From contig NZ_CP006681.1 in the NCBI RefSeq assembly GCF_000565175.1, positions 1,054,001 through 1,118,000 on the forward strand: a stretch of DNA of 64,000 nucleotides. The letters run 5' to 3'. Below, in pieces: positions 1 through 64,000 of this stretch. Below the pieces are notes generated by a model, which was not told where the DNA came from, made no database searches, and was given only the letters and a program-made list of their open reading frames with translations. Position 1 is the first letter of the stretch. Every line of letters begins with the position of its first letter. This stretch comes from Spiroplasma culicicola AES-1. Lineage in GTDB: Bacteria; Bacillota_I; Bacilli_A; Mycoplasmatales; Mycoplasmataceae. Position numbers and translations under genes: made by a program.

Positions 1-794
1 ACTTTAACAGATTTTGCTTTAACTTCTCCAAGAGCAGCTTTACCTTTTCCAGTACCTTTAGCTTCACCAGTTTCTAGGTGAGGTACTTCTACTTCAGCTT
101 TTACTTCAGGTTTTTTAACTTGTGCAGTTGTTTTTCCTTTAGCAACTGGAGTTGTTGTTTCCACTTTTGGTTTTGCAGGCGCTTTAGCTGCAGGTTTTGG
201 TGCAGCTGGTTTTGCTTCTGCTTTTTCAACTGCTGGTTTAGCAGCTGTTGATTTTTTAGCAGCAGGCGCTTTAGCTGCAGGTTTAACTTCAGCTTTTACT
301 TCTTCTGCTGGTTTTGCTTCTGCTTTTGGTGCAGCAACTTTTTTAGCAGCAGGCGCTTTAGCTTCAACTGGTGCTTCTACTTCAACTACATCATTTGATG
401 TATCTTCCATAGCTGCAGCCATTGCAGCATTCATTGCGTCTTCATCAATGTTTGCTCCTGCTCCAAATTGTTCTGATTGTAATTGTTCAATCATTTCTCT
501 TTGTTTTTGACGTACTTCTTTTCCAGCTTTTTCAGCATTTTCAACAGCTGCTGCATAATTTGCTTTAACTGTTTTATTAATGTCTTCTCCAGCTAGTTTT
601 CTTTCTGTCAAGATTGTTTGGATACGTGCAATATTTCTTTTAAGTTCAACAATTCTGTGAGTTTGTTCTAAACTTCCAACTGCTGATTGGAATTTTAATG
701 CGAATAGCTCAGCTCTGTGATCTTCATTTTGCTTAATCAATTCTTCAACTGATTTAGATCTTAATTCAATTTTTAGTTCTACAGCTTTCCCCAT
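1..794 (-). CDS. rpmC: 50S ribosomal protein L29 with long Ala/Lys/Pro-rich extension (3' end off window)
   Basis: L29 of the large subunit, near the peptide exit tunnel. Residues 1 to about 70 form the L29 helical hairpin (start [33 protein letters not shown] near 55-70). After this come a charged helical stretch and then about 150 residues of low-complexity repeats (KAPAAKK, EAKPA, KPAAK). The frame stays open to base 1, so at least 264 residues are encoded, against 60-75 in most bacteria. The ATG overlaps the rplP stop by one base (TAATG). C-terminal extensions of ribosomal proteins are known in some mycoplasmas; the role here is unknown. Confidence 0.95.
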   Translation of the reverse strand, partial: MGKAVELKIELRSKSVEELIKQNEDHRAELFALKFQSAVGSLEQTHRIVELKRNIARIQTILTERKLAGEDINKTVKANYAAAVENAEKAGKEVRQKQREMIEQLQSEQFGAGANIDEDAMNAAMAAAMEDTSNDVVEVEAPVEAKAPAAKKVAAPKAEAKPAEEVKAEVKPAAKAPAAKKSTAAKPAVEKAEAKPAAPKPAAKAPAKPKVETTTPVAKGKTTAQVKKPEVKAEVEVPHLETGEAKGTGKGKAALGEVKAKSVK

Positions 795-1207
795 TATTCA
801 TCACCTCTTTTAATAATTTTGCAACGTACTGGTAATTTATGCATAGCAAGACGTAATGCTTCACGAGCAACTTCTTCACTAACACCAGCAATTTCAAACA
901 TAAATTGTCCAGTCTTAACTACTGCTACTCATTCTTCTGGTGATCCTTTTCCAGATCCCATACGTACCTCTAAAGGCTTTTTAGTCTTTGCCATATGTGG
1001 GAAGATTCTGATTCAAACTTTTCCAAAACGTTTCATATAACGAGTCATAGCGATACGAGCAGATTCAATTTGTCTTGAAGTAATTCAAGCTCCATCAAGT
1101 GACATTAATCCATATTCACCAAATGCGATAAATTTTCCACCCTTAGCTTTTCCTTCATAACTCACTCTGTGAGGACGACGGAATTTAACTCTTTTAGGCA
1201 TTAACAT
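794..1207 (-). CDS. rplP: 50S ribosomal protein L16
   Basis: L16, 137 aa, normal family length, close to the peptidyl-transferase centre. It starts [20 protein letters not shown], and the C-terminus is the basic [14 protein letters not shown]. Internal UGA codons are needed as Trp. The start lies 2 bp after the rpsC stop, and the stop overlaps the rpmC start. S10 operon member, so co-transcribed from upstream of rpsJ. Confidence 0.97.
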
Positions 1208-1209
1208 AA

Positions 1210-1923
1210 TTATTTAGCCCCCTTTGTTGTTCTTTCAACTTTTTTATCTGCTATAACTTTGTTTTGGTTTTGTTGTTGTCCAGGTCTTCCTAAGATTTCA
1301 CCGTGGTTAATTCAAACTTTAACCCCGATTTGTCCATAAGTTGTTCTTGCTTCATATAAAGCATAATCGATATCACTTCTTAAAGTTGATAATGGCACTG
1401 AACCTTCTAAGTATCCTTCAGTACGAGCCATTTCAACTCCTCCAAGTCTTCCTGAAACAGAAGTTTTAATTCCTTTTGCTCCAGCTTTTAGTGCTTTTCT
1501 AATTGCTAACTTTTGCACTGTTCTAAAGCTAGCACGGTTTGTAATTTGATCTCCAATAAATTGAGCAACTAATCTTGCATCAACATCTGGATTTTTGATT
1601 TCAATAACATTAACTTTTACTGCTGCATTTTTATCTTTAATAGTTTTTTTAACAGTTAAAGCAATATTTTCAACGTTTTTTCCTTCTTGTCCAAGAACAA
1701 TAGCAGGTCTTGCAGAACGAATAATTAAGATGATTTCTTTTTTAGTTCTTTCGATTTCAACTTTTGAAACAGCTGCATTTTTTAATAATTTTAAAACTGC
1801 TTTTCTAACTTTGATATCTTGGTGTAATCATTTAACATATTCACCTTTTTCTGCGTATCATCTATTGTCTCATGTTCTAATAACACCAATACGTAACGCA
1901 TTAGGAGATACTTTTTGTCCCAT
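1210..1923 (-). CDS. rpsC: 30S ribosomal protein S3
   Basis: S3, 237 aa, at the mRNA entry channel. It starts [18 protein letters not shown]. The KH-type RNA-binding region (residues about 40-110, containing [14 protein letters not shown]) is followed by the C-terminal domain with the [10 protein letters not shown] motif. It ends [10 protein letters not shown]. Several Trp codons are UGA. It follows rplV by 17 bp and precedes rplP by 2 bp. Confidence 0.97.
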
Positions 1924-1940
1924 ATTCTACAATTCCCTTC

Positions 1941-2279
1941 CTATTTCTTATCATCACTTACAATGATTGTAATGTGACTTGTTCTTTTTAAAATTTCATA
2001 TGCTCTACCATGAGCTCTTGGTCTAAAACGTTTTAATGTTGGTCCCTCGTTAACATAAATTGTTTTAACGATTAGTTGGTCAGCTTCCATACCATTGTTG
2101 TTAACTGCGTTAGCAACTGCTGAGTTTAATAATTTTAATACTGGTTCTGAAGATCTTTTGTCTTGGTTTTGAAGAATTGCAACTGCTTCTGCAATTTTTT
2201 TGTTTCTGATTGAGTCTGCTACTAGTCTAACTTTTCTTGGTGATATTCTAATCATTGTTAATTTTGCTTTTGCTTCCAT
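1941..2279 (-). CDS. rplV: 50S ribosomal protein L22
   Basis: L22, 112 aa, lines the exit tunnel. The family pattern is clear: [20 protein letters not shown] at the N-terminus, and the tunnel beta-hairpin ([20 protein letters not shown]) at about 80-100. The length is typical, with no C-terminal extension. Sits between rpsS and rpsC in the S10 operon. Confidence 0.97.
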
Positions 2280-2305
2280 ATAGATTTAAAAACTCCTTTT
2301 AATGA

Positions 2306-2575
2306 CTATTTTTTCTTTTTCTTGTCATCACCATGTCCACCAAACTTACGTGTTGGTGAAAATTCTCCTAGTTTGTGACCAACCATATCTTCTGTTACAT
2401 AAACTGTTATAAATTCTTTTCCGTTGTAAACTCCAAATGTGTGACCTACGAAATTAGGGAAAATTGTTGATCTACGTGATCAAGTCTTGATTGTTTCTTT
2501 TTTCTCTCCTAATGCTTCGACTTTTTTCATCAAATAGTCATCCACAAAAGGACCTTTTTTAAGTGATCTTGACAT
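2306..2575 (-). CDS. rpsS: 30S ribosomal protein S19
   Basis: S19, 89 aa, in the small-subunit head. It starts [19 protein letters not shown] and contains [17 protein letters not shown], the conserved rRNA-binding region, ending in a lysine run. One Trp is coded by UGA (KTWSRRS). A clear Shine-Dalgarno precedes it (AGGAGG about 8 nt upstream). rplB lies 13 bp upstream. Confidence 0.97.
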
Positions 2576-2588
2576 AAACTACTTCCTC

Positions 2589-3428
2589 CTATTTTTTATT
2601 TCTTCTTCTAACAATTAATTTATTAGAAGCTTTCTTCTTGTCACGAGTTTTAACCCCAAGAGCTTTTTTACCTCATGGTGTTAATGGCGCTTTACGCCCA
2701 ATTGGAGCACGACCTTCTCCCCCTCCGTGTGGGTGATCAATCGGGTTCATTACTGAACCTCTAACTGTTGGTCTAATTCCTCTTCAACGGTTTCTTCCGG
2801 CTTTACCTCAGTTTACTAAACTATATTCTTCATTTCCAACTTCACCGATTGTTGCATAACATTCAGCTAATACTTTTCTTACTTCTCCAGATCCTAAACG
2901 TAAAGTAACGTATTTTCCATCATCATCTTTACCTAAGATTTGTACTGAACTCCCTGCACTACGTGCGATTTGTCCACCTTTTCCTGGTCTTAATTCAACA
3001 TTGTGAACTAATGTTCCTTCAGGAATATTTTTTAGAGGTGCTGCATTACCTGTTTTAATGTCAGCATTTGCAGAAGCAATAACTTCTTGCCCTACTTGCA
3101 TTCCTTTTGCAAATAGGATGTATCTTTTTTCTCCATCGATATAATTTACTAAACAAATAAATGCATTTCTATTTGGATCGTATTCAATAGTTGCAATTTT
3201 TCCAACTATGTCTAATTTATTTCTTTTGAAGTCAATGATACGATATTTTCTTTTGTGCCCCCCACCTTTGTGGCGAGTAGTAATTTGACCTTGATTATTT
3301 CTTCCAGCCTTTTCATTAAGTTTTGCAACTAATGATTGTTCAGGCTTTGAAGTTGTAAGGATACTATAATCTAAGCTTGTCATATTTCTGCGACCGTTTG
3401 TCGTAGGCTTATATTTCTTGATTGGCAT
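2589..3428 (-). CDS. rplB: 50S ribosomal protein L2
   Basis: L2, 279 aa, needed for subunit association and peptidyl transfer. It starts [20 protein letters not shown]. The C-terminal signature [14 protein letters not shown], with the functionally critical His, is present, and the protein ends in a basic tail. UGA is read as Trp near residue 207. It is preceded by a 67-bp gap after rplW, the largest gap inside the operon, which contains no obvious terminator. Confidence 0.97.
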
Positions 3429-3495
3429 AATTATCCTCCTTGTATCGCCTAATCTTTTCTCTAACTTACACTAATATGTGCTTTTTAGCACTTTT

Positions 3496-3780
3496 CTATA
3501 AGTCTGATAAGATATCTAATGTTTCACCGTCTTTTAATACGATGATTGCTTTTTTAAATGAGTTTGTTTTTCCCATGAATTTTCCCATTCTTTTGTCTTT
3601 TCCGTCATAATTCATTGTTCTAACGTCTTTAACTTTTGCTTGGAAAATTTCTTCAAATGTTTTTTTGATTTGTGTTTTATTTGCTTTTTTATCAACGATA
3701 AAAGTGTATGCTCCATTTTGTTGACCTAAATATGTTTTTTCAGTTAACAATGGCTTTTTAATAACTTCTGTTAAATGCAT
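3496..3780 (-). CDS. rplW: 50S ribosomal protein L23
   Basis: L23, 94 aa, sits at the tunnel exit where trigger factor and SRP dock. It starts [16 protein letters not shown] (the conserved TEKT), and the rest fits the family ([30 protein letters not shown]). The ATG overlaps the rplD stop by one base (TAATG), so translation is likely coupled. Confidence 0.97.
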
Positions 3781-4406
3781 TATGCATACACCTCCTCAAT
3801 ACGATTTACAGCTTCTTCTGTAACAACTAATTTAGTTGCGTTTAATAAATCAAAAATGTTCATTTTTTGGAAATCTAATGTTTTAACTCCAGGAATGTTT
3901 CCTGCAGATTTTACAACAACTTCTTCGTGATCTCTTGTCACAATTAAAGTTTTTTGATTATCAATTTTAACATTTTTCATAACACTCAACATTTCTTTTG
4001 TTGATGGTTTTGAGAATGCGAATTTGTCTAAGATTACTAAGTTAGCTTCTTTTGCTTTGATGCTCAATGCACTTCTAATAGCCAATTGTCTAACTTTTCT
4101 ATTAACTGCTTTTTTGTAGTTAATGTTTGGAGTTGGTCCAAATGCAACCCCTCCACCTCTTCATTGTGGAGCTCTAATAGATCCTTGACGGGCACGTCCT
4201 GTACCTTTTTGTCTTCAAGGTTTTCTACCTCCACCTCTTACTTCAGCTCTAGTTTTTGTTTTTCTTGTTCCTTGTCTTAATGCTGCTTGTTGAGAAACGA
4301 CTGTATCATAAATTGCTTGTTGGTGTGGTTCAATTCCTCAAACTTTATCGCTTAGAGTAATTTCTTTTACTGATCCACCTTTAACATCTAACACTTGTGC
4401 TTTCAT
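3780..4406 (-). CDS. rplD: 50S ribosomal protein L4
   Basis: L4, 208 aa. It starts [19 protein letters not shown]. The loop that reaches the tunnel is conserved ([20 protein letters not shown], about 60-80; its Trp codons are UGA). In E. coli L4 autoregulates the S10 operon; no such element was shown here. Located 16 bp after rplC and overlapping rplW by one base. Confidence 0.97.
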
Positions 4407-4422
4407 GTTAATTTACCTCCAA

Positions 4423-5151
4423 TTATTCTGCAGCTGCTTCAGCAACTGGTGCTTCTTGCACTGGAGCTGCTGGCGCTGATTTTTCAACTTTTGCTGCGTT
4501 TCTTACTAATAATGATGCTGCATCTGTAGATTTGATTCCTTTAGCATTTTGCTTAATTACTACAAATCCTTTTCTTGGACCAGGAACTGATCCTTTAACT
4601 AAAACTAAATTTCTTTCGCTATCAATTTTAATGATTTCTAAGTTTTGAATTGTTACTTGCTCGTGTCCCATGTGACCAGCCATTTTTTTTGATTTAAAGA
4701 TTCTATTAATGATTGCTCCCATAGAACCAATTCCTCTGTGGTAACCTGACCCGTGACCCATTGGTCCTCTTGAATAGTTGTGGCGTTTAATTGCACCAGC
4801 GAATCCTTTACCTTTTGATATACCTGTTACGTCGACAAATTCACCAGCATTGAATACGTCGGCTGCATTAAATTCTGCACCAATTTCGTATCCATCCATA
4901 TCTCTGATTTCTTTAACGAAGCGCTTAGGTTCTGAGTTAGCTTTTTTAAAGTTTCCCATTTCTGGTTTGTTAATTAAGTTAGCTCTTTTATTGATTGTCC
5001 CAATTTTTAAAGCGCTGTATCCATCTGTTTCAACTGTTTTAACTTGTAAAACTTTGTTTGATTCTACTGCAATAACAGTTACAGGGATAAGTTTTCCACT
5101 TTCACTAAAAATTTGAGTCATCTCTAACTTACGTCCTAAGATTCCTTTCAT
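4423..5151 (-). CDS. rplC: 50S ribosomal protein L3, with Ala-rich C-terminal tail
   Basis: L3, 242 aa, an early assembly protein. It starts [15 protein letters not shown]. The family signature [20 protein letters not shown] lies near 125-145. The bacterial core ends near residue 215, and an extra tail of about 25-30 residues rich in Ala, Pro, Val and Glu follows ([18 protein letters not shown]). This low-complexity tail resembles the L29 extension at the other end of the operon. Confidence 0.97.
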
Positions 5152-5204
5152 GTGATATTTCCTCCTGAGTTTTTCTTGATAATCATGTATATCTTGTTAG
5201 ATTT

Positions 5205-5513
5205 CTATAATTTGATTTCGATATTAACACCTGATGGCAATTGTACTCTTGTTAAAGTATCCATTGTTTTAGGTGTTGGTTCAACGATTTCAAGTATTCT
5301 TTTGTGTGTTCTCATTTCGAACTGCTCTCTACTATCTTTGTATTTGTGAGTAGCTCTTAAAATAGTAATAATTTGCTTTTCTGTTGGTAATGGAATAGGT
5401 CCACGAACTTTTGCTCCTGTTGACTCAGCTGCTTCAATGATTTTAGCAATTGATTGGTCAACAATAACGTGATCGTAACCCTTTAATTTAATTTTAATTT
5501 TTTGTTGAGCCAT
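5205..5513 (-). CDS. rpsJ: 30S ribosomal protein S10
   Basis: S10, 102 aa, first gene of the operon. The chosen start is [20 protein letters not shown], behind AAGGAGGACC and giving the standard family length. The frame remains open for 34 codons upstream, but that stretch lacks family similarity and overlaps the promoter and leader. It ends with [15 protein letters not shown]. The short flexible loop ([18 protein letters not shown]) contacts other head proteins. Confidence 0.97.
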
Positions 5514-5580
5514 TTGGTCCTCCTTACACATTGACAACCCTTTTGTGTGTGTTGTCTTTTTGAACACAAAATATACATGC
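5514..5580 (-). promoter_or_regulatory. S10 operon promoter and structured leader
   Basis: Read on the minus strand, a -10-like TATATT lies at 5569-5574 with no good -35. The leader then carries an inverted repeat GACAAC/GTTGTC (about 5531-5554) just ahead of the AAGGAGG ribosome-binding site. The same TATATTTTGTGT block occurs ahead of rpsL. The promoter position is inferred. The dyad is seen in the sequence, but its function is unknown. Confidence 0.45.
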
Positions 5581-5597
5581 TTTTCAATTATTACATA

Positions 5598-5634
5598 AAA
5601 AAACTCACAATACAAGAAATAATGTGAGTTTTTT
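5598..5634 (-). terminator. Rho-independent terminator of the PAP2 gene
   Basis: The inverted repeat AAAAAACTCACA/TGTGAGTTTTTT ends in a T run on the minus strand. It lies immediately downstream of, and touching, the stop codon of the PAP2 gene, between that gene and the S10 operon promoter. Confidence 0.8.
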
Positions 5635-6916
5635 AATTATTTTGAATATAACTTTTATATCTTTCTTTAAAAGAATCATATTTCTCTGTTTGTAAGATTT
5701 TAACAATTCTTTTAGTATCATAGTCCACTAAATAGACAATTTTTTTACCATTTTTATCTCCAACGTTTAACTCAAAAGGTATATTTTTTCTTCTTTTTCA
5801 ACTTATGATTGCTTTATAAACTGTTTTTTCAATCACAAATCATGCCATTATAAAATATAAAATTGAAATTATTATTGAAAACATTGTATCTGTTACAAAA
5901 TGTCAACGCATAATTACTGTTGCAAAATTCATTAAAATTGCATTTAAAACCAATAAATAGAGTGCAGTGGCTTTTGGACCTGTGATGTTGCGATTTTTAT
6001 TAGGATTTATAAATAACATCATAATTGATGTTGTGCAAAATGATGAAACAACATGTCCTGAAGGAAATGAATAATCAAAGAAATGACCTGGATTATAGGA
6101 ATTTTCATCTCTCATTAAGAAATTATTTACTCTTCACCAAGGTCAATCTCCATCCATATTTGCAGTTCAACTATTTGTTAACACATCATAATCGCCAAAT
6201 CTTTGACCTGAAGCTAAATAATGATTTTGCATTTCTGGAGATAACTTACTATATAGATCTCCAAAGATAATATTGAAATAATATGGGCGACCCATAAAAA
6301 TTTTCATTAAAATAACAGTTAAATAAACTGTGGCAAAATATAAGATTCCTTTTAAAGCATCAACTCAATATCCTTGATAAAAAAAGTCTTTTTTCTTTTC
6401 TAATTTAGTTCCTATATATCATGTTCCCCAAAATAATATTGGGTATTGATACAACATTGATATTATTTGACCTACAATTTTATATTTATATGAATCAATT
6501 AATTCATTATCGATACCAATTCCAAATCCTTTATCTTTATAAAACATACTAACTAGTTGGTATAGATTATATGAAAATCAAATAATACAAAATCCAATAA
6601 AAATAGTTCAAACAGGTCATTTATGATTGGCATATCATGAGCCAGATTTATAAACTTTATAATAGTTATGGTGATAAATTATTAAAATCATTACGAAGAA
6701 AGCCAATACCATTATCAAATCAGTATTTCCACTACGACTATAAAATTGCGTTACATACTTTAGTCATTCATAATTTAAACCTTTTTCAAAAAATTGTGAT
6801 GCTTTTAATTCCATTGCTCATGGACTACATATTACAAATCCAATAAAGGCAAATGCAAATAAAATTAAACATGGAATAAATAGAAAAACTAAATTTGTTC
6901 TTTTAGTTTGTAACAT
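5633..6916 (-). CDS. PAP2-family membrane phosphatase (copy 1)
   Basis: Integral membrane phosphatase of 427 aa, type 2 phosphatidic acid phosphatase superfamily. All three catalytic motifs are visible: KIFMGRP (K205, R210, P211), PSGH (285-288) and RWHFVTD (R337, H339, D343). Several hydrophobic spans surround them, and the N-terminus ([17 protein letters not shown]) is a membrane span. Its exact substrate (a lipid phosphate or pyrophosphate) cannot be read from the sequence. The start overlaps the end of the upstream membrane-protein gene by 14 bp, so the two are probably translated together. The same gene pair recurs at 30279-32312. Many Trp codons are UGA. Confidence 0.88.
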
Positions 6917-7736
6917 TATTTAATCCTTGTTTTCTACAAATAAAATATCCACCAACAAAATAAACACTATTAACTGCACTAAAACCAAAAATGCATGCAA
7001 GTCATTGTGTGATTGGAGTTAATCCTGGAAGATTAACCCTTTTATTTGCACTTGTTAAATCTAATATGTCATATGGATAATGTCCTGTTGAACTCATATC
7101 TCCAAAAAAAGGAAATGACCCAACAGCTTGACAAATTAAACCTGTAATTGTGAAAAACACTAAATATCCTGTTACTACAGATATAGTAGATGCTCACATT
7201 AATACAATATTTTTATTATTTGTTGTTACATTTATTTTTTTATAAAAAGCAAAAAAATAAATTAACATTGCTATTTGAGGTATTGAATGCTCTGTCAATC
7301 AACTAATATAGTTGTATCATTTCATAAATTTAGTAGCCCCAGTTACAGTTAATGACATATTATAAAATAATGTAATTCAAAATGTTCCACATAAAATAAT
7401 TAATGCATATTTATAATTATCAAATTTTCCTGTACCTTCAGCTTTATGATTTTTAATTGAATAAATTCAAAATACACTTGTTGCTAAGTTAATAATTGTT
7501 GTAAAAGTTAAAAAATTTCTACAAAATAAAAACAACATCTGTTGTGCTAAATTTCAACTAAGTAATTTTTCATAAAAATTTTCTTCAAATTTTTCTGCTT
7601 TATTCCCGACTGCAATTGTTCAAAAACTTTCTGGATCAGATAGTAAATCAATACTTTGACCTAGTAAAAACACAAATATTCCAATCAAAGGAACAATAGC
7701 AAAAAAATACTTTGCTATAATACTTCAATTTTTCAT
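6903..7736 (-). CDS. Multi-span membrane protein paired with PAP2 (copy 1; DUF1600-like?)
   Basis: 277 aa, mostly hydrophobic, with about six to seven predicted membrane spans. Start MKNWSIIAKYFFAIVPLIG. It is a paralogue of the protein at 31530-32312: both contain LFCRNFLTFTTI, encoded by an identical 36-bp stretch, and have similar segment order, and both sit just upstream of a PAP2 gene. It may belong to the Mollicute-specific DUF1600 group, but that is from memory and unverified. It is preceded by GGGGATT and, 22-51 bp upstream, by a poly-T spacer promoter. Function unknown. Confidence 0.75.
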
Positions 7737-7757
7737 TATTAATCCCCTTATAGAGAA

Positions 7758-7787
7758 ATTCTAATTAAAAAAAAAAAAAAAAAGCAA
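7758..7787 (-). promoter_or_regulatory. Poly-T spacer promoter a (TTGCTT-18-TAGAAT, T17)
   Basis: On the minus strand, a T17 tract (7767-7783) lies between a -35-like TTGCTT (7782-7787) and a -10-like TAGAAT (7758-7763) with an 18-bp spacer. The tract also acts as the T-tail of the preceding terminator. It lies just upstream of the membrane protein/PAP2 pair. Slippage in the tract would change the spacer length. Confidence 0.55.
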
Positions 7788-7800
7788 GATTTACTGGCTT
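7767..7800 (-). terminator. Terminator of the acyltransferase gene
   Basis: On the minus strand the stem AAGCCAG/CTTGCTT (one mismatch, 5-nt loop) runs straight into T17. It is downstream of the acyltransferase stop at 7851 and overlaps the promoter of the next gene. Confidence 0.6.
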
Positions 7801-7850
7801 TAAATTAATCAAAAAACTTATCAAAGTAATTTATATACAAAAAAACTTTA

Positions 7851-8840
7851 TTATTTTTCTTGAAAAATATCATAAGTTTTTATACTCCCCCATAGTTTTA
7901 AGTTATATATAGCATTTGTCAATTTATTAATTCAAAAATTATTGATACATGAAAAAACAAATACAGAAGAAAAAATAATCACTGAATAAGTTATTCATTT
8001 AATTTCATAATTAAAGTCTTGCCATAGTTGTAAGTTATTATTAACTATTAATTCAAAAATATAATGAAATAAATATATCATTAATGACTGTGAAGAAATA
8101 TAATTAATAATTTTGTTATTGTACTCTTTAATTGAAATTACAAATAAAAATAAGCTAATACTAAATATAGCTGTTGATCATCCCAAAATTGCATCACCAA
8201 ATTTAACTTCATTATAACTATTTCATATAGCAGAAAAGCCAAAACAACCTAATGCTATTAATAAAGAAAATACTATATTTCAGATTGATTTATAATTAAT
8301 ATATAAACTAATGAAGGCACCCATAATATAAAGTAAAATGAAATAAATCAAATTATCAATAGTGAAGCCAACCCCAAATTTATAATTATTAGATAGTGCT
8401 AATAAAATAAATAAAGATATTGTTATAAAAAATAAATATCATTTTTTTACTATAACTATTAATTTATTTAAGACAGGCGATAATATTAAAATTATTAAAT
8501 AACAATAAAAATATCATCAATCTCTACCACCAGAAAAAAAGCGTAAAATATTGTAATCAATATCTAAAATTATCACTGTTGGTGCTATTAATATTCAATT
8601 AATTAAATAAACTATTGCAAGATATATTAAATTTTTTAGTAATTTTGGTTGAGATTTAATACCAAAAAATCCAGAAATTAACATAAATATAGTGACGGGT
8701 GAATTTAAAAGTATTGCAAATACATTGTATAAATTACCCGTATAATTACTTCTAAATACATTATACTGATGAAAAATAACTATTATAAAACATAATATAA
8801 TTCTTAAAAACTCAATATTACTATTCCTATTTACCTTCAT
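7851..8840 (-). CDS. Acyltransferase-3 family membrane protein
   Basis: 329 aa with about ten hydrophobic spans. The N-terminus NSNIEFLRIILCFIIVIFHQ matches the start of acyltransferase-3 (OafA/WecH-type) proteins, with the RI...H pattern in the first span. Such enzymes acylate sugars on the outer face of the membrane. Substrate unknown here; glycolipids or exported polysaccharide are possible. Weakly conserved, so the family assignment rests on the N-terminal motif and topology. Behind it upstream are a poly-T tract and a good TATAAT. Confidence 0.6.
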
Positions 8841-8861
8841 AATGTATTCCTTAATTTACTA

Positions 8862-8930
8862 ATTCTAATAAAAAAAAAAAAAAAGCAATGTAGAAAAAGA
8901 GAATTATAATAAGCAGAAATCTATTGTTAA
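8862..8930 (-). promoter_or_regulatory. Promoter region with poly-T tract b (T15)
   Basis: Two readings are possible on the minus strand. First, a canonical promoter TTAACA-16-TATAAT (-35 at 8925-8930, -10 at 8903-8908), which would place the T15 tract (8870-8884) in the 5' leader. Second, a spacer promoter TTGCTT (8883-8888)-15-TAGAAT (8862-8867) spanning the T tract, closely matching the layout at 7758-7787. Both face the acyltransferase gene. Confidence 0.5.
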
Positions 8931-8980
8931 TATTTTTTTATAATCTTTCATGCAAACATAATTAAATAGATTGTTCCAAT

Positions 8981-9013
8981 AAAAAAAGGTTCCTTTGAAG
9001 GAACCTAATTTTT
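8981..9013 (-). terminator. Terminator of the GH85/ABC operon
   Basis: Perfect stem AGGTTCC/GGAACCT (8987-8993 and 9000-9006) flanked by A and T runs. The stop codon of the GH85 gene lies inside the stem. Confidence 0.85.
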
Positions 9014-11869
9014 TGATATAAATAACTTTTTAATATCATTGTTTTTAAATTTAGGCATTATACCTATCTTACTATTTTCATTTAAATCTATATTATGTAA
9101 AAAATATCTATTTTGAGTTGTTTCACCAATTCTATATCATTTTTCATTATAGAAAATATAAATTTCATAGTAATCAATTGCAGAACTACCATTTACTTCT
9201 CATGAAAATCTTAAATTTGTATTATAAGAGCCTTTTCTTTTTATTGTAAAATCAGAACTAAAGGCTGTGATATCAAAATCAACATCTTCTTCTTTATATT
9301 TATTACTATTATTTTTAATTGCAAATTCTCCAATATTAAATTTGAAGTTATTTTCACCAATAGAATTATCAATTTGCAGTCCTATTTTAGAAATACGATT
9401 ATTAGCATTTATATTTTCTAATTCATTTGCATTAGCGCTTATTCTAACTCAATTATCTGCAAGTTCTTTTGTTTTAGAATCTAAAACTTTAACGTCCCCA
9501 TTTTGAGTAGTAACCATTATTTTAGTTTGTTCGGCAATGTTATTTGTATCACTACTTTTAACAACAAAACTAATGTCATAATTATTTTCTTGAAGGTTAG
9601 CACCCATTAAATTTAATTTATAAGTGCCTTGCTCTCAAATACCTTCTTTGACCTTTCCTTCATTTTTATTAAAATCATATCCATTTCCAATTGATAAAGA
9701 ATTTCCTTTTTTATAAACATCATAATAATCATAATAAACATTTAATTGTCCATTATCTGTTATTTTACTTCTGTATTCAATTCCATCATTAGTTAAAGTC
9801 TTAATACTATTTTGACTTACTGTATCTTTTGAGAAATCTCATTGAAATGTTGGTGCCACATCACTAATCCTTGCATTTGATCATGGATAATTTTTAAATG
9901 AAGATTCTATTTGCCCTTCTTCATTTCTTGAGACAAATTGTGTTCCAACTCCAGTTGAAAAATTTGTTGTTAATTCATCAAAATCAACTTTTTGCTCATT
10001 TCAACTATTTTCATCAAGAGAAGTATCAGTAATAACTGTCATTTCTTTAAATAAATTACCAATACCATAGCTGTAATCATACTTTCCACTTTCTTTATTA
10101 AAAATATATTGTGGATTTTTTTCAAAATCAATTTGATTATTTGGTTTTAAAGATTGTAAATCTATTCTAGGATCAAAAGCAATCACATCAAGTAAGCTAA
10201 CATCATTGCTGTATGAATTATCTTTAAGAGTATTTCAAACAATATCTTCAAATTCTTTTTCATTTGTTTCTTCATTATAATTTTGTCAAAATTGCTCATA
10301 ACCAGTATCACCATTTGATAAATAACCGTTATAGCCACTAAATTGATAAATACTATATTGATTTGAAATAATGTTTGCCTTTAATCAATTATTTATTGTT
10401 TTGTCTTTTGAACTAAATAACTTATTTTTTGATTCTAAATAATTGAAAATATCATTTGCATATCTATGTGTTGCTGAGTTACTATCATATGATGTTAGTG
10501 AATATGCAGGGTCTTCTGATAAATCAAATGACATTTCATAATTTTGATCTCCATAAACATTTTTTAGTTTATATAAATATTTTCGCAAATCATTATTACC
10601 AATACCTAAATTATTTTTTTCTTCATTAAACATTGCATAAATTCTATTTTTAAATGTTGGACCTAAATCAGCTTTTAAATCAAAAAATTGTTTTTCATAT
10701 CCAGGATATTGTCTATTAAAGTCCATTTGAAATAAAGTATTATTTACTGAGTTTTCTCCAAACCCAGTAGTTGTTCCATCAATTGCTTTTAATGTAGTTG
10801 TGGGATCTCCCCCTAAAGAACCACTTAAATCAACTGAATTTCTATTTTTATAATAAATAATATTCAACGATTTATTTTGTTCTTTTTTAATTTCAGTAGC
10901 TTTTTTATTAAATTGATTAATTATTTTATACATATCTTCTTGATTAATAACAGAACCATTTGGTCCTCCACCATTAGCTTCATCATTAATAAATCATCCA
11001 TCAAAATTAAATTTTAAACATTGTTCTATTAAAACATCCACAATTTTAAAATTTCCTTCTGCATCTAACTCAAACATTGTTTTTAATTTTTCTTTTGTAA
11101 CATCTTCTCATCCAGATAAATATAACAGACCGTATGATGGAATACCATTCTTATGTAATTGCTCTGTTAAATCAGCATGTGGAGGCGACATTCAACCTAA
11201 ATTTGAATATGTACTTCCTCAACCAACTAAATTATGAATATATGAAAATGAAGCTGGTACTGCATTATACGGTTTTTTTGAACCAACAATTGAACTATTT
11301 GAATTTGGTTTATTTTGTAAGCGATTATAAAAAACTTGTCCTTGTTGATCTGAAGTACTTGATCTAGCAACAAAATTTCTGTTTTTTAAATCAGTTGTTG
11401 CAACATTATATTCAGAATCTAAATCATTATTATTTCAATCTAGAACAGAATTGATATACTCATATCTTCTAGAAGCTGAAGAAATACCATAATCTGATCA
11501 CATATTCCCATTTGGTCTATAAGTTTTTACAATTGGTGCTCCAGTTACTCCTTGTTTTTTAATAGCATTTTTTGTTTTATATCCTGTTGAATAATTATCA
11601 TAATTAAAAATATCATCAATATTTCCCGAATTAAATTGATTAATATTTATCATTTCTATATTTTTTAAATCATTTTCTTTTAATTGCATATCACTTGAAT
11701 CAAAAATATATTCATAGCCATCACCAGATGGGTCATTGACCCAATCATAATCTGGTAAACTTGATAAATAAGGGCGAGAACTAACAGTTCCAATATTACA
11801 TGAAATAACAGTTAGAGTTGAAGTGAGTACAATTGATTGTGCAAGGATTAATTTTAATAATTTTTTCAT
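9005..11869 (-). CDS. GH85-type endo-beta-N-acetylglucosaminidase lipoprotein
   Basis: 954-aa surface lipoprotein. The signal MKKLLKLILAQSIVLTSTL ends in a VISC lipobox (C24). Residues about 185-310 match glycoside hydrolase family 85: WMSPPHADLTEQLHKNGIPS, then a YGLLYLSGW-like strand, and FDGWFINDEANGG with the N-x-E catalytic pair (N295, E297) used in the substrate-assisted mechanism. The C-terminal half looks like beta-sandwich modules (a galactose-binding-type region near 640-830 and an Fn3-like end). GH85 enzymes cut the GlcNAc-GlcNAc core of N-linked glycans. Last gene of an operon with an ABC-2 exporter, behind a poly-T promoter. Family call from motifs only. Confidence 0.85.
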
Positions 11870-11883
11870 TTTTTTGCTCCTTT

Positions 11884-12741
11884 TTATAAACTATTCATTT
11901 TGATAAAAAATAATGATGAAAACATTGCTCCTGTCAATACAAAGTATTGAAGCATTGACATTGGTATTATTAATATTGGATTTGATGTTCCAAAAGTAAA
12001 CGGAATGTCGATATAAGTACTGTAAATGATATATCGAATATTATTTAGATTTATACCCAAATTTACATATGATGAAAATAATAACCATTGAATACTCTTT
12101 ATGGGATTAATGGTTCCTAACAAATTATAAACAGATATTCAAGCATTATTACTATTTAGGTTTGGATCAAAGACATCTGAAAAGACCATAAAATAAATAA
12201 TTATAAATAAATTAATAGTTTGAATTAAAAGAATTTTTTTTAAAAGAAAACTAACAATAAAAGAAATTATAAAAACAAAAAAACTTAGAAATGTAATTAT
12301 AAATAAAATTGCAATATATTGTTCAATATTTTGTAATAAGCTTATGGATTTTATAAAATTCTTATTAATTAAAAATAAATCAATAAAACTTCCCATTATA
12401 AACATTGAAATATAAGTAATAAAACAAAATACTAAAGATAAAATTCAAAGACCCAATATTACTTGTCATTTTTTAATTTCAAATATTTTAAATTGCTTAA
12501 TTAATATGCTTTCTCTTCAATCTAATATAATTTTAGAAATGGGCATTAAAGTTGTAATTGGACCAATAATTGTTAAACCAAGAATAGCACATTTTTGAAA
12601 ATTAGTAATTTTTGTAGTTCCAAAACTAGTCATTATTAGATATGAAAATGAAAATAATATAATTGGTAAAATAAATATAAATAAATAATTTGTAATAGAT
12701 GAAAATGATGTTCTAAAAATAAATTTAATTAGTCTATTCAT
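11884..12741 (-). CDS. ABC-2-type permease subunit
   Basis: 285 aa, about six hydrophobic spans, N-terminus MNRLIKFIFRTSFSSITNYL. The topology and place (directly after another permease and an ATPase) suggest the second transmembrane subunit of a heterodimeric ABC-2 exporter. No sequence motif fixes the substrate. It starts 3 bp after the first permease gene, and its stop is 14 bp before the GH85 start. Confidence 0.65.
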
Positions 12742-12744
12742 AAA

Positions 12745-13605
12745 TTAATTACCTTTCCATTTAAATAACTTGATATCTAAATAATAGAAGATGGGAATAA
12801 GAACAATTGGTAAAATAAAACAGAAATATATAGAATTTATAAAAATCATTTTATTTTCTAAATTACCTTGAACAATTTGTTGAATCCCTCCTTCATAATC
12901 AATAAAAGCGAATGAATTTATTAATAAAGATAACCAACTAATATATTTGAAAACATTTATATATCCCAAACTAGTTATAACTTTACTTGAACTTGTTACA
13001 AATGAAGGAATTACTATATCTGAAAAAAGAATTATGCTTAAAAACAAAATTATATTTATTACTTTAGAAAGATTCTTTTTATTAATAAGGTCAATTACAA
13101 ATAAAAAAATACTTACAGACAAAATTGTTAAAAATATATTTATTGTAAAATTCCAAATTCAGTTTCAATAGTATAAATTTCAAATATTATTGAATGCTTC
13201 TTGTTTAAAAACAATACATAGCATTCAAACAGCCAAAAAAGAAATAATCAAATTACAAATAGATAAAATAATTGTATTTACCACTATACCTAACATCAAA
13301 TTTTTAGCATCAATATTTACCATTTTCATTCTTTGAAGTATTTGACTATACTTCATTTCAATTAAAATTATTGACATAAATAGGGAAGCAAATAGTGAAG
13401 TAATTAAGAATAATGACATTATTTGTGGTGGAAGTACCAAATATGTTGCATTATATCTTCCAAATAAAAAGATTACTGTAAATATAAGTATTACAGGAAT
13501 AAAAATATTAAAAATTCATGTCCTTTCTTGCAAAAAAACGCTTCTAGCAATTAAAGTAAAAGTTTTATGGAAATTTTCTTTAAAAATACTAAAATTATTT
13601 TTCAT
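12745..13605 (-). CDS. ABC-2-type permease subunit
   Basis: 286 aa with about six spans. The start MKNNFSIFKENFHKTFTLIA has the cytoplasmic amphipathic opening often seen in ABC-2 permeases. The gene overlaps the end of the ATPase gene by 11 bp, so translational coupling is likely. It contains several UGA Trp codons. Substrate unknown. It probably pairs with the next permease and the ATPase to form a complete exporter. Confidence 0.68.
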
Positions 13606-14290
13606 TTTGATAAAAATCCATTAGCATCTTTCTTAAACTTCCATTTTTTTCTTTTATATTTTTAATTGAATCATCAAGAAAAACTTCACCTTTTTTTAAC
13701 AAAATAACCCTGTCACACACTTGCTCAATTTCTTCTGGAATGTGTGATACGTTTATTATTGTAGCTCCTTTTATTTTTCTTCATTCATTAATAAAATTAA
13801 CTATTTTAATTTGCATTTTTAAATCCAATCCAGTAATTAATTCATCTAGAATTAATAGTTCTGGATTTTTAACCATTGATAAAAGACAATTAAATCTTTG
13901 TTGTTGGCCTCCTGAACAATAAGAAATTTTTCTTTTAATTAAATCTCTTAATTCAAATACATCAATTAATTGATTTATGTACTCGTCATTTACTCAATTA
14001 GTTCCAACTAGAAAATTAAAAATATCTTTTATTTTTGTACCCGCTGGTCAATTACTTTTTTGAAATTGTAAACCAATATTTTTAGAGCTATTTTCTTGAT
14101 CACTTCACTTTATGTTTCCCGCTGTAGGTTCAATTATTCCAGCAATAATTTCAACTAAAGTAGTTTTACCACATCCATTAGCCCCAACCAGTCCAATTGA
14201 TTCACCTTTTTTCAGATTAAAACTAATATTTTTAAGAACTGGTGTATTTTTTTTATATTCTTTACATACATTTTTCACTTGTAATATCAT
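13595..14290 (-). CDS. ABC transporter ATP-binding protein
   Basis: 231 aa. Walker A GANGCGKT (about 38-45), ABC signature SGGQQQR, Walker B LLILDE followed by D-loop TGLD, and the H-loop His in NVSHIPEE are all intact. The chosen ATG (MILQVKNVCKEYKKN) lies behind AAAGGA. An upstream GTG in frame is possible but gives no better family fit. It overlaps the lipoprotein gene by 29 bp. Close in type to the NBD of the fused transporter at 28610-30184. Confidence 0.9.
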
Positions 14291-15554
14291 TTTCTTTAAT
14301 CCTTTCACATTGTTTACTGTCCAAAGTCAATAAAAGATTCCATACTTCAGAAATAAAATCATTAATCCTATTATCAAATTGTAAAATAGGATTAAAATCA
14401 AGCTTTTCTCTATTCGATAAATTATTTGTTGTATCTGCTAAATTTTCTTCAACTGGTACATTTAAAGGCATATTTTGGTCAATAGTTAGACTAACAGTTG
14501 TTTCAGAATCTTCCATCATTATAGTAAACATACTAAAAGCTGATTGAAATTTATATGCATAATATAATAAATCAGAACTTGTATCACCAGAATATTCACC
14601 ATTTCTTAAAGAAGAAAAACCTTTTAATAAGTTAACTGGTTCTAAATTTTCTGGTTTATCTTTGATTTCTAACAAAAGAGTCATATAATTTCCAATTATT
14701 TCAGTATAAGCTAAAATAAAAGAAGTTAATGTTCATGAAAGTAAATTAATATTTTTAGCATATTCATAATTTAATCAAAGTCCTAATTTATAAATTAAGA
14801 AAGATTTATTATTTTCTGGATTATAATCAGCAATTTGAATTGCCAATTTTGTATTACCTCAAAAATTTGGTTTTGTAATAAGTGTTTCACCTGTTAAAGG
14901 ATTATTGGCAATAAAGCTTAATTTAATCTCCTTACCATAATCAGTTTTTAAAATTTTATCTGTACCTTTGAAAAAAATATTATCAGTACCATTATTTATC
15001 AATCTATAAAATCTTATTTCTTCATTATTATCAATATAATCGTTTTTATCTAAATTTAAAAAATCAATTTTAATGCTTTCTTCATAGTTAACATATAAAT
15101 TAAAACCATTTTGTTCCAATGCTGCCCAATTAGGAATTTCATAAGAATTAACTTCACCTAATTTAGTAACTTTTGGATAATAATGTGCAAATGGTTGCTG
15201 AGCAAAATAAACAGCATCTATTAATGTTGACTTTACATTAATAGGTTTTTTTAAATTAACATCTTGATCAATTTTTTCTTCATTTATAAGTTGGGCATAA
15301 AATTCATTATATTTTTTAATTCAATCATTTTGAATATTGGTTAAATATTTTTGCTTTAAAATACCCACTTCATTTTGCATAATTCTTGCAATTTCAATAT
15401 TATCTGTATCTTCATAATTAATTCTTCTAAAATTTAATAATCTATCTATTTCATCTTTTCCAAAAATAGAACAAGATGTTGATAAAAATGTAGATATGGC
15501 AAGTATTAAACTTAGGGTCAAAAAAGTAATACCCCTTAAAAGTTTTTTAAACAT
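14262..15554 (-). CDS. Lipoprotein of unknown function, first gene of GH85/ABC operon
   Basis: 430 aa. Signal peptide MFKKLLRGITFLTLSLILAI with a lipobox-like STSC at C28. The mature part is soluble with no recognisable family; the C-terminal region carries CERIKENDITSEKCM with two Cys. It lies directly behind a poly-T promoter and overlaps the ABC ATPase gene. The context suggests a surface component served by or working with the exporter. Function unknown. Confidence 0.7.
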
Positions 15555-15603
15555 TTTCTATTCCCCCGACTGAATATATTTAATTCTTATTTTAGCTCTT
15601 GTT

Positions 15604-15631
15604 ATTATAATAAAAAAAAAAAAAAAATCAA
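15604..15631 (-). promoter_or_regulatory. Poly-T spacer promoter c (TTGATT-16-TATAAT, T16)
   Basis: On the minus strand, TTGATT (15626-15631) and a perfect TATAAT (15604-15609) are separated by 16 bp that are almost entirely T (T16 run, 15612-15627). This is the clearest case in the window. It drives the operon of lipoprotein, ABC exporter and GH85 enzyme. The layout matches the poly-A spacer promoters of phase-variable vlp genes in Mycoplasma hyorhinis (established knowledge); switching here is inferred. Confidence 0.7.
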
Positions 15632-15696
15632 CTAAGGAAACTAAGGGTTGTATAAAATGTTGCTCTTATAGTTGTAAATTAAATACCTAAGTAAAA

Positions 15697-15720
15697 TAAA
15701 AACTCCTATTCAGGAGTTAA
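15697..15720 (-). terminator. Terminator of the phosphatase gene
   Basis: Stem AACTCC/GGAGTT (15701-15706 and 15713-15718) followed on the minus strand by a T-rich run. The gene's TAG stop is within the hairpin. Confidence 0.8.
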
Positions 15721-16206
15721 ATTATTATATGGATAATCTTTTTTCAATAATTTCTTTCAACCAAAAATTGGTGTGAAATCAGGATAAATTTTTAAGAATT
15801 CTTGTCTTGATTCTTTGTAATTATTTCCTTTAATTAAATTATTTTTAACACAATACATAAAGACATGTGAAGCACTTCTATTTACACCATAAATACAATG
15901 CATATAAACTTTTTTACCCATATCTAATGAGTTCTTCATTAATTGAAGAATTTTAGAAATAAATTCTTTATCTATATGTCTATACATTGGTCTATCTGGT
16001 AATGTTGCATATGTTGTAATCCCATCTTGATAAAAATTGAATTTATTAATTTTTTCTTTTTGTGGTTTAAAATGTTTTTTTGCTAATTCAATTGAGCAAT
16101 TGATTATCATATCTTTATTTTCTGGAAGATTATGCATATCGCCTAACCAAAGATGATTAATAATCTCTGTTTTTGTTCTCTTAGTTATTCAAGAAAGAAC
16201 ACCCAT
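15706..16206 (-). CDS. Dual-specificity/PTP-like phosphatase
   Basis: 166 aa. The CX5R phosphate-binding loop is intact: HCIYGVNRSAS, with nucleophile Cys and Arg spaced as in dual-specificity protein phosphatases. A plausible general-acid region (DLPDRPMYRHID-like, here TLPDRPMYRHIDKEF) lies upstream. No signal peptide, so it is probably cytoplasmic. Substrates could be phosphoproteins or other phosphoesters. It has its own TATAAT promoter and terminator, hence monocistronic. Such phosphatases are uncommon in small Mollicute genomes. Confidence 0.8.
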
Positions 16207-16231
16207 CTATTATCCCCCTAATACTCAAACT

Positions 16232-16260
16232 ATTATACAATACAATTATTGCATTTTTAA
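16232..16260 (-). promoter_or_regulatory. Promoter of the phosphatase gene
   Basis: Minus strand TTAAAA (16255-16260), 17-bp spacer, TATAAT (16232-16237), followed by AGGGGGAT and the ATG at 16206. Confidence 0.65.
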
Positions 16261-16312
16261 GAATTTTAGAATTATAGACTTTATCTCAAACATTAAATAT
16301 TATAATAATTAT

Positions 16313-18706
16313 TTAAAATCCATAGTTTTTTATTAATCATTCAATATACGTTGATTGTCCTGATAAATCATCTATTCATTTTTTGTTATTATCATAATAA
16401 TTTAAATTTCATTTTTCATTTAAATATCGAATTTCTTTTTTAGAATCCTTATTTAAATTAAGAATATTTTCGATTTCTTCAAATTTTATATCTTTCTCTT
16501 TTAAACTATTAATTTTATTAACTGCATTTACACCATTAACCATATTTTGATATCTTAAACTATCAAGCATATTTTCACCATCTCCTGGATAAATATAAAA
16601 TGAATCTCCTGGTTCTTTAGTAGGGTCCAATACATATCCATCAGATGATATATCATTTTTATAGCCATCAACTTGATATCTATCATATCCCTGTGCTCCT
16701 AATTTATTAGCAAATAACATTGACCAAAGCATTTCATATCCATTGCTAGTTAAATATGCAGCAGGTCAATTATTTCAAGAAGAATAAACATGCGTCATCT
16801 TATCCTTTTGTTCTCTATCTTTAAAGTAATTTGTTAAATCATCAATCTTTTTTGATTTAACAAAATTATAAATAAATTCTCTTTGTTGTAATGTTATTTC
16901 ATCGTAAACATCTAATTCTTTTAAACTCTCATAATCAAAAGATTTAATATTAAATTGTCAACCACCATATAAATGATTTTTTCACAAACCTCTATATTGA
17001 GAGTCAATATCTTTAAATATATCAATTGATATATTATTTACTTCAGCAGAAAACTCATCAAATGAATAATATAATTGCATTCCTTCATAAATATTTTGAT
17101 TTTCAATAACATGTTGTGATAAATCATCTCTTAACATTGGAATAAAAATTTCTAAAATGCTTTTACCATCTTTTGTGATTTTTCCAGCACTATCAACAAA
17201 AGGAGTATCAACAGACATTTGTATAGCCCTTTGTGAGGCTTGGTTTTTAATGAAAAAATTAAAAATCCCTGTTAATGTTCTAGAACCCATTGGAATATAA
17301 AGCTTTGTAATTCCATGTTCTCTTAGAAATTTAACATAAATATCTAAAATTTTAAAATCTAAAATTCATGAACCATAATTTTCTAAACTATCAGCCATTT
17401 TTTCAACTGATGAATAATCAATATAGTTAAGAATATTCTCATCCTCTGTTTCAAAAATATATTTAATAAAGTTTCCCAAACCAAAATTTGGAAGTGAAAT
17501 ACTTTCAAAATTAGATTTTTCGCTCATTTCTTGCATTTTTCTACCAATAATGTCATTTTTATTTATGTTTGTATCTTCATTTAGATATCTTGGTAAAGTT
17601 CTTGAAATATCATCAATAATTTCATGATCATAATCTCCAATTTTATTGATTACATTGTTAATTCTATTTACTTCTTCTTTTTTAGAATCTATTAATTTAA
17701 ATTTAACATCTAAGTAATTTGCAACAGTACCTTGGCTTGTAACATAATTATACAAATTAGATTTTAATCAAACTCTTTTAACTTCCTTATCAAGATCTGT
17801 TACATCATAAACTACTGCATCTTGAGGCATATTTACATTTTTTTCTTTAATTAATTCTCTTAACTGATTAAAATTTTCAAAATCAATTGCATCCTCAATA
17901 CTATATTCAATGGTTCTTACATTCATAACATCATTTAGATTTTTTAAAACATATTTTGCAGAAGAATTTGGAAATCACATCGCACTTGATCCAAATTCTG
18001 ATACTTCTAATTTAAAATCTTGTGATATATTTATTTTCTTTGTAATATTAATTGTTTCTTGAATATCATTAACTTTATAGTAAATTTTAATATTAATATC
18101 TTCAGAACCATATAAGTCTTGTGATTTAAAATTTAATAAAATTGGTTGAAAATTATACTTCATATTACTAAGTTCATTAGAATTTGATACTTCATCAAAT
18201 GTAATAAAATCACCTTTTTGTATCAAATCATTTCCCGCAGTTGTAACATTATTGGCCCTAATTGGATTTAAAATATGTGATGAAACTGTTGACAATTGAT
18301 TTCCTATTATTTCAACTTTAATATCTGTTATATCCTCTTTATCGTTATTTTTAAATAAAATAACTTGCTCATTAAAAGAATCATTTTGTCATAAATTTAC
18401 TTCTCTATTATAAATTTTAGTTCGCTTTACATTTTGTGCATCACCATAAAAACTTGTAATATCTTCTTCAATTTTGTAAGTTGCATAATTAAAAGCAGAA
18501 TCACCAAAAAAATATGATAAACCACTTTCATCTAATAATTCACGTTTGTCTTCTTCTACTAATGGTCCACTTTGTCAACTTAAATTTTTTACGCTATGTA
18601 AATTACTTTTAGTATGACTTATAAGTAATACTATTGTAGGCACAACTACTGCAATACCTAACAGTGAACATAAAACAGAAGTTAGTATCACTTTTGATTT
18701 TTTCAT
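16313..18706 (-). CDS. GH123/DUF4091-like surface glycosidase (copy 1)
   Basis: 797 aa. An N-terminal hydrophobic anchor (MKKSKVILTSVLCSLLGIAV) has no clear lipobox. It is a paralogue of the protein at 25007-27286: shared order is an N-terminal FNY...FYGD.QN block, an Asp-Glu pair in a YSFDEF context (D550, E551), a YSSWNNWPA strand, and the C-terminal PGDSFYIYPGDG...SLRYQN block (699-720) typical of DUF4091/GH123 proteins. GH123 enzymes remove beta-linked GalNAc, and the D-E pair is their catalytic site. Activity here is inferred. It starts 47 bp after alaS without a visible terminator between them. Confidence 0.68.
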
Positions 18707-18753
18707 AATTTTATTCCCTCTAAGTTAGATTTAAAAATAATAAGTATTTAGCT

Positions 18754-21429
18754 TTAAACTATTTTTCCTTGTGCAAAAGTAGTATTTCCCCCACCCTTGG
18801 CACTAAATTCTTTTGTGTTTTTAAATATTTCTATAGCACTAAATTTATCAGTTATATTTTGTGCAACGCTTACAATATAAACTTGCTTTTCTTTATTCAC
18901 TATTTTTAAAACAAGATTTTTATGTGTATTTTGTAATTCATCTGAAAGTGCTTTCATTTCTTTCATTTCTAAATCACTTAAAATTAAAGTTAGATAATTA
19001 ATATCCTCTTTCATTTCTGGGGCAATTGACTTGTATGGTGCAATTTTTTGACCAGTCATGATATCTTCAACTGATTTTTGATATAACTTAAATAAATTTT
19101 TTAATTCATTTACTTTAATCTTAATAATTGCTAAATTTTCTCTTGAAATTGCCATATTCATAATAGTATTTATTTCATTATCAATTTGTTCATTTGCAAC
19201 AACATGTTTGAAAGTATTAAATTTATCAACTGCAGGTCTTATTTCTGCTTTTTGTTTTGCAAATTGCTCATTTAAAAATGAAGCAACTTCTTTATGACTA
19301 GTTACTGCATGATATCGATAAACTCCACTACCTTTTGATTCAATATTTGTAATAAAGAGATCTTCAAGATCTTTTGTATTTTCAATGTGAGTTCCTCCAC
19401 AAAGTTCACATGAAAATTGGCCAAACTTAATTAATCTAACTAAATCACCATATTTATCTGTAAAAATAGCTAATGCATTGTGTACTTCAATTGCCTCTTC
19501 TAAGGTACAAAAGATAATTTCTCTTGGAACAGCTTTTTTAATTTCTCTTGCAACTACTGTATGAATTTGGTCAATTTCTTCTTGAGTTGGTAAGCGATTA
19601 AAAGTAATATCCAATCTTAAACCATCTTGATCATTGTAACTTCCACATTGTAAAGCAACGTCTCCTAAAACTTCACGAATTGCAGATTGCAAAATATGAG
19701 TTCCTGAATGATTTTTCATTGTATAAAATCTTTTATCTTGATTAATTTTGGCAAATACTTGATCATTCAAATTTAAAGTTCCATTAACTTGAACTTTGTG
19801 AATATGTTGCTTATTTGGGCCTGCTTGAACATCTAATACTTGATGATTATTACCATTTGAGTCAATTAAAACTCCATTGTCTGGTGCTTGACCACCTTTT
19901 TCAGCATAAAAAGGTGTTTTTTCTAAAGTTAAAAAGACAATTTTGTCTGTTGCTGACTTGATTTCTTGTTCATCAATAAACATGAAATTAACTTTTGTAT
20001 CAATTTCTTCTTGTTCATAACCTACAAATTCACTTTCAACATTTAAACCTGTTAAAATTGCAGATTGCTTATTTCAAGCTTTATCATCTTTTCGAGAATT
20101 TCTAGCGACTTCTTTTGCTTGTTCTAATAATTGATTATATTTATCTATTTCAACTTCAACATTCATTTCTGTTGCGATTTCTGATGTTAATTCAATTGGA
20201 AAACCAAATGATTCAAATAATAATAAAGCATTTTTACCTGTCACTTTATTATCTTTTTTAATAATATTTTCTAAATGTTCATAACCTTTAGCTAAAGTTT
20301 GTAAAAAACGATTTTCTTCAATTTCAATAACTTCTTTAACTGTGTTTACTTTTTCTTTAATATAAGGATAAAACTCACTCATTGCAAAAATAACTGAATC
20401 TACAAGTTTATATAAAAACGCACTATTAATACCTAACTTTTTACCATAAACTCCACTTCTTCTAATTAAACGACGAATAATATATCCTCTATCTTTGTTA
20501 CCAGGAAAAACTCCATCACTAATAGCAAATACTACAGCTCTAATATGATCGGCAATTACTTTAAAAGCAGTATTAATTTTAGTTTGTTCTTCACTTGGAT
20601 TAAAATAATTTTCAATTGAATATTTATATTTACTATCACAAAGTTTTTCAACTTCACCAATTGTTGGTAAAAATAAATCAGTTTCAAAGTTAGTTGGTGC
20701 ATCTTGAAAAATTGAAACCATTCTTTCTAATCCAGCACCCGTATCAATATTTTTTCTTGGCAATTCTGTATAATTATTGTTTCCATCATTATTAAATTGT
20801 GAAAAGACAATATTTCAAATTTCAATATATCTATCATTTTCAATATCTTCTTTCAATAATGTTGGACCAATATTTTCTGGATCTCATTGAATTCCTCTAT
20901 CAAAAAAGATTTCAGTATTTGGACCACAAGGACCCTGTCCTACATCTCAAAAATTTGTTTCTCTAGTTCCTTTAAAAATATGATCTGGTGCTATTCCAAT
21001 TTCCTTAGTTCAAATTTCATAAGCATCATTGTCTTCTTCAAAAACTGTAATATATAACAATTCTTTGTCCATATCAAATCATTTTGGTGAAGTTAGCAAT
21101 TCTCATGCCATATGGATTGCTTCTTTTTTAAAATAATCTCCAATTGAAAAATTTCCTAACATCTCAAACATTGTTTGGTGACGTGCTGTTATTCCAACAT
21201 TTTCAATATCATTTGTTCTAATTGATTTTTGAGAATTAGTCAATCTTGGAGATGGAGGATTCATTCTTCCATCAAAATATGGTTTTAAAGTTGCAACTCC
21301 AGAATTAATTCACAATAAACTTGGATCATCAACTGGTACAAGACTTACTGGTTCTAGAAAATAATGATCTTTTCATTTAAAAAAATCTAATCACATTTGT
21401 CTGATCTCATTTGAATTTAGCTTTTTCAT
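18754..21429 (-). CDS. alaS: Alanyl-tRNA synthetase
   Basis: AlaRS, 891 aa, full length. Charges tRNA-Ala. The class II core starts [20 protein letters not shown], with motif-2 region [18 protein letters not shown] and motif 3 ([11 protein letters not shown]). The editing domain carries [11 protein letters not shown] and CELCGGTH with the zinc ligands. The C-terminal [10 protein letters not shown] matches the DHHA1 region. Ribosome-binding site AAGGAG. No T-box leader was seen upstream. Confidence 0.97.
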
Positions 21430-21600
21430 TTGTTTTTCTCCTTAACAAAATTAACAAAATAATTTTAACATAATGTAAAAAAGTATGGTTTTTCTGTTGA
21501 CAAAATAAAAAATAACCTCCCATTTGTAAACTATTTAAATATTTATACAAATATAAAGTTTTAACCTATAAATGTTTCTTGATTATTAATAATTAAAAAT

Positions 21601-21870
21601 CTAAAGTATGTGCAACTTTAAACAGCGTTAGATTATTCCAAAATTATGCTTATAAAGTACTTTGCCTTTATATGGAAGTTCATTTTCAGATAAAATTTCA
21701 TCTTGAATAAGCTATGTTAATTTAACCATGGCTGCTTATAATAAGTTTTCAAAATAGCTACTGGGCATTTGAATTTTATTATTACGGTCTCTAATAGAAA
21801 TTACTACACTTTGATTTTTTGGAAAAATAGACCAATAATTTTTGATTAAGAAGTAAATATAATTACAAAA
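21601..21870 (-). pseudogene. Decayed coding remnant, family unknown
   Basis: In the 457-bp gap between alaS and the GDPD gene, one minus-strand frame reads as protein-like sequence (WYSKSFCNYIYFLIKNYW, then SIFPKNQSVVISIRDRNNKI) but is broken by TAA, TAG and TAA stops while remaining readable past each (LIQDEILSENELPYKGKVLY). No start codon or RBS. I could not assign a family. The rest of the gap up to alaS shows only AT-rich sequence and the alaS promoter region. Confidence 0.45.
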
Positions 21871-21886
21871 TGATTTACTATACCAT

Positions 21887-22672
21887 TTATTTAAATTCAA
21901 ATAGTGGGTCATCTAAATAATAACCATCCATATAGTTTATATTTGACTTTATTATAGGATTTAAATTTTCAATTTTATCTGAAAAATACATAAAAACTTT
22001 TATATCATTTGTACGAGCCTCTTTTAATAATTTTTTTTGAAAGTCAGTACTTGGAACTGGTGAAACTATATATTCTACATTATTAAGTTTTAAAAATTCT
22101 ATTGGTTTATTTACATCTCTAATAAAATTATAATTTGCCATAGAAGAAGAAGCATTTAAATTAGAAGATTCAATAATTGATTTTTCTGAGAATAATTCCA
22201 TTTTAAGTCTTGATGGAAATTTAAATTCATCCATAACTCTTGACGGTTCATCAATTTTATCAGTTATCAAAACAGCATCGTCATGTAATTCAAATCATTT
22301 ATTTATTTCAATAAAAGTTAAAGCTGTATATTGGTTCAGTATTTTATATGATCTAAATTCTTCAAGTGTTGGAATTTCATTAACTCCTTGATATTCAACC
22401 ATTCATTTTCATTTATTTCAATCATGCGCTGCAACTAATTCATTATCTGATGTTTCTAAAATATCTAATTCAAAATATCTAATACCATTAGCATAAGAAT
22501 AATCAAGTGATTCTAAGGAATTAGTATATTTATGCCCATCAATTTCACCACCAGCATGAGCTATTCTAATTAAATGTGTTGTATCTACATTTGGATTACA
22601 AGAAATAGCTAAGCTACTCAAAATTAATAAACATGTAGAAATAATTAAAAAATAAATTTTTTTTAAAAGCAT
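21887..22672 (-). CDS. GDPD-like phosphodiesterase lipoprotein
   Basis: 261 aa. Signal MLLKKIYFLIISTCLLILSS with lipobox AISC (C25). The GDPD/PI-PLC-like TIM-barrel start is clear: RIAHAGGE (H39), NS at 51-52, FELD (E68, D70) and AAHDW (H83), the usual metal and catalytic residues of glycerophosphodiester phosphodiesterases. The C-terminal half ends in YYLDDPLFEFK. It probably releases glycerol-3-phosphate or a related product outside the cell. Last gene of the operon starting at 28439. Confidence 0.78.
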
Positions 22673-22703
22673 TTTTTATCCTCCTAAGTTAAAGTAATTA
22701 ACC

Positions 22704-23804
22704 TTATTTTCTTTTTATCCATAATTGTTTACTATTTTGTGAAACTCAAACAATAGTATGAAATAAATAGGCGACACATGTTGAAATTGCTATATATCCA
22801 AACCCTTGAGTATAGTCAATAAATATTCATGTATGCATCATCTTAAGTAAATTTGATTTTGGGGTATTATTTAACATCACATATGGAACTAACATATAAA
22901 TTGTTGCCAATCACATTATTAAAATTGCTAATATAATTGAGCTAAATAAAAGATTTAATATATTGTTTGTAATATCAACTTTATATTCATTTTTAAAATA
23001 AATATAAATATTTATACCTATAAAAACAATATTTAATATTTCGAAACAAATTGCAAAATATAATAAAATAATATTAATATTACTTGCATTAACACTCGAT
23101 TCTAAACCATCAATATTTCATAATTTAAAAGTAAATAATTTTTGTGATATAAATGAACCAATTAGTAATCCAAATATACAAAAATTAATGATTTTTATAA
23201 GAAGTTTCATTAATTGTGAAAACATTAGATAAAGATATCATCTATTTTTTAAAATAAAATATGCATTATCGACAATATATGAATCTTTCTGTGATTCATC
23301 ATGTGAAAAAATAGATAATTGTTTATTATTTTTTAAATGTTCATCTTTAAATCTGTATAATTTTTTACTATCCAGATAATATTGCTTATTACCAATTGTA
23401 ATTAATTGCAATTTACTTATATGTTTTTCACTATAAATCGTATATATTTCTTTATTATCAATAATTTTTAAAAATGAAATCTGATTAAGTTTTATAAAAA
23501 ATAGTGATTTGATTATTAAAAATATAGAACTAGTTCAAATAAAGATTGAAAAATAATTAAAGATTTCTAAATAAATTTCACTTTTAATTTTAAATACAGG
23601 AGAAAGTGTAATAATTAAAATCATTGAAATAAAATTTATAACTATGCCTGAAACATTAATTAATAAAAAATTAATTAATGCTTTTTTATTAACTAGTAAA
23701 TTTTCTTTTCTAGTTTGTAATATATAATATATCAACATAAATATGAAATATGATATAAAAATATAATCAAAGATGAGAGTTCATTTTATGAAATAATTAT
23801 TCAT
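22704..23804 (-). CDS. Multi-span membrane protein, unknown
   Basis: 366 aa with about seven or eight hydrophobic spans. Three to four spans lie before a soluble loop (about residues 115-185) containing KQYYLDSKKLYRFKDE, and four after it. No family recognised. It overlaps the previous gene by 8 bp and precedes the GDPD lipoprotein by 31 bp, so it belongs to the same operon. Very Ile/Leu/Asn-rich, as expected for this genome. Confidence 0.65.
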
Positions 23805-24990
23805 TATTTCATCCTCCCTTCACAAAATCCAATATAAAACTTGTATTTTTCTTTTCTAACTCAATATTTTTATTAATAATTTGATCAATGTAAATAGTAA
23901 TGTATGGTGCTCCACTACTATATCCTCATAATTGGCTTAACTTAGTTGCTTCTGATCAAACTCCATTAGGATCATTATAACTTTTTATAAATTTAAACTT
24001 AAAATCATCTTTTGAGAAGTATCATCCGCCATGCATAAAAGCAAATCAATTTGCAACAACTGTTTCTATATCATTTCTCAAACTACCTAGTGTTGAATCA
24101 TCATTATATGAAATATTAATAAAACTTTCTTTATTTCCTTCTGCTTTATCTTTTAAAGTCTTACCAAATGTTTGCTTATGTAACGCAGAAACAGTACTTT
24201 CCTTAATATAAACATAAAATTCAACATTAGCACTATAATGATCTGAATTTGGAATTAAACCTAATTGCATTATTGGATTTGTCTCTGGCACATTATTAAA
24301 CTCTAGTCCTGCTTCATAATAATTATATGAAATATATTCTTCTTCTACAAAAACAGGATCAATTGTTATTCCTTCAAATGGACTTGAAAATAATTTATTA
24401 CCTTCAGAAATTCTATTAATTTTGATTAGTCATTCATTAAGTATTTCTAAATTAATGCTATCATTAAATGTATCATTCAAAGAATCTATATAAAAATCAA
24501 ACAATTGAACTAGACTCATATCTGCAGGTCTAACTTTATTTGTATTTACTGGATAATATTTTATATTTGGAGTATCTAGTATATTAATTTTTGTATCAAC
24601 ATTTATTAATCGAACGATATTTTGATATCCTAAAACAACAGTAAATTCTTTAACAAAGAAATTTTTACTAATATTATTTATATTATTTTCTTTACTAATA
24701 GTATCTAAAGTTTGGCGACCAAGGTAAATATCTATTTTTGGTTCGTTAGGTTTTATATCATAGTTCTCATAAATAATTTTAGTGACAGTATTAAAAATAC
24801 TATCTGTATTACTTGTATTTTTTGTAAATACTTCATCCACTTTTCATTTTCTATCTGTTAAAAGTTTTTCATCAAAGGTATTAATAGTAAATGAATGTCG
24901 TGATCCTTGTACAATCATAATTGGAGTTGCAAGCGAAACTGCTATTATGTCTGTAACTCCCAAAGAAACTAAAATGTATTTTAATTTCAT
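23797..24990 (-). CDS. Secreted or surface protein of unknown function
   Basis: 397 aa. N-terminal signal MKLKYILVSLGVTDIIAVSL without a Cys lipobox. The mature part is soluble and beta-rich, with no recognised family. Strong ribosome-binding site AGGAGG. It lies 16 bp after the GH123-like gene and overlaps the next membrane protein by 8 bp. Context only: a partner in the surface operon 21887-28439. Confidence 0.6.
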
Positions 24991-25006
24991 TTTAAACAAC
25001 CTCCTG

Positions 25007-27286
25007 TTAAAAACTATCTATATATCTATTAAATTCATAAACCTGCTCACCAACAGTTTTTTGATATTTATCTGTAGCTGATTTAAAATTAAAGCTCATA
25101 TTATCAAAATTACTTACAAACCATTTATAGTCATTATTCAATACAGTCACAATAGGTATTCCAAAGTTTGATAAAGATCTATTTAAATCTCTTAATTTTT
25201 CTGGATACATTTTCGAAAGTATTTTAAACTTGTGTGCATACTCAACAGCATCAATATATGCTTTCATACGTGTACTGTATCAAACACCATTATCAAAGTC
25301 ACCCCCATAAATTAAGAAGGATTGACCTGGTTCACCTGATGCTTGTTCATTACCTGTTGGATTTCCCTCTTCATCATATAAGGCCGACATATCTTGATTT
25401 TCATATCAATCACTATAAATCTTGTCATATCCTCATCTAAAAAAACCATTTGTTCCTAGATTCAAGGAAATGTAAATATTTCAATACATTTCACTTAAAT
25501 CAGATTGCATAAATGAACCCGGATATGTATTTCAAGTTGAATAAATATATGTTGAATGGCCATTCTCTTTACGTTTTTTTATTGCTCTTCTCAATTGCCC
25601 AAGTTCACTATTTTCATATGGATCCAATAATTCTCTTATATGGAAAATCATTTGATCATAGTGAGTATAAAAATTATCTTTTAATCATTGTTCATTTTTT
25701 AAATTGACACTACTTCTTCAACCAATAAAACCAGAAGTTAAAATTGTTGGTGAATCTGGAACTTGATTTTTTTTAATATTATCTGCAACAACTCGCATTG
25801 TTTCTTCATTATACTCATCATACATTGTACTTATTTCAACTTGATCTCCACCTGGAGTAATATAATCATTATTGCCCTCAAGTTCTTTTAAATGAGCACT
25901 TAATTGCTTTATTAATTCACTATGTACTGTATCTAAATATGCATATCCTTCAGGTGTAGGTTTTCCATTTCCTCTATCAATTAATCCTTTTGGTGTAGTA
26001 ATTCGTACTTGCTCTCCTATTTGACTATTTCCATGTAAATATCACATAGAGTAATCTCCAACATCAAAAGTATTTAAACTTATTTGTCGAATAGACATCT
26101 CTGCTGCAAATTGCATATATCTATCTAATGCATCAAAATTAAATTCGTAAGTCCAGTCTTTATCTAATAAAATATCTTTAATTGACACAGTTTTACCTTC
26201 AGGAGTTATTTTATTTAATAAATAATTATTATAGTCATCTTCTGTTCAATTTAAATATTCTTTATCTAGTCTTCCCGAATATTGAATTAATTGTTTATGA
26301 AAGCCAGTCGATCATAAATAAATTGAATTGGCTTCTTGCAGTGGTTTAAAATACATACTTAAAGCCTTAAGGTTTTCTTCACTTCTTAAATACCATGGAA
26401 TATAGTTATTTGGTCCTAGTTCAACATCACCTTCAACTGGAATTGTTGGGTCTGCTCCCCTAAAACGTTTAAGTCCTTCAGCAGGATACTGATTTTGTGA
26501 AAATCCAAATCTTTCATTTTGTTCCAAACCATCTTCATTCATATCTAATACATAGTTTTTTACATTAACATTAAATTTTTGATTCAATTCAATGGGTAAT
26601 GAATCATATTCAAATTTTAATTTTAGATTAAACTGATAATTTTTTGGAACTACATTCTTACCAACATGTCCACTAATTCAAACAGGATAAACATCATATT
26701 CTTGAAAATTCTCAATTTTATTTATTCCTAATGCTTCTGGAATATATTGAATGTCTTTATATAAATTTTTTGATGATTCATCGTTTTTATAAATTTTTAT
26801 AAATTTTAAAAAACTTACTTTAAATTTAATTGAGTCGTCAACTTCTTGTCCTTCAAAAGGATTATCAACTTCAATTGAAATATTTTTATATTTATCTAAA
26901 TTTTTTTTAGGCATAAGGACTCATTGAAAATTAAAATCTTCATTTTTTCAAACGTCTTGTCTTCTAATATATGTTGGATCAATATTAAATAAGTTTTGTT
27001 TATCTCCATAAAATTCTGGTCTACCATTTTTATCATAATAAACAGAATAATTAAAAGTTGATTCACCATAAAAATAATGCATATATTCGCTTATAGAAAT
27101 AGGATCTTTGATTTCTCCCTTAGGACCAGTTTGATAATTATATTTTTCATTATATTTACTACTTGAAAATGAACCATCAGGTTTTGTTGAATCAGAAAAA
27201 GGCCTTACACAACTTACAACATATGATAATGAAATAAAGACAATAGATAAAGCAACAAATAAAGGTAATTTTGCTAATAATTTCAT
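25007..27286 (-). CDS. GH123/DUF4091-like surface lipoprotein (copy 2)
   Basis: 759 aa. Start at 27286 (MKLLAKLPLF) chosen because GGGGG sits about 9 nt upstream; an in-frame ATG 7 codons earlier lies on that RBS. Signal ends in lipobox VVSC (C26). Order of landmarks: FNYSVYY...FYGDKQN near 70-90, MYDEYNEE with a D-E pair (D490, E491), IYSTWNTYPGS, GFFRWGYD, and PGQSFLIYGGD...STR (653-673), the DUF4091/GH123 C-terminal motif. The family includes beta-N-acetylgalactosaminidases that act on glycolipids. Homologous to 16313-18706. Confidence 0.72.
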
Positions 27287-27290
27287 TTTT

Positions 27291-28439
27291 TTATTCCCCC
27301 TTTTCAAATACTATGTGTATTCCAGGTTCTGAATCTACTTGATAAATAATTTTATTAATAAAAAATATTTCAACTCATAGTTCAATTTCATCGTTACTAT
27401 TAATTAGTGAAATAAGTTTTGTTTTTTCATATTCTTCTTTTGAAATAATTGGATTTTTATAACTTGCATTCCTAAAATCAATAATCATATTCTCAATTGT
27501 AAGTTCATCATTATATTTATTATTTAAATAATTTGTAAATAATGTTGTTGATGGAACATAAATATCATTTAATGTAAAATTCTGATAGTCATGTTCGCTT
27601 AATTCAATAATTGTGTAATCTAAACCATCATTTTTAAAAGTTGAACTTTTTAATTCTAAATAGTTATCCTCAGTAAAATAAATATCATTTTCAAGTTTAA
27701 AAAGTGAACTTAACGCTTTATCTGAAAAAATATTTAAATATTCCTTTTTAAAAACATTTTCACTATTATTTTTGCCAAATGACGCTTCAAGATTACTTAT
27801 TTGTTTATCACTAAACATTATAAGACCATCTTTAGGGTTATCACTTCCCGCTCCTAACCCCTGATGAACGTTTAGGCCCAAATTTATCAATTGATTGTTT
27901 AAATTTTTAACAATCGTTGAATTTATTATTCATTTATTAAAAGATTTAAAAAAATTTGACGTTGGCATACTTTTCTTATCAAAAATATTCAAGTTTTGAT
28001 CAATATGAATTGTAGGTCTAAAATCAAAATTAATATAAGTCTGACCTTTAAATTTAGAATTATTATTTGCTATTATTGCAACTGTGTAATTTAGAACTAA
28101 ATTATAAGTAAAATCACCCTCAAATGTTATTTCTTCTTTTTTTCAAAAATTAGTTTCATCAACATTACCATAATAATATAAAATATTTACCTCTTCTAAA
28201 AATTCCAAGCCATAGTTACTTAACAACATATTTTCAGTACTAGTTTTAATATTTTCATTAAGACCGTCATCATAATCATTTAAAGTAGATAATTCAATAT
28301 TTTGCCTATTAGTTAATGATTCATAGTTTATATAATTACCAATATCTATTTTTGTAAAAATAAAGTTAATAGCCATAATTGCAGCAGCACATGTATTTGG
28401 AATCATTACCAGTAATAAAATAGATAACAGTTTTTTCAT
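27291..28439 (-). CDS. Secreted protein of unknown function, first gene of GH123/GDPD operon
   Basis: 382 aa. Signal-like N-terminus MKKLLSILLLVMIPNTCAAA with a Cys at 17 that could act as a lipobox but is atypical. The rest is soluble, with no recognised family. It sits directly behind poly-T promoter d, and its stop is 4 bp before the chosen start of the GH123-like gene. It likely shares the fate of the surface glycosidase operon. Confidence 0.62.
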
Positions 28440-28488
28440 GATATTCCCCTTGTTAAATTATTATTTAAATTTCAAGCTAACTAATTAA

Positions 28489-28517
28489 ATTTAACAAAAA
28501 AAAAAAAAAAAATGCAA
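28489..28517 (-). promoter_or_regulatory. Poly-T spacer promoter d (TTGCAT-17-TTAAAT, T17)
   Basis: On the minus strand a TTGCAT (28512-28517) and TTAAAT (28489-28494) are separated by 17 bp made of T16 plus G. The whole T run is 28496-28512. It heads the operon 21887-28439. Hexamers are weaker than in promoter c, but the arrangement is the same. Confidence 0.55.
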
Positions 28518-28577
28518 CTTAAATGCTTATTGACCACTTAAAAATTATTGAGTCCTAATTTGTTTTTATATTTATAA

Positions 28578-28609
28578 AATAAAAATAACCAACAATTGTT
28601 GGTTATTGA
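28578..28609 (-). terminator. Terminator of the fused ABC transporter gene
   Basis: A perfect 24-bp palindrome (28584-28607, arms AATAACCAACAA/TTGTTGGTTATT) lies right after the stop of the ABC gene and is followed on the minus strand by TTTATTTTAT. Confidence 0.85.
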
Positions 28610-30184
28610 TTAATTTCCTCATCTCATTTTTTTAGCAGAAATTACACTATATACTGCAATTAAAGCTAAAGCAACTCCTAAGTAAATTCCTTCAACATAT
28701 GTGAATTCAAATTTACCATTTCATCCAGCTAAAAATGGTTCTAAACTATATTTAAATAAATTAATATATGTTGCATATTTTAATACAGTACTTCCTTCAA
28801 TTAATTCAATTGGCATAAATGATCCAGATAAGAAAGCAATTGGCATATATATTACATTTGAAACAGCAATATAAGTTGTTGTTGATTTAAAAATACTTGA
28901 TAACATCATTCCTAATGAAATTGATGATACTAAGATTAATAATAAGAAAGGTAAGCTCTCTAATGTATTATAAGCTCAAGCAACATCTCATCCAAATGAA
29001 CCACCAAACATGATTCCAGCTCATAATAATGTTCAAAAGTAACCAATTAACATAATTGCAATTCCACTTAAATTAACTGTAATTACAAAAAATGTTGGTT
29101 TAATATTGGTTGCACCAATTCTTTTCATTAAAACACTGTTCTTAAATTCAAGAATTGTTTGAGGAATAATAAATACTCCTACTGCAATAATTTGCATTGC
29201 AGAAAGTGATCCAATAATTGAGTGAACTAATGATTCACCCATTTCTGGATTCCCCATTCCACCTTTAAAGGCAAAACCTTCAAGGAATAGTAATAATATT
29301 GGGAACATAAATACAAAGAATGGTACTGCTCCACCTTTTAAATAATATTTAAATAATAATTTAACAAGGGGAATATTTTTTCCCTTCTCTCTTTCACTAT
29401 TAATAATTCTGTCAAATTTATTTTCTTTTTGTTTTTTGACAACTTTTTCTTCTTTTGGTTTGTTATGCTTATCTTCTTTAAATTTCTTTCAAGTATAGGC
29501 ATGAACTGAGCCATGAGTTTTGATTAAATCCTTAACTAGACCTGCATCTTGAATTTCTCCATCATTTACATAAATGTATTTTTCACAAAGTTCTTCAATT
29601 TCACTCATCATATGAGTTACTAAAAATAATGCTTTGTTTTTGTCAATTACATTTTCCTTAATAAAGTTGAAGATTTCAGTTCTAACTTCAATATCAAGCC
29701 CTGTTGAAACTTCATCAAGAATAACTAAGTCTGGATTGTGAATTAAACTTAATAAAATATTTAATCTTTGTTGTTGACCCCCACTCAATGAACTAATAAA
29801 TTTATTTTTAAATCCATTGATTTGATATGTATCTAGTAAAGTATTTAATTCACTTTCCTTCATTGGAATTGAAAATGTTTCTAAATAATATTTAATCATA
29901 TCAATTACTGTGATTCCTAGTGGATATTTTGATTCTTGAAATTGTAAACCAATTGTTAGGTTTTCTTGACGAACAACTTCACCTGAAGTTGGTTTTCGTA
30001 TTCCCCCAATAATTTCACTCATGGTTGATTTCCCACTACCATTAGCCCCAATGACCCCAATTCGATCACCTGGATTTATCACTAAATTAACACCATTTAA
30101 CGCATTTTTATTTTTGTATGTTTTATAGATATCTTTCAACTCAACTAGTGGTTTTGAAACATCTATTGTCTTATTATTTTCCAT
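28610..30184 (-). CDS. ABC transporter with ATPase and ABC-2 permease fused in one chain
   Basis: 524 aa. Residues 1-230 are an ATPase domain: Walker A GANGSGKS, signature LSGGQQQR, Walker B LVILDE with TGLD, H-loop LVTHMMSE. A UGA-coded Trp leads into a charged linker (KKFKEDKHNKPKEEK) and then an ABC-2 membrane domain with about six spans. As one polypeptide it would work as a homodimer, unlike the split system at 11884-14290. Probably an exporter; substrate unknown. A five-codon reading frame (MFYGK) overlaps the start and is better spaced from AGGAG, so a small leader is possible. Confidence 0.85.
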
Positions 30185-30234
30185 AAAACATTTTCTCTCC
30201 TCTCAGATTAAGATAAATTTTACACTATTTGTGC

Positions 30235-30266
30235 CTTATAAGTATACAAAAAAAAAAAAAAAACAA
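30235..30266 (-). promoter_or_regulatory. Poly-T promoter region e (T16)
   Basis: On the minus strand TTGTTT (30261-30266) is followed by the rest of a T16 run (30248-30263), then TATACT (30241-30246; 14-bp spacer) and TATAAG (30235-30240; 20-bp spacer). At the present tract length neither spacing is ideal, so this copy may be in a low-expression state. It faces the fused ABC transporter gene. Confidence 0.45.
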
Positions 30267-30278
30267 CCTAAAATGAAT

Positions 30279-31526
30279 TTAAGCGCTTTTTCTTTTAGTT
30301 AATTCGACAACTTCATTATCAATAAATTCATATCTTAATATATTATTTTCAAGTTCAATTAATTTATGTTCTTGCTTAATAACATTTTTTCTAATAGAAA
30401 GATGAATCATTTTTGTATGTTTATTAAATAAATAGTTAATAAGAAATCAAACACTAAAACTAGATATATTACTAAAGAAAACATCTGTTGCTCAGTGAAA
30501 TCTCATAATAATTAAATTTAAGTTCATTCCAATAATTGAAATAAAAATTATGGTTGCTAAAACATCACGAACTTTTTTATTTTCAACAAAATAAACTGTT
30601 GTAAAACCACAAATTATTGCATTAGTATGACCAGAAGGAAATGCTTGTTGTCAATATTGATCACCATTTGGATCATTTGTAAAATCTACTGGTCAAAATA
30701 ATCTTCATCAATATTTACCAATATTATTTGGTTGATATCAAGCTAAATAATCGACTTGTTTATAAATAATTCCACTAGTTGAAGCATTTGAATCTCAGTT
30801 AGCACCATTAAGATTCAAATAATTCATAATTTCTTGCATAGTTGGATAATTTCCACTAAATTCATGAGAATTATAAATAACCGAAAAATAAACTGGTCTT
30901 CCAAATAATGTTTTTAAAATATAAACTATCATGAATGAGAAAAAAATCTGAGCTGCTAGTTTTGAAGATTTTTCGATATTCATAATATCTTTTGAATAAG
31001 AATTTGTATTTAAATTTCTTTGTGCTCATTTATAAGTATAACCAATGATTGTAAAATTAATCACAGACATCAATAAATGTCATGGCATACGAATCATTGA
31101 ATCACCCAAAAGTTTGGCATCATTTCCAGGACCAAAACCATTATCTCTAGTTGGAATTTGAATTGCAAAAACTATTGTAAATGTAGACATTCCAATAACT
31201 CAAAGACTAAATCAAGTAATATAAATTACTAAAGAATTGTTTGCCATAAAGATTTTGAATTTATTTGTAGTTTGAGTCTTTTTTAATAAAGATAATCACC
31301 CAACTATAAATACAGAAGATAAAATGAAAATCAAAATGAATGGTGATTGATAACCAAGTTCATCAAAGAAAGCAACCATATGTTTTACTCACACATATTG
31401 CATATTTTGGCTTAAATAATTGCTGATTTCTAAATCATAAACTGATGAAAAAGCAAAAAGACCAATAGAAACTGCTACAAATATTAAAATTAGTATTTCA
31501 AAATGAAACATTTTTTTGGTAAACAT
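30279..31526 (-). CDS. PAP2-family membrane phosphatase (copy 2)
   Basis: 415 aa. Motifs KTLFGRP (K205, R210, P211), PSGH (297-300) and RFHWATD (R342, H344, D348) are intact, set among about seven hydrophobic spans. The charged C-terminus ends KRKSA. Start MFTKKMFHFEILILIFV is used; a second Met five codons in is possible. Paralogue of 5633-6916 and, like it, placed just after a DUF1600-like membrane protein (3-bp gap here). Confidence 0.88.
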
Positions 31527-31529
31527 AAA

Positions 31530-32312
31530 CTAAACCTCACTTCTCTTTTTAGTAGAAATAACTAATGAAAATAATAATAATTGATTAGTTATCAAAAAGG
31601 CTATAAAGGCCAATATATACTGACTAACTGGTGTTAATCAAAAAAAGATCGTTGGTTTGACACCAGGAACTATATCTAAAAATGGATATGGAAAATAACC
31701 TGTAAAACTCATTCCCGCAAAGAAAGGTTTAGCATCAAATTGTCACATTAAATAACCTGTAAAAGTAAAAAATAAAACATAACCTACTATCATAAATTGG
31801 GCTATTAAATAAACATTTATAGATTTTATATTTGTATATTGCTGTCTAAATAAAGTTTTAATTTGAATGATAAAACCAATAATTAAGAAAATAGAATGTT
31901 GACATATTAAACTCATTCATTGATATCATTTAAAGTTAAATATTTTCTTAAAAAAAAGACCTAAATTATAAATACCCACAATTCAAAATATTGAAACACA
32001 ATAAATAACATTTAATAAATAGCTATCTTTCTTTTTTAGAAGTTTTAAAAGTATTATTGTTGAACATAGAATATTTCCAATTGTTGTAAAAGTTAAAAAA
32101 TTTCTACAAAATAAATAAACAAGTGAATCTATTAAATTAAATTGATTCACCTTATCCAAAATTTCTTGATTGTCACCCAATAATTCTTTTCAATATAATT
32201 CCTTATCAGAAAAATAATCAATAGATATTCCAATGGCAAAAAAAATAATACTTACAATTGGAACTATTGCTGCAAAATAAAGTAGCCATATTTCTATTTT
32301 TTTGTTTTTCAT
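31530..32312 (-). CDS. Multi-span membrane protein paired with PAP2 (copy 2; DUF1600-like?)
   Basis: 260 aa, about six to seven spans, start MKNKKIEIWLLYFAAIVPIV. Paralogue of 6903-7736, sharing LFCRNFLTFTTI and a Gly/Phe/Pro-rich loop (GMSFTGYFPY here, DMSSTGHYPY there) late in the chain. Preceded by AAGAGGTG and by poly-T promoter f. Function unknown; constant pairing with PAP2 suggests a joint role in lipid or glycolipid handling. Confidence 0.75.
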
Positions 32313-32382
32313 TTTTAATACACCTCTTAATATAAAAAAACAATTTTATTAATGAGTATGCCCACTACATTTCATGGTTATT

Positions 32383-32413
32383 ATTTTAGACAAAAAAAAA
32401 AAAAAAAAAACAA
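32383..32413 (-). promoter_or_regulatory. Poly-T spacer promoter f (TTGTTT-19-TAAAAT, T19)
   Basis: On the minus strand TTGTTT (32408-32413) and TAAAAT (32383-32388) are 19 bp apart, nearly all T (T19 run, 32392-32410). Two bases above the usual 17-bp spacing. It drives the membrane protein/PAP2 pair at 30279-32312. Confidence 0.55.
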
Positions 32414-32419
32414 TTTAAC

Positions 32420-32453
32420 AAAAAAAAAAAAAAAATAGGCTATAAACCTATTT
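32420..32453 (-). terminator. Terminator of the pdh operon with T16 tail
   Basis: Stem AAATAGG/CCTATTT (32433-32439 and 32447-32453) just downstream of the pdhD stop, running into T16 (32420-32435) on the minus strand. Nine bases separate this tail from the T19 of promoter f. Confidence 0.85.
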
Positions 32454-32458
32454 TTTAA

Positions 32459-34339
32459 TTAAAAGTTAATTGGTTTTCCAGATTCTAAAGCTTCTGCTGC
32501 TTCACCAATTGCTTCACTCAATGTTGGGTGAGGGTGAATTGCTCTTGCAATCTCTGAAATTGTTGCTTCTGATTCCATAACTGTTGTGATTTCAGAAATC
32601 ATATCTGTTGCAGTATTTGAAATAATATGTGCTCCTAAAACTTGTTTATACTTTGGTTCACAAATTAGTTTTACAAAACCAACAGTATTTCCATCAGCTA
32701 ATGCTTTTCCAATAGCTGCAAATGGGAATTTATATGCTTTGTATTCAACCCCTTCAGCTTTTAGTTGGTCTTCAGTTTTTCCAACTGAAGCCACTTCTGG
32801 GTGTGTATAAATACAACTTGGAACACGATCAAAGTTCATTACCATATCTTCGGCATGTTCTTTTCCAGCTCTTCTTGCAATTCTATTTGCAGTAATAATT
32901 CCTTGATGTGAAGCAACGTGCGCTAACATCATTTTTCCTGTTACATCTCCAATTGCATAAACTCCATCAATATTAGTTTCACAATATTCATTGACATTAA
33001 TATGTCCTCTTTCATTAAAGTTTACACCAATGTTTTCAAATCCTGTTGTTACAGTTTTTCTTCCAACAGATTGTAAACAATAATCTGCTTTAATTGTGTG
33101 AGTTTTTCCGTCTTTTTCATAAATTACAGTTCCATCTTTAAATTCTTTTGTTGATGCTTCTGTAATAATTTCCAAGTTTCCTCTGTTTAATAATTCTTTT
33201 GTCATTTCTTTTGAAATGTCACTATCTAACATTTCTAAGATTGTTGGCAAGAATTGAAGAATTGTTACTTTTGTACCTAAACGTTTATAGACACAAGCAA
33301 ATTCAACTCCAATTACTCCTCCCCCAATAATTACTAAGCTTTTTGGAATTTTTGGTAATGCTAATGCTCCAGTTGAATCAATTAGTCAACCAGATTCAAT
33401 TGCTTCTTTTGCTCCTGGAAGAGTCATATGATTTGGAACACTTCCTGTTGCAATTATTAAGTTATCACAAGTGTATTGCACTCCATTAACTTCAATTGTA
33501 TTTTTGTCAATTGCTTTTGCTTCACCTTCAACTGTAGTAATTTTGTTTTTTTTCATTAAACCTTTAACTCCAGTTGTTAGTTTATTGACAACATCTTCTT
33601 TTCTAGCTTGGATTGCTTTTCAATCAGCTTTAACTCCAGCTTGATCAACTTTAATACCATATTTGTCAGCATGTTTTGTAATTTGTTCATATAAATCAGC
33701 TGATTTTAATAAAGTTTTTGTAGGAATACATCCAATGTTTAGACATACTCCCCCATAATTGGCTTTTTCAACAATCATAGTTTTTAAACCAAGTTGAGCA
33801 CATTTAATAGCACCTACATAACCCCCAACTCCAGCACCAATCATAATTACTTCATAATGGTTTTCTGGATTTTTTGGTGTAAATTTTGGAGCTGGTTTTA
33901 AAGCAGATCCATTTCCACGAGTAATTCCTGCTGGGTTTGGATTGCTAATTGCAGCTGATACTTGATCAAATGTTGATGTTTTTTTAGGTGGAACAGCTCT
34001 TGTTCTTCCTCTTTTTAATAAATCGTTTGATACAGGAGTTGCACCAACTACTGAAGCATTTTCTTCAACTGGTTCAGCTTTAGCTTCACTTGGAGCATCT
34101 CCTTTTCCATCATCAATTTCAACAACAACTTCTCCAACTTTAATTTCTTGACCTGATGTTATTAAAATTTTTGCAACAGTTCCATCCACTGGTGCATAAA
34201 TGTCTGATGTTACTTTGTCAGTTTCAACGTTAAATAATGGATCTCCCATTTTAACAGTATCTCCAACTTTGGCAATAATTTCTGTAACTGTTCCTTCAGT
34301 TAATCCTTCTCCGATATCTGCAAATTTTACTTTAAACAT
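32459..34339 (-). CDS. pdhD: Dihydrolipoamide dehydrogenase (E3) with N-terminal lipoyl domain
   Basis: E3 of the pyruvate dehydrogenase complex, 626 aa. It reoxidises dihydrolipoyl groups and makes NADH. Residues 1-78 are a lipoyl domain (lipoyl Lys in ETDKVTSD), followed by a linker, then the FAD domain ([10 protein letters not shown]), redox disulfide [13 protein letters not shown], the NAD motif ([13 protein letters not shown]) and the C-terminal HPHPTLSEA active site. The first 84 or so codons are identical at DNA level to pdhC. UGA is read as Trp. Last gene of the operon. Confidence 0.96.
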
Positions 34340-34345
34340 AATTTA
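34084..34345 (-). repeat. Copy 1 of identical 262-bp lipoyl-domain repeat
   Basis: The 5' end of pdhD, including its start codon and six upstream bases, reads base for base the same as 35431-35692 in pdhC. A further block of about 43 bp (around 34024-34066) also matches. Confidence 0.9.
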
Positions 34346-34357
34346 AATGTCTCCTTA

Positions 34358-35686
34358 TTAAACCAATAAGATTGCTGGGTTTTGTAAGTAGTTTGCAACT
34401 TTTTGTACAAATCTACCTGCATCTGCTCCATCAATTACTTTATGGTCAGCTGTAATTGAGAATGGCATGTAATCTCTAATTACAATTTCATCCTTAATAA
34501 CTCCAGGCATTCTTGTGATTGTTCCAACCCCAAGAATTGCAGATTCTGGAAAGTTTACGATTGGAGTTGCATAGTCTAACCCTACAGCTCCAAAGTTTGT
34601 GACTGTAAATGTAGCTCCAGTCATTTCACTCATTGAAAGCGATTTACTTCTTGCTTTTGTTGCCAATTCATTAATTTTTACAGCAATTTGCATTACTGTC
34701 AATTTATCTGCACCTTTAATAACTGGTACCATTAATCCATCAGGTGTATCACATGCCATACCAATGTTAATTTGTTGTGCATATTTAATCGCTTTATTTT
34801 CTTCATCAATTCTAACATTTAAATTTGGCATATCTCTCAATGCTAAAGCAGAAGCTTTAATAATAAATGCTAAATAAGTTAGTTTTACTCTTTGGCTGTC
34901 TGCAAAACCTTTTAATTGTTTTCTTAGATTTACCAATTCTGTAATATCAACATTTCTTAAACCTGTAAATCCAGCAACTTTAGTATGAGCAGTGTCCATA
35001 GCTTTTACAGTTGCTTTTCTAATTGGATTCATTGGTTTTGAATCAAATGTTAATGGTTCATTAAAGTCTGGTACAGAAATTAATGGGTTTGAATAATCAA
35101 CTGCAGCTTTAGCTGGTGCTGAAGCTGCACTCATCATTGGTGCTGAAGCTACTGGATTTGCAGAGAAGTTTTGAACATCCTCTGCTAAAATTCTTCCATT
35201 TGGTCCAGTTGGAGTAACTTTTGTTAAATCAACTCCCATAACTGCAGCCATTTTTCTTGCTAATGGTGATGCTTTTACATCTGCATGACTGTTATCAATC
35301 ACACTTGCTTGTGAAGCAATGTTATTAACTGGAGCAACAGTTCTTGAATTGTTACCTCTACTAATAACTTCGTTTGATACAGGAGTTGCACCAACTACTG
35401 AAGCATTTTCTTCTTCAACTGCAGCTGGTTCTTCACTTGGAGCATCTCCTTTTCCATCATCAATTTCAACAACAACTTCTCCAACTTTAATTTCTTGACC
35501 TGATGTTATTAAAATTTTTGCAACAGTTCCATCCACTGGTGCATAAATGTCTGATGTTACTTTGTCAGTTTCAACGTTAAATAATGGATCTCCCATTTTA
35601 ACAGTATCTCCAACTTTGGCAATAATTTCTGTAACTGTTCCTTCAGTTAATCCTTCTCCGATATCTGCAAATTTTACTTTAAACAT
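34358..35686 (-). CDS. pdhC: Dihydrolipoamide acetyltransferase (E2)
   Basis: E2 core of pyruvate dehydrogenase, 442 aa; moves acetyl groups from lipoate to CoA. One lipoyl domain (1-78, Lys in ETDKVTSD), an Ala/Ser linker, the peripheral subunit-binding domain (ASPLARKMAAVMGVDLTKV, about 137-175), and the catalytic domain ending in the DHKVIDGADAGRF motif with the active-site His. It lies 18 bp before pdhD. Confidence 0.96.
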   Translation of the reverse strand: MFKVKFADIGEGLTEGTVTEIIAKVGDTVKMGDPLFNVETDKVTSDIYAPVDGTVAKILITSGQEIKVGEVVVEIDDGKGDAPSEEPAAVEEENASVVGATPVSNEVISRGNNSRTVAPVNNIASQASVIDNSHADVKASPLARKMAAVMGVDLTKVTPTGPNGRILAEDVQNFSANPVASAPMMSAASAPAKAAVDYSNPLISVPDFNEPLTFDSKPMNPIRKATVKAMDTAHTKVAGFTGLRNVDITELVNLRKQLKGFADSQRVKLTYLAFIIKASALALRDMPNLNVRIDEENKAIKYAQQINIGMACDTPDGLMVPVIKGADKLTVMQIAVKINELATKARSKSLSMSEMTGATFTVTNFGAVGLDYATPIVNFPESAILGVGTITRMPGVIKDEIVIRDYMPFSITADHKVIDGADAGRFVQKVANYLQNPAILLV

Positions 35687-35692
35687 AATTTA
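35431..35692 (-). repeat. Copy 2 of identical 262-bp lipoyl-domain repeat
   Basis: The 5' end of pdhC; identical to 34084-34345 by direct reading. The two copies are direct repeats 1,347 bp apart. Confidence 0.9.
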
Positions 35693-35708
35693 CGTGTTCT
35701 CCTTTAAA

Positions 35709-36698
35709 TTAGAATTTGTAATTTAATACTTCTTCCATTTTTACTAAGATTTTTGTCGGATTAGTTTGGTGGAATCCTTCACCTGAATCGAAAGGAATTA
35801 CAATGTCATAACCAGTACATCTTGCCAATGGTGCTTTTAAATATTCAAAACATTCTTCATTAACTGATGCAATGATTTCTGAAGATACTGAAAATGATCT
35901 AATAGCTTCATGAACTACTAATAATCTTCCAGTTTTTTTAACAGATTCCATTACCATTTTTTTATCTCATGGTTGGATTGTTCTTAAATCAATTAACTCA
36001 ACAGTAATATCTGGATTTTTTGCTTCTAACTCTTCAATTGCTTTTTGACAATCAACAGTTTGTGCTCCATATGTTACAACTGTTAAATCATTTCCTTCTT
36101 GAATTTTAAATGCTTCACCAATTGGTACAGTATAAAATCCTTCAGGTACTTCTTGTTTAAATGCTCTATATAATTTTGTTGGTTCAAAAACAATAACTGG
36201 ATCTGGTGATTCAATTGCTGCTAATATTAAACCTTTTGTGTCATATGGAGTTGAAGGACAAACAACTTTGATCCCTGGAGTATGTGCATAAATTGCTTCC
36301 ATTGCTTCAGAGTGTAATTCAAGTGCTCTAATTCCCCCACCCATTGGCATTCTAATTACCACTGGAGTTGGGTATTTTCCACGAGTTCTGTTTCTCATTC
36401 TTCCCATGTGTCCTAAAATATTTTGTAATGAAGGTCAACCAAGTCCTTCAAATTGTAATTCAACAACTGGTTTCATTTTGTTCATAGACATACCTAATGC
36501 AACCCCAACAAAAACAGCTTCACTAATTGGAGCATCAAAACATCTTTCTTCTCCAAATTTTGCTTGTAATCCTTCAGTTGCTCTAAATACTCCACCTTCA
36601 AAACCAGCATCTTCACCATAAACAACAACTTCTTTTCATTTGTCCATTGCAACTTCAAGTGCTTCTGAAACTGCTTTTACGTTATTTAAAACTTTCAT
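35709..36698 (-). CDS. pdhB: Pyruvate dehydrogenase E1 beta subunit
   Basis: 329 aa; with PdhA forms the thiamine diphosphate-dependent E1. It starts MKVLNNVKAVSEALEVAMDK, and has GEDAGFEGGVFRAT, PISEAVFVGVALGMS and the MPMGGGIRALELHSEAMEA region typical of E1 beta. Start overlaps the pdhA stop by one base (TAATG). RBS AGGAGG. Confidence 0.96.
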
Positions 36699-37807
36699 TA
36701 GTGGTGTCCTCCTTTAGCTTCTGGGTGTGCATCAAAGAATGCTTTTGCTTCTTGATATTGTTTTTCTAATTCTGGAGTTTTTTCAGCATAAATATAATTA
36801 AAGATATCTTCTAATGGATATGCTTTATTTGCTTCAGCTCAATCAAACTCTGCTCTAATAAATTCATCTTGTTCTTTATCTAAAGCTTCTTGTTTTTTGT
36901 CATCTCATAATTTTTGTTCAATTAAGTAATTTTTTAATCTAATTAAAGGATCTTTTGTTAAAGCTACTTCAAATTCATCTTTTGGACGATAAATATCTGG
37001 GTTATCTGATGAAGAGTGAGCTCCTAGTCTGTAAGTGTCACATTCAATTAACACTGGACCATTTCCTTTTCTTGCAAATTCAATTGCTTCTTTGGCAACT
37101 GCATAAACTGCTAAGAAGTCATTTCCATCAACTTTAATTGAAGGAACACCAACTGCAATCCCTTTTACAGCTACGTTAATTGATTTTGATGATTTTGCAT
37201 ATGGTGTTGAAATAGCTCATTTGTTATTTTCACACACAAATACAACAGGTACTTCATGTAGTTTTGCAAAGTTCATTGCTTCATAAACTTCACCTTCACT
37301 CATTCCCCCATCACCAGTAGTTGTTAAAGCAACTCCTCCAGTTTTGTTATATTTTTCTGCAAAAGCTAAACCAGTAGCTTGTGAATATTGTGAACCAATA
37401 ATAATGTTTGGTGGTAATGAATTAACTCCTTCTGGAGATTTTCCCCCATGTTCGTTACCCATTCAGTACAACATAATATTTCTCATTGGCATTCCTACAG
37501 TTAATCATGCAGCGTTGTTTCTATAACCTGATGCAAATCAGTCTTTTCCTTTAATTAAAGGTAAAGCAAAACCAACTTCACTCGCTTCTTGACCTGTTGA
37601 TGATAAGAATGATAATAATCTTCCTTGTCTTTGAGCTTTATTTTGAAAATCATCTTGTCTTCTTGATAAATTCATTAATTTATATGCTTCAACCAATTCT
37701 TTATCTTTGATTTCTGGCATTAAATCAGGATTAATAATTTTTCCTGTTGGGTCCATTATTTCAACACGCTCGTCTTTTAATGGATCAAATTTTCCAATAT
37801 ATTTCAT
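36698..37807 (-). CDS. pdhA: Pyruvate dehydrogenase E1 alpha subunit
   Basis: 369 aa; decarboxylates pyruvate. Visible parts: SSTGQEASEVGFALPLIKGK, the MGNEHGGKSPEG region, the ThDP motif beginning GDGGMSEGEV and continuing to ENN, and the C-terminal HPEAKGGHH. UGA codes several Trp. Starts 10 bp after lplA, so lipoate attachment and the complex are made from one transcript. Confidence 0.96.
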
Positions 37808-37817
37808 TTTTTGCCTC

Positions 37818-38813
37818 CTATTGAATTAATAAATCCAAGATATCTTGGATAACAAAGTTATCTCCAAATATTGCTTGAATATTGTTTTGTTCTAATACTA
37901 TTTTAATATCTTTTGTTTTATATTCTACATTTATTAATGATTGTTCTAATTTTTCAGTCCCTGCAAATCCTAAGAAATCTCCGTAGAATTTGACGTCCAA
38001 AATTTTACCATCAACAATTTGTGCCAAGACATCTACTCCACCTTTACCTTCAATTCTTACCTTATTTTGGTAAGTAAATGTAGCATTTTTGGCATAAGTT
38101 CAATTTGGATCTCTGTATTTGCTTTCACACAGATCTTCAATTGCTTTAATGTCTTGTTGTTCAAGAACTAATTCTTTAACCTCATTTTTAGTTTCATAAG
38201 TTTTAATTAGTTCATCCATAAAATCTTTAATTTCAATTTTATGTTCGACCTCAGAGTTAATATTAGTAACTCTAGCAGCAATAGATTTAATATTTTTTGA
38301 CAATATTTTTGCACGATCTACAGTTAAATATTTTGTCAATTTATCTAGATTGGCATTAAACAAAATTGTTCCATGTTGCAAGAATCTTTGTCCTTCTTTT
38401 CACATTGCATTTCCAGAAATTTTTTTCTCGTTTAAAACGATATCATTTCTTCCAGAAAATTGAGCTGCAACACCCATTCTATTTAATGTTTCAATTACGG
38501 GTTCAAGCATTGTTGAAAACATTGACACTGCAGTGTTTTCTTTATCTGTGTAAATGATAGAGAAATTCATATTTCCCAAATCATGAAATATTGTTCCGCC
38601 CCCAGTATTTCTTCTAATAACATTTACATTATCTGCTTCTGCTTGTTGTAAGTTAATTTCTCAAGCTGCATTTTGATTTCTACCAACCACAATTGTATTG
38701 TCGTTTTGTCATAAAAATAAAATAGGCTCGTCAAACTTCAAGCTTCTAGTTAAATATTCTTCTGTTGCTAGGTTATACTTGGGGTCAACACAATCAGTCC
38801 TGTATATATACAT
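37818..38813 (-). CDS. lplA: Lipoate-protein ligase A
   Basis: 331 aa; activates lipoate with ATP and attaches it to the lipoyl domains of PdhC and PdhD. Family motifs: WQNDNTIVVGRNQNAAWEIN, RRNTGGGTIFHDLGNMNFS and SGNAMWKEGQRFLQHGTIL, with the C-terminal accessory domain. First gene of the pdh operon, behind AGAGGTTT and TATAAT (38851-38856). Confidence 0.94.
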
Positions 38814-38986
38814 TCTTATAAACCTCTTTCTGTAGTTGCCTAACATTTAAATTATAGTCCCAATGTCTTACAATACATATAATTTCTAAGTTTGTTATTA
38901 ATTTTTGAAATTTTTTTTCAAAAATGTAGCTGGTTTTCAATTAAAATAATATTGTATTTTAATTTTATAAAAAGGAATGATAAATA
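38814..38986. promoter_or_regulatory. Divergent promoter region lplA/HAD
   Basis: 173 bp. Toward lplA a TATAAT occurs at 38851-38856 without a good -35. A symmetric element TTTTTGAAA/TTTCAAAAA (38902-38910, 38916-38924) sits in the middle and could be an operator. Toward the HAD gene only AT-rich hexamers and AAAGGAATGAT before the ATG are seen. Confidence 0.4.
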
Positions 38987-39859
38987 ATGAAGTTACAACA
39001 CTTAAATAAGAAACGATTAATCTTAGTTGACTTAGACGGAACAGCATTAAAACCTAACGGGGAAGAAATTCATCCAACAACTAAAGATGCTTTAGTTAAA
39101 GCACGTGAAGATGGTCACAAAGTATGTATAATCACTGGAAGACCTCATCGTGCAAGTATGAGATTTTATAAGGAGCTTGGTTTAACTACTTTATTAACTA
39201 ATTTTGATGGTGCACATATTCATGATCCTATGAAAAGACGTTTTAAAAGAATAGTTTTACCAATTAGTGAAGATATTGTAAGTCAAATAATAAATAATCC
39301 CATTATTAAAGATAAAACAGCTAACCTTTTAATTGAGTCATATAACAAAGCTGTTGTTAAAGAAAAAGATGAATTTATTGAAACTTTTTTTCATCTAGAT
39401 GATGTTGAAGATGACGATTACTTTATTGCAAATCCTTATGAACATTGAGAAGGACCTGCAACCAACGTAGTGTTATTTTTAAAAGAAGAATCAATGAAAG
39501 ATGATGTTTTTAGACAACTTGAAAAGTTTAAAAATTCAATTAAAATTCAATCAGGAAATGTTTATGGAAATTTAACTAAAAATTCTATTTCAATGATTAC
39601 TTTAACAAACAAAATCGTTAATAAGGGATTTGTAAGTGAAATTTTAGCACAATACTACAATAAAGATATTCGTGATGTCATTGCCTTTGGAGATCAAATG
39701 AATGATTATGAAATGATCAAAAAAGTGGGTTATGGTGTGGCTATGAAAAATGGAAATGATGAACTTAAAAATGTGGCTGATGGAATTACAAACTTAACTA
39801 ATGAAGATGGAGGAGTTGGAGAATACTTAACTCGTCTACTTGCAGGAGAAGAAGTTTAA
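38987..39859 (+). CDS. Cof-type HAD family phosphatase
   Basis: 290 aa, plus strand. HAD motif I LVDLDGTAL (D15, D17), motif II IITGRPH, and motif IV GDQMNDYEM are intact, with an inserted type IIB cap between them. Cof-type enzymes remove phosphate from sugar phosphates, FMN or similar small molecules. Substrate not predictable. One UGA Trp (YEHWEGPA). Own terminator follows. Confidence 0.9.
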
Positions 39860-39866
39860 TTACTTA

Positions 39867-39899
39867 AAATAAATACATATAATGTATTTATTTTTTTAT
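39867..39899 (+). terminator. Terminator of the HAD gene
   Basis: Stem ATAAATACAT/ATGTATTTAT (39869-39878 and 39882-39891) followed by a T run. Confidence 0.8.
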
Positions 39900-39917
39900 T
39901 TATAGATAAGCATCAAT

Positions 39918-39945
39918 TTGACTTTAATTCTAATAGGAATATACT
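39918..39945 (+). promoter_or_regulatory. Promoter of the YhgE-like gene
   Basis: TTGACT (39918-39923), 16-bp spacer, TATACT (39940-39945). It lies after the HAD terminator and about 95 bp before the YhgE-like start, leaving a leader of nearly 90 nt. Confidence 0.65.
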
Positions 39946-39989
39946 ATTTTTTATAAAATGGATTTATAAAACTAATTAATACATCTAGT

Positions 39990-40020
39990 CTTGCTTTAAA
40001 AACAGCAAGTTTATTTTATT
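39990..40020 (+). promoter_or_regulatory. Terminator-like hairpin in the YhgE leader (possible attenuator)
   Basis: CTTGCT/AGCAAG stem (39990-39995, 40004-40009) followed by TTTATTTTATTT, located between the promoter and the ribosome-binding site (GAAGGAAGG). As it lies downstream of the promoter for the next gene it looks like an attenuator rather than a second HAD terminator. Confidence 0.5.
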
Positions 40021-40040
40021 TAAAAGAAGGAAGGCAAGTC

Positions 40041-41810
40041 ATGAAAAAGATATTTAAAGGTTTTGTCAACGAATTTCAAGCAAGAGTTTGTTCAAGTTGA
40101 AAGCGCCTTATTAAATTCATTGCAATTCTATTTGTTCCAATTCTTTATGCGGTAACTTGTATTTTAGCTTTTTGAAATCCAGTTGATAATCTTGGAAAAG
40201 CACCGGTTGCTATTTTAAATGGCGAGCAAAAAGTATGAGTTTATAAATCAGTTGGAATTGATTTAGAAGGTTGTGATAACACTAAGAATCAATCTACAAA
40301 TAAATTAATAGAACCTTTTGCACTTGGGGTTGTACTTAATGAAGATGGTTCAATTTATCACAATGATACTGCTCCAGAAATTAAAAAAGGAGAATGTGTG
40401 TATACTAACACAGGAAATTATCGCTATGATGGAAATCTTGAAATTGATTCAATAACTCAATTTAGTTTATTTGAAGATTTAATATTGCCTTATTTAACTC
40501 CAAATAATCCTGATGAACAAGACCTTGAAAAAACAAAATACAGTTCACCAATGATTGAAGATATTCAATTTACAAATATTAAATATATTGGTCCAAGTAG
40601 TGCAACAAAAGAATTTAAAAACAAAAAAGATTATATTCAACTTTATATTCCTGATAATTTCAGTGCGAATTTAATTGGTAAAATCGGATTAATTTTAAGA
40701 AATAAAGACCCAAATACAATTGAAGATCTTGAAATGCAATTTTGAACAACTTTTGAACGTAATTTTGTCTTTGGATATTATTTATCAACTGCTGCAAAAA
40801 TGAAGGATGCCATTATTATTCAAGGCTTGTACAAAATAATTGGCGATCATGCACCTGAAGAAATTATTGAAATACTAAATTTAAATTTAGTCAATTTTGA
40901 ACTTCAAGGTTTAGCAAATGGTTTATATGGAATTGGATTAGGTCAATTTTTTATAGCAATTGGATTATATGTGGGAACATTAATGCAAACCTTCATTTAT
41001 GATCGAGCAAAACGAACTAAAGATTTAAATAGTGCTCAATATTTCTTTTCAAAAACTTTATTAATGTATTTCACTGGAATGATTCAAGTTACTTTATTAG
41101 TTTTAGTATTGGCCCTAACTGGATTTAATTCAATTGGATTTGCTGGAATGTTTTCACTATGACTATGACTACTGTTTGTTGACTTTATTTTTGTCTTAAT
41201 AATTCAAACCCTATGGTTCTCATTTAAAGATGAAACTGTAGGGAAATTCTTAATAGTAATTTATATGGTCTTAAATCTTGCAGCTGGATGAGGAACTTTC
41301 CCTTCATTTATGCAATTTGATTTCTTCTATGGAGCAAGTTTTATTACAATTTTTACATATGCAATTCATGCAATGGGATCAATTATTTATGGCATTGGTT
41401 CATTAGGTTTTAATACAGCAGATAGCTTATATATTCTTCAACAAGCAGGGATTTTATTAATCTTTATAGGTGTATTCATAACAATTGCGCTTTTTGTTGC
41501 TAGAAAAAGAATGAAAGAAATGTATTTTGGAACAAGCAATCCCAAATATGTAAGTGAAGCATTATTACAATTAGGCTTAAATGAGCAATTAAATTCTTTT
41601 AGAACTCAAAAAACAAATCAAAAATATAAATACCATTGAAAAAATATGAAACAATTTGAATTTAATCAAAGTATTAAAAATCAAGTAAATCAAAATCATC
41701 CTTTCGAAGGTCAATTTAAATGATTCAAACAAAAAGAACACGATCCAATTATGAAACCAAACGAATCAGATGAAGATATTATGAAACGCAATGATGATAT
41801 AAGTGTTTAG
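40041..41810 (+). CDS. YhgE/Pip-like membrane protein (ABC-2 superfamily)
   Basis: 589 aa. The N-terminal span VPILYAVTCILAFWNPVDNL followed by GKAPVAILNGE matches the YhgE/Pip N-terminal domain. A large extracytoplasmic region (about 60-240) precedes five or six membrane spans, and the hydrophilic C-terminal tail is rich in Asn, Gln and Lys. Family members include phage-infection proteins (Pip) and type VII-associated or ABC-like exporters. Exact role unknown. Many UGA Trp codons. Confidence 0.75.
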
Positions 41811-41853
41811 ATAAATTAAAAAGGAATGTAAAATACATTCCTTTTTAATTTAT
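41811..41853. terminator. Long bidirectional terminator
   Basis: Perfect 20-bp inverted repeat (41811-41830 and 41834-41853; centre AAA) directly after the YhgE-like stop and 10 bp from the AhpD-like stop on the other strand. A and T runs on both sides suit termination in both directions. Confidence 0.9.
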
Positions 41854-41862
41854 CTGTTAAGT

Positions 41863-42216
41863 TTATTCACCATAAACTTCTTTAATACATTCTAATAAAG
41901 TTGCACTTAAATAACTCATTGAAGGTCCTCCTCCAAATTGAGTTGCAACAAAAGCAGATTCAATTAGTTCATCTTTAGTTACTCCTTTTTGAAAAGAAGT
42001 TTTAACGTGATATGCAATACAAAATTCACATCTAGAAAAAATAGCAATTCCAATTGAAATTAATTCTTTGACTTTTGCACTAACAACTCCATCACCATTA
42101 ACAGCAACAGATAATTCACGTCTTAAGCGCATAATTTCTGGATGAGATTTTCTTAATTCTGCTTCTCCCTTTTGGGATCTTGATAGAAGATCTTTTACAT
42201 GTGTGTGTTCTGACAT
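41863..42216 (-). CDS. AhpD/carboxymuconolactone decarboxylase-like protein
   Basis: 117 aa. The AhpD-type redox pair with downstream His is present: CEFCIAYH (C63, C66, H70), followed by the GVTKDELIESAFVATQFGGG helix. Related proteins are alkylhydroperoxidases using thiol chemistry. No partner AhpC is next to it, though a peroxiredoxin lies 3.5 kb away. Confidence 0.85.
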   Translation of the reverse strand: MSEHTHVKDLLSRSQKGEAELRKSHPEIMRLRRELSVAVNGDGVVSAKVKELISIGIAIFSRCEFCIAYHVKTSFQKGVTKDELIESAFVATQFGGGPSMSYLSATLLECIKEVYGE

Positions 42217-42273
42217 ATTTTTAGCACCTTTCTATTTATATTTAAACATAAAACCTTTTATTTATTTTTTTAA

Positions 42274-44511
42274 TTAAATCTCTTGTTCAATTTCAATCGT
42301 AGTTAGAATATTAACATTAACATCAAGTATTTTACTGTTGCTTTTTTGAAATAAATCATTATTTATACTTTTCCCAATAAAATTTAGTACTAAACCAAAC
42401 TTTACTGGCCTATTTATTAACTCATCTATATCAAAAAGATTTGTTCTTTTAATTTGAATTGCATATACCCAATTATCATCTTGTAATTGGTTCGTTTCAT
42501 TTAAAAAATTATAACTTTTTCTTTTTGATGTGAAAAATTTCCCTTCTTGCAAATTATTTTCTTCAGTTTTATATTTTATAATAGAATTTAAAGAAACTTT
42601 CCCTTTTTCATCTTCACAGGATTTAACAAAGGAAGCTGGTGTATTTAATTTTTTTCCTGGAAAATTAAGTTCACTTTCTTGATAAAGTTCTTTTCATTTT
42701 AATGGGAATTTAACTATCTTAAAATCTAAATCAGAAGTTGAATAATTTTGACCAAGCATAGGATTTGGAGTAACTTCATAACATATAGCCATAGTAATTT
42801 TTTCTATATTTGGAAAGTTTATCTTTACATATACCGGTTTATTCTCAAAAATTTGATTTGTAGATTTTAATTCAATTTGATTAAACATTTTATTAGGATG
42901 TATATAGCCAAAATGTGATGATCTTTTAGTAGCTGTTTCTCGTAAAGCTATTGAAATTATTTTAGCTTTTGCCTCTAAAATTGAATAATTATTTTTAATT
43001 AAAAATGCCAATAATCTAGTTATTCTTGGTGTAGAAAACGATGTGCCTTTTAAATTATGACCTAATTCTTCAAGATTTTTAATTCCAGTTAATAAACTTG
43101 AAAAATCATAATTTTGTGGGCCTCCAAAATGAGAAACTTCAGGTTTAATATAATTTCCAATTCTCCCAATTGAAGAATAATCTGAATAGTTATATTGTAT
43201 ATCTGTACTCTTTGTTTTCATAACTGGACTTACAGAACCAACTGTTAATGAATTATATGAATCACCTGGAGAATTAAGTGATTCATTACCAAATAAATAT
43301 CTGTCATTTCCTGCTGCAACCACAAAAATGCAGTTATATTTACTTGATAAATAATCCAAAAAAATTCCTAATTTTGAAATATTTAATGTTCATGGATTTT
43401 TTAATATACCTAAAGAAAGATTTCAAACTTTTATATTGTTATAATTACTAACAGCTTTTTCCAAACCTGAAATAAGATCATTATAAGAACAAGATACTTC
43501 TCCAGTAAATTTGTTTAAAGCTAACAATTCAAAATGTCTAATTTTAAAATTACCTAAACCGTCTTTAGCGTAAGGATTAAGCTCATCATTTGCTATAATG
43601 ATACTTGTTACAACATTGCCATGTTCAAAATAACTTTCATTCATTCCTTCATCAATTCTTTCACTTGATTCAATGTATTTTTTAAAATCTCCCGAAAGAT
43701 TTATACCGCTATCTATAACACCTATTATTGGTTCATCAAAGGGTTCTGGATTTCTTAATTCAATTTTTTGGTCTATATTTAATAATTCCTCTTCTTTATC
43801 AATTATTAATGTTGCTTTGCTATAAAGAGATGTGTTTCTAATTATCCAAGGTAATTCAATTATTAATTTCCTATATTGTTCACCATTTAAAATTATTGAA
43901 TTAAGTATTTTATTAAATTTAATTGATTGTAATTCATTTGTTGAAAAAATAGTTCTAATTTTATTTTCAACAAGGCTATCAGTTAAAGAAGTTGTTTCAA
44001 CTAATAATAATTCATTTTTATCTACATATTCAATTTTATTTTGATTAATTATGGGAGAAACAAATCGATCCAAAAAACTAAAATTATTTACTATTCTTTT
44101 TTCATTTGACGAAAGTAAATCTACAGATTTTTTATCTAAAATTTTTTTTACTATATTTAAAAAATCTGAATACTCTTTTTGTGTAATTTTATATGTAATA
44201 ATAACTTTTCTTATTTTATTTATATCATATGTATAAAAAATATCTATTTGATCTAGATCTTTAATTGATTTCATTTTATTTCTGAATTTAAATCTATTAG
44301 TTTTAGCAACAGCTACTCCTACATATTCTATTGAAAAAATTAAAGAATCCTCTATTTTATGAAACCCCTCATATTTAAGAAAATCTAACATTTTGTTTCG
44401 TGCATTCTTTCATTTACTTTCAATTTTATCTATATTTTCAAGTCCCCTTTTATTACCAAATTTTTCATAGACATCATTTTTTAAAGAAAATACATATGTT
44501 TCATTATTCAT
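42274..44511 (-). CDS. Subtilisin-like serine protease, IetS-like
   Basis: S8-family peptidase, 745 aa, no signal peptide, so probably cytoplasmic. Catalytic residues are in family contexts: GVIDSGI (D267), EHGNVV (H297), oxyanion VVAAGND (N402), GTSFSTP (S491). The N-terminal 250 residues are not a typical inhibitor propeptide. The gene begins 2 bp after an AAA ATPase gene; this pair, order and size match ietAS, described as an Agrobacterium Ti-plasmid stability (toxin-antitoxin-like) module and listed among AAA-protease anti-phage systems. Trp codons are mixed TGG and TGA, unlike the core genes, which hints at transfer. Confidence 0.82.
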
Positions 44512-44513
44512 CA

Positions 44514-45458
44514 CTATTTAAACCCCTCTAAAATTTTTTTTAGTTTTCTTTCATTTCTAACAGATTCATTGTCTAAATCAAACTGAAATCTATCAAGGAA
44601 ATATTCAACAAATATAAACCATTCCTCTTCTTCATTTCCATTAAGTTTTTCTATTAGTAAATGATCTTTGAAATTTTTAATTTCTCCAAAATTAAAATTA
44701 TTATTCAATAAATGTCTTTTTAATCATTCTTGTCTTTTTTTAGTTATAAAGATTTTTTCATGCTCAAGAACTTTAAATAAATCATCAAAATTTATTTCTT
44801 CAATATGCAATTGGACATTAAATCTCCTTTTAATAGCATCATCAATAATCTCGACTAAATTGGTTGCAGCAAAAAAAATAACATTTGGCTGTAAAATATC
44901 TAAAAATTTTATAAAAGTAGCAACTATTCTTGAGTGTTCTCCTAAATCTGATGTAATCCTATTAGACACAATCGAATCAATTTCATCTAAGAAAACAATT
45001 TTTTTATTTTCACTTTCATTTAATTTATTAGCTAAATTTATAATATTTATTTGTGTTTGTCCCATTTTAGAGGATACTAAACTTGTAAAATTTATATCCT
45101 CAAATGTGATATTAGGATTTTCATCAACAACTTTCTTAACTAATGAGGTTTTACCTGTACCTGTTTTTCCATAAAATAATGCTTTTATACCTCCAAGTTT
45201 TAAAAGTGCATCATCATTTTGAATAATTCTATTAAGTCTGTTAATTTCATTAGTGTAAAATAATGAAACCCAATCAGTCTTAGAAATATCCATTTTTATT
45301 CCCAAATTTCTTGTAGCATATTCTTCCTGTATAATTTCAAGTTCTTCTTCAGAAAAATTCATTGAACATAGTAAACTATAAAAATTATTAAAATCTTTTA
45401 TGCTTAATGTATTTGAAAAATCAATAATTTTTTTTATTTGTGCTTCTATTATTTTCAT
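44514..45458 (-). CDS. AAA ATPase, IetA-like
   Basis: 314 aa. Walker A YGKTGTGKT (about 96-104), Walker B IVFLDEID (154-161), sensor 1 AATN (197-200) and arginine-finger region KRRF (210-213). The N-terminal helical domain (1-60) precedes the AAA module, as in IetA. Expected to control the protease encoded next. It has a weak RBS (GAGG). Two of three Trp codons are TGG. Upstream lie tandem and inverted 20-bp repeats that may be its operator. Confidence 0.82.
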
Positions 45459-45524
45459 ATTTACCTCATTACATTATTACTGATATTATTATCATTTACA
45501 AAATTTTTTTTACACTTAATGTCT

Positions 45525-45584
45525 AAATAATAACACTTAATTTTAAATAATAACACTTAATTTTAAAATTAAGTGTTATTATTT
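45525..45584. repeat. Tandem 20-bp repeat plus inverted copy ahead of ietA-like gene
   Basis: AAATAATAACACTTAATTTT occurs at 45525-45544 and 45545-45564 as exact direct repeats, and its exact reverse complement follows at 45565-45584, giving a 40-bp perfect palindrome (45545-45584). A shorter partial copy (ACACTTAATG) sits at 45512-45521. It lies between divergently transcribed genes, so it is not a terminator of either; it is a candidate operator. Confidence 0.85.
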
Positions 45585-45636
45585 TAAACCAACATTAACC
45601 CTTATTTATAGTCTTTTAAAGATATTTAAAATATGG

Positions 45637-45655
45637 TATTATCATTTTTAGGAGG
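45637..45655 (+). promoter_or_regulatory. Promoter -10 and RBS of the peroxiredoxin gene
   Basis: TATTAT at 45637-45642 with a weak TTTTAA about 17 bp upstream; AGGAGG at 45650-45655 just before the ATG, implying a very short leader. Confidence 0.45.
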
Positions 45656-45660
45656 CATAT

Positions 45661-46122
45661 ATGAAACTTGAAGACAAAAAATATTTATTAGATACTGGTG
45701 AAAAAATTAATCTTTCTTCAATTATGGGTTCAAGAGGACTTGTAATGTTCTTTTATCCAAAAGCCCATACTCCAGGGTGTACTTTAGAAGTTAAAGAATT
45801 TGCAAAAAGAAAAGAAGAATTTGATTCTTTACATTACAACATTGTTGGAATAAGTGCAGATTCACCAGAAGAACAAAATAAATTTGCTTGTGACTTTGTT
45901 ATTGATTATCCATTAATAGCAGACGTTGAAAAAGATCTTATAAATCAATTTAATTTATGAGGACCTATCAAAACATGAGGTGGAGAAGAAACTATTGGGA
46001 TTAAAAGAAGTACTTTTGTAGTTAATCCTAATATGGAAGTAATTTTAGAATTAGATGATGTAAATCCAACTGAACACATTGAAACAATTTTAGAAAAATT
46101 GAAGGAACGTTCAACTAACTAA
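45661..46122 (+). CDS. bcp: Thioredoxin-dependent peroxiredoxin (Bcp/PrxQ type)
   Basis: 153 aa. The peroxidatic Cys motif is HTPGCT (C40), after the FFYPKA strand. The ISADSPEEQNKFA and TFVVNPN strands are as in the AhpC/TSA fold. The usual PrxQ resolving Cys five residues on is replaced by Val, so it would be 1-Cys or use another resolving residue. Reduces hydroperoxides in the cytoplasm. UGA Trp codons in LWGPIKTWGG. Confidence 0.92.
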
Positions 46123-46165
46123 AAAACTGATTATCATTTATTTATATAAATGATGTGTAAATAAT

Positions 46166-46192
46166 AAAAACGCTTGTTTAACAAGCGTTTTT
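46166..46192. terminator. Bidirectional terminator between bcp and pepF
   Basis: Perfect 13-bp arms AAAAACGCTTGTT/AACAAGCGTTTTT. The stop codon of pepF lies in the hairpin centre. Confidence 0.9.
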
Positions 46193-47950
46193 CAATTCTA
46201 AAGTTAATCTTTTAATTTCTTTAATTAAAGGAGTATAAGTATTATTATCATTAAAATCAACTCCACAATCTTTTAAAATTTCAAGAGGTTCTTTATAACA
46301 TCCAGATTTTAAGAAATTAATAATATTATTGTTTCCTTTTTTAAAGTCATCATATAATTTGTAACTTGCCACTAAATCAATTGCATATTTATAAACATAA
46401 AATGGTGAATGAAAGAAATGAGAAATATAAGGTCAATGATAAACTTGGCGATCTTTATCATCAAAAATGTCATAACCATATTCATTTTCTTTATCTTTAA
46501 ATAATTTCATTAAATTTTCACTAGTAATTGGTTCATTATTTGCAACCATTTTATGAGCACTATATTCAAAATCTGCAAATTGAATTTGGCGATAAAAAGT
46601 TGAAACTAAATCAAAGATTCTTTGTTGTAGTAAATAGATTTTTTCATCTTTGTTTGTTGTATTTGAATATAAATAATCAAATAAGATGTGCTCATTAAAA
46701 GTTGAAGCTACTTCTGCAAGAATGATTGGATAATCATTCAAAGGATATTTTTGATTTTGATCTGAAAATAATGTATGAACAGAGTGTCCAATTTCATGAG
46801 CTAATGTATTTAAAGATGATAATTTATCATCTCAATTCATTAAAATTATGGGATCAACTCCAGTTCCTCCTGAAGAATAGGCTCCATCCACTTTAGTAGT
46901 ATCTTCATAATAATCAATCATGTTATCTTGCATTGCAATTTCTAAGTTTTGACTATATTCTTTTCCTAAAACTGACAATGATTCTTTAACAATTGCAATT
47001 CCTTCATCAACACTAAATTTTTTATTATATTCTTTTGCTAATTTTAATTCACGATCTGTTGTAAAGAATTTAGTTAAACCTAATTTGTCTTTTATTAAAA
47101 GATAATAGTCCTTTAATACATCAATTGATTGTTTTGCTACGCTCAATAATTTTTCATAAATTTGAGTTGTAACTTGATCATTAAATAATGACATTTCTAA
47201 AGCACTTGTATAATTGCGTACTTTAAAATCCTCAGTTTGTTTTAATAAAATGCTCTCATAGATTTTGGCATAACTATATTTTCGATCAACAACATTTTTG
47301 AAATAAATATCTCAAACTTGTTTTCTTAGTTCTTGCTCTTTAATAGCATCACTATCTTCAAGTATTGTTTTAAATAATGTAGTATCAACTAATTGTTCAA
47401 CATTATTTATCATTAATTTATGTTCTTGCTTATCTGCATATGATAAAGTATCATACAATTCTGCAGTTGCACCTCGACTTCTTTCAATTTTTGAAAGCAA
47501 CTCTTCTGCATCATTTTCAAGAATATGTTTTGATTTTTTAAATATTTTTTTAAACATAAATTTATATGATTCAAATTCACTATCAGTTAAATATTGCTCA
47601 ATTTGTTCTTGGTTAATCTTGATAATTTCTGGAGTTACAAAACTTAAATCAATAGCAACTTGACTCATTGCATTAGAAAATAATGCATCTAATTCTTGAA
47701 ATTCACTATTTGTTTGATCAATGTCATACATATGAATATATTGATTTAATTTTGCAACAATAAAATCAATTTCTTTATCTAAAGTTAGATAGATTAAAAA
47801 TTCTTTTTTATTATTAAGTTTATTTTTTAATTTACTAATTTGTTGAGCTTTATCTATAACTAAATTTAAGTCATCCTTTCACTGTTGACTGTTTTTATAT
47901 AGTTTTGAAAAATCTCATTTATATTTATTATCTGCTTGATGTCTTTTCAT
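46178..47950 (-). CDS. pepF: Oligoendopeptidase F
   Basis: M3-family zinc metallopeptidase, 590 aa, cytoplasmic, cuts small peptides. The HEIGH motif (385-389) and downstream EVASTFNEH (third zinc ligand region) are intact. Full length for PepF. Start MKRHQADNKYKWDFSKLYKN. No Shine-Dalgarno is visible and TATAAT ends 6 bp before the ATG, so the mRNA is probably leaderless. Confidence 0.93.
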
Positions 47951-47956
47951 ACACTT

Positions 47957-47962
47957 ATTATA
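47957..47962 (-). promoter_or_regulatory. -10 box of pepF, leaderless arrangement
   Basis: TATAAT followed by AAGTGT and the ATG: transcription starting the usual 6-7 nt downstream would begin at or next to the A of the start codon. Confidence 0.55.
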
Positions 47963-48033
47963 TAAAATTCATTTGGATTTTATTTTTTATTTAGTTATTA
48001 CTCTAGTCTTTCAATTCCAGTCAAGTTGATAAA

Positions 48034-48065
48034 AAAAGTAACCAAATTATTTTGGTTACTTTTTT
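48034..48065 (-). terminator. Terminator of pepA
   Basis: Stem AAAAGTAACCAAA/TTTGGTTACTTTT with a short loop and T run on the minus strand, just downstream of the pepA stop. Confidence 0.85.
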
Positions 48066-48076
48066 ATTTATAACAA

Positions 48077-49411
48077 TTATTTTAATAATTCAAACATTGT
48101 TCTTGTCATTGGTGCTCTACCACGTCTGTTAATATCTGCTGTTGCTGCGATATCTAAGTGGATGTATTCTTTTTCTTCTGCAAATGAATCTAAGAATGCA
48201 GCTGCAGTTGATGAACCAGCTTCTCTACCTGGTTCTGAGTTTGTAAGGTCTGCTACTTTTGAACATTGCATTGCTTTTAAATGTTCTTTAATTAAAGGTT
48301 GTCTTCAAACTGGTTCTTGAGCTGATTTTGCAGCTTGTTCAAATTCTGAATAGAAACCATCATGTTTTGAAAATGTTCCAGTGAATCATCTTCCTAAAGC
48401 AATTGCAATTGCCCCAGTTAATGTTGCCACAGTAATAACTCTTTCTGCTTTTTGATTTCTAATAGCATAAGTAATTCCATCAGCTAATACTAATCTTCCT
48501 TCTGCGTCAGTGTTTGTAATTTCTACAGTTTGTCCGTTCATTGAAGTAACAACAGATTCAGTTAATGTTGCTTTTCCCCCAATTCTGTTATCTGTCAATA
48601 ATCCAACTGAAATAACATTACATTTTGCTTTTCTTTTTGCTAAAGCCATAACTGTTGAAGAAACAATTGCAGATCCAGACATATCAAATTTCATATTTTC
48701 TAAGAAGTTTGAAGGTTTTAAGTTATATCCCCCAGAGTCAAATGTAATTCCTTTACCTACAAGTGCAGTTCTTTTTTGACTTGGATCTCCAACATATTCT
48801 AAAACTACAAGTCTTGGTTCGATATGACTTCCAGCGTTTACTCCTAAAAATAATCCCATTTTCATATCTTCGATTTGTTTTTTATCATAGATTGTTACTT
48901 TGATTCCATCAATTTCTTTTGCTTTTTGTTCAATTCTGTTTGCAATTTCAACTGATGTACCAATATTTGGTGGTAAGTCTTGTAAATCTCTCGCAAAGTT
49001 TACAAATTCAATTTTAACTTCTGATTCTTCAAAGATTGAAGTATATTTTGCATCAAAAATTAAGTCGTATGATTTTTGTTTAACAGTTTCTTTTTTTAGT
49101 TCAACCACTTGGTGTGCTCAAAACATAAATGCTTCTGTTAATACTTGGAATGTTTCTTCTTTGTTTTCAAAGATTTCTACAAATGAATTTAAATCAACAT
49201 TTAAATCGTATTTATTTGAACTAACAAAGTTTTCAACAACTTTTTTTAATCCTTCTAAATCAGTTTTTGGGTCTAAACAAATGTAAATTGTTTTATCTTC
49301 AGATACTAAAGTAGCTACCCCAGCTTCTTTAATAACAACACTGTTCACATTACTATCTTTAGTAATAGCTTTTAGTGTCAATTCGTATGAATTTTTATTA
49401 CTTGTTATCAT
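48077..49411 (-). CDS. pepA: Leucyl aminopeptidase (M17)
   Basis: 444 aa. Metal and catalytic motifs: VGKGITFDSGGYN (K220, D225) and NTDAEGRL (300-307). Start MITSNKNSYELTLKA chosen behind GGGAG; the frame is open a little further upstream but without RBS or family fit. Releases N-terminal amino acids from peptides, complementing PepF. Confidence 0.93.
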
Positions 49412-49459
49412 GTTTTTCCATCTCCCTTGATATATAAATAATAATACCACTTTAAAATA

Positions 49460-50053
49460 TTAATCAATTAAAAACTTATTTTTACAAATCTTATTGCGAC
49501 AAATTCCATAAATATAAAGTCTAAATTTTGCTGCATTTTTATCATAAGTTAAATAAGTTCTAGCAACTCCATGACCAAAGTCACAGCGCATTTTCCTATT
49601 GGCATATTTTTTATTAATGTTAGTGTATCAAGATTTAAAATGATAAATATAATACGTTTCTTTTTTTAGTCTTGCATTTTGATCTGGTTCAATTTTTAAA
49701 ACTGTAAAACGAAGGTTTTCAATTTTACTTTCTTTTTTGCGGATCTTTGCAGACTCTTTATTTTTAATATTAAAGTTGTAAATATGTTTTTTTCATCGCT
49801 TTAAAATATCAATTGATTCACCCACATATGTAAATTTTAATTCTCCCTTTTTATTTAATGAAAATATCAGATAAACTCCCTGAATTTCATTGCCTAATTC
49901 TTTAATTGTTTCAACATCATAAATAGTATGAGTTTTGATAACTTCTAAAATTACTTTATTGCAATATTCAAGACTAGCTTGTTTATATTTTTCATCACGA
50001 CTAACTTTAGCCTTATAGATGTATTTATATTTTCTTTTAAATTCTAGACTCAT
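49460..50053 (-). CDS. GIY-YIG domain protein
   Basis: 197 aa. The GIY-YIG nuclease motif is visible as GVYLI (about 58-62) and TYVGES (about 75-80) with a downstream RWKKH region carrying the conserved Arg. An N-terminal helical part precedes it and a basic Cys-containing tail (CRNKICKNKF) follows. Role unknown: could be a standalone nuclease. Good RBS AAGGAG. Confidence 0.7.
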
Positions 50054-50089
50054 CTTATAAAGCTCCTTGCCTAAATTTTATAATAAAAA

Positions 50090-50112
50090 ATGACAATTAT
50101 GATAATTGTCAT
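50090..50112 (-). terminator. Terminator of the modular lipoprotein pair
   Basis: Arms ATGACAATTAT/ATAATTGTCAT followed by T6 on the minus strand. The stop codon of the upstream lipoprotein gene is inside the hairpin. Confidence 0.8.
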
Positions 50113-51491
50113 GTAATTATTCCCCCACTTAATATTTTAGAATTTGAATTTGATAAAATAATAAATGTATCATTTAAGTCTGCAATATAATCTTCATTAA
50201 ATTCATGGTCTCTAACTTCGATTATAATATCTTCAATACTCAAAAATGATGCCTTTGCATACAATTGATTATTTATAATTTCTATTATTCTATTATAGTC
50301 ATCACCAATTTTTAATTCTTCTAAAGAAAATCAACCTGAATCTAATTCAATAGCTTTTGGTTTAATCACAGAAACAGTTTTCAAATATTTAAAATCATCA
50401 TTAAATCTAATATAAATATTTGAATTAAATCCTAAATATTCTTGATTATCATGTTCTGGAGAAATATTTAAACCATAAACATCAAGATCAAAATCAGATT
50501 TTTCTACTAAATATTTATCTCCAATTAACCCAATTTGTTTAAAATAAATATTAATTTTCTCTATAAAGATTAATTTTGCTTCTTCAACACTTAAACCAGC
50601 TTGAATACTTAAAAAATCTTTAATAACATTATCAAATATTTTTGATTCTATTATATTTATATTTTTTCCAAAATAACGCTCACTTTCAAATAATGCTTCA
50701 ATTGTAAATATGTCATCATCAAGTGCAAGATATTCAAGATTAAATTCAATGTCTAAATCTTCTCTTTGAATTTTAATATCTAAATGTTGTTCTCAATCAT
50801 TGCCAAATATTTGTTCTAACTTTTTAGATATCTCATTATATGAATCAACCATTTCTAATGAAACTTTCATTTTTGAAATATCAATTCTACTTTCAAAGAC
50901 AATTATTGTTTTTGAATTAGTAATATACTTTGAATTATTGATTGCAGTGATTCTTATTGATTGGCCTTCTATAAGAGCAAAATCTTCTAGTTGCTCAATA
51001 TTTTGATCATCAACATAAATTCCATAGTCATTTAAATACTCAATATTATTATTAATATTTACCATTTCAGTTTGAACAATAGTTTTTATATTTTCTTTTG
51101 TTTGATTTATTTTAAAACTCAAATTCAAACTCTCTATTGAATATCTTGATTCATTAATTACAACTCTTTTATCATTATATGGTGTTTTTGTTTTATCTAA
51201 TATTTGAATAATTAAAACATCTCTATATCAAATGATTGTGTTATCATTTAATTCTTGAGTTAAACCCTCTTTTTCAATTAATAATTTATAATCACTATAT
51301 TCTATATTTAAACCCTGACTTTGAATTTCTCTTCAAACTTTTGCTTTAATGATTTTTCCACTATCACCAGGTCTTATATCATTAAAATTAGGTAAATTAT
51401 AATAATATGATGTTCCACATGAAACTGCAAAACTCATTACTGGACTACAAATTATATTTATAGAAGTTAAAATAACTAATAGTTTCTTCAT
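50097..51491 (-). CDS. Modular lipoprotein B, unknown function
   Basis: 464 aa. Signal MKKLLVILTSINIICSPVMS with lipobox AVSC (C25). The mature part looks like four to five repeats of roughly 75-95 residues, each with a helix followed by short strands and a loop rich in Asp/Asn/Ile (examples near LNDYGIYVDDQNIEQL and KSDFDLDVYG). The same module pattern appears in the neighbour encoded just upstream. No known family recognised. Confidence 0.7.
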
Positions 51492-51492
51492 A

Positions 51493-52434
51493 TTATTTTA
51501 CCTCCACAAATATAGAACTAGTTAAATCTATAATTTTTGAATCATAAACACTTCTTATAGAAATAAAATCTTTTTCTTGAGCAATATAGCTGTCATATTC
51601 AGAAACTTCTATTTCTTTTGAATCTCTCACAATTGCTTCAAATTTTCAATCATATAAATATTTAATTCTAGTTTCAATATTATAGTTTATTAATAAATAA
51701 TTAATTAAAACACTTTTAACATTCTCTTTAATTTCTTCCATATTATCTCCAACATTTATAGTTATATTAATTTTTGAAGAAGGAATTAAAATCTTTTCAA
51801 AATTAAAAATAAAACTTATTTCACCTTTTATGTTTTCTGAATTTGGAACTGAAACTATGCTTATTATGTCTTTATCAACCAGTTCTTCTTCATAGTTACT
51901 ATTATTTATTGAGTTTTCATTAACATTTATTACAATATCATCAGCTGAAAATGAATCTATGTTAGTTGATAAATAATCTATTGCTAAAGTTTGAATTTCT
52001 TCATATCTTGTAGCTGGAGAAATTTTCACAAAAATATCTTCTCCATCAAATTCTGAAATATCAATTCTTTCATCTTTTTTAGGATTAACTTTTACTTCTT
52101 TAATACCTGTAAATAATTTTGTTTCATATGAAGGCATTATAATTACAATGTCATCTTTTTTGGAAGTGTATTCTGAAGTTAATTCAAATAATTGATCGTC
52201 TTGTTCAATTACTATTAAAAAATCAGTAATACTTGCATCTAAAGAAAATTTTTTTGCTTCAAATAAAATTTTAGTTTCAATAGCATCTTGATTTTGGTCT
52301 TCAAAAATTTCAAGTTCTAGCTTTTTTAAATTATATTTTTCTATAATTTCATCAGGTTTTGTACCACAAGAAATAACACTAGCAGTATTGACTGTTAAAA
52401 ATATAGACCCCAAATAATACATTATTTTTTTCAT
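51493..52434 (-). CDS. Modular lipoprotein A, unknown function
   Basis: 313 aa. Signal MKKIMYYLGSIFLTVNTASV with lipobox VISC (C23). About three tandem modules of 80-95 residues can be drawn, each with an E/K-rich helix and an end such as KDIISIVSV, KDFISIRSV or KDDIVIIM. One base separates it from lipoprotein B, so they form an operon. A TATAAT lies at 52453-52458, close to the start. Confidence 0.7.
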
Positions 52435-52452
52435 TACATCATCCTTTTTATA

Positions 52453-52458
52453 ATTATA
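52453..52458 (-). promoter_or_regulatory. -10 box of the lipoprotein A/B operon
   Basis: TATAAT on the minus strand about 20 bp before the start; no good -35. It lies between the tuf terminator and the gene. Confidence 0.5.
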
Positions 52459-52473
52459 TAATATGAAATAATA

Positions 52474-52503
52474 AAAAAATTCTCCTAATCAGAGAATTTT
52501 TTT
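52474..52503 (-). terminator. Terminator of tuf
   Basis: Stem AAATTCTC/GAGAATTT (52477-52484 and 52492-52499) with flanking A and T runs, 20 bp after the tuf stop. Confidence 0.85.
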
Positions 52504-52521
52504 ATTATATTTTGTTTTTTA

Positions 52522-53709
52522 TTATTCAACGATTGAAACAACAGTTCCAGCACCAATAGTTCTTCCACCTTCACGGATTGAGAATTTAGTACCTTGTTCA
52601 ACAGCGATTGGTTTAATTAATTCAACAACTAATTCAACGTTGTCTCCAGGCATAACCATGTCTGTTCCTGCTGGTAAAACAACTTCACCAGTAACATCTG
52701 TAGTTCTAAAGTAGAATTGAGGACGGTATTTGTTAAAGAATGGTTTGTGACGTCCACCTTCTTCTTGAGTTAAAGCATAAACTGATGCGTTTAATTTTGT
52801 ATGTGGTTTAATTGTTCCAGGTTTTGCAAGAACTTGACCTCTTTCGATGTCTTCTCTGTTAACCCCTCTTAATAAAGCACCAACGTTATCTCCAGCTTCA
52901 GCAAAGTCTAGTAATTTTCTAAACATTTCTAATCCTGTAACAACAACTTTTTTGCTATCTTCAACTAATCCTACGATTTCAACTTCTTCGTTTACTTTAA
53001 TAACTCCTCTTTCAACTCTACCTGTTGCAACTGTACCACGTCCTGTAATTGTGAATACGTCTTCAATAGGCATTAAGAAAGTTTTGTCTGTATCTCTAGT
53101 TGGAGTTGGAATGTATTCATCAACTGCGTTCATCAATTCTTCCACTCTTTCAACTCATTTAGCTTCTCCGTTTAATGCACCAAGAGCAGATCCTCTAATA
53201 ACAGGTGCTCCATCTCCATCAAAGTCATAAGCTGATAATAAGTCTCTAACTTCCATTTCAACTAAATCAATTAATTCTTCGTCGTCAACCATATCACATT
53301 TGTTTAAGAATACAACGATAGCTGGAACTCCAACTTGTCTTGATAACAAGATGTGTTCTCTAGTTTGAGGCATTGGTCCATCAGTTGCAGCAACTACTAG
53401 AATACCTCCATCCATTTGTGCAGCCCCTGTAATCATGTTTTTAACATAATCGGCGTGACCTGGACAGTCTACGTGAGCGTAGTGTCTTTTATCTGTTTTA
53501 TATTCAACGTGTGATGTATTAATTGTAATACCACGTTCTCTTTCTTCAGGAGCGTTATCGATATTTGCGTAATCTTTAAATTCTGCTCCACCTTTTTCTG
53601 CCAATACTTTAGTAATAGCAGCTGTTAATGTAGTTTTACCGTGGTCAACGTGTCCAATTGTTCCAATGTTAACGTGAGGTAAACTACGGTCAAATGATTC
53701 TTTTGCCAT
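52522..53709 (-). CDS. tuf: Elongation factor Tu
   Basis: EF-Tu, 395 aa, full length; delivers aminoacyl-tRNA to the ribosome. GTPase motifs [30 protein letters not shown] and GSAL are intact, with domains 2 and 3 complete (ends [10 protein letters not shown]). One UGA Trp. It has its own promoter (TTGTAT-17-TAAAAT) and is separate from fusA by 121 bp. Confidence 0.98.
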
Positions 53710-53725
53710 GTTTTTTCATTCCTTT

Positions 53726-53748
53726 CATTTTGTGTTTACGACAAAATG
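53726..53748 (-). promoter_or_regulatory. Hairpin in the tuf leader
   Basis: Arms CATTTTGT/ACAAAATG with a 7-nt loop, placed between the tuf promoter and its AAAGGAATG start region. Could stabilise the mRNA. Confidence 0.5.
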
Positions 53749-53756
53749 TCCTTATA

Positions 53757-53785
53757 ATTTTAAATACATTTCATCTAAAATACAA
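53757..53785 (-). promoter_or_regulatory. tuf promoter
   Basis: TTGTAT (53780-53785), 17-bp spacer, TAAAAT (53757-53762), on the minus strand between fusA and tuf. Confidence 0.6.
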
Positions 53786-53830
53786 TAGTTTTATACTAAT
53801 GATAAATAAATAATACCCTATAAATAAAGA

Positions 53831-55900
53831 TTATTTACCTGCTTTTTTAATAATTTCTTCAGCAATGTTTTTTGGTGCTTCATTGTAGTGACTGAAAATC
53901 ATAGTGTAATTTCCACGTCCTTGAGTAAATGATCTTAACTCTGTTGCATATCCAAACATTTCTGATAGAGGAACTTTTGCTTTAACTGTTTGTGCATTTC
54001 CTCTTTGTTCTGATCCTTCGATTAGACCACGTTTTGATGAAATGTTACCCATTACATCTCCGTAGTATTCATCTGGAACTGTTACTTCAACTGACATGAT
54101 TGGTTCTAATAGAACTGGATTAGTTCTTTTAGCAGCTTCTTTCAATGCCATTGATGCAGCAATTTTATATGCCATCTCGTTTGAGTCGACATCATGGTAT
54201 GATCCATCAACGATTGTTGCTTTAACATCGATCATTGGATATCCTGCAACAACCCCGTTTTGTAGAGCGTTTTCTAAACCAACTCTTGCAGCATTGATGT
54301 ATTCTTTTGAAATTTTTCCCCCAACAATTTTGTCAACTCATTCAAACCCTTTATCATGATTTGGTTCGAATTCAATCACAACGTGTCCATATTGTCCACG
54401 TCCTCCTGATTGTTTAACATATTTTCCTTCAGCTTTTGTAGCTTGGCGAATTGTTTCTCTATATGAAACTTGAGGTGCTCCAACATTAGTTTCAACTTTG
54501 AATTCACGTTTCAAACGATCAACTAAAATATCTAAGTGTAATTCACCCATTCCAGCAATAATTGTTTGTCCTGTTTCTTCATCAGTATAAGTTCTAAATG
54601 TTGGATCTTCTTCTGATAATTTGTTTAATGAAATCCCCATTTTTTCTTGATCCGCTTTTGTTTTTGGTTCAAGAGCTAAGTGGATAACTGGTTCAGGGAA
54701 CACCATTGATTCTAAAATAATTGAATTTTTTTCATCAGTTAGTGTATCTCCAGTTGTTGTGTCTTTCAATCCAACAGCTGCTGCAATATCTCCAGCATAT
54801 ACTTGTTCGATTTCTTCACGGTTGTTGGCATGCATTTTTAATAAACGTCCAACTCTTTCTTTTTTATCTTTTGTTGCATTTAATACATAACTTCCTTTGT
54901 TTAATACTCCAGAATAAACTCTAAAGAATGTCAATTTCCCAACAAATGGGTCAGTCATAATTTTAAATGCTAAAGCTGAAAACGGTTCATCATCTGAAGA
55001 ATGTCTAACAGCTTCTGTTCCATCAGGTAAAATTCCTTTAATAGCAGGAACGTCTAATGGAGTTGGTAAGTAATCAACAACAGCATCAAGTAATAATTTA
55101 ACACCTTTGTTTTTAAATGCAGATCCAGCTAATACTGGGAAAAATTCTGCAGAGATTACTCCCTTACGAATTGCAGATTTTAATTCAGGAATAGTGATTT
55201 CTCCCCCATCCAAGAATTTCATCATTAATTCTTCATCATATTCAACAGCAGATTCAATTAATTGTCCTCTTAATTCTTCTGCAGTAGCTTTTAAGTCTGC
55301 TGGAATTTCGATTTCTTTTGCAATTTCTTCTGCTGCACCGTCAAATCCTCAAGCTTTCATTTCTACTAAGTCAATGATTCCTGAAAATTGATCTTCAGCA
55401 CCAATTGGTAATTGAATTGGTGATGCTTTTGCACCCAATCTATCTCCAATTGTTTTTACTGAGTATAAAAAGTCAGCTCCAGTTTTGTCCATTTTGTTAA
55501 CAAAAACAATTCTTGGAACTCTATAAGTTGTTGCTTGTCTTCAAACAGTTTCAGTTTGAGGTTCAACCCCACTTTGTCCATCTAATACCGCAACTGCTCC
55601 ATCTAATACTCTTAATGATCTTTCAACTTCAACTGTGAAGTCAACGTGACCAGGAGTATCAATGATGTTAAAACGGTGGTCTTTTCAGAATGCAGTTGTT
55701 GCAGCTGAAGTAATTGTAATACCACGTTCTTGTTCTTGAGCCATTCAGTCCATTTGTGACTCACCTTCGTGAGTTTCACCAATTTTGTGAATTTTACCTG
55801 TGTGGAATAAAATACGTTCTGTTGTTGTAGTTTTTCCCGCATCAATATGAGCCATAATACCAAAGTTACGAGTCATATCTAAACTAAATTCTCTTGGCAT
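53831..55900 (-). CDS. fusA: Elongation factor G
   Basis: EF-G, 689 aa, drives translocation. It starts [20 protein letters not shown]. GTPase motifs [17 protein letters not shown] and NKMDKTG are present, and domains II-V run to KIIKKAGK. Several UGA Trp codons. It follows rpsG by 24 bp, the classical str order rpsL-rpsG-fusA with tuf next. Confidence 0.98.
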
Positions 55901-55924
55901 AGTTTTTTTCTCCTATATCATCTA

Positions 55925-56392
<468 letters not shown>

Positions 56393-56453
56393 GCTATTTC
56401 ACTCCTTTCGTTTTCATTTATTTTGAATTGTTATTTAATGTGTTCTTACACTC

Positions 56454-56873
56454 TTATTTTTTTTCTTTAGGTCTTTTTGTTCCGTATAATGAACGAGATT
56501 GCATTCTACCGTTAACTCCAGTAGTATCAAGTGTTCCACGGATAATGTGGTAACGTACCCCAGGTAAGTCTTTTACCCTTCCCCCACGAATTAAAACAAC
56601 ACTATGTTCTTGTAGGTTGTGTCCTTCACCAGGAATATATGCAGTTACTTCCATACCATTTGTTAATCTTACCCTTGCATACTTACGTAAAGCAGAGTTA
56701 GGTTTTTTAGGTGTCATTGTTGCAACCCTTGTACAAACACCTCTTTTTTGAGGAGAAGAAATTCTTGTTACTTTTTTAAGCAAAGTATTTACCCCTCTGT
56801 TTAAAGCAGGCGCTTTAGTTTTTCAAGTTTTTGCTTTTCTTGGTTTTCTAACTAATTGGTTAATTGTTGCCAT
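56454..56873 (-). CDS. rpsL: 30S ribosomal protein S12
   Basis: S12, 139 aa, in the decoding centre. It starts [20 protein letters not shown] and has the [16 protein letters not shown] and [10 protein letters not shown] motifs around the lysines linked to streptomycin resistance in other bacteria. Strong RBS AAAGGAGG. First gene of the str operon. Confidence 0.97.
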
Positions 56874-56893
56874 TTTGAGTTTCCTCCTTTCCA

Positions 56894-56917
56894 CAATACC
56901 GAGTGTATTGTATACAC
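56894..56917 (-). promoter_or_regulatory. Overlapping alternative hairpins in the rpsL leader
   Basis: Two inverted repeats share bases: CAATAC/GTATTG (56894-56899, 56905-56910) and GTGTAT/ATACAC (56903-56908, 56912-56917). Only one can form at a time. They lie just upstream of the AAAGGAGG of rpsL. A TATAAT/TATATT-rich promoter stretch is at 56921-56935. Confidence 0.5.
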
Positions 56918-56936
56918 ACAAAATATATTATATATT

Positions 56937-56972
56937 AAAAAACACAAATTCCTTAGATAATTTGTGTTTTTT
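56937..56972 (-). terminator. Terminator of the hypothetical gene 57000-57755
   Basis: Arms AAAAAACACAAATT/AATTTGTGTTTTTT with an 8-nt loop, between that gene and the rpsL promoter. Confidence 0.85.
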
Positions 56973-56999
56973 AAATATGTTTATTGCTAAAAATCTTGA

Positions 57000-57755
57000 T
57001 TAATACAAGTTAATATTTGGAATTATATTATTAAATGCTTCTTGGGGCATCATATTTTCTTGCAATGGATAAATTAAAGTTAATCTTAATAAGAAAACAA
57101 ATAAATATTGAGCATTCATGTATTCCATAAACATTTGCACACGTTTGTCACTCATTTCATCAACATTTAATTGTGATAATTTTTCATAACAGTTTTTGTA
57201 TGATAGATTAAATTCTAAGATATTTTCCATAAATAAACTAAATGCCTGTTGAGCTTCTAAATTTTTAACTTTTGTTAATAATTTATTTAAGTTATCAAAG
57301 ATAATTAAAGGATCTTTGCTTAATTCTAATTCATCAAACATTTCTGTTAACTCATTTGCTTTTACTCCTAAAGCTTGAACTCCAGTTGCAACAATTAAGT
57401 CAACTCCTCCCATTTGTTCAATTACTTTAGTTGGTAGTTTTTCATTTTCTAAGTTCTTGTCAATTGACATTAAAACAATAACTGAGTTTTGCAAAATAGC
57501 TAATAAATGGTTGATAATAATTAGCTTATCTAGATTTTCATCAATTACTTTTCAATCTCCAAATGTTTTGTCTAACTCTACTCCAAATGTTTCAATATCT
57601 TTTCTTTTTGTTAAATGATCATTTTTTTCAAAAAACTCACTAATATTTTTAGGAAATTCAAAATCCTTTTGAGAATTTTGTTTGAAATTAACATATACTT
57701 CATCAACAACATTTACAATTATATTTTCATATTCAATTGGTTTAATTTGTTTCAT
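57000..57755 (-). CDS. Hypothetical helical cytoplasmic protein
   Basis: 251 aa, no signal peptide; strongly helical by composition (runs such as NLEAQQAFSLFMENILEFNL, KVQMFMEYMNAQ-like). A single hydrophobic stretch (YLFVFLLRLTLIY, near 220) is probably a buried helix. Starts MKQIKPIEYENIIVNVV. I do not recognise a family. Divergent from the next gene, single-gene unit with its own terminator. Confidence 0.75.
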
Positions 57756-57804
57756 TTTTTTGACTCACTTTTCTATACTTATTAATAATACCTTATTTTT
57801 TTAT

Positions 57805-57810
57805 TATAAT
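57805..57810 (+). promoter_or_regulatory. -10 box of gene 57836-58975
   Basis: TATAAT about 25 bp before the start, followed by AGAGGAG as the ribosome-binding site. Confidence 0.5.
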
Positions 57811-57835
57811 AATAGATATATGAGTAGAGGAGAAA

Positions 57836-58975
57836 ATGAATATGGTTTGAGGAGAATCCAATTCACGTGAGTTTTTAGATTGAGCAGATTTTTGTCGCAA
57901 TAATGCTTTAAAACAACGTGGTGTCAATAATAGTGGTGGTCCAAATTTTCAAAGTGATCACTCATCAGGTGCTTATCAAAGTGCAAAAGAAACTATTTTA
58001 AATTTAATTCAAAAAAATCGCACAATTAGTGTGCAACAATTATATAACACTATGCCTCTGGATTTATTAACAAATCCCACAACAAAACATGTGATGTTAC
58101 AGTTGTATTATGAGGACAATTTACAAATTCAAAGTCAACAAACAAATAATAGTGATCGTGAAACTAACTTTGTTTTGGTCTTTGTTAAACGTGCACCAAA
58201 ACCACAAAGTGCACCAAAAATGCCAAATGCGCCTCAAAAGAAACAATCAAATATTGAAGATTTAATTGATAATGATTGACGTGCTTCAGGAAGAAAATTG
58301 GATTTTGATAAAAAAGAACTTCCAAAGAGAGAAGAATTAAATATTAATTTAAAAAGAAATCCTCAACCAACTTTAAATGTTCAAGGTGTTAAACCTGTAG
58401 TTGATGTTAGAGATAAAGTTAAACCTCCAAAAATTGATCAAATTCAACCAAAAGTGATTACACCAAAACCAATTGAAATTCCAGAAATTAAAAATGAAAG
58501 TATAACCTACATTGAAATTCCAAAACCAAAACCAGAAATCAAAGAAGAAATTATTCAGCCAACTGTATCACTTAACTTACAATTTAGACCTGAACCAAAT
58601 AAAGTTGAAGTGGCAATTGAAGATAAAGTTTTCTATGGTTTAAGTGCTTATGAACTTTACTTTATTGAAGCATTTTTAGCAGATGCTCTTCATAAAGAAG
58701 AAAATAAAGAATACGTTAAAATCACAAAAGAAATTGTTAAAGCAAGAGCTGATGTAATTTACTTACAAAATAAGGATTCAATTAATTTCTTTTTAAAAAT
58801 TTTAATTGCCCTATTATGTCTTGTAATTATAGGAATCTTTATTGCTATGGCTGTTTCAAAAAATAAAGTTAGAGCAAAAGCATTTAAAGATTATAATAAA
58901 CAGTTAAAAATTGCAGGATATGTCAATATGAAATCACAATTAAAAGAAAAACACCCAAAAATTATAGAATTTTAA
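57836..58975 (+). CDS. Hypothetical protein with Pro/Lys linker and C-terminal membrane span
   Basis: 379 aa. An N-terminal part with a short helical segment (ETILNLIQKNRTISVQQLYN, reminiscent of a winged-helix or restriction-type HTH), then a long Pro/Lys/Glu/Ile linker (about 155-245, with PKPIEIPEIKNES and IPKPKPEIKEE), and near 320-345 one membrane span (ILIALLCLVIIGIFIAMAV) followed by a basic tail. Topology suggests a cytoplasmic protein tethered to the membrane. No family recognised. Three UGA Trp codons. Confidence 0.75.
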
Positions 58976-58982
58976 AAATTTC

Positions 58983-59010
58983 TTGTTTTTTAAATAATTA
59001 GTGTTATTAT
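58983..59010 (+). promoter_or_regulatory. Promoter of the metallothionein-like gene
   Basis: TTGTTT (58983-58988), 16-bp spacer, TATTAT (59005-59010), whose -10 overlaps the first operator palindrome. Confidence 0.5.
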
Positions 59011-59037
59011 CTATATAGATAGTTATCTATATAGATA
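59008..59037 (+). promoter_or_regulatory. Duplicated palindromic operator (probable ArsR/SmtB site)
   Basis: TATCTATATAGATA, a perfect 14-bp palindrome, occurs twice (59008-59021 and 59024-59037), 16 bp centre to centre, between the -10 box and the RBS of the Cys-rich peptide gene. Length and AT-rich dyad fit ArsR/SmtB-family operators. Confidence 0.75.
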
Positions 59038-59061
59038 AAGATCTAAAAGGAGGAAATCAAT

Positions 59062-59127
59062 ATGATTTATATTACAGATGGATGTACATGCCAAAATTGC
59101 ACATGTGAAAATTGCGATTGTAAATAA
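59062..59127 (+). CDS. 21-aa cysteine-rich metallothionein-like peptide
   Basis: Reads MIYITDGCTCQNCTCENCDC plus a final Lys. Six of the last 14 residues are Cys, in CxC-x2-CxC-x2-CxC form, a typical soft-metal thiolate arrangement. Strong RBS AAGGAGG 9 nt before the ATG, its own promoter with two palindromic operators, and a terminator shared with the convergent ArsR-type gene. Far shorter than cyanobacterial SmtA (about 56 aa). Function as a metal chelator or metal-delivery peptide is inferred. Confidence 0.78.
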   Translation: MIYITDGCTCQNCTCENCDCK

Positions 59128-59128
59128 T

Positions 59129-59163
59129 AAAAAGAGTTAGATATTTTTAATCTAACTCTTTTT
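59129..59163. terminator. Bidirectional terminator between Cys-rich peptide gene and arsR-type gene
   Basis: Arms AAAAAGAGTTAGAT/ATCTAACTCTTTTT (14 bp, perfect) with a 7-nt loop. The stop codon of the ArsR-type gene is inside the second arm. Confidence 0.92.
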
Positions 59164-59469
59164 ATTACAATTGTCACAATTATATGGTTTTGAACGAACT
59201 ACTTTAAAGAACTCTTCTAATTCTTTAAAACCCTTTTCATTTATTGAATAGAATTTTGAATTTTTATTCTTTGTTGATGTAATTAATCCTACTTCTTCAA
59301 GTAATTTTAAATGATAGCTTAAGGTTGGTTGAGTAATATTTAATTCAACCAGTATATTTTGGGCACATTTATCACATTCACAACCACAAATTCTATTTAG
59401 AATTTTTAATCTTGTTGGATCACTAAGAACTTTAAATATTTGTGCATATTCTTTAAAATTTGTTTCCAT
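59152..59469 (-). CDS. ArsR/SmtB-family metal-responsive repressor
   Basis: 105 aa winged helix. The recognition helix region (LNITQPTLSYHLKLLEEVGL, 42-61) matches ArsR family. The Cys-rich stretch ICGCECDKC (C28, C30, C32, C35) occupies the alpha-3N metal-sensing position (compare ELCVCDL), and a second pair is at the C-terminus (NCDNC, C98 and C101). This points to a soft metal such as Cd, Pb, Zn, Cu or As(III). Likely regulates the convergent Cys-rich peptide gene through the palindromes at 59008-59037. Promoter with TATAAT and RBS GGGAG. Confidence 0.9.
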   Translation of the reverse strand: METNFKEYAQIFKVLSDPTRLKILNRICGCECDKCAQNILVELNITQPTLSYHLKLLEEVGLITSTKNKNSKFYSINEKGFKELEEFFKVVRSKPYNCDNCNKKS

Positions 59470-59511
59470 AAATATCTCCCTTTTTGATTATACTTGAATG
59501 GTGTAAATAAA

Positions 59512-59535
59512 AAGAAATGTATTTCTACATTTCTT
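59512..59535 (-). terminator. Terminator of the gene cluster 59525-60750
   Basis: Arms AAGAAATG/CATTTCTT followed by T-rich sequence on the minus strand; contains the stop of the small Lys-rich gene. Confidence 0.75.
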
Positions 59536-59719
59536 GTTTTTTTCATTTACTTTTTAAGATTTTAAATTCCCCAACTAAAATTTTAATTTCATTTTTTTGA
59601 TTTTTTACATCAATTTTTGCAGCTTTAATTGATTCTTTTGATTTTCCTAAAGCAACTTCTTTTTCAACTTTTTTAGCTTTTAATTCAGCAACTTTTGCTT
59701 TGTATTCTTCTTTTGTCAT
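59525..59719 (-). CDS. Small Lys-rich helical protein
   Basis: 64 aa when UGA is read as Trp near the end (KSKWKKQEM). About 30% Lys, heptad-like pattern (MTKEEYKAKVAELKAKKVEK), so probably a helix or coiled coil. Strong RBS AAGGAG. Last gene of a four-gene minus-strand cluster. Function unknown. Confidence 0.65.
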
Positions 59720-59733
59720 GTTGTTATTTCTCC

Positions 59734-59808
59734 TTAAATAGATTTTTCAAATACATTATTAAGTTTATACTTTTTTAAAATATAGTCAAACTCTTCAAAA
59801 TTAAACAT
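59734..59808 (-). CDS. Possible small ORF (24 aa)
   Basis: MFNFEEFDYILKKYKLNNVF plus four residues. The frame stays open further upstream past the MepB stop, so a longer form from a TTG start is possible. No good ribosome-binding site, hence low confidence. Confidence 0.22.
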   Translation of the reverse strand: MFNFEEFDYILKKYKLNNVFEKSI

Positions 59809-59839
59809 TTTAAGTCTAAAAATAAAATCCTCTTTAAAT

Positions 59840-60271
59840 CTATTCAAAATTAACAAAATATTTTGTTTGTCATAACTTATTCTTTTTTGCTGTTTTATTT
59901 AAATTATTATTTCATGGTGCATAGACTCTAAAACCCATTTTGCCACAATTTTCTTTATTTTTTAATATTCCTTGTTTTAATAAAATTTCTTTATTAAATT
60001 TAAAATATCCCCCTATTTTGTCATCTAAAACAAAAATAATTAATTCATCAATGTTTTCATCAGATGAAAAAGGTTCATTTATACCTTCATTATTTTTTTT
60101 ATAAAAAACAACAAAATAGCCATTCTTAGTTGGTGTTTTTTTAGCTAATCTACTTTTGTAAGTTTTGTTTTCATAAATAAATTCTGTGCCTTCATAATGT
60201 TCATTGTCTTTTTCTATATTTATTTCAACTTTAGAAGAAAATATAGAATTTAATCTATCAATTGTTTTCAT
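59840..60271 (-). CDS. MepB-family protein
   Basis: 143 aa. The family signature is at the end: GFRVYAPWNNNLNKTAKKNK, then LWQTKYF, with both Trp coded by UGA; earlier SRLAKKTPTKNGYFVVFYKK also fits. MepB lies beside multidrug-efflux genes in Staphylococcus but its activity is unknown. Start overlaps the stop of the upstream gene (TAATG). Confidence 0.78.
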
Positions 60272-60750
60272 TACAAGTCCTTAAAATTAAACTTAAATTC
60301 ATCTGATATTTTTTTATAAGCAATTGTTTGTCCGTCATCTAAAGTTTTATCATACATAAAAACTCCATAAAATTGATATTGTGATTTTTTAGTACCTTTA
60401 AAAGTTTGTTTAAAAACAATAAACTGGGTTTTTGTAGCTATAAGTTTATCAATATCTTTTAACCTCTTTTGAAGATCTTTTTGAGCATTAAAATTATAAA
60501 TATATAAACCATCATTTGATACTCAGTTGTAGTATCCCTCACTTAATTTTTGGTCTAAATCATATTCTTCATCCACATTTAAACATCAAATTTGTTCCAC
60601 TTCATTTAGGTTATAACCTTTTTGTAATTGACTTATTCCATTGTAATCTGTAAATAAGCGTGCAATTACATCAGCTATTTTTTCAAAATAAATTTCATCA
60701 CTTGTAGTTATTTTCTTTTCATTTAATATTTTTGAAAAAACTTGTTCCAT
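60271..60750 (-). CDS. Hypothetical protein upstream of mepB-like gene
   Basis: 159 aa, cytoplasmic, start MEQVFSKILNEKKITTSDEI behind AAGGAG. Contains LSEGYYNWVSNDGLYIYNF and QYQFYGVFMYDKTLDDGQTI, alternating strands and helices; no family recognised. One-base overlap with the MepB gene suggests a shared role. Confidence 0.7.
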
Positions 60751-60845
60751 TGTTTATCGTCTCCTTATTTTTATATTATATTAATTAATCTTCTTTTTTT
60801 ATAAGAATAAATTAATATAATAAAACAATTTGAATATTGACAAAC

Positions 60846-60875
60846 TTGTTTTTTATTTTAAATGTTTGATAAAAT
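60846..60875 (+). promoter_or_regulatory. Promoter of the alpha/beta hydrolase gene
   Basis: TTGTTT (60846-60851), 18-bp spacer, TAAAAT (60870-60875), then AAGGTGA and the ATG. Confidence 0.5.
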
Positions 60876-60893
60876 AATACCAAGGTGATTAAA

Positions 60894-61904
60894 ATGAATT
60901 ACAAAAAAAGTTTAAAGAAATTAAGACAATATCATTATAAGTGATGAAACGTAACGATCATTGTAATTTTCTTTCCACTAGTTTGACTAATGAGTTGGCT
61001 TTGTTCAAAAATATTCCTTGGATATTTATTTAATTACAAACGTAGTGGAACTACAAAAAAAGGAATTGAATTAAATAGTTATGAACATTTATTAGATGAT
61101 CTTGCCAATAAAAAAGTTTCTGAATTTGATATTGAAAAAGATCAAATTCGTGAATTTAACATTGGAAAACTAAGTGAACAAATCAGTGCTCTGATTGTTA
61201 GAAATAAAAAATCAACTAAATGAGTAATTGGTTTGCATGGTTTTAAAAGAAATAAGTATATTGGTTTAAGAAATGTTTATCATTTTTATAAACAAGGATA
61301 TAACATTATAACTTTTGATGGTTATGCTCATGGAAAAAGTTATGGAGTTAAATCTGACTTTGGAGTAACTAATGCAAAACTTTTAAATGAAGTTATTTCT
61401 TGAGTTAAAAATAGTTTTGAAGTTAGTGAAATTGGAGTATTAGGTGTAAGTATGGGAGCTGCAAGTTCATTGCAATTTGTAAATACTTATTATAAAGATA
61501 ATAAAATTGATTGATTAATAGCAGATTGTGGTTTTTCAAATGCTGTTCATCAAATTAGATTTTTCTTACAAAAATATTTATTAATTCCTTGATGATTAAT
61601 GTCATTAGGTATAAACAAAAATATGAGAAAGAAAACAAAAACCAACATTAAAGAAGTTAACTTATTAAAATTGGATCAATCAATTTCCGATTTAAGAATT
61701 TTGTTTATTCATGGAAAACAAGATGACTTTATTATGTATCACAATTCTGTTGTGATGTATTACTTAAAAACAAATCAAGAACCTGAACATAAAAGTTATA
61801 TTAAAATTTATGATAATGCAAAACATTCAAGCTCAATGCATATGAACTTAAATGATTACCATAAACTAACACTAAACTTTATAAATAAAAAAATGGTTAG
61901 CTAA
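60894..61904 (+). CDS. Alpha/beta hydrolase, membrane-anchored
   Basis: 336 aa. One N-terminal membrane span (VTIIVIFFPLVWLMSWLC, about 20-38). The hydrolase core has WVIGLHGF (oxyanion strand), the nucleophile elbow GVSMGA, the acid region HGKQDDF and the final His in DNAKHSS. Substrate unknown; possibly an esterase or acylglycerol lipase. UGA Trp codons throughout. Monocistronic. Confidence 0.88.
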
Positions 61905-61913
61905 CCATTTTTT
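61888..61913. terminator. Bidirectional terminator, hydrolase/nrdE
   Basis: Perfect 26-bp palindrome with 13-bp arms AAAAAATGGTTAG/CTAACCATTTTTT. The last codons and stop of the hydrolase gene are part of it; nrdE ends 7 bp away. Confidence 0.9.
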
Positions 61914-61919
61914 TATTTA

Positions 61920-64000
61920 TTAAATTACACATGCATCACATTCATAATTTTCACTATCTTCTAAAACTTCTTGTCTTACTCTAACATAATAAATTGAGGC
62001 ACATCCTTTTTTGAATGCACGAATGTATGCTTTGTTTAAATCTCTTGTTGTTACTTTATCTGTCATAAATAAAGTTAATGAGATTGCTTGATCAACGTGT
62101 TGCTGAGCTGCAGCTGCAATATCTATAATTGGATCTGGTCCAACTTCATAAGCGCCAAGAGAATAATAACCAATATTGTCAAAATTCATTTTATATGCAG
62201 GCACATATACTCTTCCAAGTTTTCCTTCTTTTCTAACTTCAACTGGTGCAACCACTGGTTGAAGACTTGGTGTACAAGATGATAAATAACTAATTGAACC
62301 AGTTGGTGCAACAGCAAGTAAGTGAGAGTTCGCTAGTCCTGTTTTTTTAATTTCACTTACTAAATTAATTCAATCTTGTTTTGAAGGAATTGAAATATTA
62401 TATTTAGTGAATATATTCTTAACTTTTTCAAATTCAGGTGTCCATTTATTTTCATCACAAGTTGTATATTTGTCAAAATAAGTTCCATCAGCAAATTTTG
62501 TTTTTTCAAAATTTTTGAATTTACCAAATTTAATTGCTAATTTATTTGAAGCTTTAAATGAATTGTAAGCCATTGCATAGAAAAACATATTTGTAAAATC
62601 AACTGCTTCAGGGGCATTATAATATATTTCATTAGTTGCAAGAAAACCATGTAGGTTCATTGCACCAAGTCCAACAGCATGATTATTTTTATTTCCATTT
62701 TCAATTGAAGGTGCACTTGATAAACTTGAAGTTCTTGAAACATGATCAAGTGCTTTAATTGATTCAAAAATCATATTTTCAAATTCACTTCCTGCTTCCA
62801 TTGCTTTTGCAATGTTGATACTTCCTAAGTTACAACAAATATCTTCTCCAACTTTTTTAAAACTTAAATCTTCATTAAATTCACTTGGAGTTGAAACTTG
62901 AACAATCTCACTACACAAGTTACTCATAACAATTCTTCCTGGATGTGCATTTCTATTATTAACAGTGTCATCAAATAAAATATAAGGATATCCACTTTCA
63001 AAATGTAATTCTGCAATTACTTGAAATAATTTTCTTGCATTGATAAAAGTTTTTTTAATTTCTTTATTGTTAATCATGTTGTCATATTCTTCTGTAATTG
63101 AAATATCTGACATTGGTTTTTTATAAACTCTTTCAACATCATAAGGACTGAATAAAGCCATCTCTTTATTTTCTTTTGCAAGTTCAAAAGTAATATCTGG
63201 AATTACTAATCCAAGTGAAAGAGATTTGATTCGAATTTTTTCATCAGCATTTTCTCTTTTTGTATCTAAAAATTGTAAAACATCTGGGTGGTGAGCATTT
63301 AAATAAACTGCACCAGCTCCCTGACGTTGTCCAAGTTGATTTGCATATGAAAATGAATCTTCCAAAATTTTCATAACAGGAATTACACCTGTTGCTTGGT
63401 TTTCAATATTTTTAATTGGTGCGCCAAACTCTCTGATGTTTGTCAAACATAATGCAACTCCCCCACCTCTTTTTGAAAGTTGGAGTGAAGTTGTTACTGC
63501 TCTACCAATTGATTCCATATTATCTTCAACTCTTAATAAATAACAAGAAATATATTCTCCTCGTTGTTGTTTTCCTGCATTTAAAAATGTTGGCGTAGCT
63601 GGTTGAAATCTTCCAAGCATAATTTCTTTTGAAATATTTTTAGCTTCTTCAATATCTCCTCCACCAAAGAAAATCGAATTCATAAAAACTCTATCTTCAT
63701 AATTTTCTAAATAAAGTTTTTGATCAAAACTTTTTAATGCATATGCATTATAAAATTTTAATGCTCCCATGAAACTTGGAAACTCATGATTATATTCATT
63801 TAATTGTTCTCTTAATGAAATTAAATCTTGTAAATTATATTTTCCAATTAATTCTTTATCTCAATAATCATTTTGTGTTAAATAATTTATTTTTTCTTCA
63901 AAGTTTTTGAACTTCATTCTTTTAACTTCAATTTCATTATCAATATATTTTTTTGCAGCTTGACGATCAATTTCAAAATTTGATCCATTTTTTTCAAATA
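61920..64000 (-). CDS. nrdE: Ribonucleotide reductase class Ib, alpha subunit (5' end off window)
   Basis: Large subunit NrdE; reduces ribonucleotides to deoxyribonucleotides. The window holds the C-terminal part, about 690 codons, with no start. Family landmarks: [44 protein letters not shown] (catalytic Cys region) and the C-terminal redox pair ECDACVI. UGA Trp codons. nrdI/nrdF are presumably to the right but are not in the window. Confidence 0.95.

Follow-up and report, generated by a model that had tools for sequence, protein, structure and literature searches.

The window analysed here, a stretch of 64,000 nucleotides from Spiroplasma culicicola AES-1 (whose genome, a single contig of 1,175,131 bases, reads TGA as Trp), in all likelihood contains a metal-regulated micro-metallothionein unit, in which a gene for a Cys-rich peptide and a gene for an ArsR-family repressor converge. 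The best explanation of this arrangement is probably a two-gene metal-stress unit that would most likely respond to Cu(I) and stand in for copper efflux. The features involved are the following.

59005-59010, + strand: -10-like hexamer (TATTAT) in the promoter of the peptide gene, from sequence, overlapping the first palindrome
59007-59038, no strand: predicted operator, a perfect 15-2-15 inverted repeat TTATCTATATAGATA-GT-TATCTATATAGATAA, near-invariant in ten genomes
59010-59035, no strand: perfect 12-2-12 core TCTATATAGATA-GT-TATCTATATAGA, the classical SmtB/ArsR operator form
59048-59053, + strand: Shine-Dalgarno AGGAGG, from sequence
59062-59127, + strand: metallothionein-like peptide ORF, 66 bp, 21 aa, MIYITDGCTCQNCTCENCDCK
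59125-59167, no strand: inverted repeat with an 18-bp stem between the convergent genes (18-nt arms, 100% complementary, 7-nt loop)
59152-59469, - strand: ArsR/SmtB-family repressor, 105 aa, convergent with the peptide gene

The peptide gene and its conservation

The original prediction of a 66-bp gene that encodes a 21-aa peptide with three CxC pairs is borne out by the sequence. The six Cys of MIYITDGCTCQNCTCENCDCK (C8, 10, 13, 15, 18 and 20, that is, 29% or 6/21 residues) form three CxC pairs joined by CxxC, the single Tyr lies outside the Cys region, and His is lacking; the peptide is thus small, Cys-rich, built of CxC and CxxC and poor in aromatic residues, the combination by which metallothioneins are recognised in sequence. 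Translation of the ORF under genetic codes 4 and 11 yields the identical product. With the limited power that so short a query allows, we found no matching family in Pfam or NCBIfam (E<=1), no matching chain in the PDB (E<=10) and no curated-family match to the known bacterial metallothionein families (SmtA/BmtA, MymT); the literature searched yielded no paper on metallothioneins of Spiroplasma or Mollicutes and, in response to a broad query on short bacterial metallothioneins, nothing usable.

Conservation was assessed in 60 genomes of the family, 20 of the same genus among them, at one genome per species and under the genus and family labels given by the search tool (one of the ArsR queries was a hand-made consensus that served for searching only). 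Ten of the 20 same-genus genomes, counting the present one, encode an orthologue of the repressor, as do three genomes (G004, G057 and G059) that belong to two other genera. At each of the ten same-genus loci a convergent short CxC ORF adjoins arsR, and peptide, operator and arsR always occur together; the grouping goes beyond chance, since it recurs in nine further genomes of the genus. The loci of these nine relatives have flanking genes in common, and the window locus has the same unit among other neighbours. In the nine relatives (L002-L010), a putative lipoprotein gene is divergent from arsR (e.g. L007:1921-2694, + strand); several of these lipoproteins bear CxxC (GADxCxHC) and are possibly thioredoxin-like, and none is encoded beside the window unit. 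A profile search for the peptide across the order gave one match per genome at the ten loci, and the ten congeneric genomes without the unit gave none. A contig scan with the ArsR query returned distant ArsRs only, and carriage on plasmids was considered and rejected, the nearest plasmid ArsRs being general ArsRs of <60% identity.

Aligned, the ten peptides share the core CxCxxCTCxxCxC, in which none of the six Cys varies, nor does the T of CTC (10/10 loci), so that the search of relatives for conserved Cys spacing that accompanied the original prediction has come out in its favour. The peptides range from 21 to 28 aa with 6-8 Cys, their length changes by whole codons, and AGGAGG lies 4-8 nt 5' of the ATG at every same-genus locus (10/10). 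When all pairs of the ten cores are compared (the pairs are not independent), codons for Cys and Thr differ 0 times at position 1, 0 times at position 2 and 70 times at position 3, and the remaining core codons 111, 97 and 115 times, respectively. The restriction of the Cys/Thr differences to third positions points to selection on the Cys of the peptide; the codon-position pattern is what selection on a protein would leave, and a chance ORF was rejected on this ground.

The second palindrome of the promoter (window 59017-59044) becomes a 28-bp palindrome in most relatives, and the mRNA may begin with it; ahead of the L009 peptide it shows a compensatory A-T to G-C change, and in L003 the pairing is kept through G-U only. 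Because this palindrome could form a 5' mRNA hairpin, and given the one compensatory change in L009, one might argue that the locus is not a protein gene and represents a regulatory RNA or a chance ORF. We regard this as having a close to negligible probability: the relatives' palindrome folds, but its covariation is weak (matched by 44/500 shuffles), the copy in the window genome is imperfect, with a hairpin z of -0.85, and the third-position bias of the Cys/Thr codons, the whole-codon length changes and the consensus Shine-Dalgarno sequence at every locus all speak for a protein.

The repressor and the predicted operator

The convergent gene, predicted to be of the ArsR/SmtB type, indeed encodes a protein that scores above the cut-offs of both Pfam HTH_5 (E 9e-11, 41.9 bits, cut-off 22) and NCBIfam HTH_metalloreg (68.6 bits, cut-off 55). 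Its Cys, namely C28, C30, C32 and C35 plus the C-terminal C98xxC101, make up an arrangement of an alpha-2/alpha-3 loop cluster and a C-terminal CxxC. Thus, the anticipated C-terminal Cys are present, but the anticipated alpha-3N site is not: sites of this kind (CadC/AztR type) combine an alpha-3 Cys pair with one or two N-terminal Cys (PMC8790569), and the repressor has no Cys before residue 28. The alpha-5 site of the SmtB/CzrA type (DxHx10HxxE in the last helix) is absent as well, and the only His of the repressor sits in the recognition helix. C35 is kept in 13/13 orthologues, and C28, C30, C32, C98 and C101 are shared by the ten peptide-linked ArsRs but missing from the three orthologues of other genera. 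The smtAB-like layout with a smaller peptide that had been proposed gains both from the Cys spacing conserved at the ten same-genus loci and from these extra repressor Cys, which occur only where the peptide adjoins; as far as sequence can tell, the functional part of this reading is supported.

In the AF2 model of the repressor (mean pLDDT 85, low at the C-terminus), C28-C32 lie in a loop of residues 25-33, and C35 starts the helix preceding the recognition helix. The closest solved fold is that of the As(III) ArsR 6j05 (Z 12.1, rmsd 2.2, 88 aligned); CzrA 1r1u, CadC 1u2w and SmtB 1r22 give Z 10.0, 9.5 and 9.1, respectively. The fact that the As(III)-responsive ArsRs 6j0e/6j05 are closest in solved sequence and fold, along with the several redox-sensing ArsR relatives in the fold list, would suit a sensor of arsenite or of general thiol/redox stress, with the peptide acting as a thiol-rich scavenger and not as a metallothionein. 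Such a role appears highly improbable, however, given that the neighbourhoods of the unit and its relatives show neither an As(III) pump nor an arsenate reductase, that the linkage is to a Cu-type ATPase, and that the fixed CxC/CxxC spacing, typical of metal clusters, would be unnecessary for scavenging.

At the peptide promoter, the two predicted 14-bp palindromes are both exact (TATCTATATAGATA at 59008-59021 and 59024-59037); across the whole window at <=2 mismatches, where 0.92 matches are expected by chance, there is one other, with 2 mismatches. Each arm of the 15-2-15 repeat contains one of these palindromes, and what had been called a duplicated operator, although real as regards the palindromes, is better described as one 15-2-15 inverted repeat with a 12-2-12 core. 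SmtB/ArsR sites are described as having the form of a 12-2-12 inverted repeat (PMC8790569), and the one found here lies at the target promoter, with 11-12 of 12 arm positions matching at all ten loci. TATTAT is kept at 10/10 loci, and we infer that transcription of the peptide gene starts near 59017. An exact search for the 15-bp TTATCTATATAGATA found it at the peptide locus and nowhere else in the ten unit-bearing genomes, and not at all in the genus's other ten; a wider operator regulon in the genus was considered and rejected, only scattered one-mismatch matches to this sequence being found. In the genus, the own promoter of arsR has no 12-2-12 site, so that, in sequence terms, the repressor does not control its own gene through the operator. 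The inverted repeat between the two genes is likely a bidirectional terminator.

A weight matrix derived from the ten 12-2-12 sites and scored against 3000 dinucleotide shuffles detects related elements in the three genomes from outside the genus: in G004, at -56 of a gene for a CopA-like ATPase with arsR 3' of it (0/3000 shuffles); in G057, at -56 of arsR (1/3000); and in G059, as a moderate match, at -55 of arsR (14/3000), where a Cys-rich short ORF follows (MEVNKFMCNCNCKCNDCTCASNGTSCK or its internal start). Nothing comparable was found in 20 other copA upstream regions or upstream of six other micro-peptides.

We propose the following mechanism. Without metal, a dimer of the ArsR-family repressor would occupy the 12-2-12 operator over the -10 element and the start and keep the peptide promoter off. 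Binding of a thiophilic metal, Cu(I) being the likeliest, to C28, C30, C32 and C35 and perhaps to the C-terminal CxxC too would make the repressor leave the operator; the derepressed gene would then give rise to the 21-aa peptide, the six Cys of which (CxCxxCxCxxCxC), judging by their pattern, would enclose the metal in a small metal-thiolate cluster and thereby sequester it. One could instead envisage the peptide as a metal chaperone or buffer that passes the metal to another protein and is no detoxifying store, in line with its very small size and with the divergent putative CxxC lipoprotein that adjoins arsR in nine relatives. This we consider improbable because no partner is kept across both lineages that carry the unit, the lipoprotein being missing beside the window unit, and because control by a repressor fits a response to excess metal.

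Copper-type pumps and the choice of metal

Every genome of the genus encodes three or four P-type ATPases. With a CopA-like query, a P1B pump was found in seven same-genus genomes (E 1e-70 or better) and not in thirteen, absence of a pump or a peptide meaning no match at the stated E-values. The pumps bear CPC, YN and SSxxVxxNSL-like motifs and pass the heavy-metal P1B model in every case (7/7), and their best metal-specific model is that for Cu, with 2/7 above the NCBIfam Cu cut-off and 5/7 below it. A CopA-type ATPase is thus present in 0/10 genomes with the unit versus 7/10 without it (Fisher p=0.003, ignoring relatedness). Family-wide, the pump, in some cases degraded, is found in 0/13 micro-peptide genomes (the ten unit-bearing ones plus G007, G050 and G059) versus 23/47 others (Fisher p 0.0009, a value that likewise ignores relatedness). 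Three genomes of the genus, G031, G032 and G037, have neither the peptide unit nor the pump. In the EF-G locus tree, the nine relatives form one clade (support 100) to which the pump-bearing G045 is sister (96), and the window genome groups with the pump-bearing G028 and G030 (96); the unit being found in two separate lineages, there would have been about two CopA-exclusion events.

The original prediction named Cd, Zn, Cu and As(III) for its proposed gel shift, and the comparative evidence favours copper over Zn/Cd. The operator ahead of copA-arsR in G004 and the CopA reciprocity make copper the best-supported metal, and we lean towards it as the main one. Because Cu-sensing ArsRs are rare, one would by default expect Zn/Cd sensing, and both the metallothionein and the sensor of the same unit might serve Zn(II)/Cd(II) (or Pb), like cyanobacterial smtAB: the well-studied pairs of metallothionein and ArsR, SmtB/SmtA and AzuR/NmtA, are Zn/Cd systems, and the fold model of the repressor resembles CzrA, CadC and SmtB. 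We nevertheless find this rather unlikely for a repressor that lacks the alpha-5 DxHx10HxxE and whose single His belongs to the recognition helix, and for a peptide devoid of His, the more so as the operator and orthologue in G004 accompany a CopA-like ATPase and the presence of the unit and that of CopA are reciprocal. Under the copper reading, the ancestral repressor/operator pair may have governed a CopA-type pump, as it would in G004; in the two CopA-less lineages the pair would control the peptide alone, and sequestration therefore appears to have replaced efflux.

Further CxCxxCxC peptides, of 22-37 aa, are encoded at L063:1501+, L065:1566-, L068:1581-, L069:1474+, L074:1560- and L077:1560-; among such short peptides from other mollicutes and Bacilli, MDKNKNKKCSCSNCTCTSCTCNA lies directly 3' of a tRNA-like sequence, and MSNKENKSCSCVSCTCQACTCSNCSCSAKK is another example. 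These further peptides have no operator upstream, and arsR is not among the adjoining ORFs listed. In another Bacilli genome, L080:1402-1821 (- strand) encodes a ferredoxin-like protein whose end is a long metallothionein-like tail, CNCENCTCDDCKC...CHCEHCDCE. The scatter of CxCxxCxCxxC ORFs over mollicutes and other Bacilli suggests that a wider micro-metallothionein group, defined by Cys pattern alone, may exist.

It is possible, if somewhat doubtful, that we are dealing with an undescribed family of micro-metallothioneins (21-28 aa), a second independent lineage of Cu(I)-sensing ArsRs and a switch of a regulon from CopA to a peptide in two CopA-less mollicute lineages. Were this so, genomes of ~1 Mb would answer metal stress with a 66-bp gene and not with a pump gene of roughly 2 kb, in a rare case of one repressor and operator switched from a pump to a sequestering peptide. 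The peptide would be among the smallest known metallothioneins, perhaps, at 21 aa, the shortest that is gene-encoded, and would mark a lower size limit for the genetically encoded kind; short enough to escape annotation, it would also exemplify functional genes hidden by annotation length cut-offs. Chemical synthesis is feasible at 21 aa, which makes metal binding directly testable.

Comparison with known systems

Among metallothioneins, SmtA has about 56 aa, MymT about 53 aa and a Magnaporthe protein 22 aa. The cyanobacterial smtA/smtB and nmtA/azuR (Anabaena) systems resemble the present unit in combining an ArsR-family repressor, one metallothionein-type target and a 12-2-12 site close to the promoter or over it, the form of the site being that given in PMC8790569. 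Unlike smtA/smtB, however, the unit encodes a peptide of 21-28 aa without His and without room for a zinc-finger fold, its genes are convergent, the operator is not ahead of arsR, and there is no alpha-5 site.

The mycobacterial MymT is larger than the unit's peptide and differs in motif and regulator. It is a small metallothionein of bacterial origin and is viewed as a copper one (PMC10612145). In very small size and CxC-built sequence, the peptide resembles the metallothioneins of Neurospora crassa and Agaricus bisporus, definite Cu-thioneins of 26 residues with 7 Cys that were once the shortest known (PMC4755600); the resemblance is one of kind, whereas the present peptide is bacterial, has 6 Cys in 21 aa in the pattern CxCxxCxCxxCxC, and is predicted to be under ArsR control.

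BxmR of Oscillatoria brevis is an ArsR-family repressor that is reported to control a metallothionein (BxmA) and a CPx-type ATPase and to respond to Cu(I)/Ag(I); no other ArsR-family member is said to sense Cu(I) (PMC3817396). Both types of BxmR target, metallothionein and pump, occur among the relatives of our unit, whereas the Cys layout is different and each genome here has one target, pump or peptide, and not both. The unit would work like smtAB and, if the metal is copper, like BxmR.
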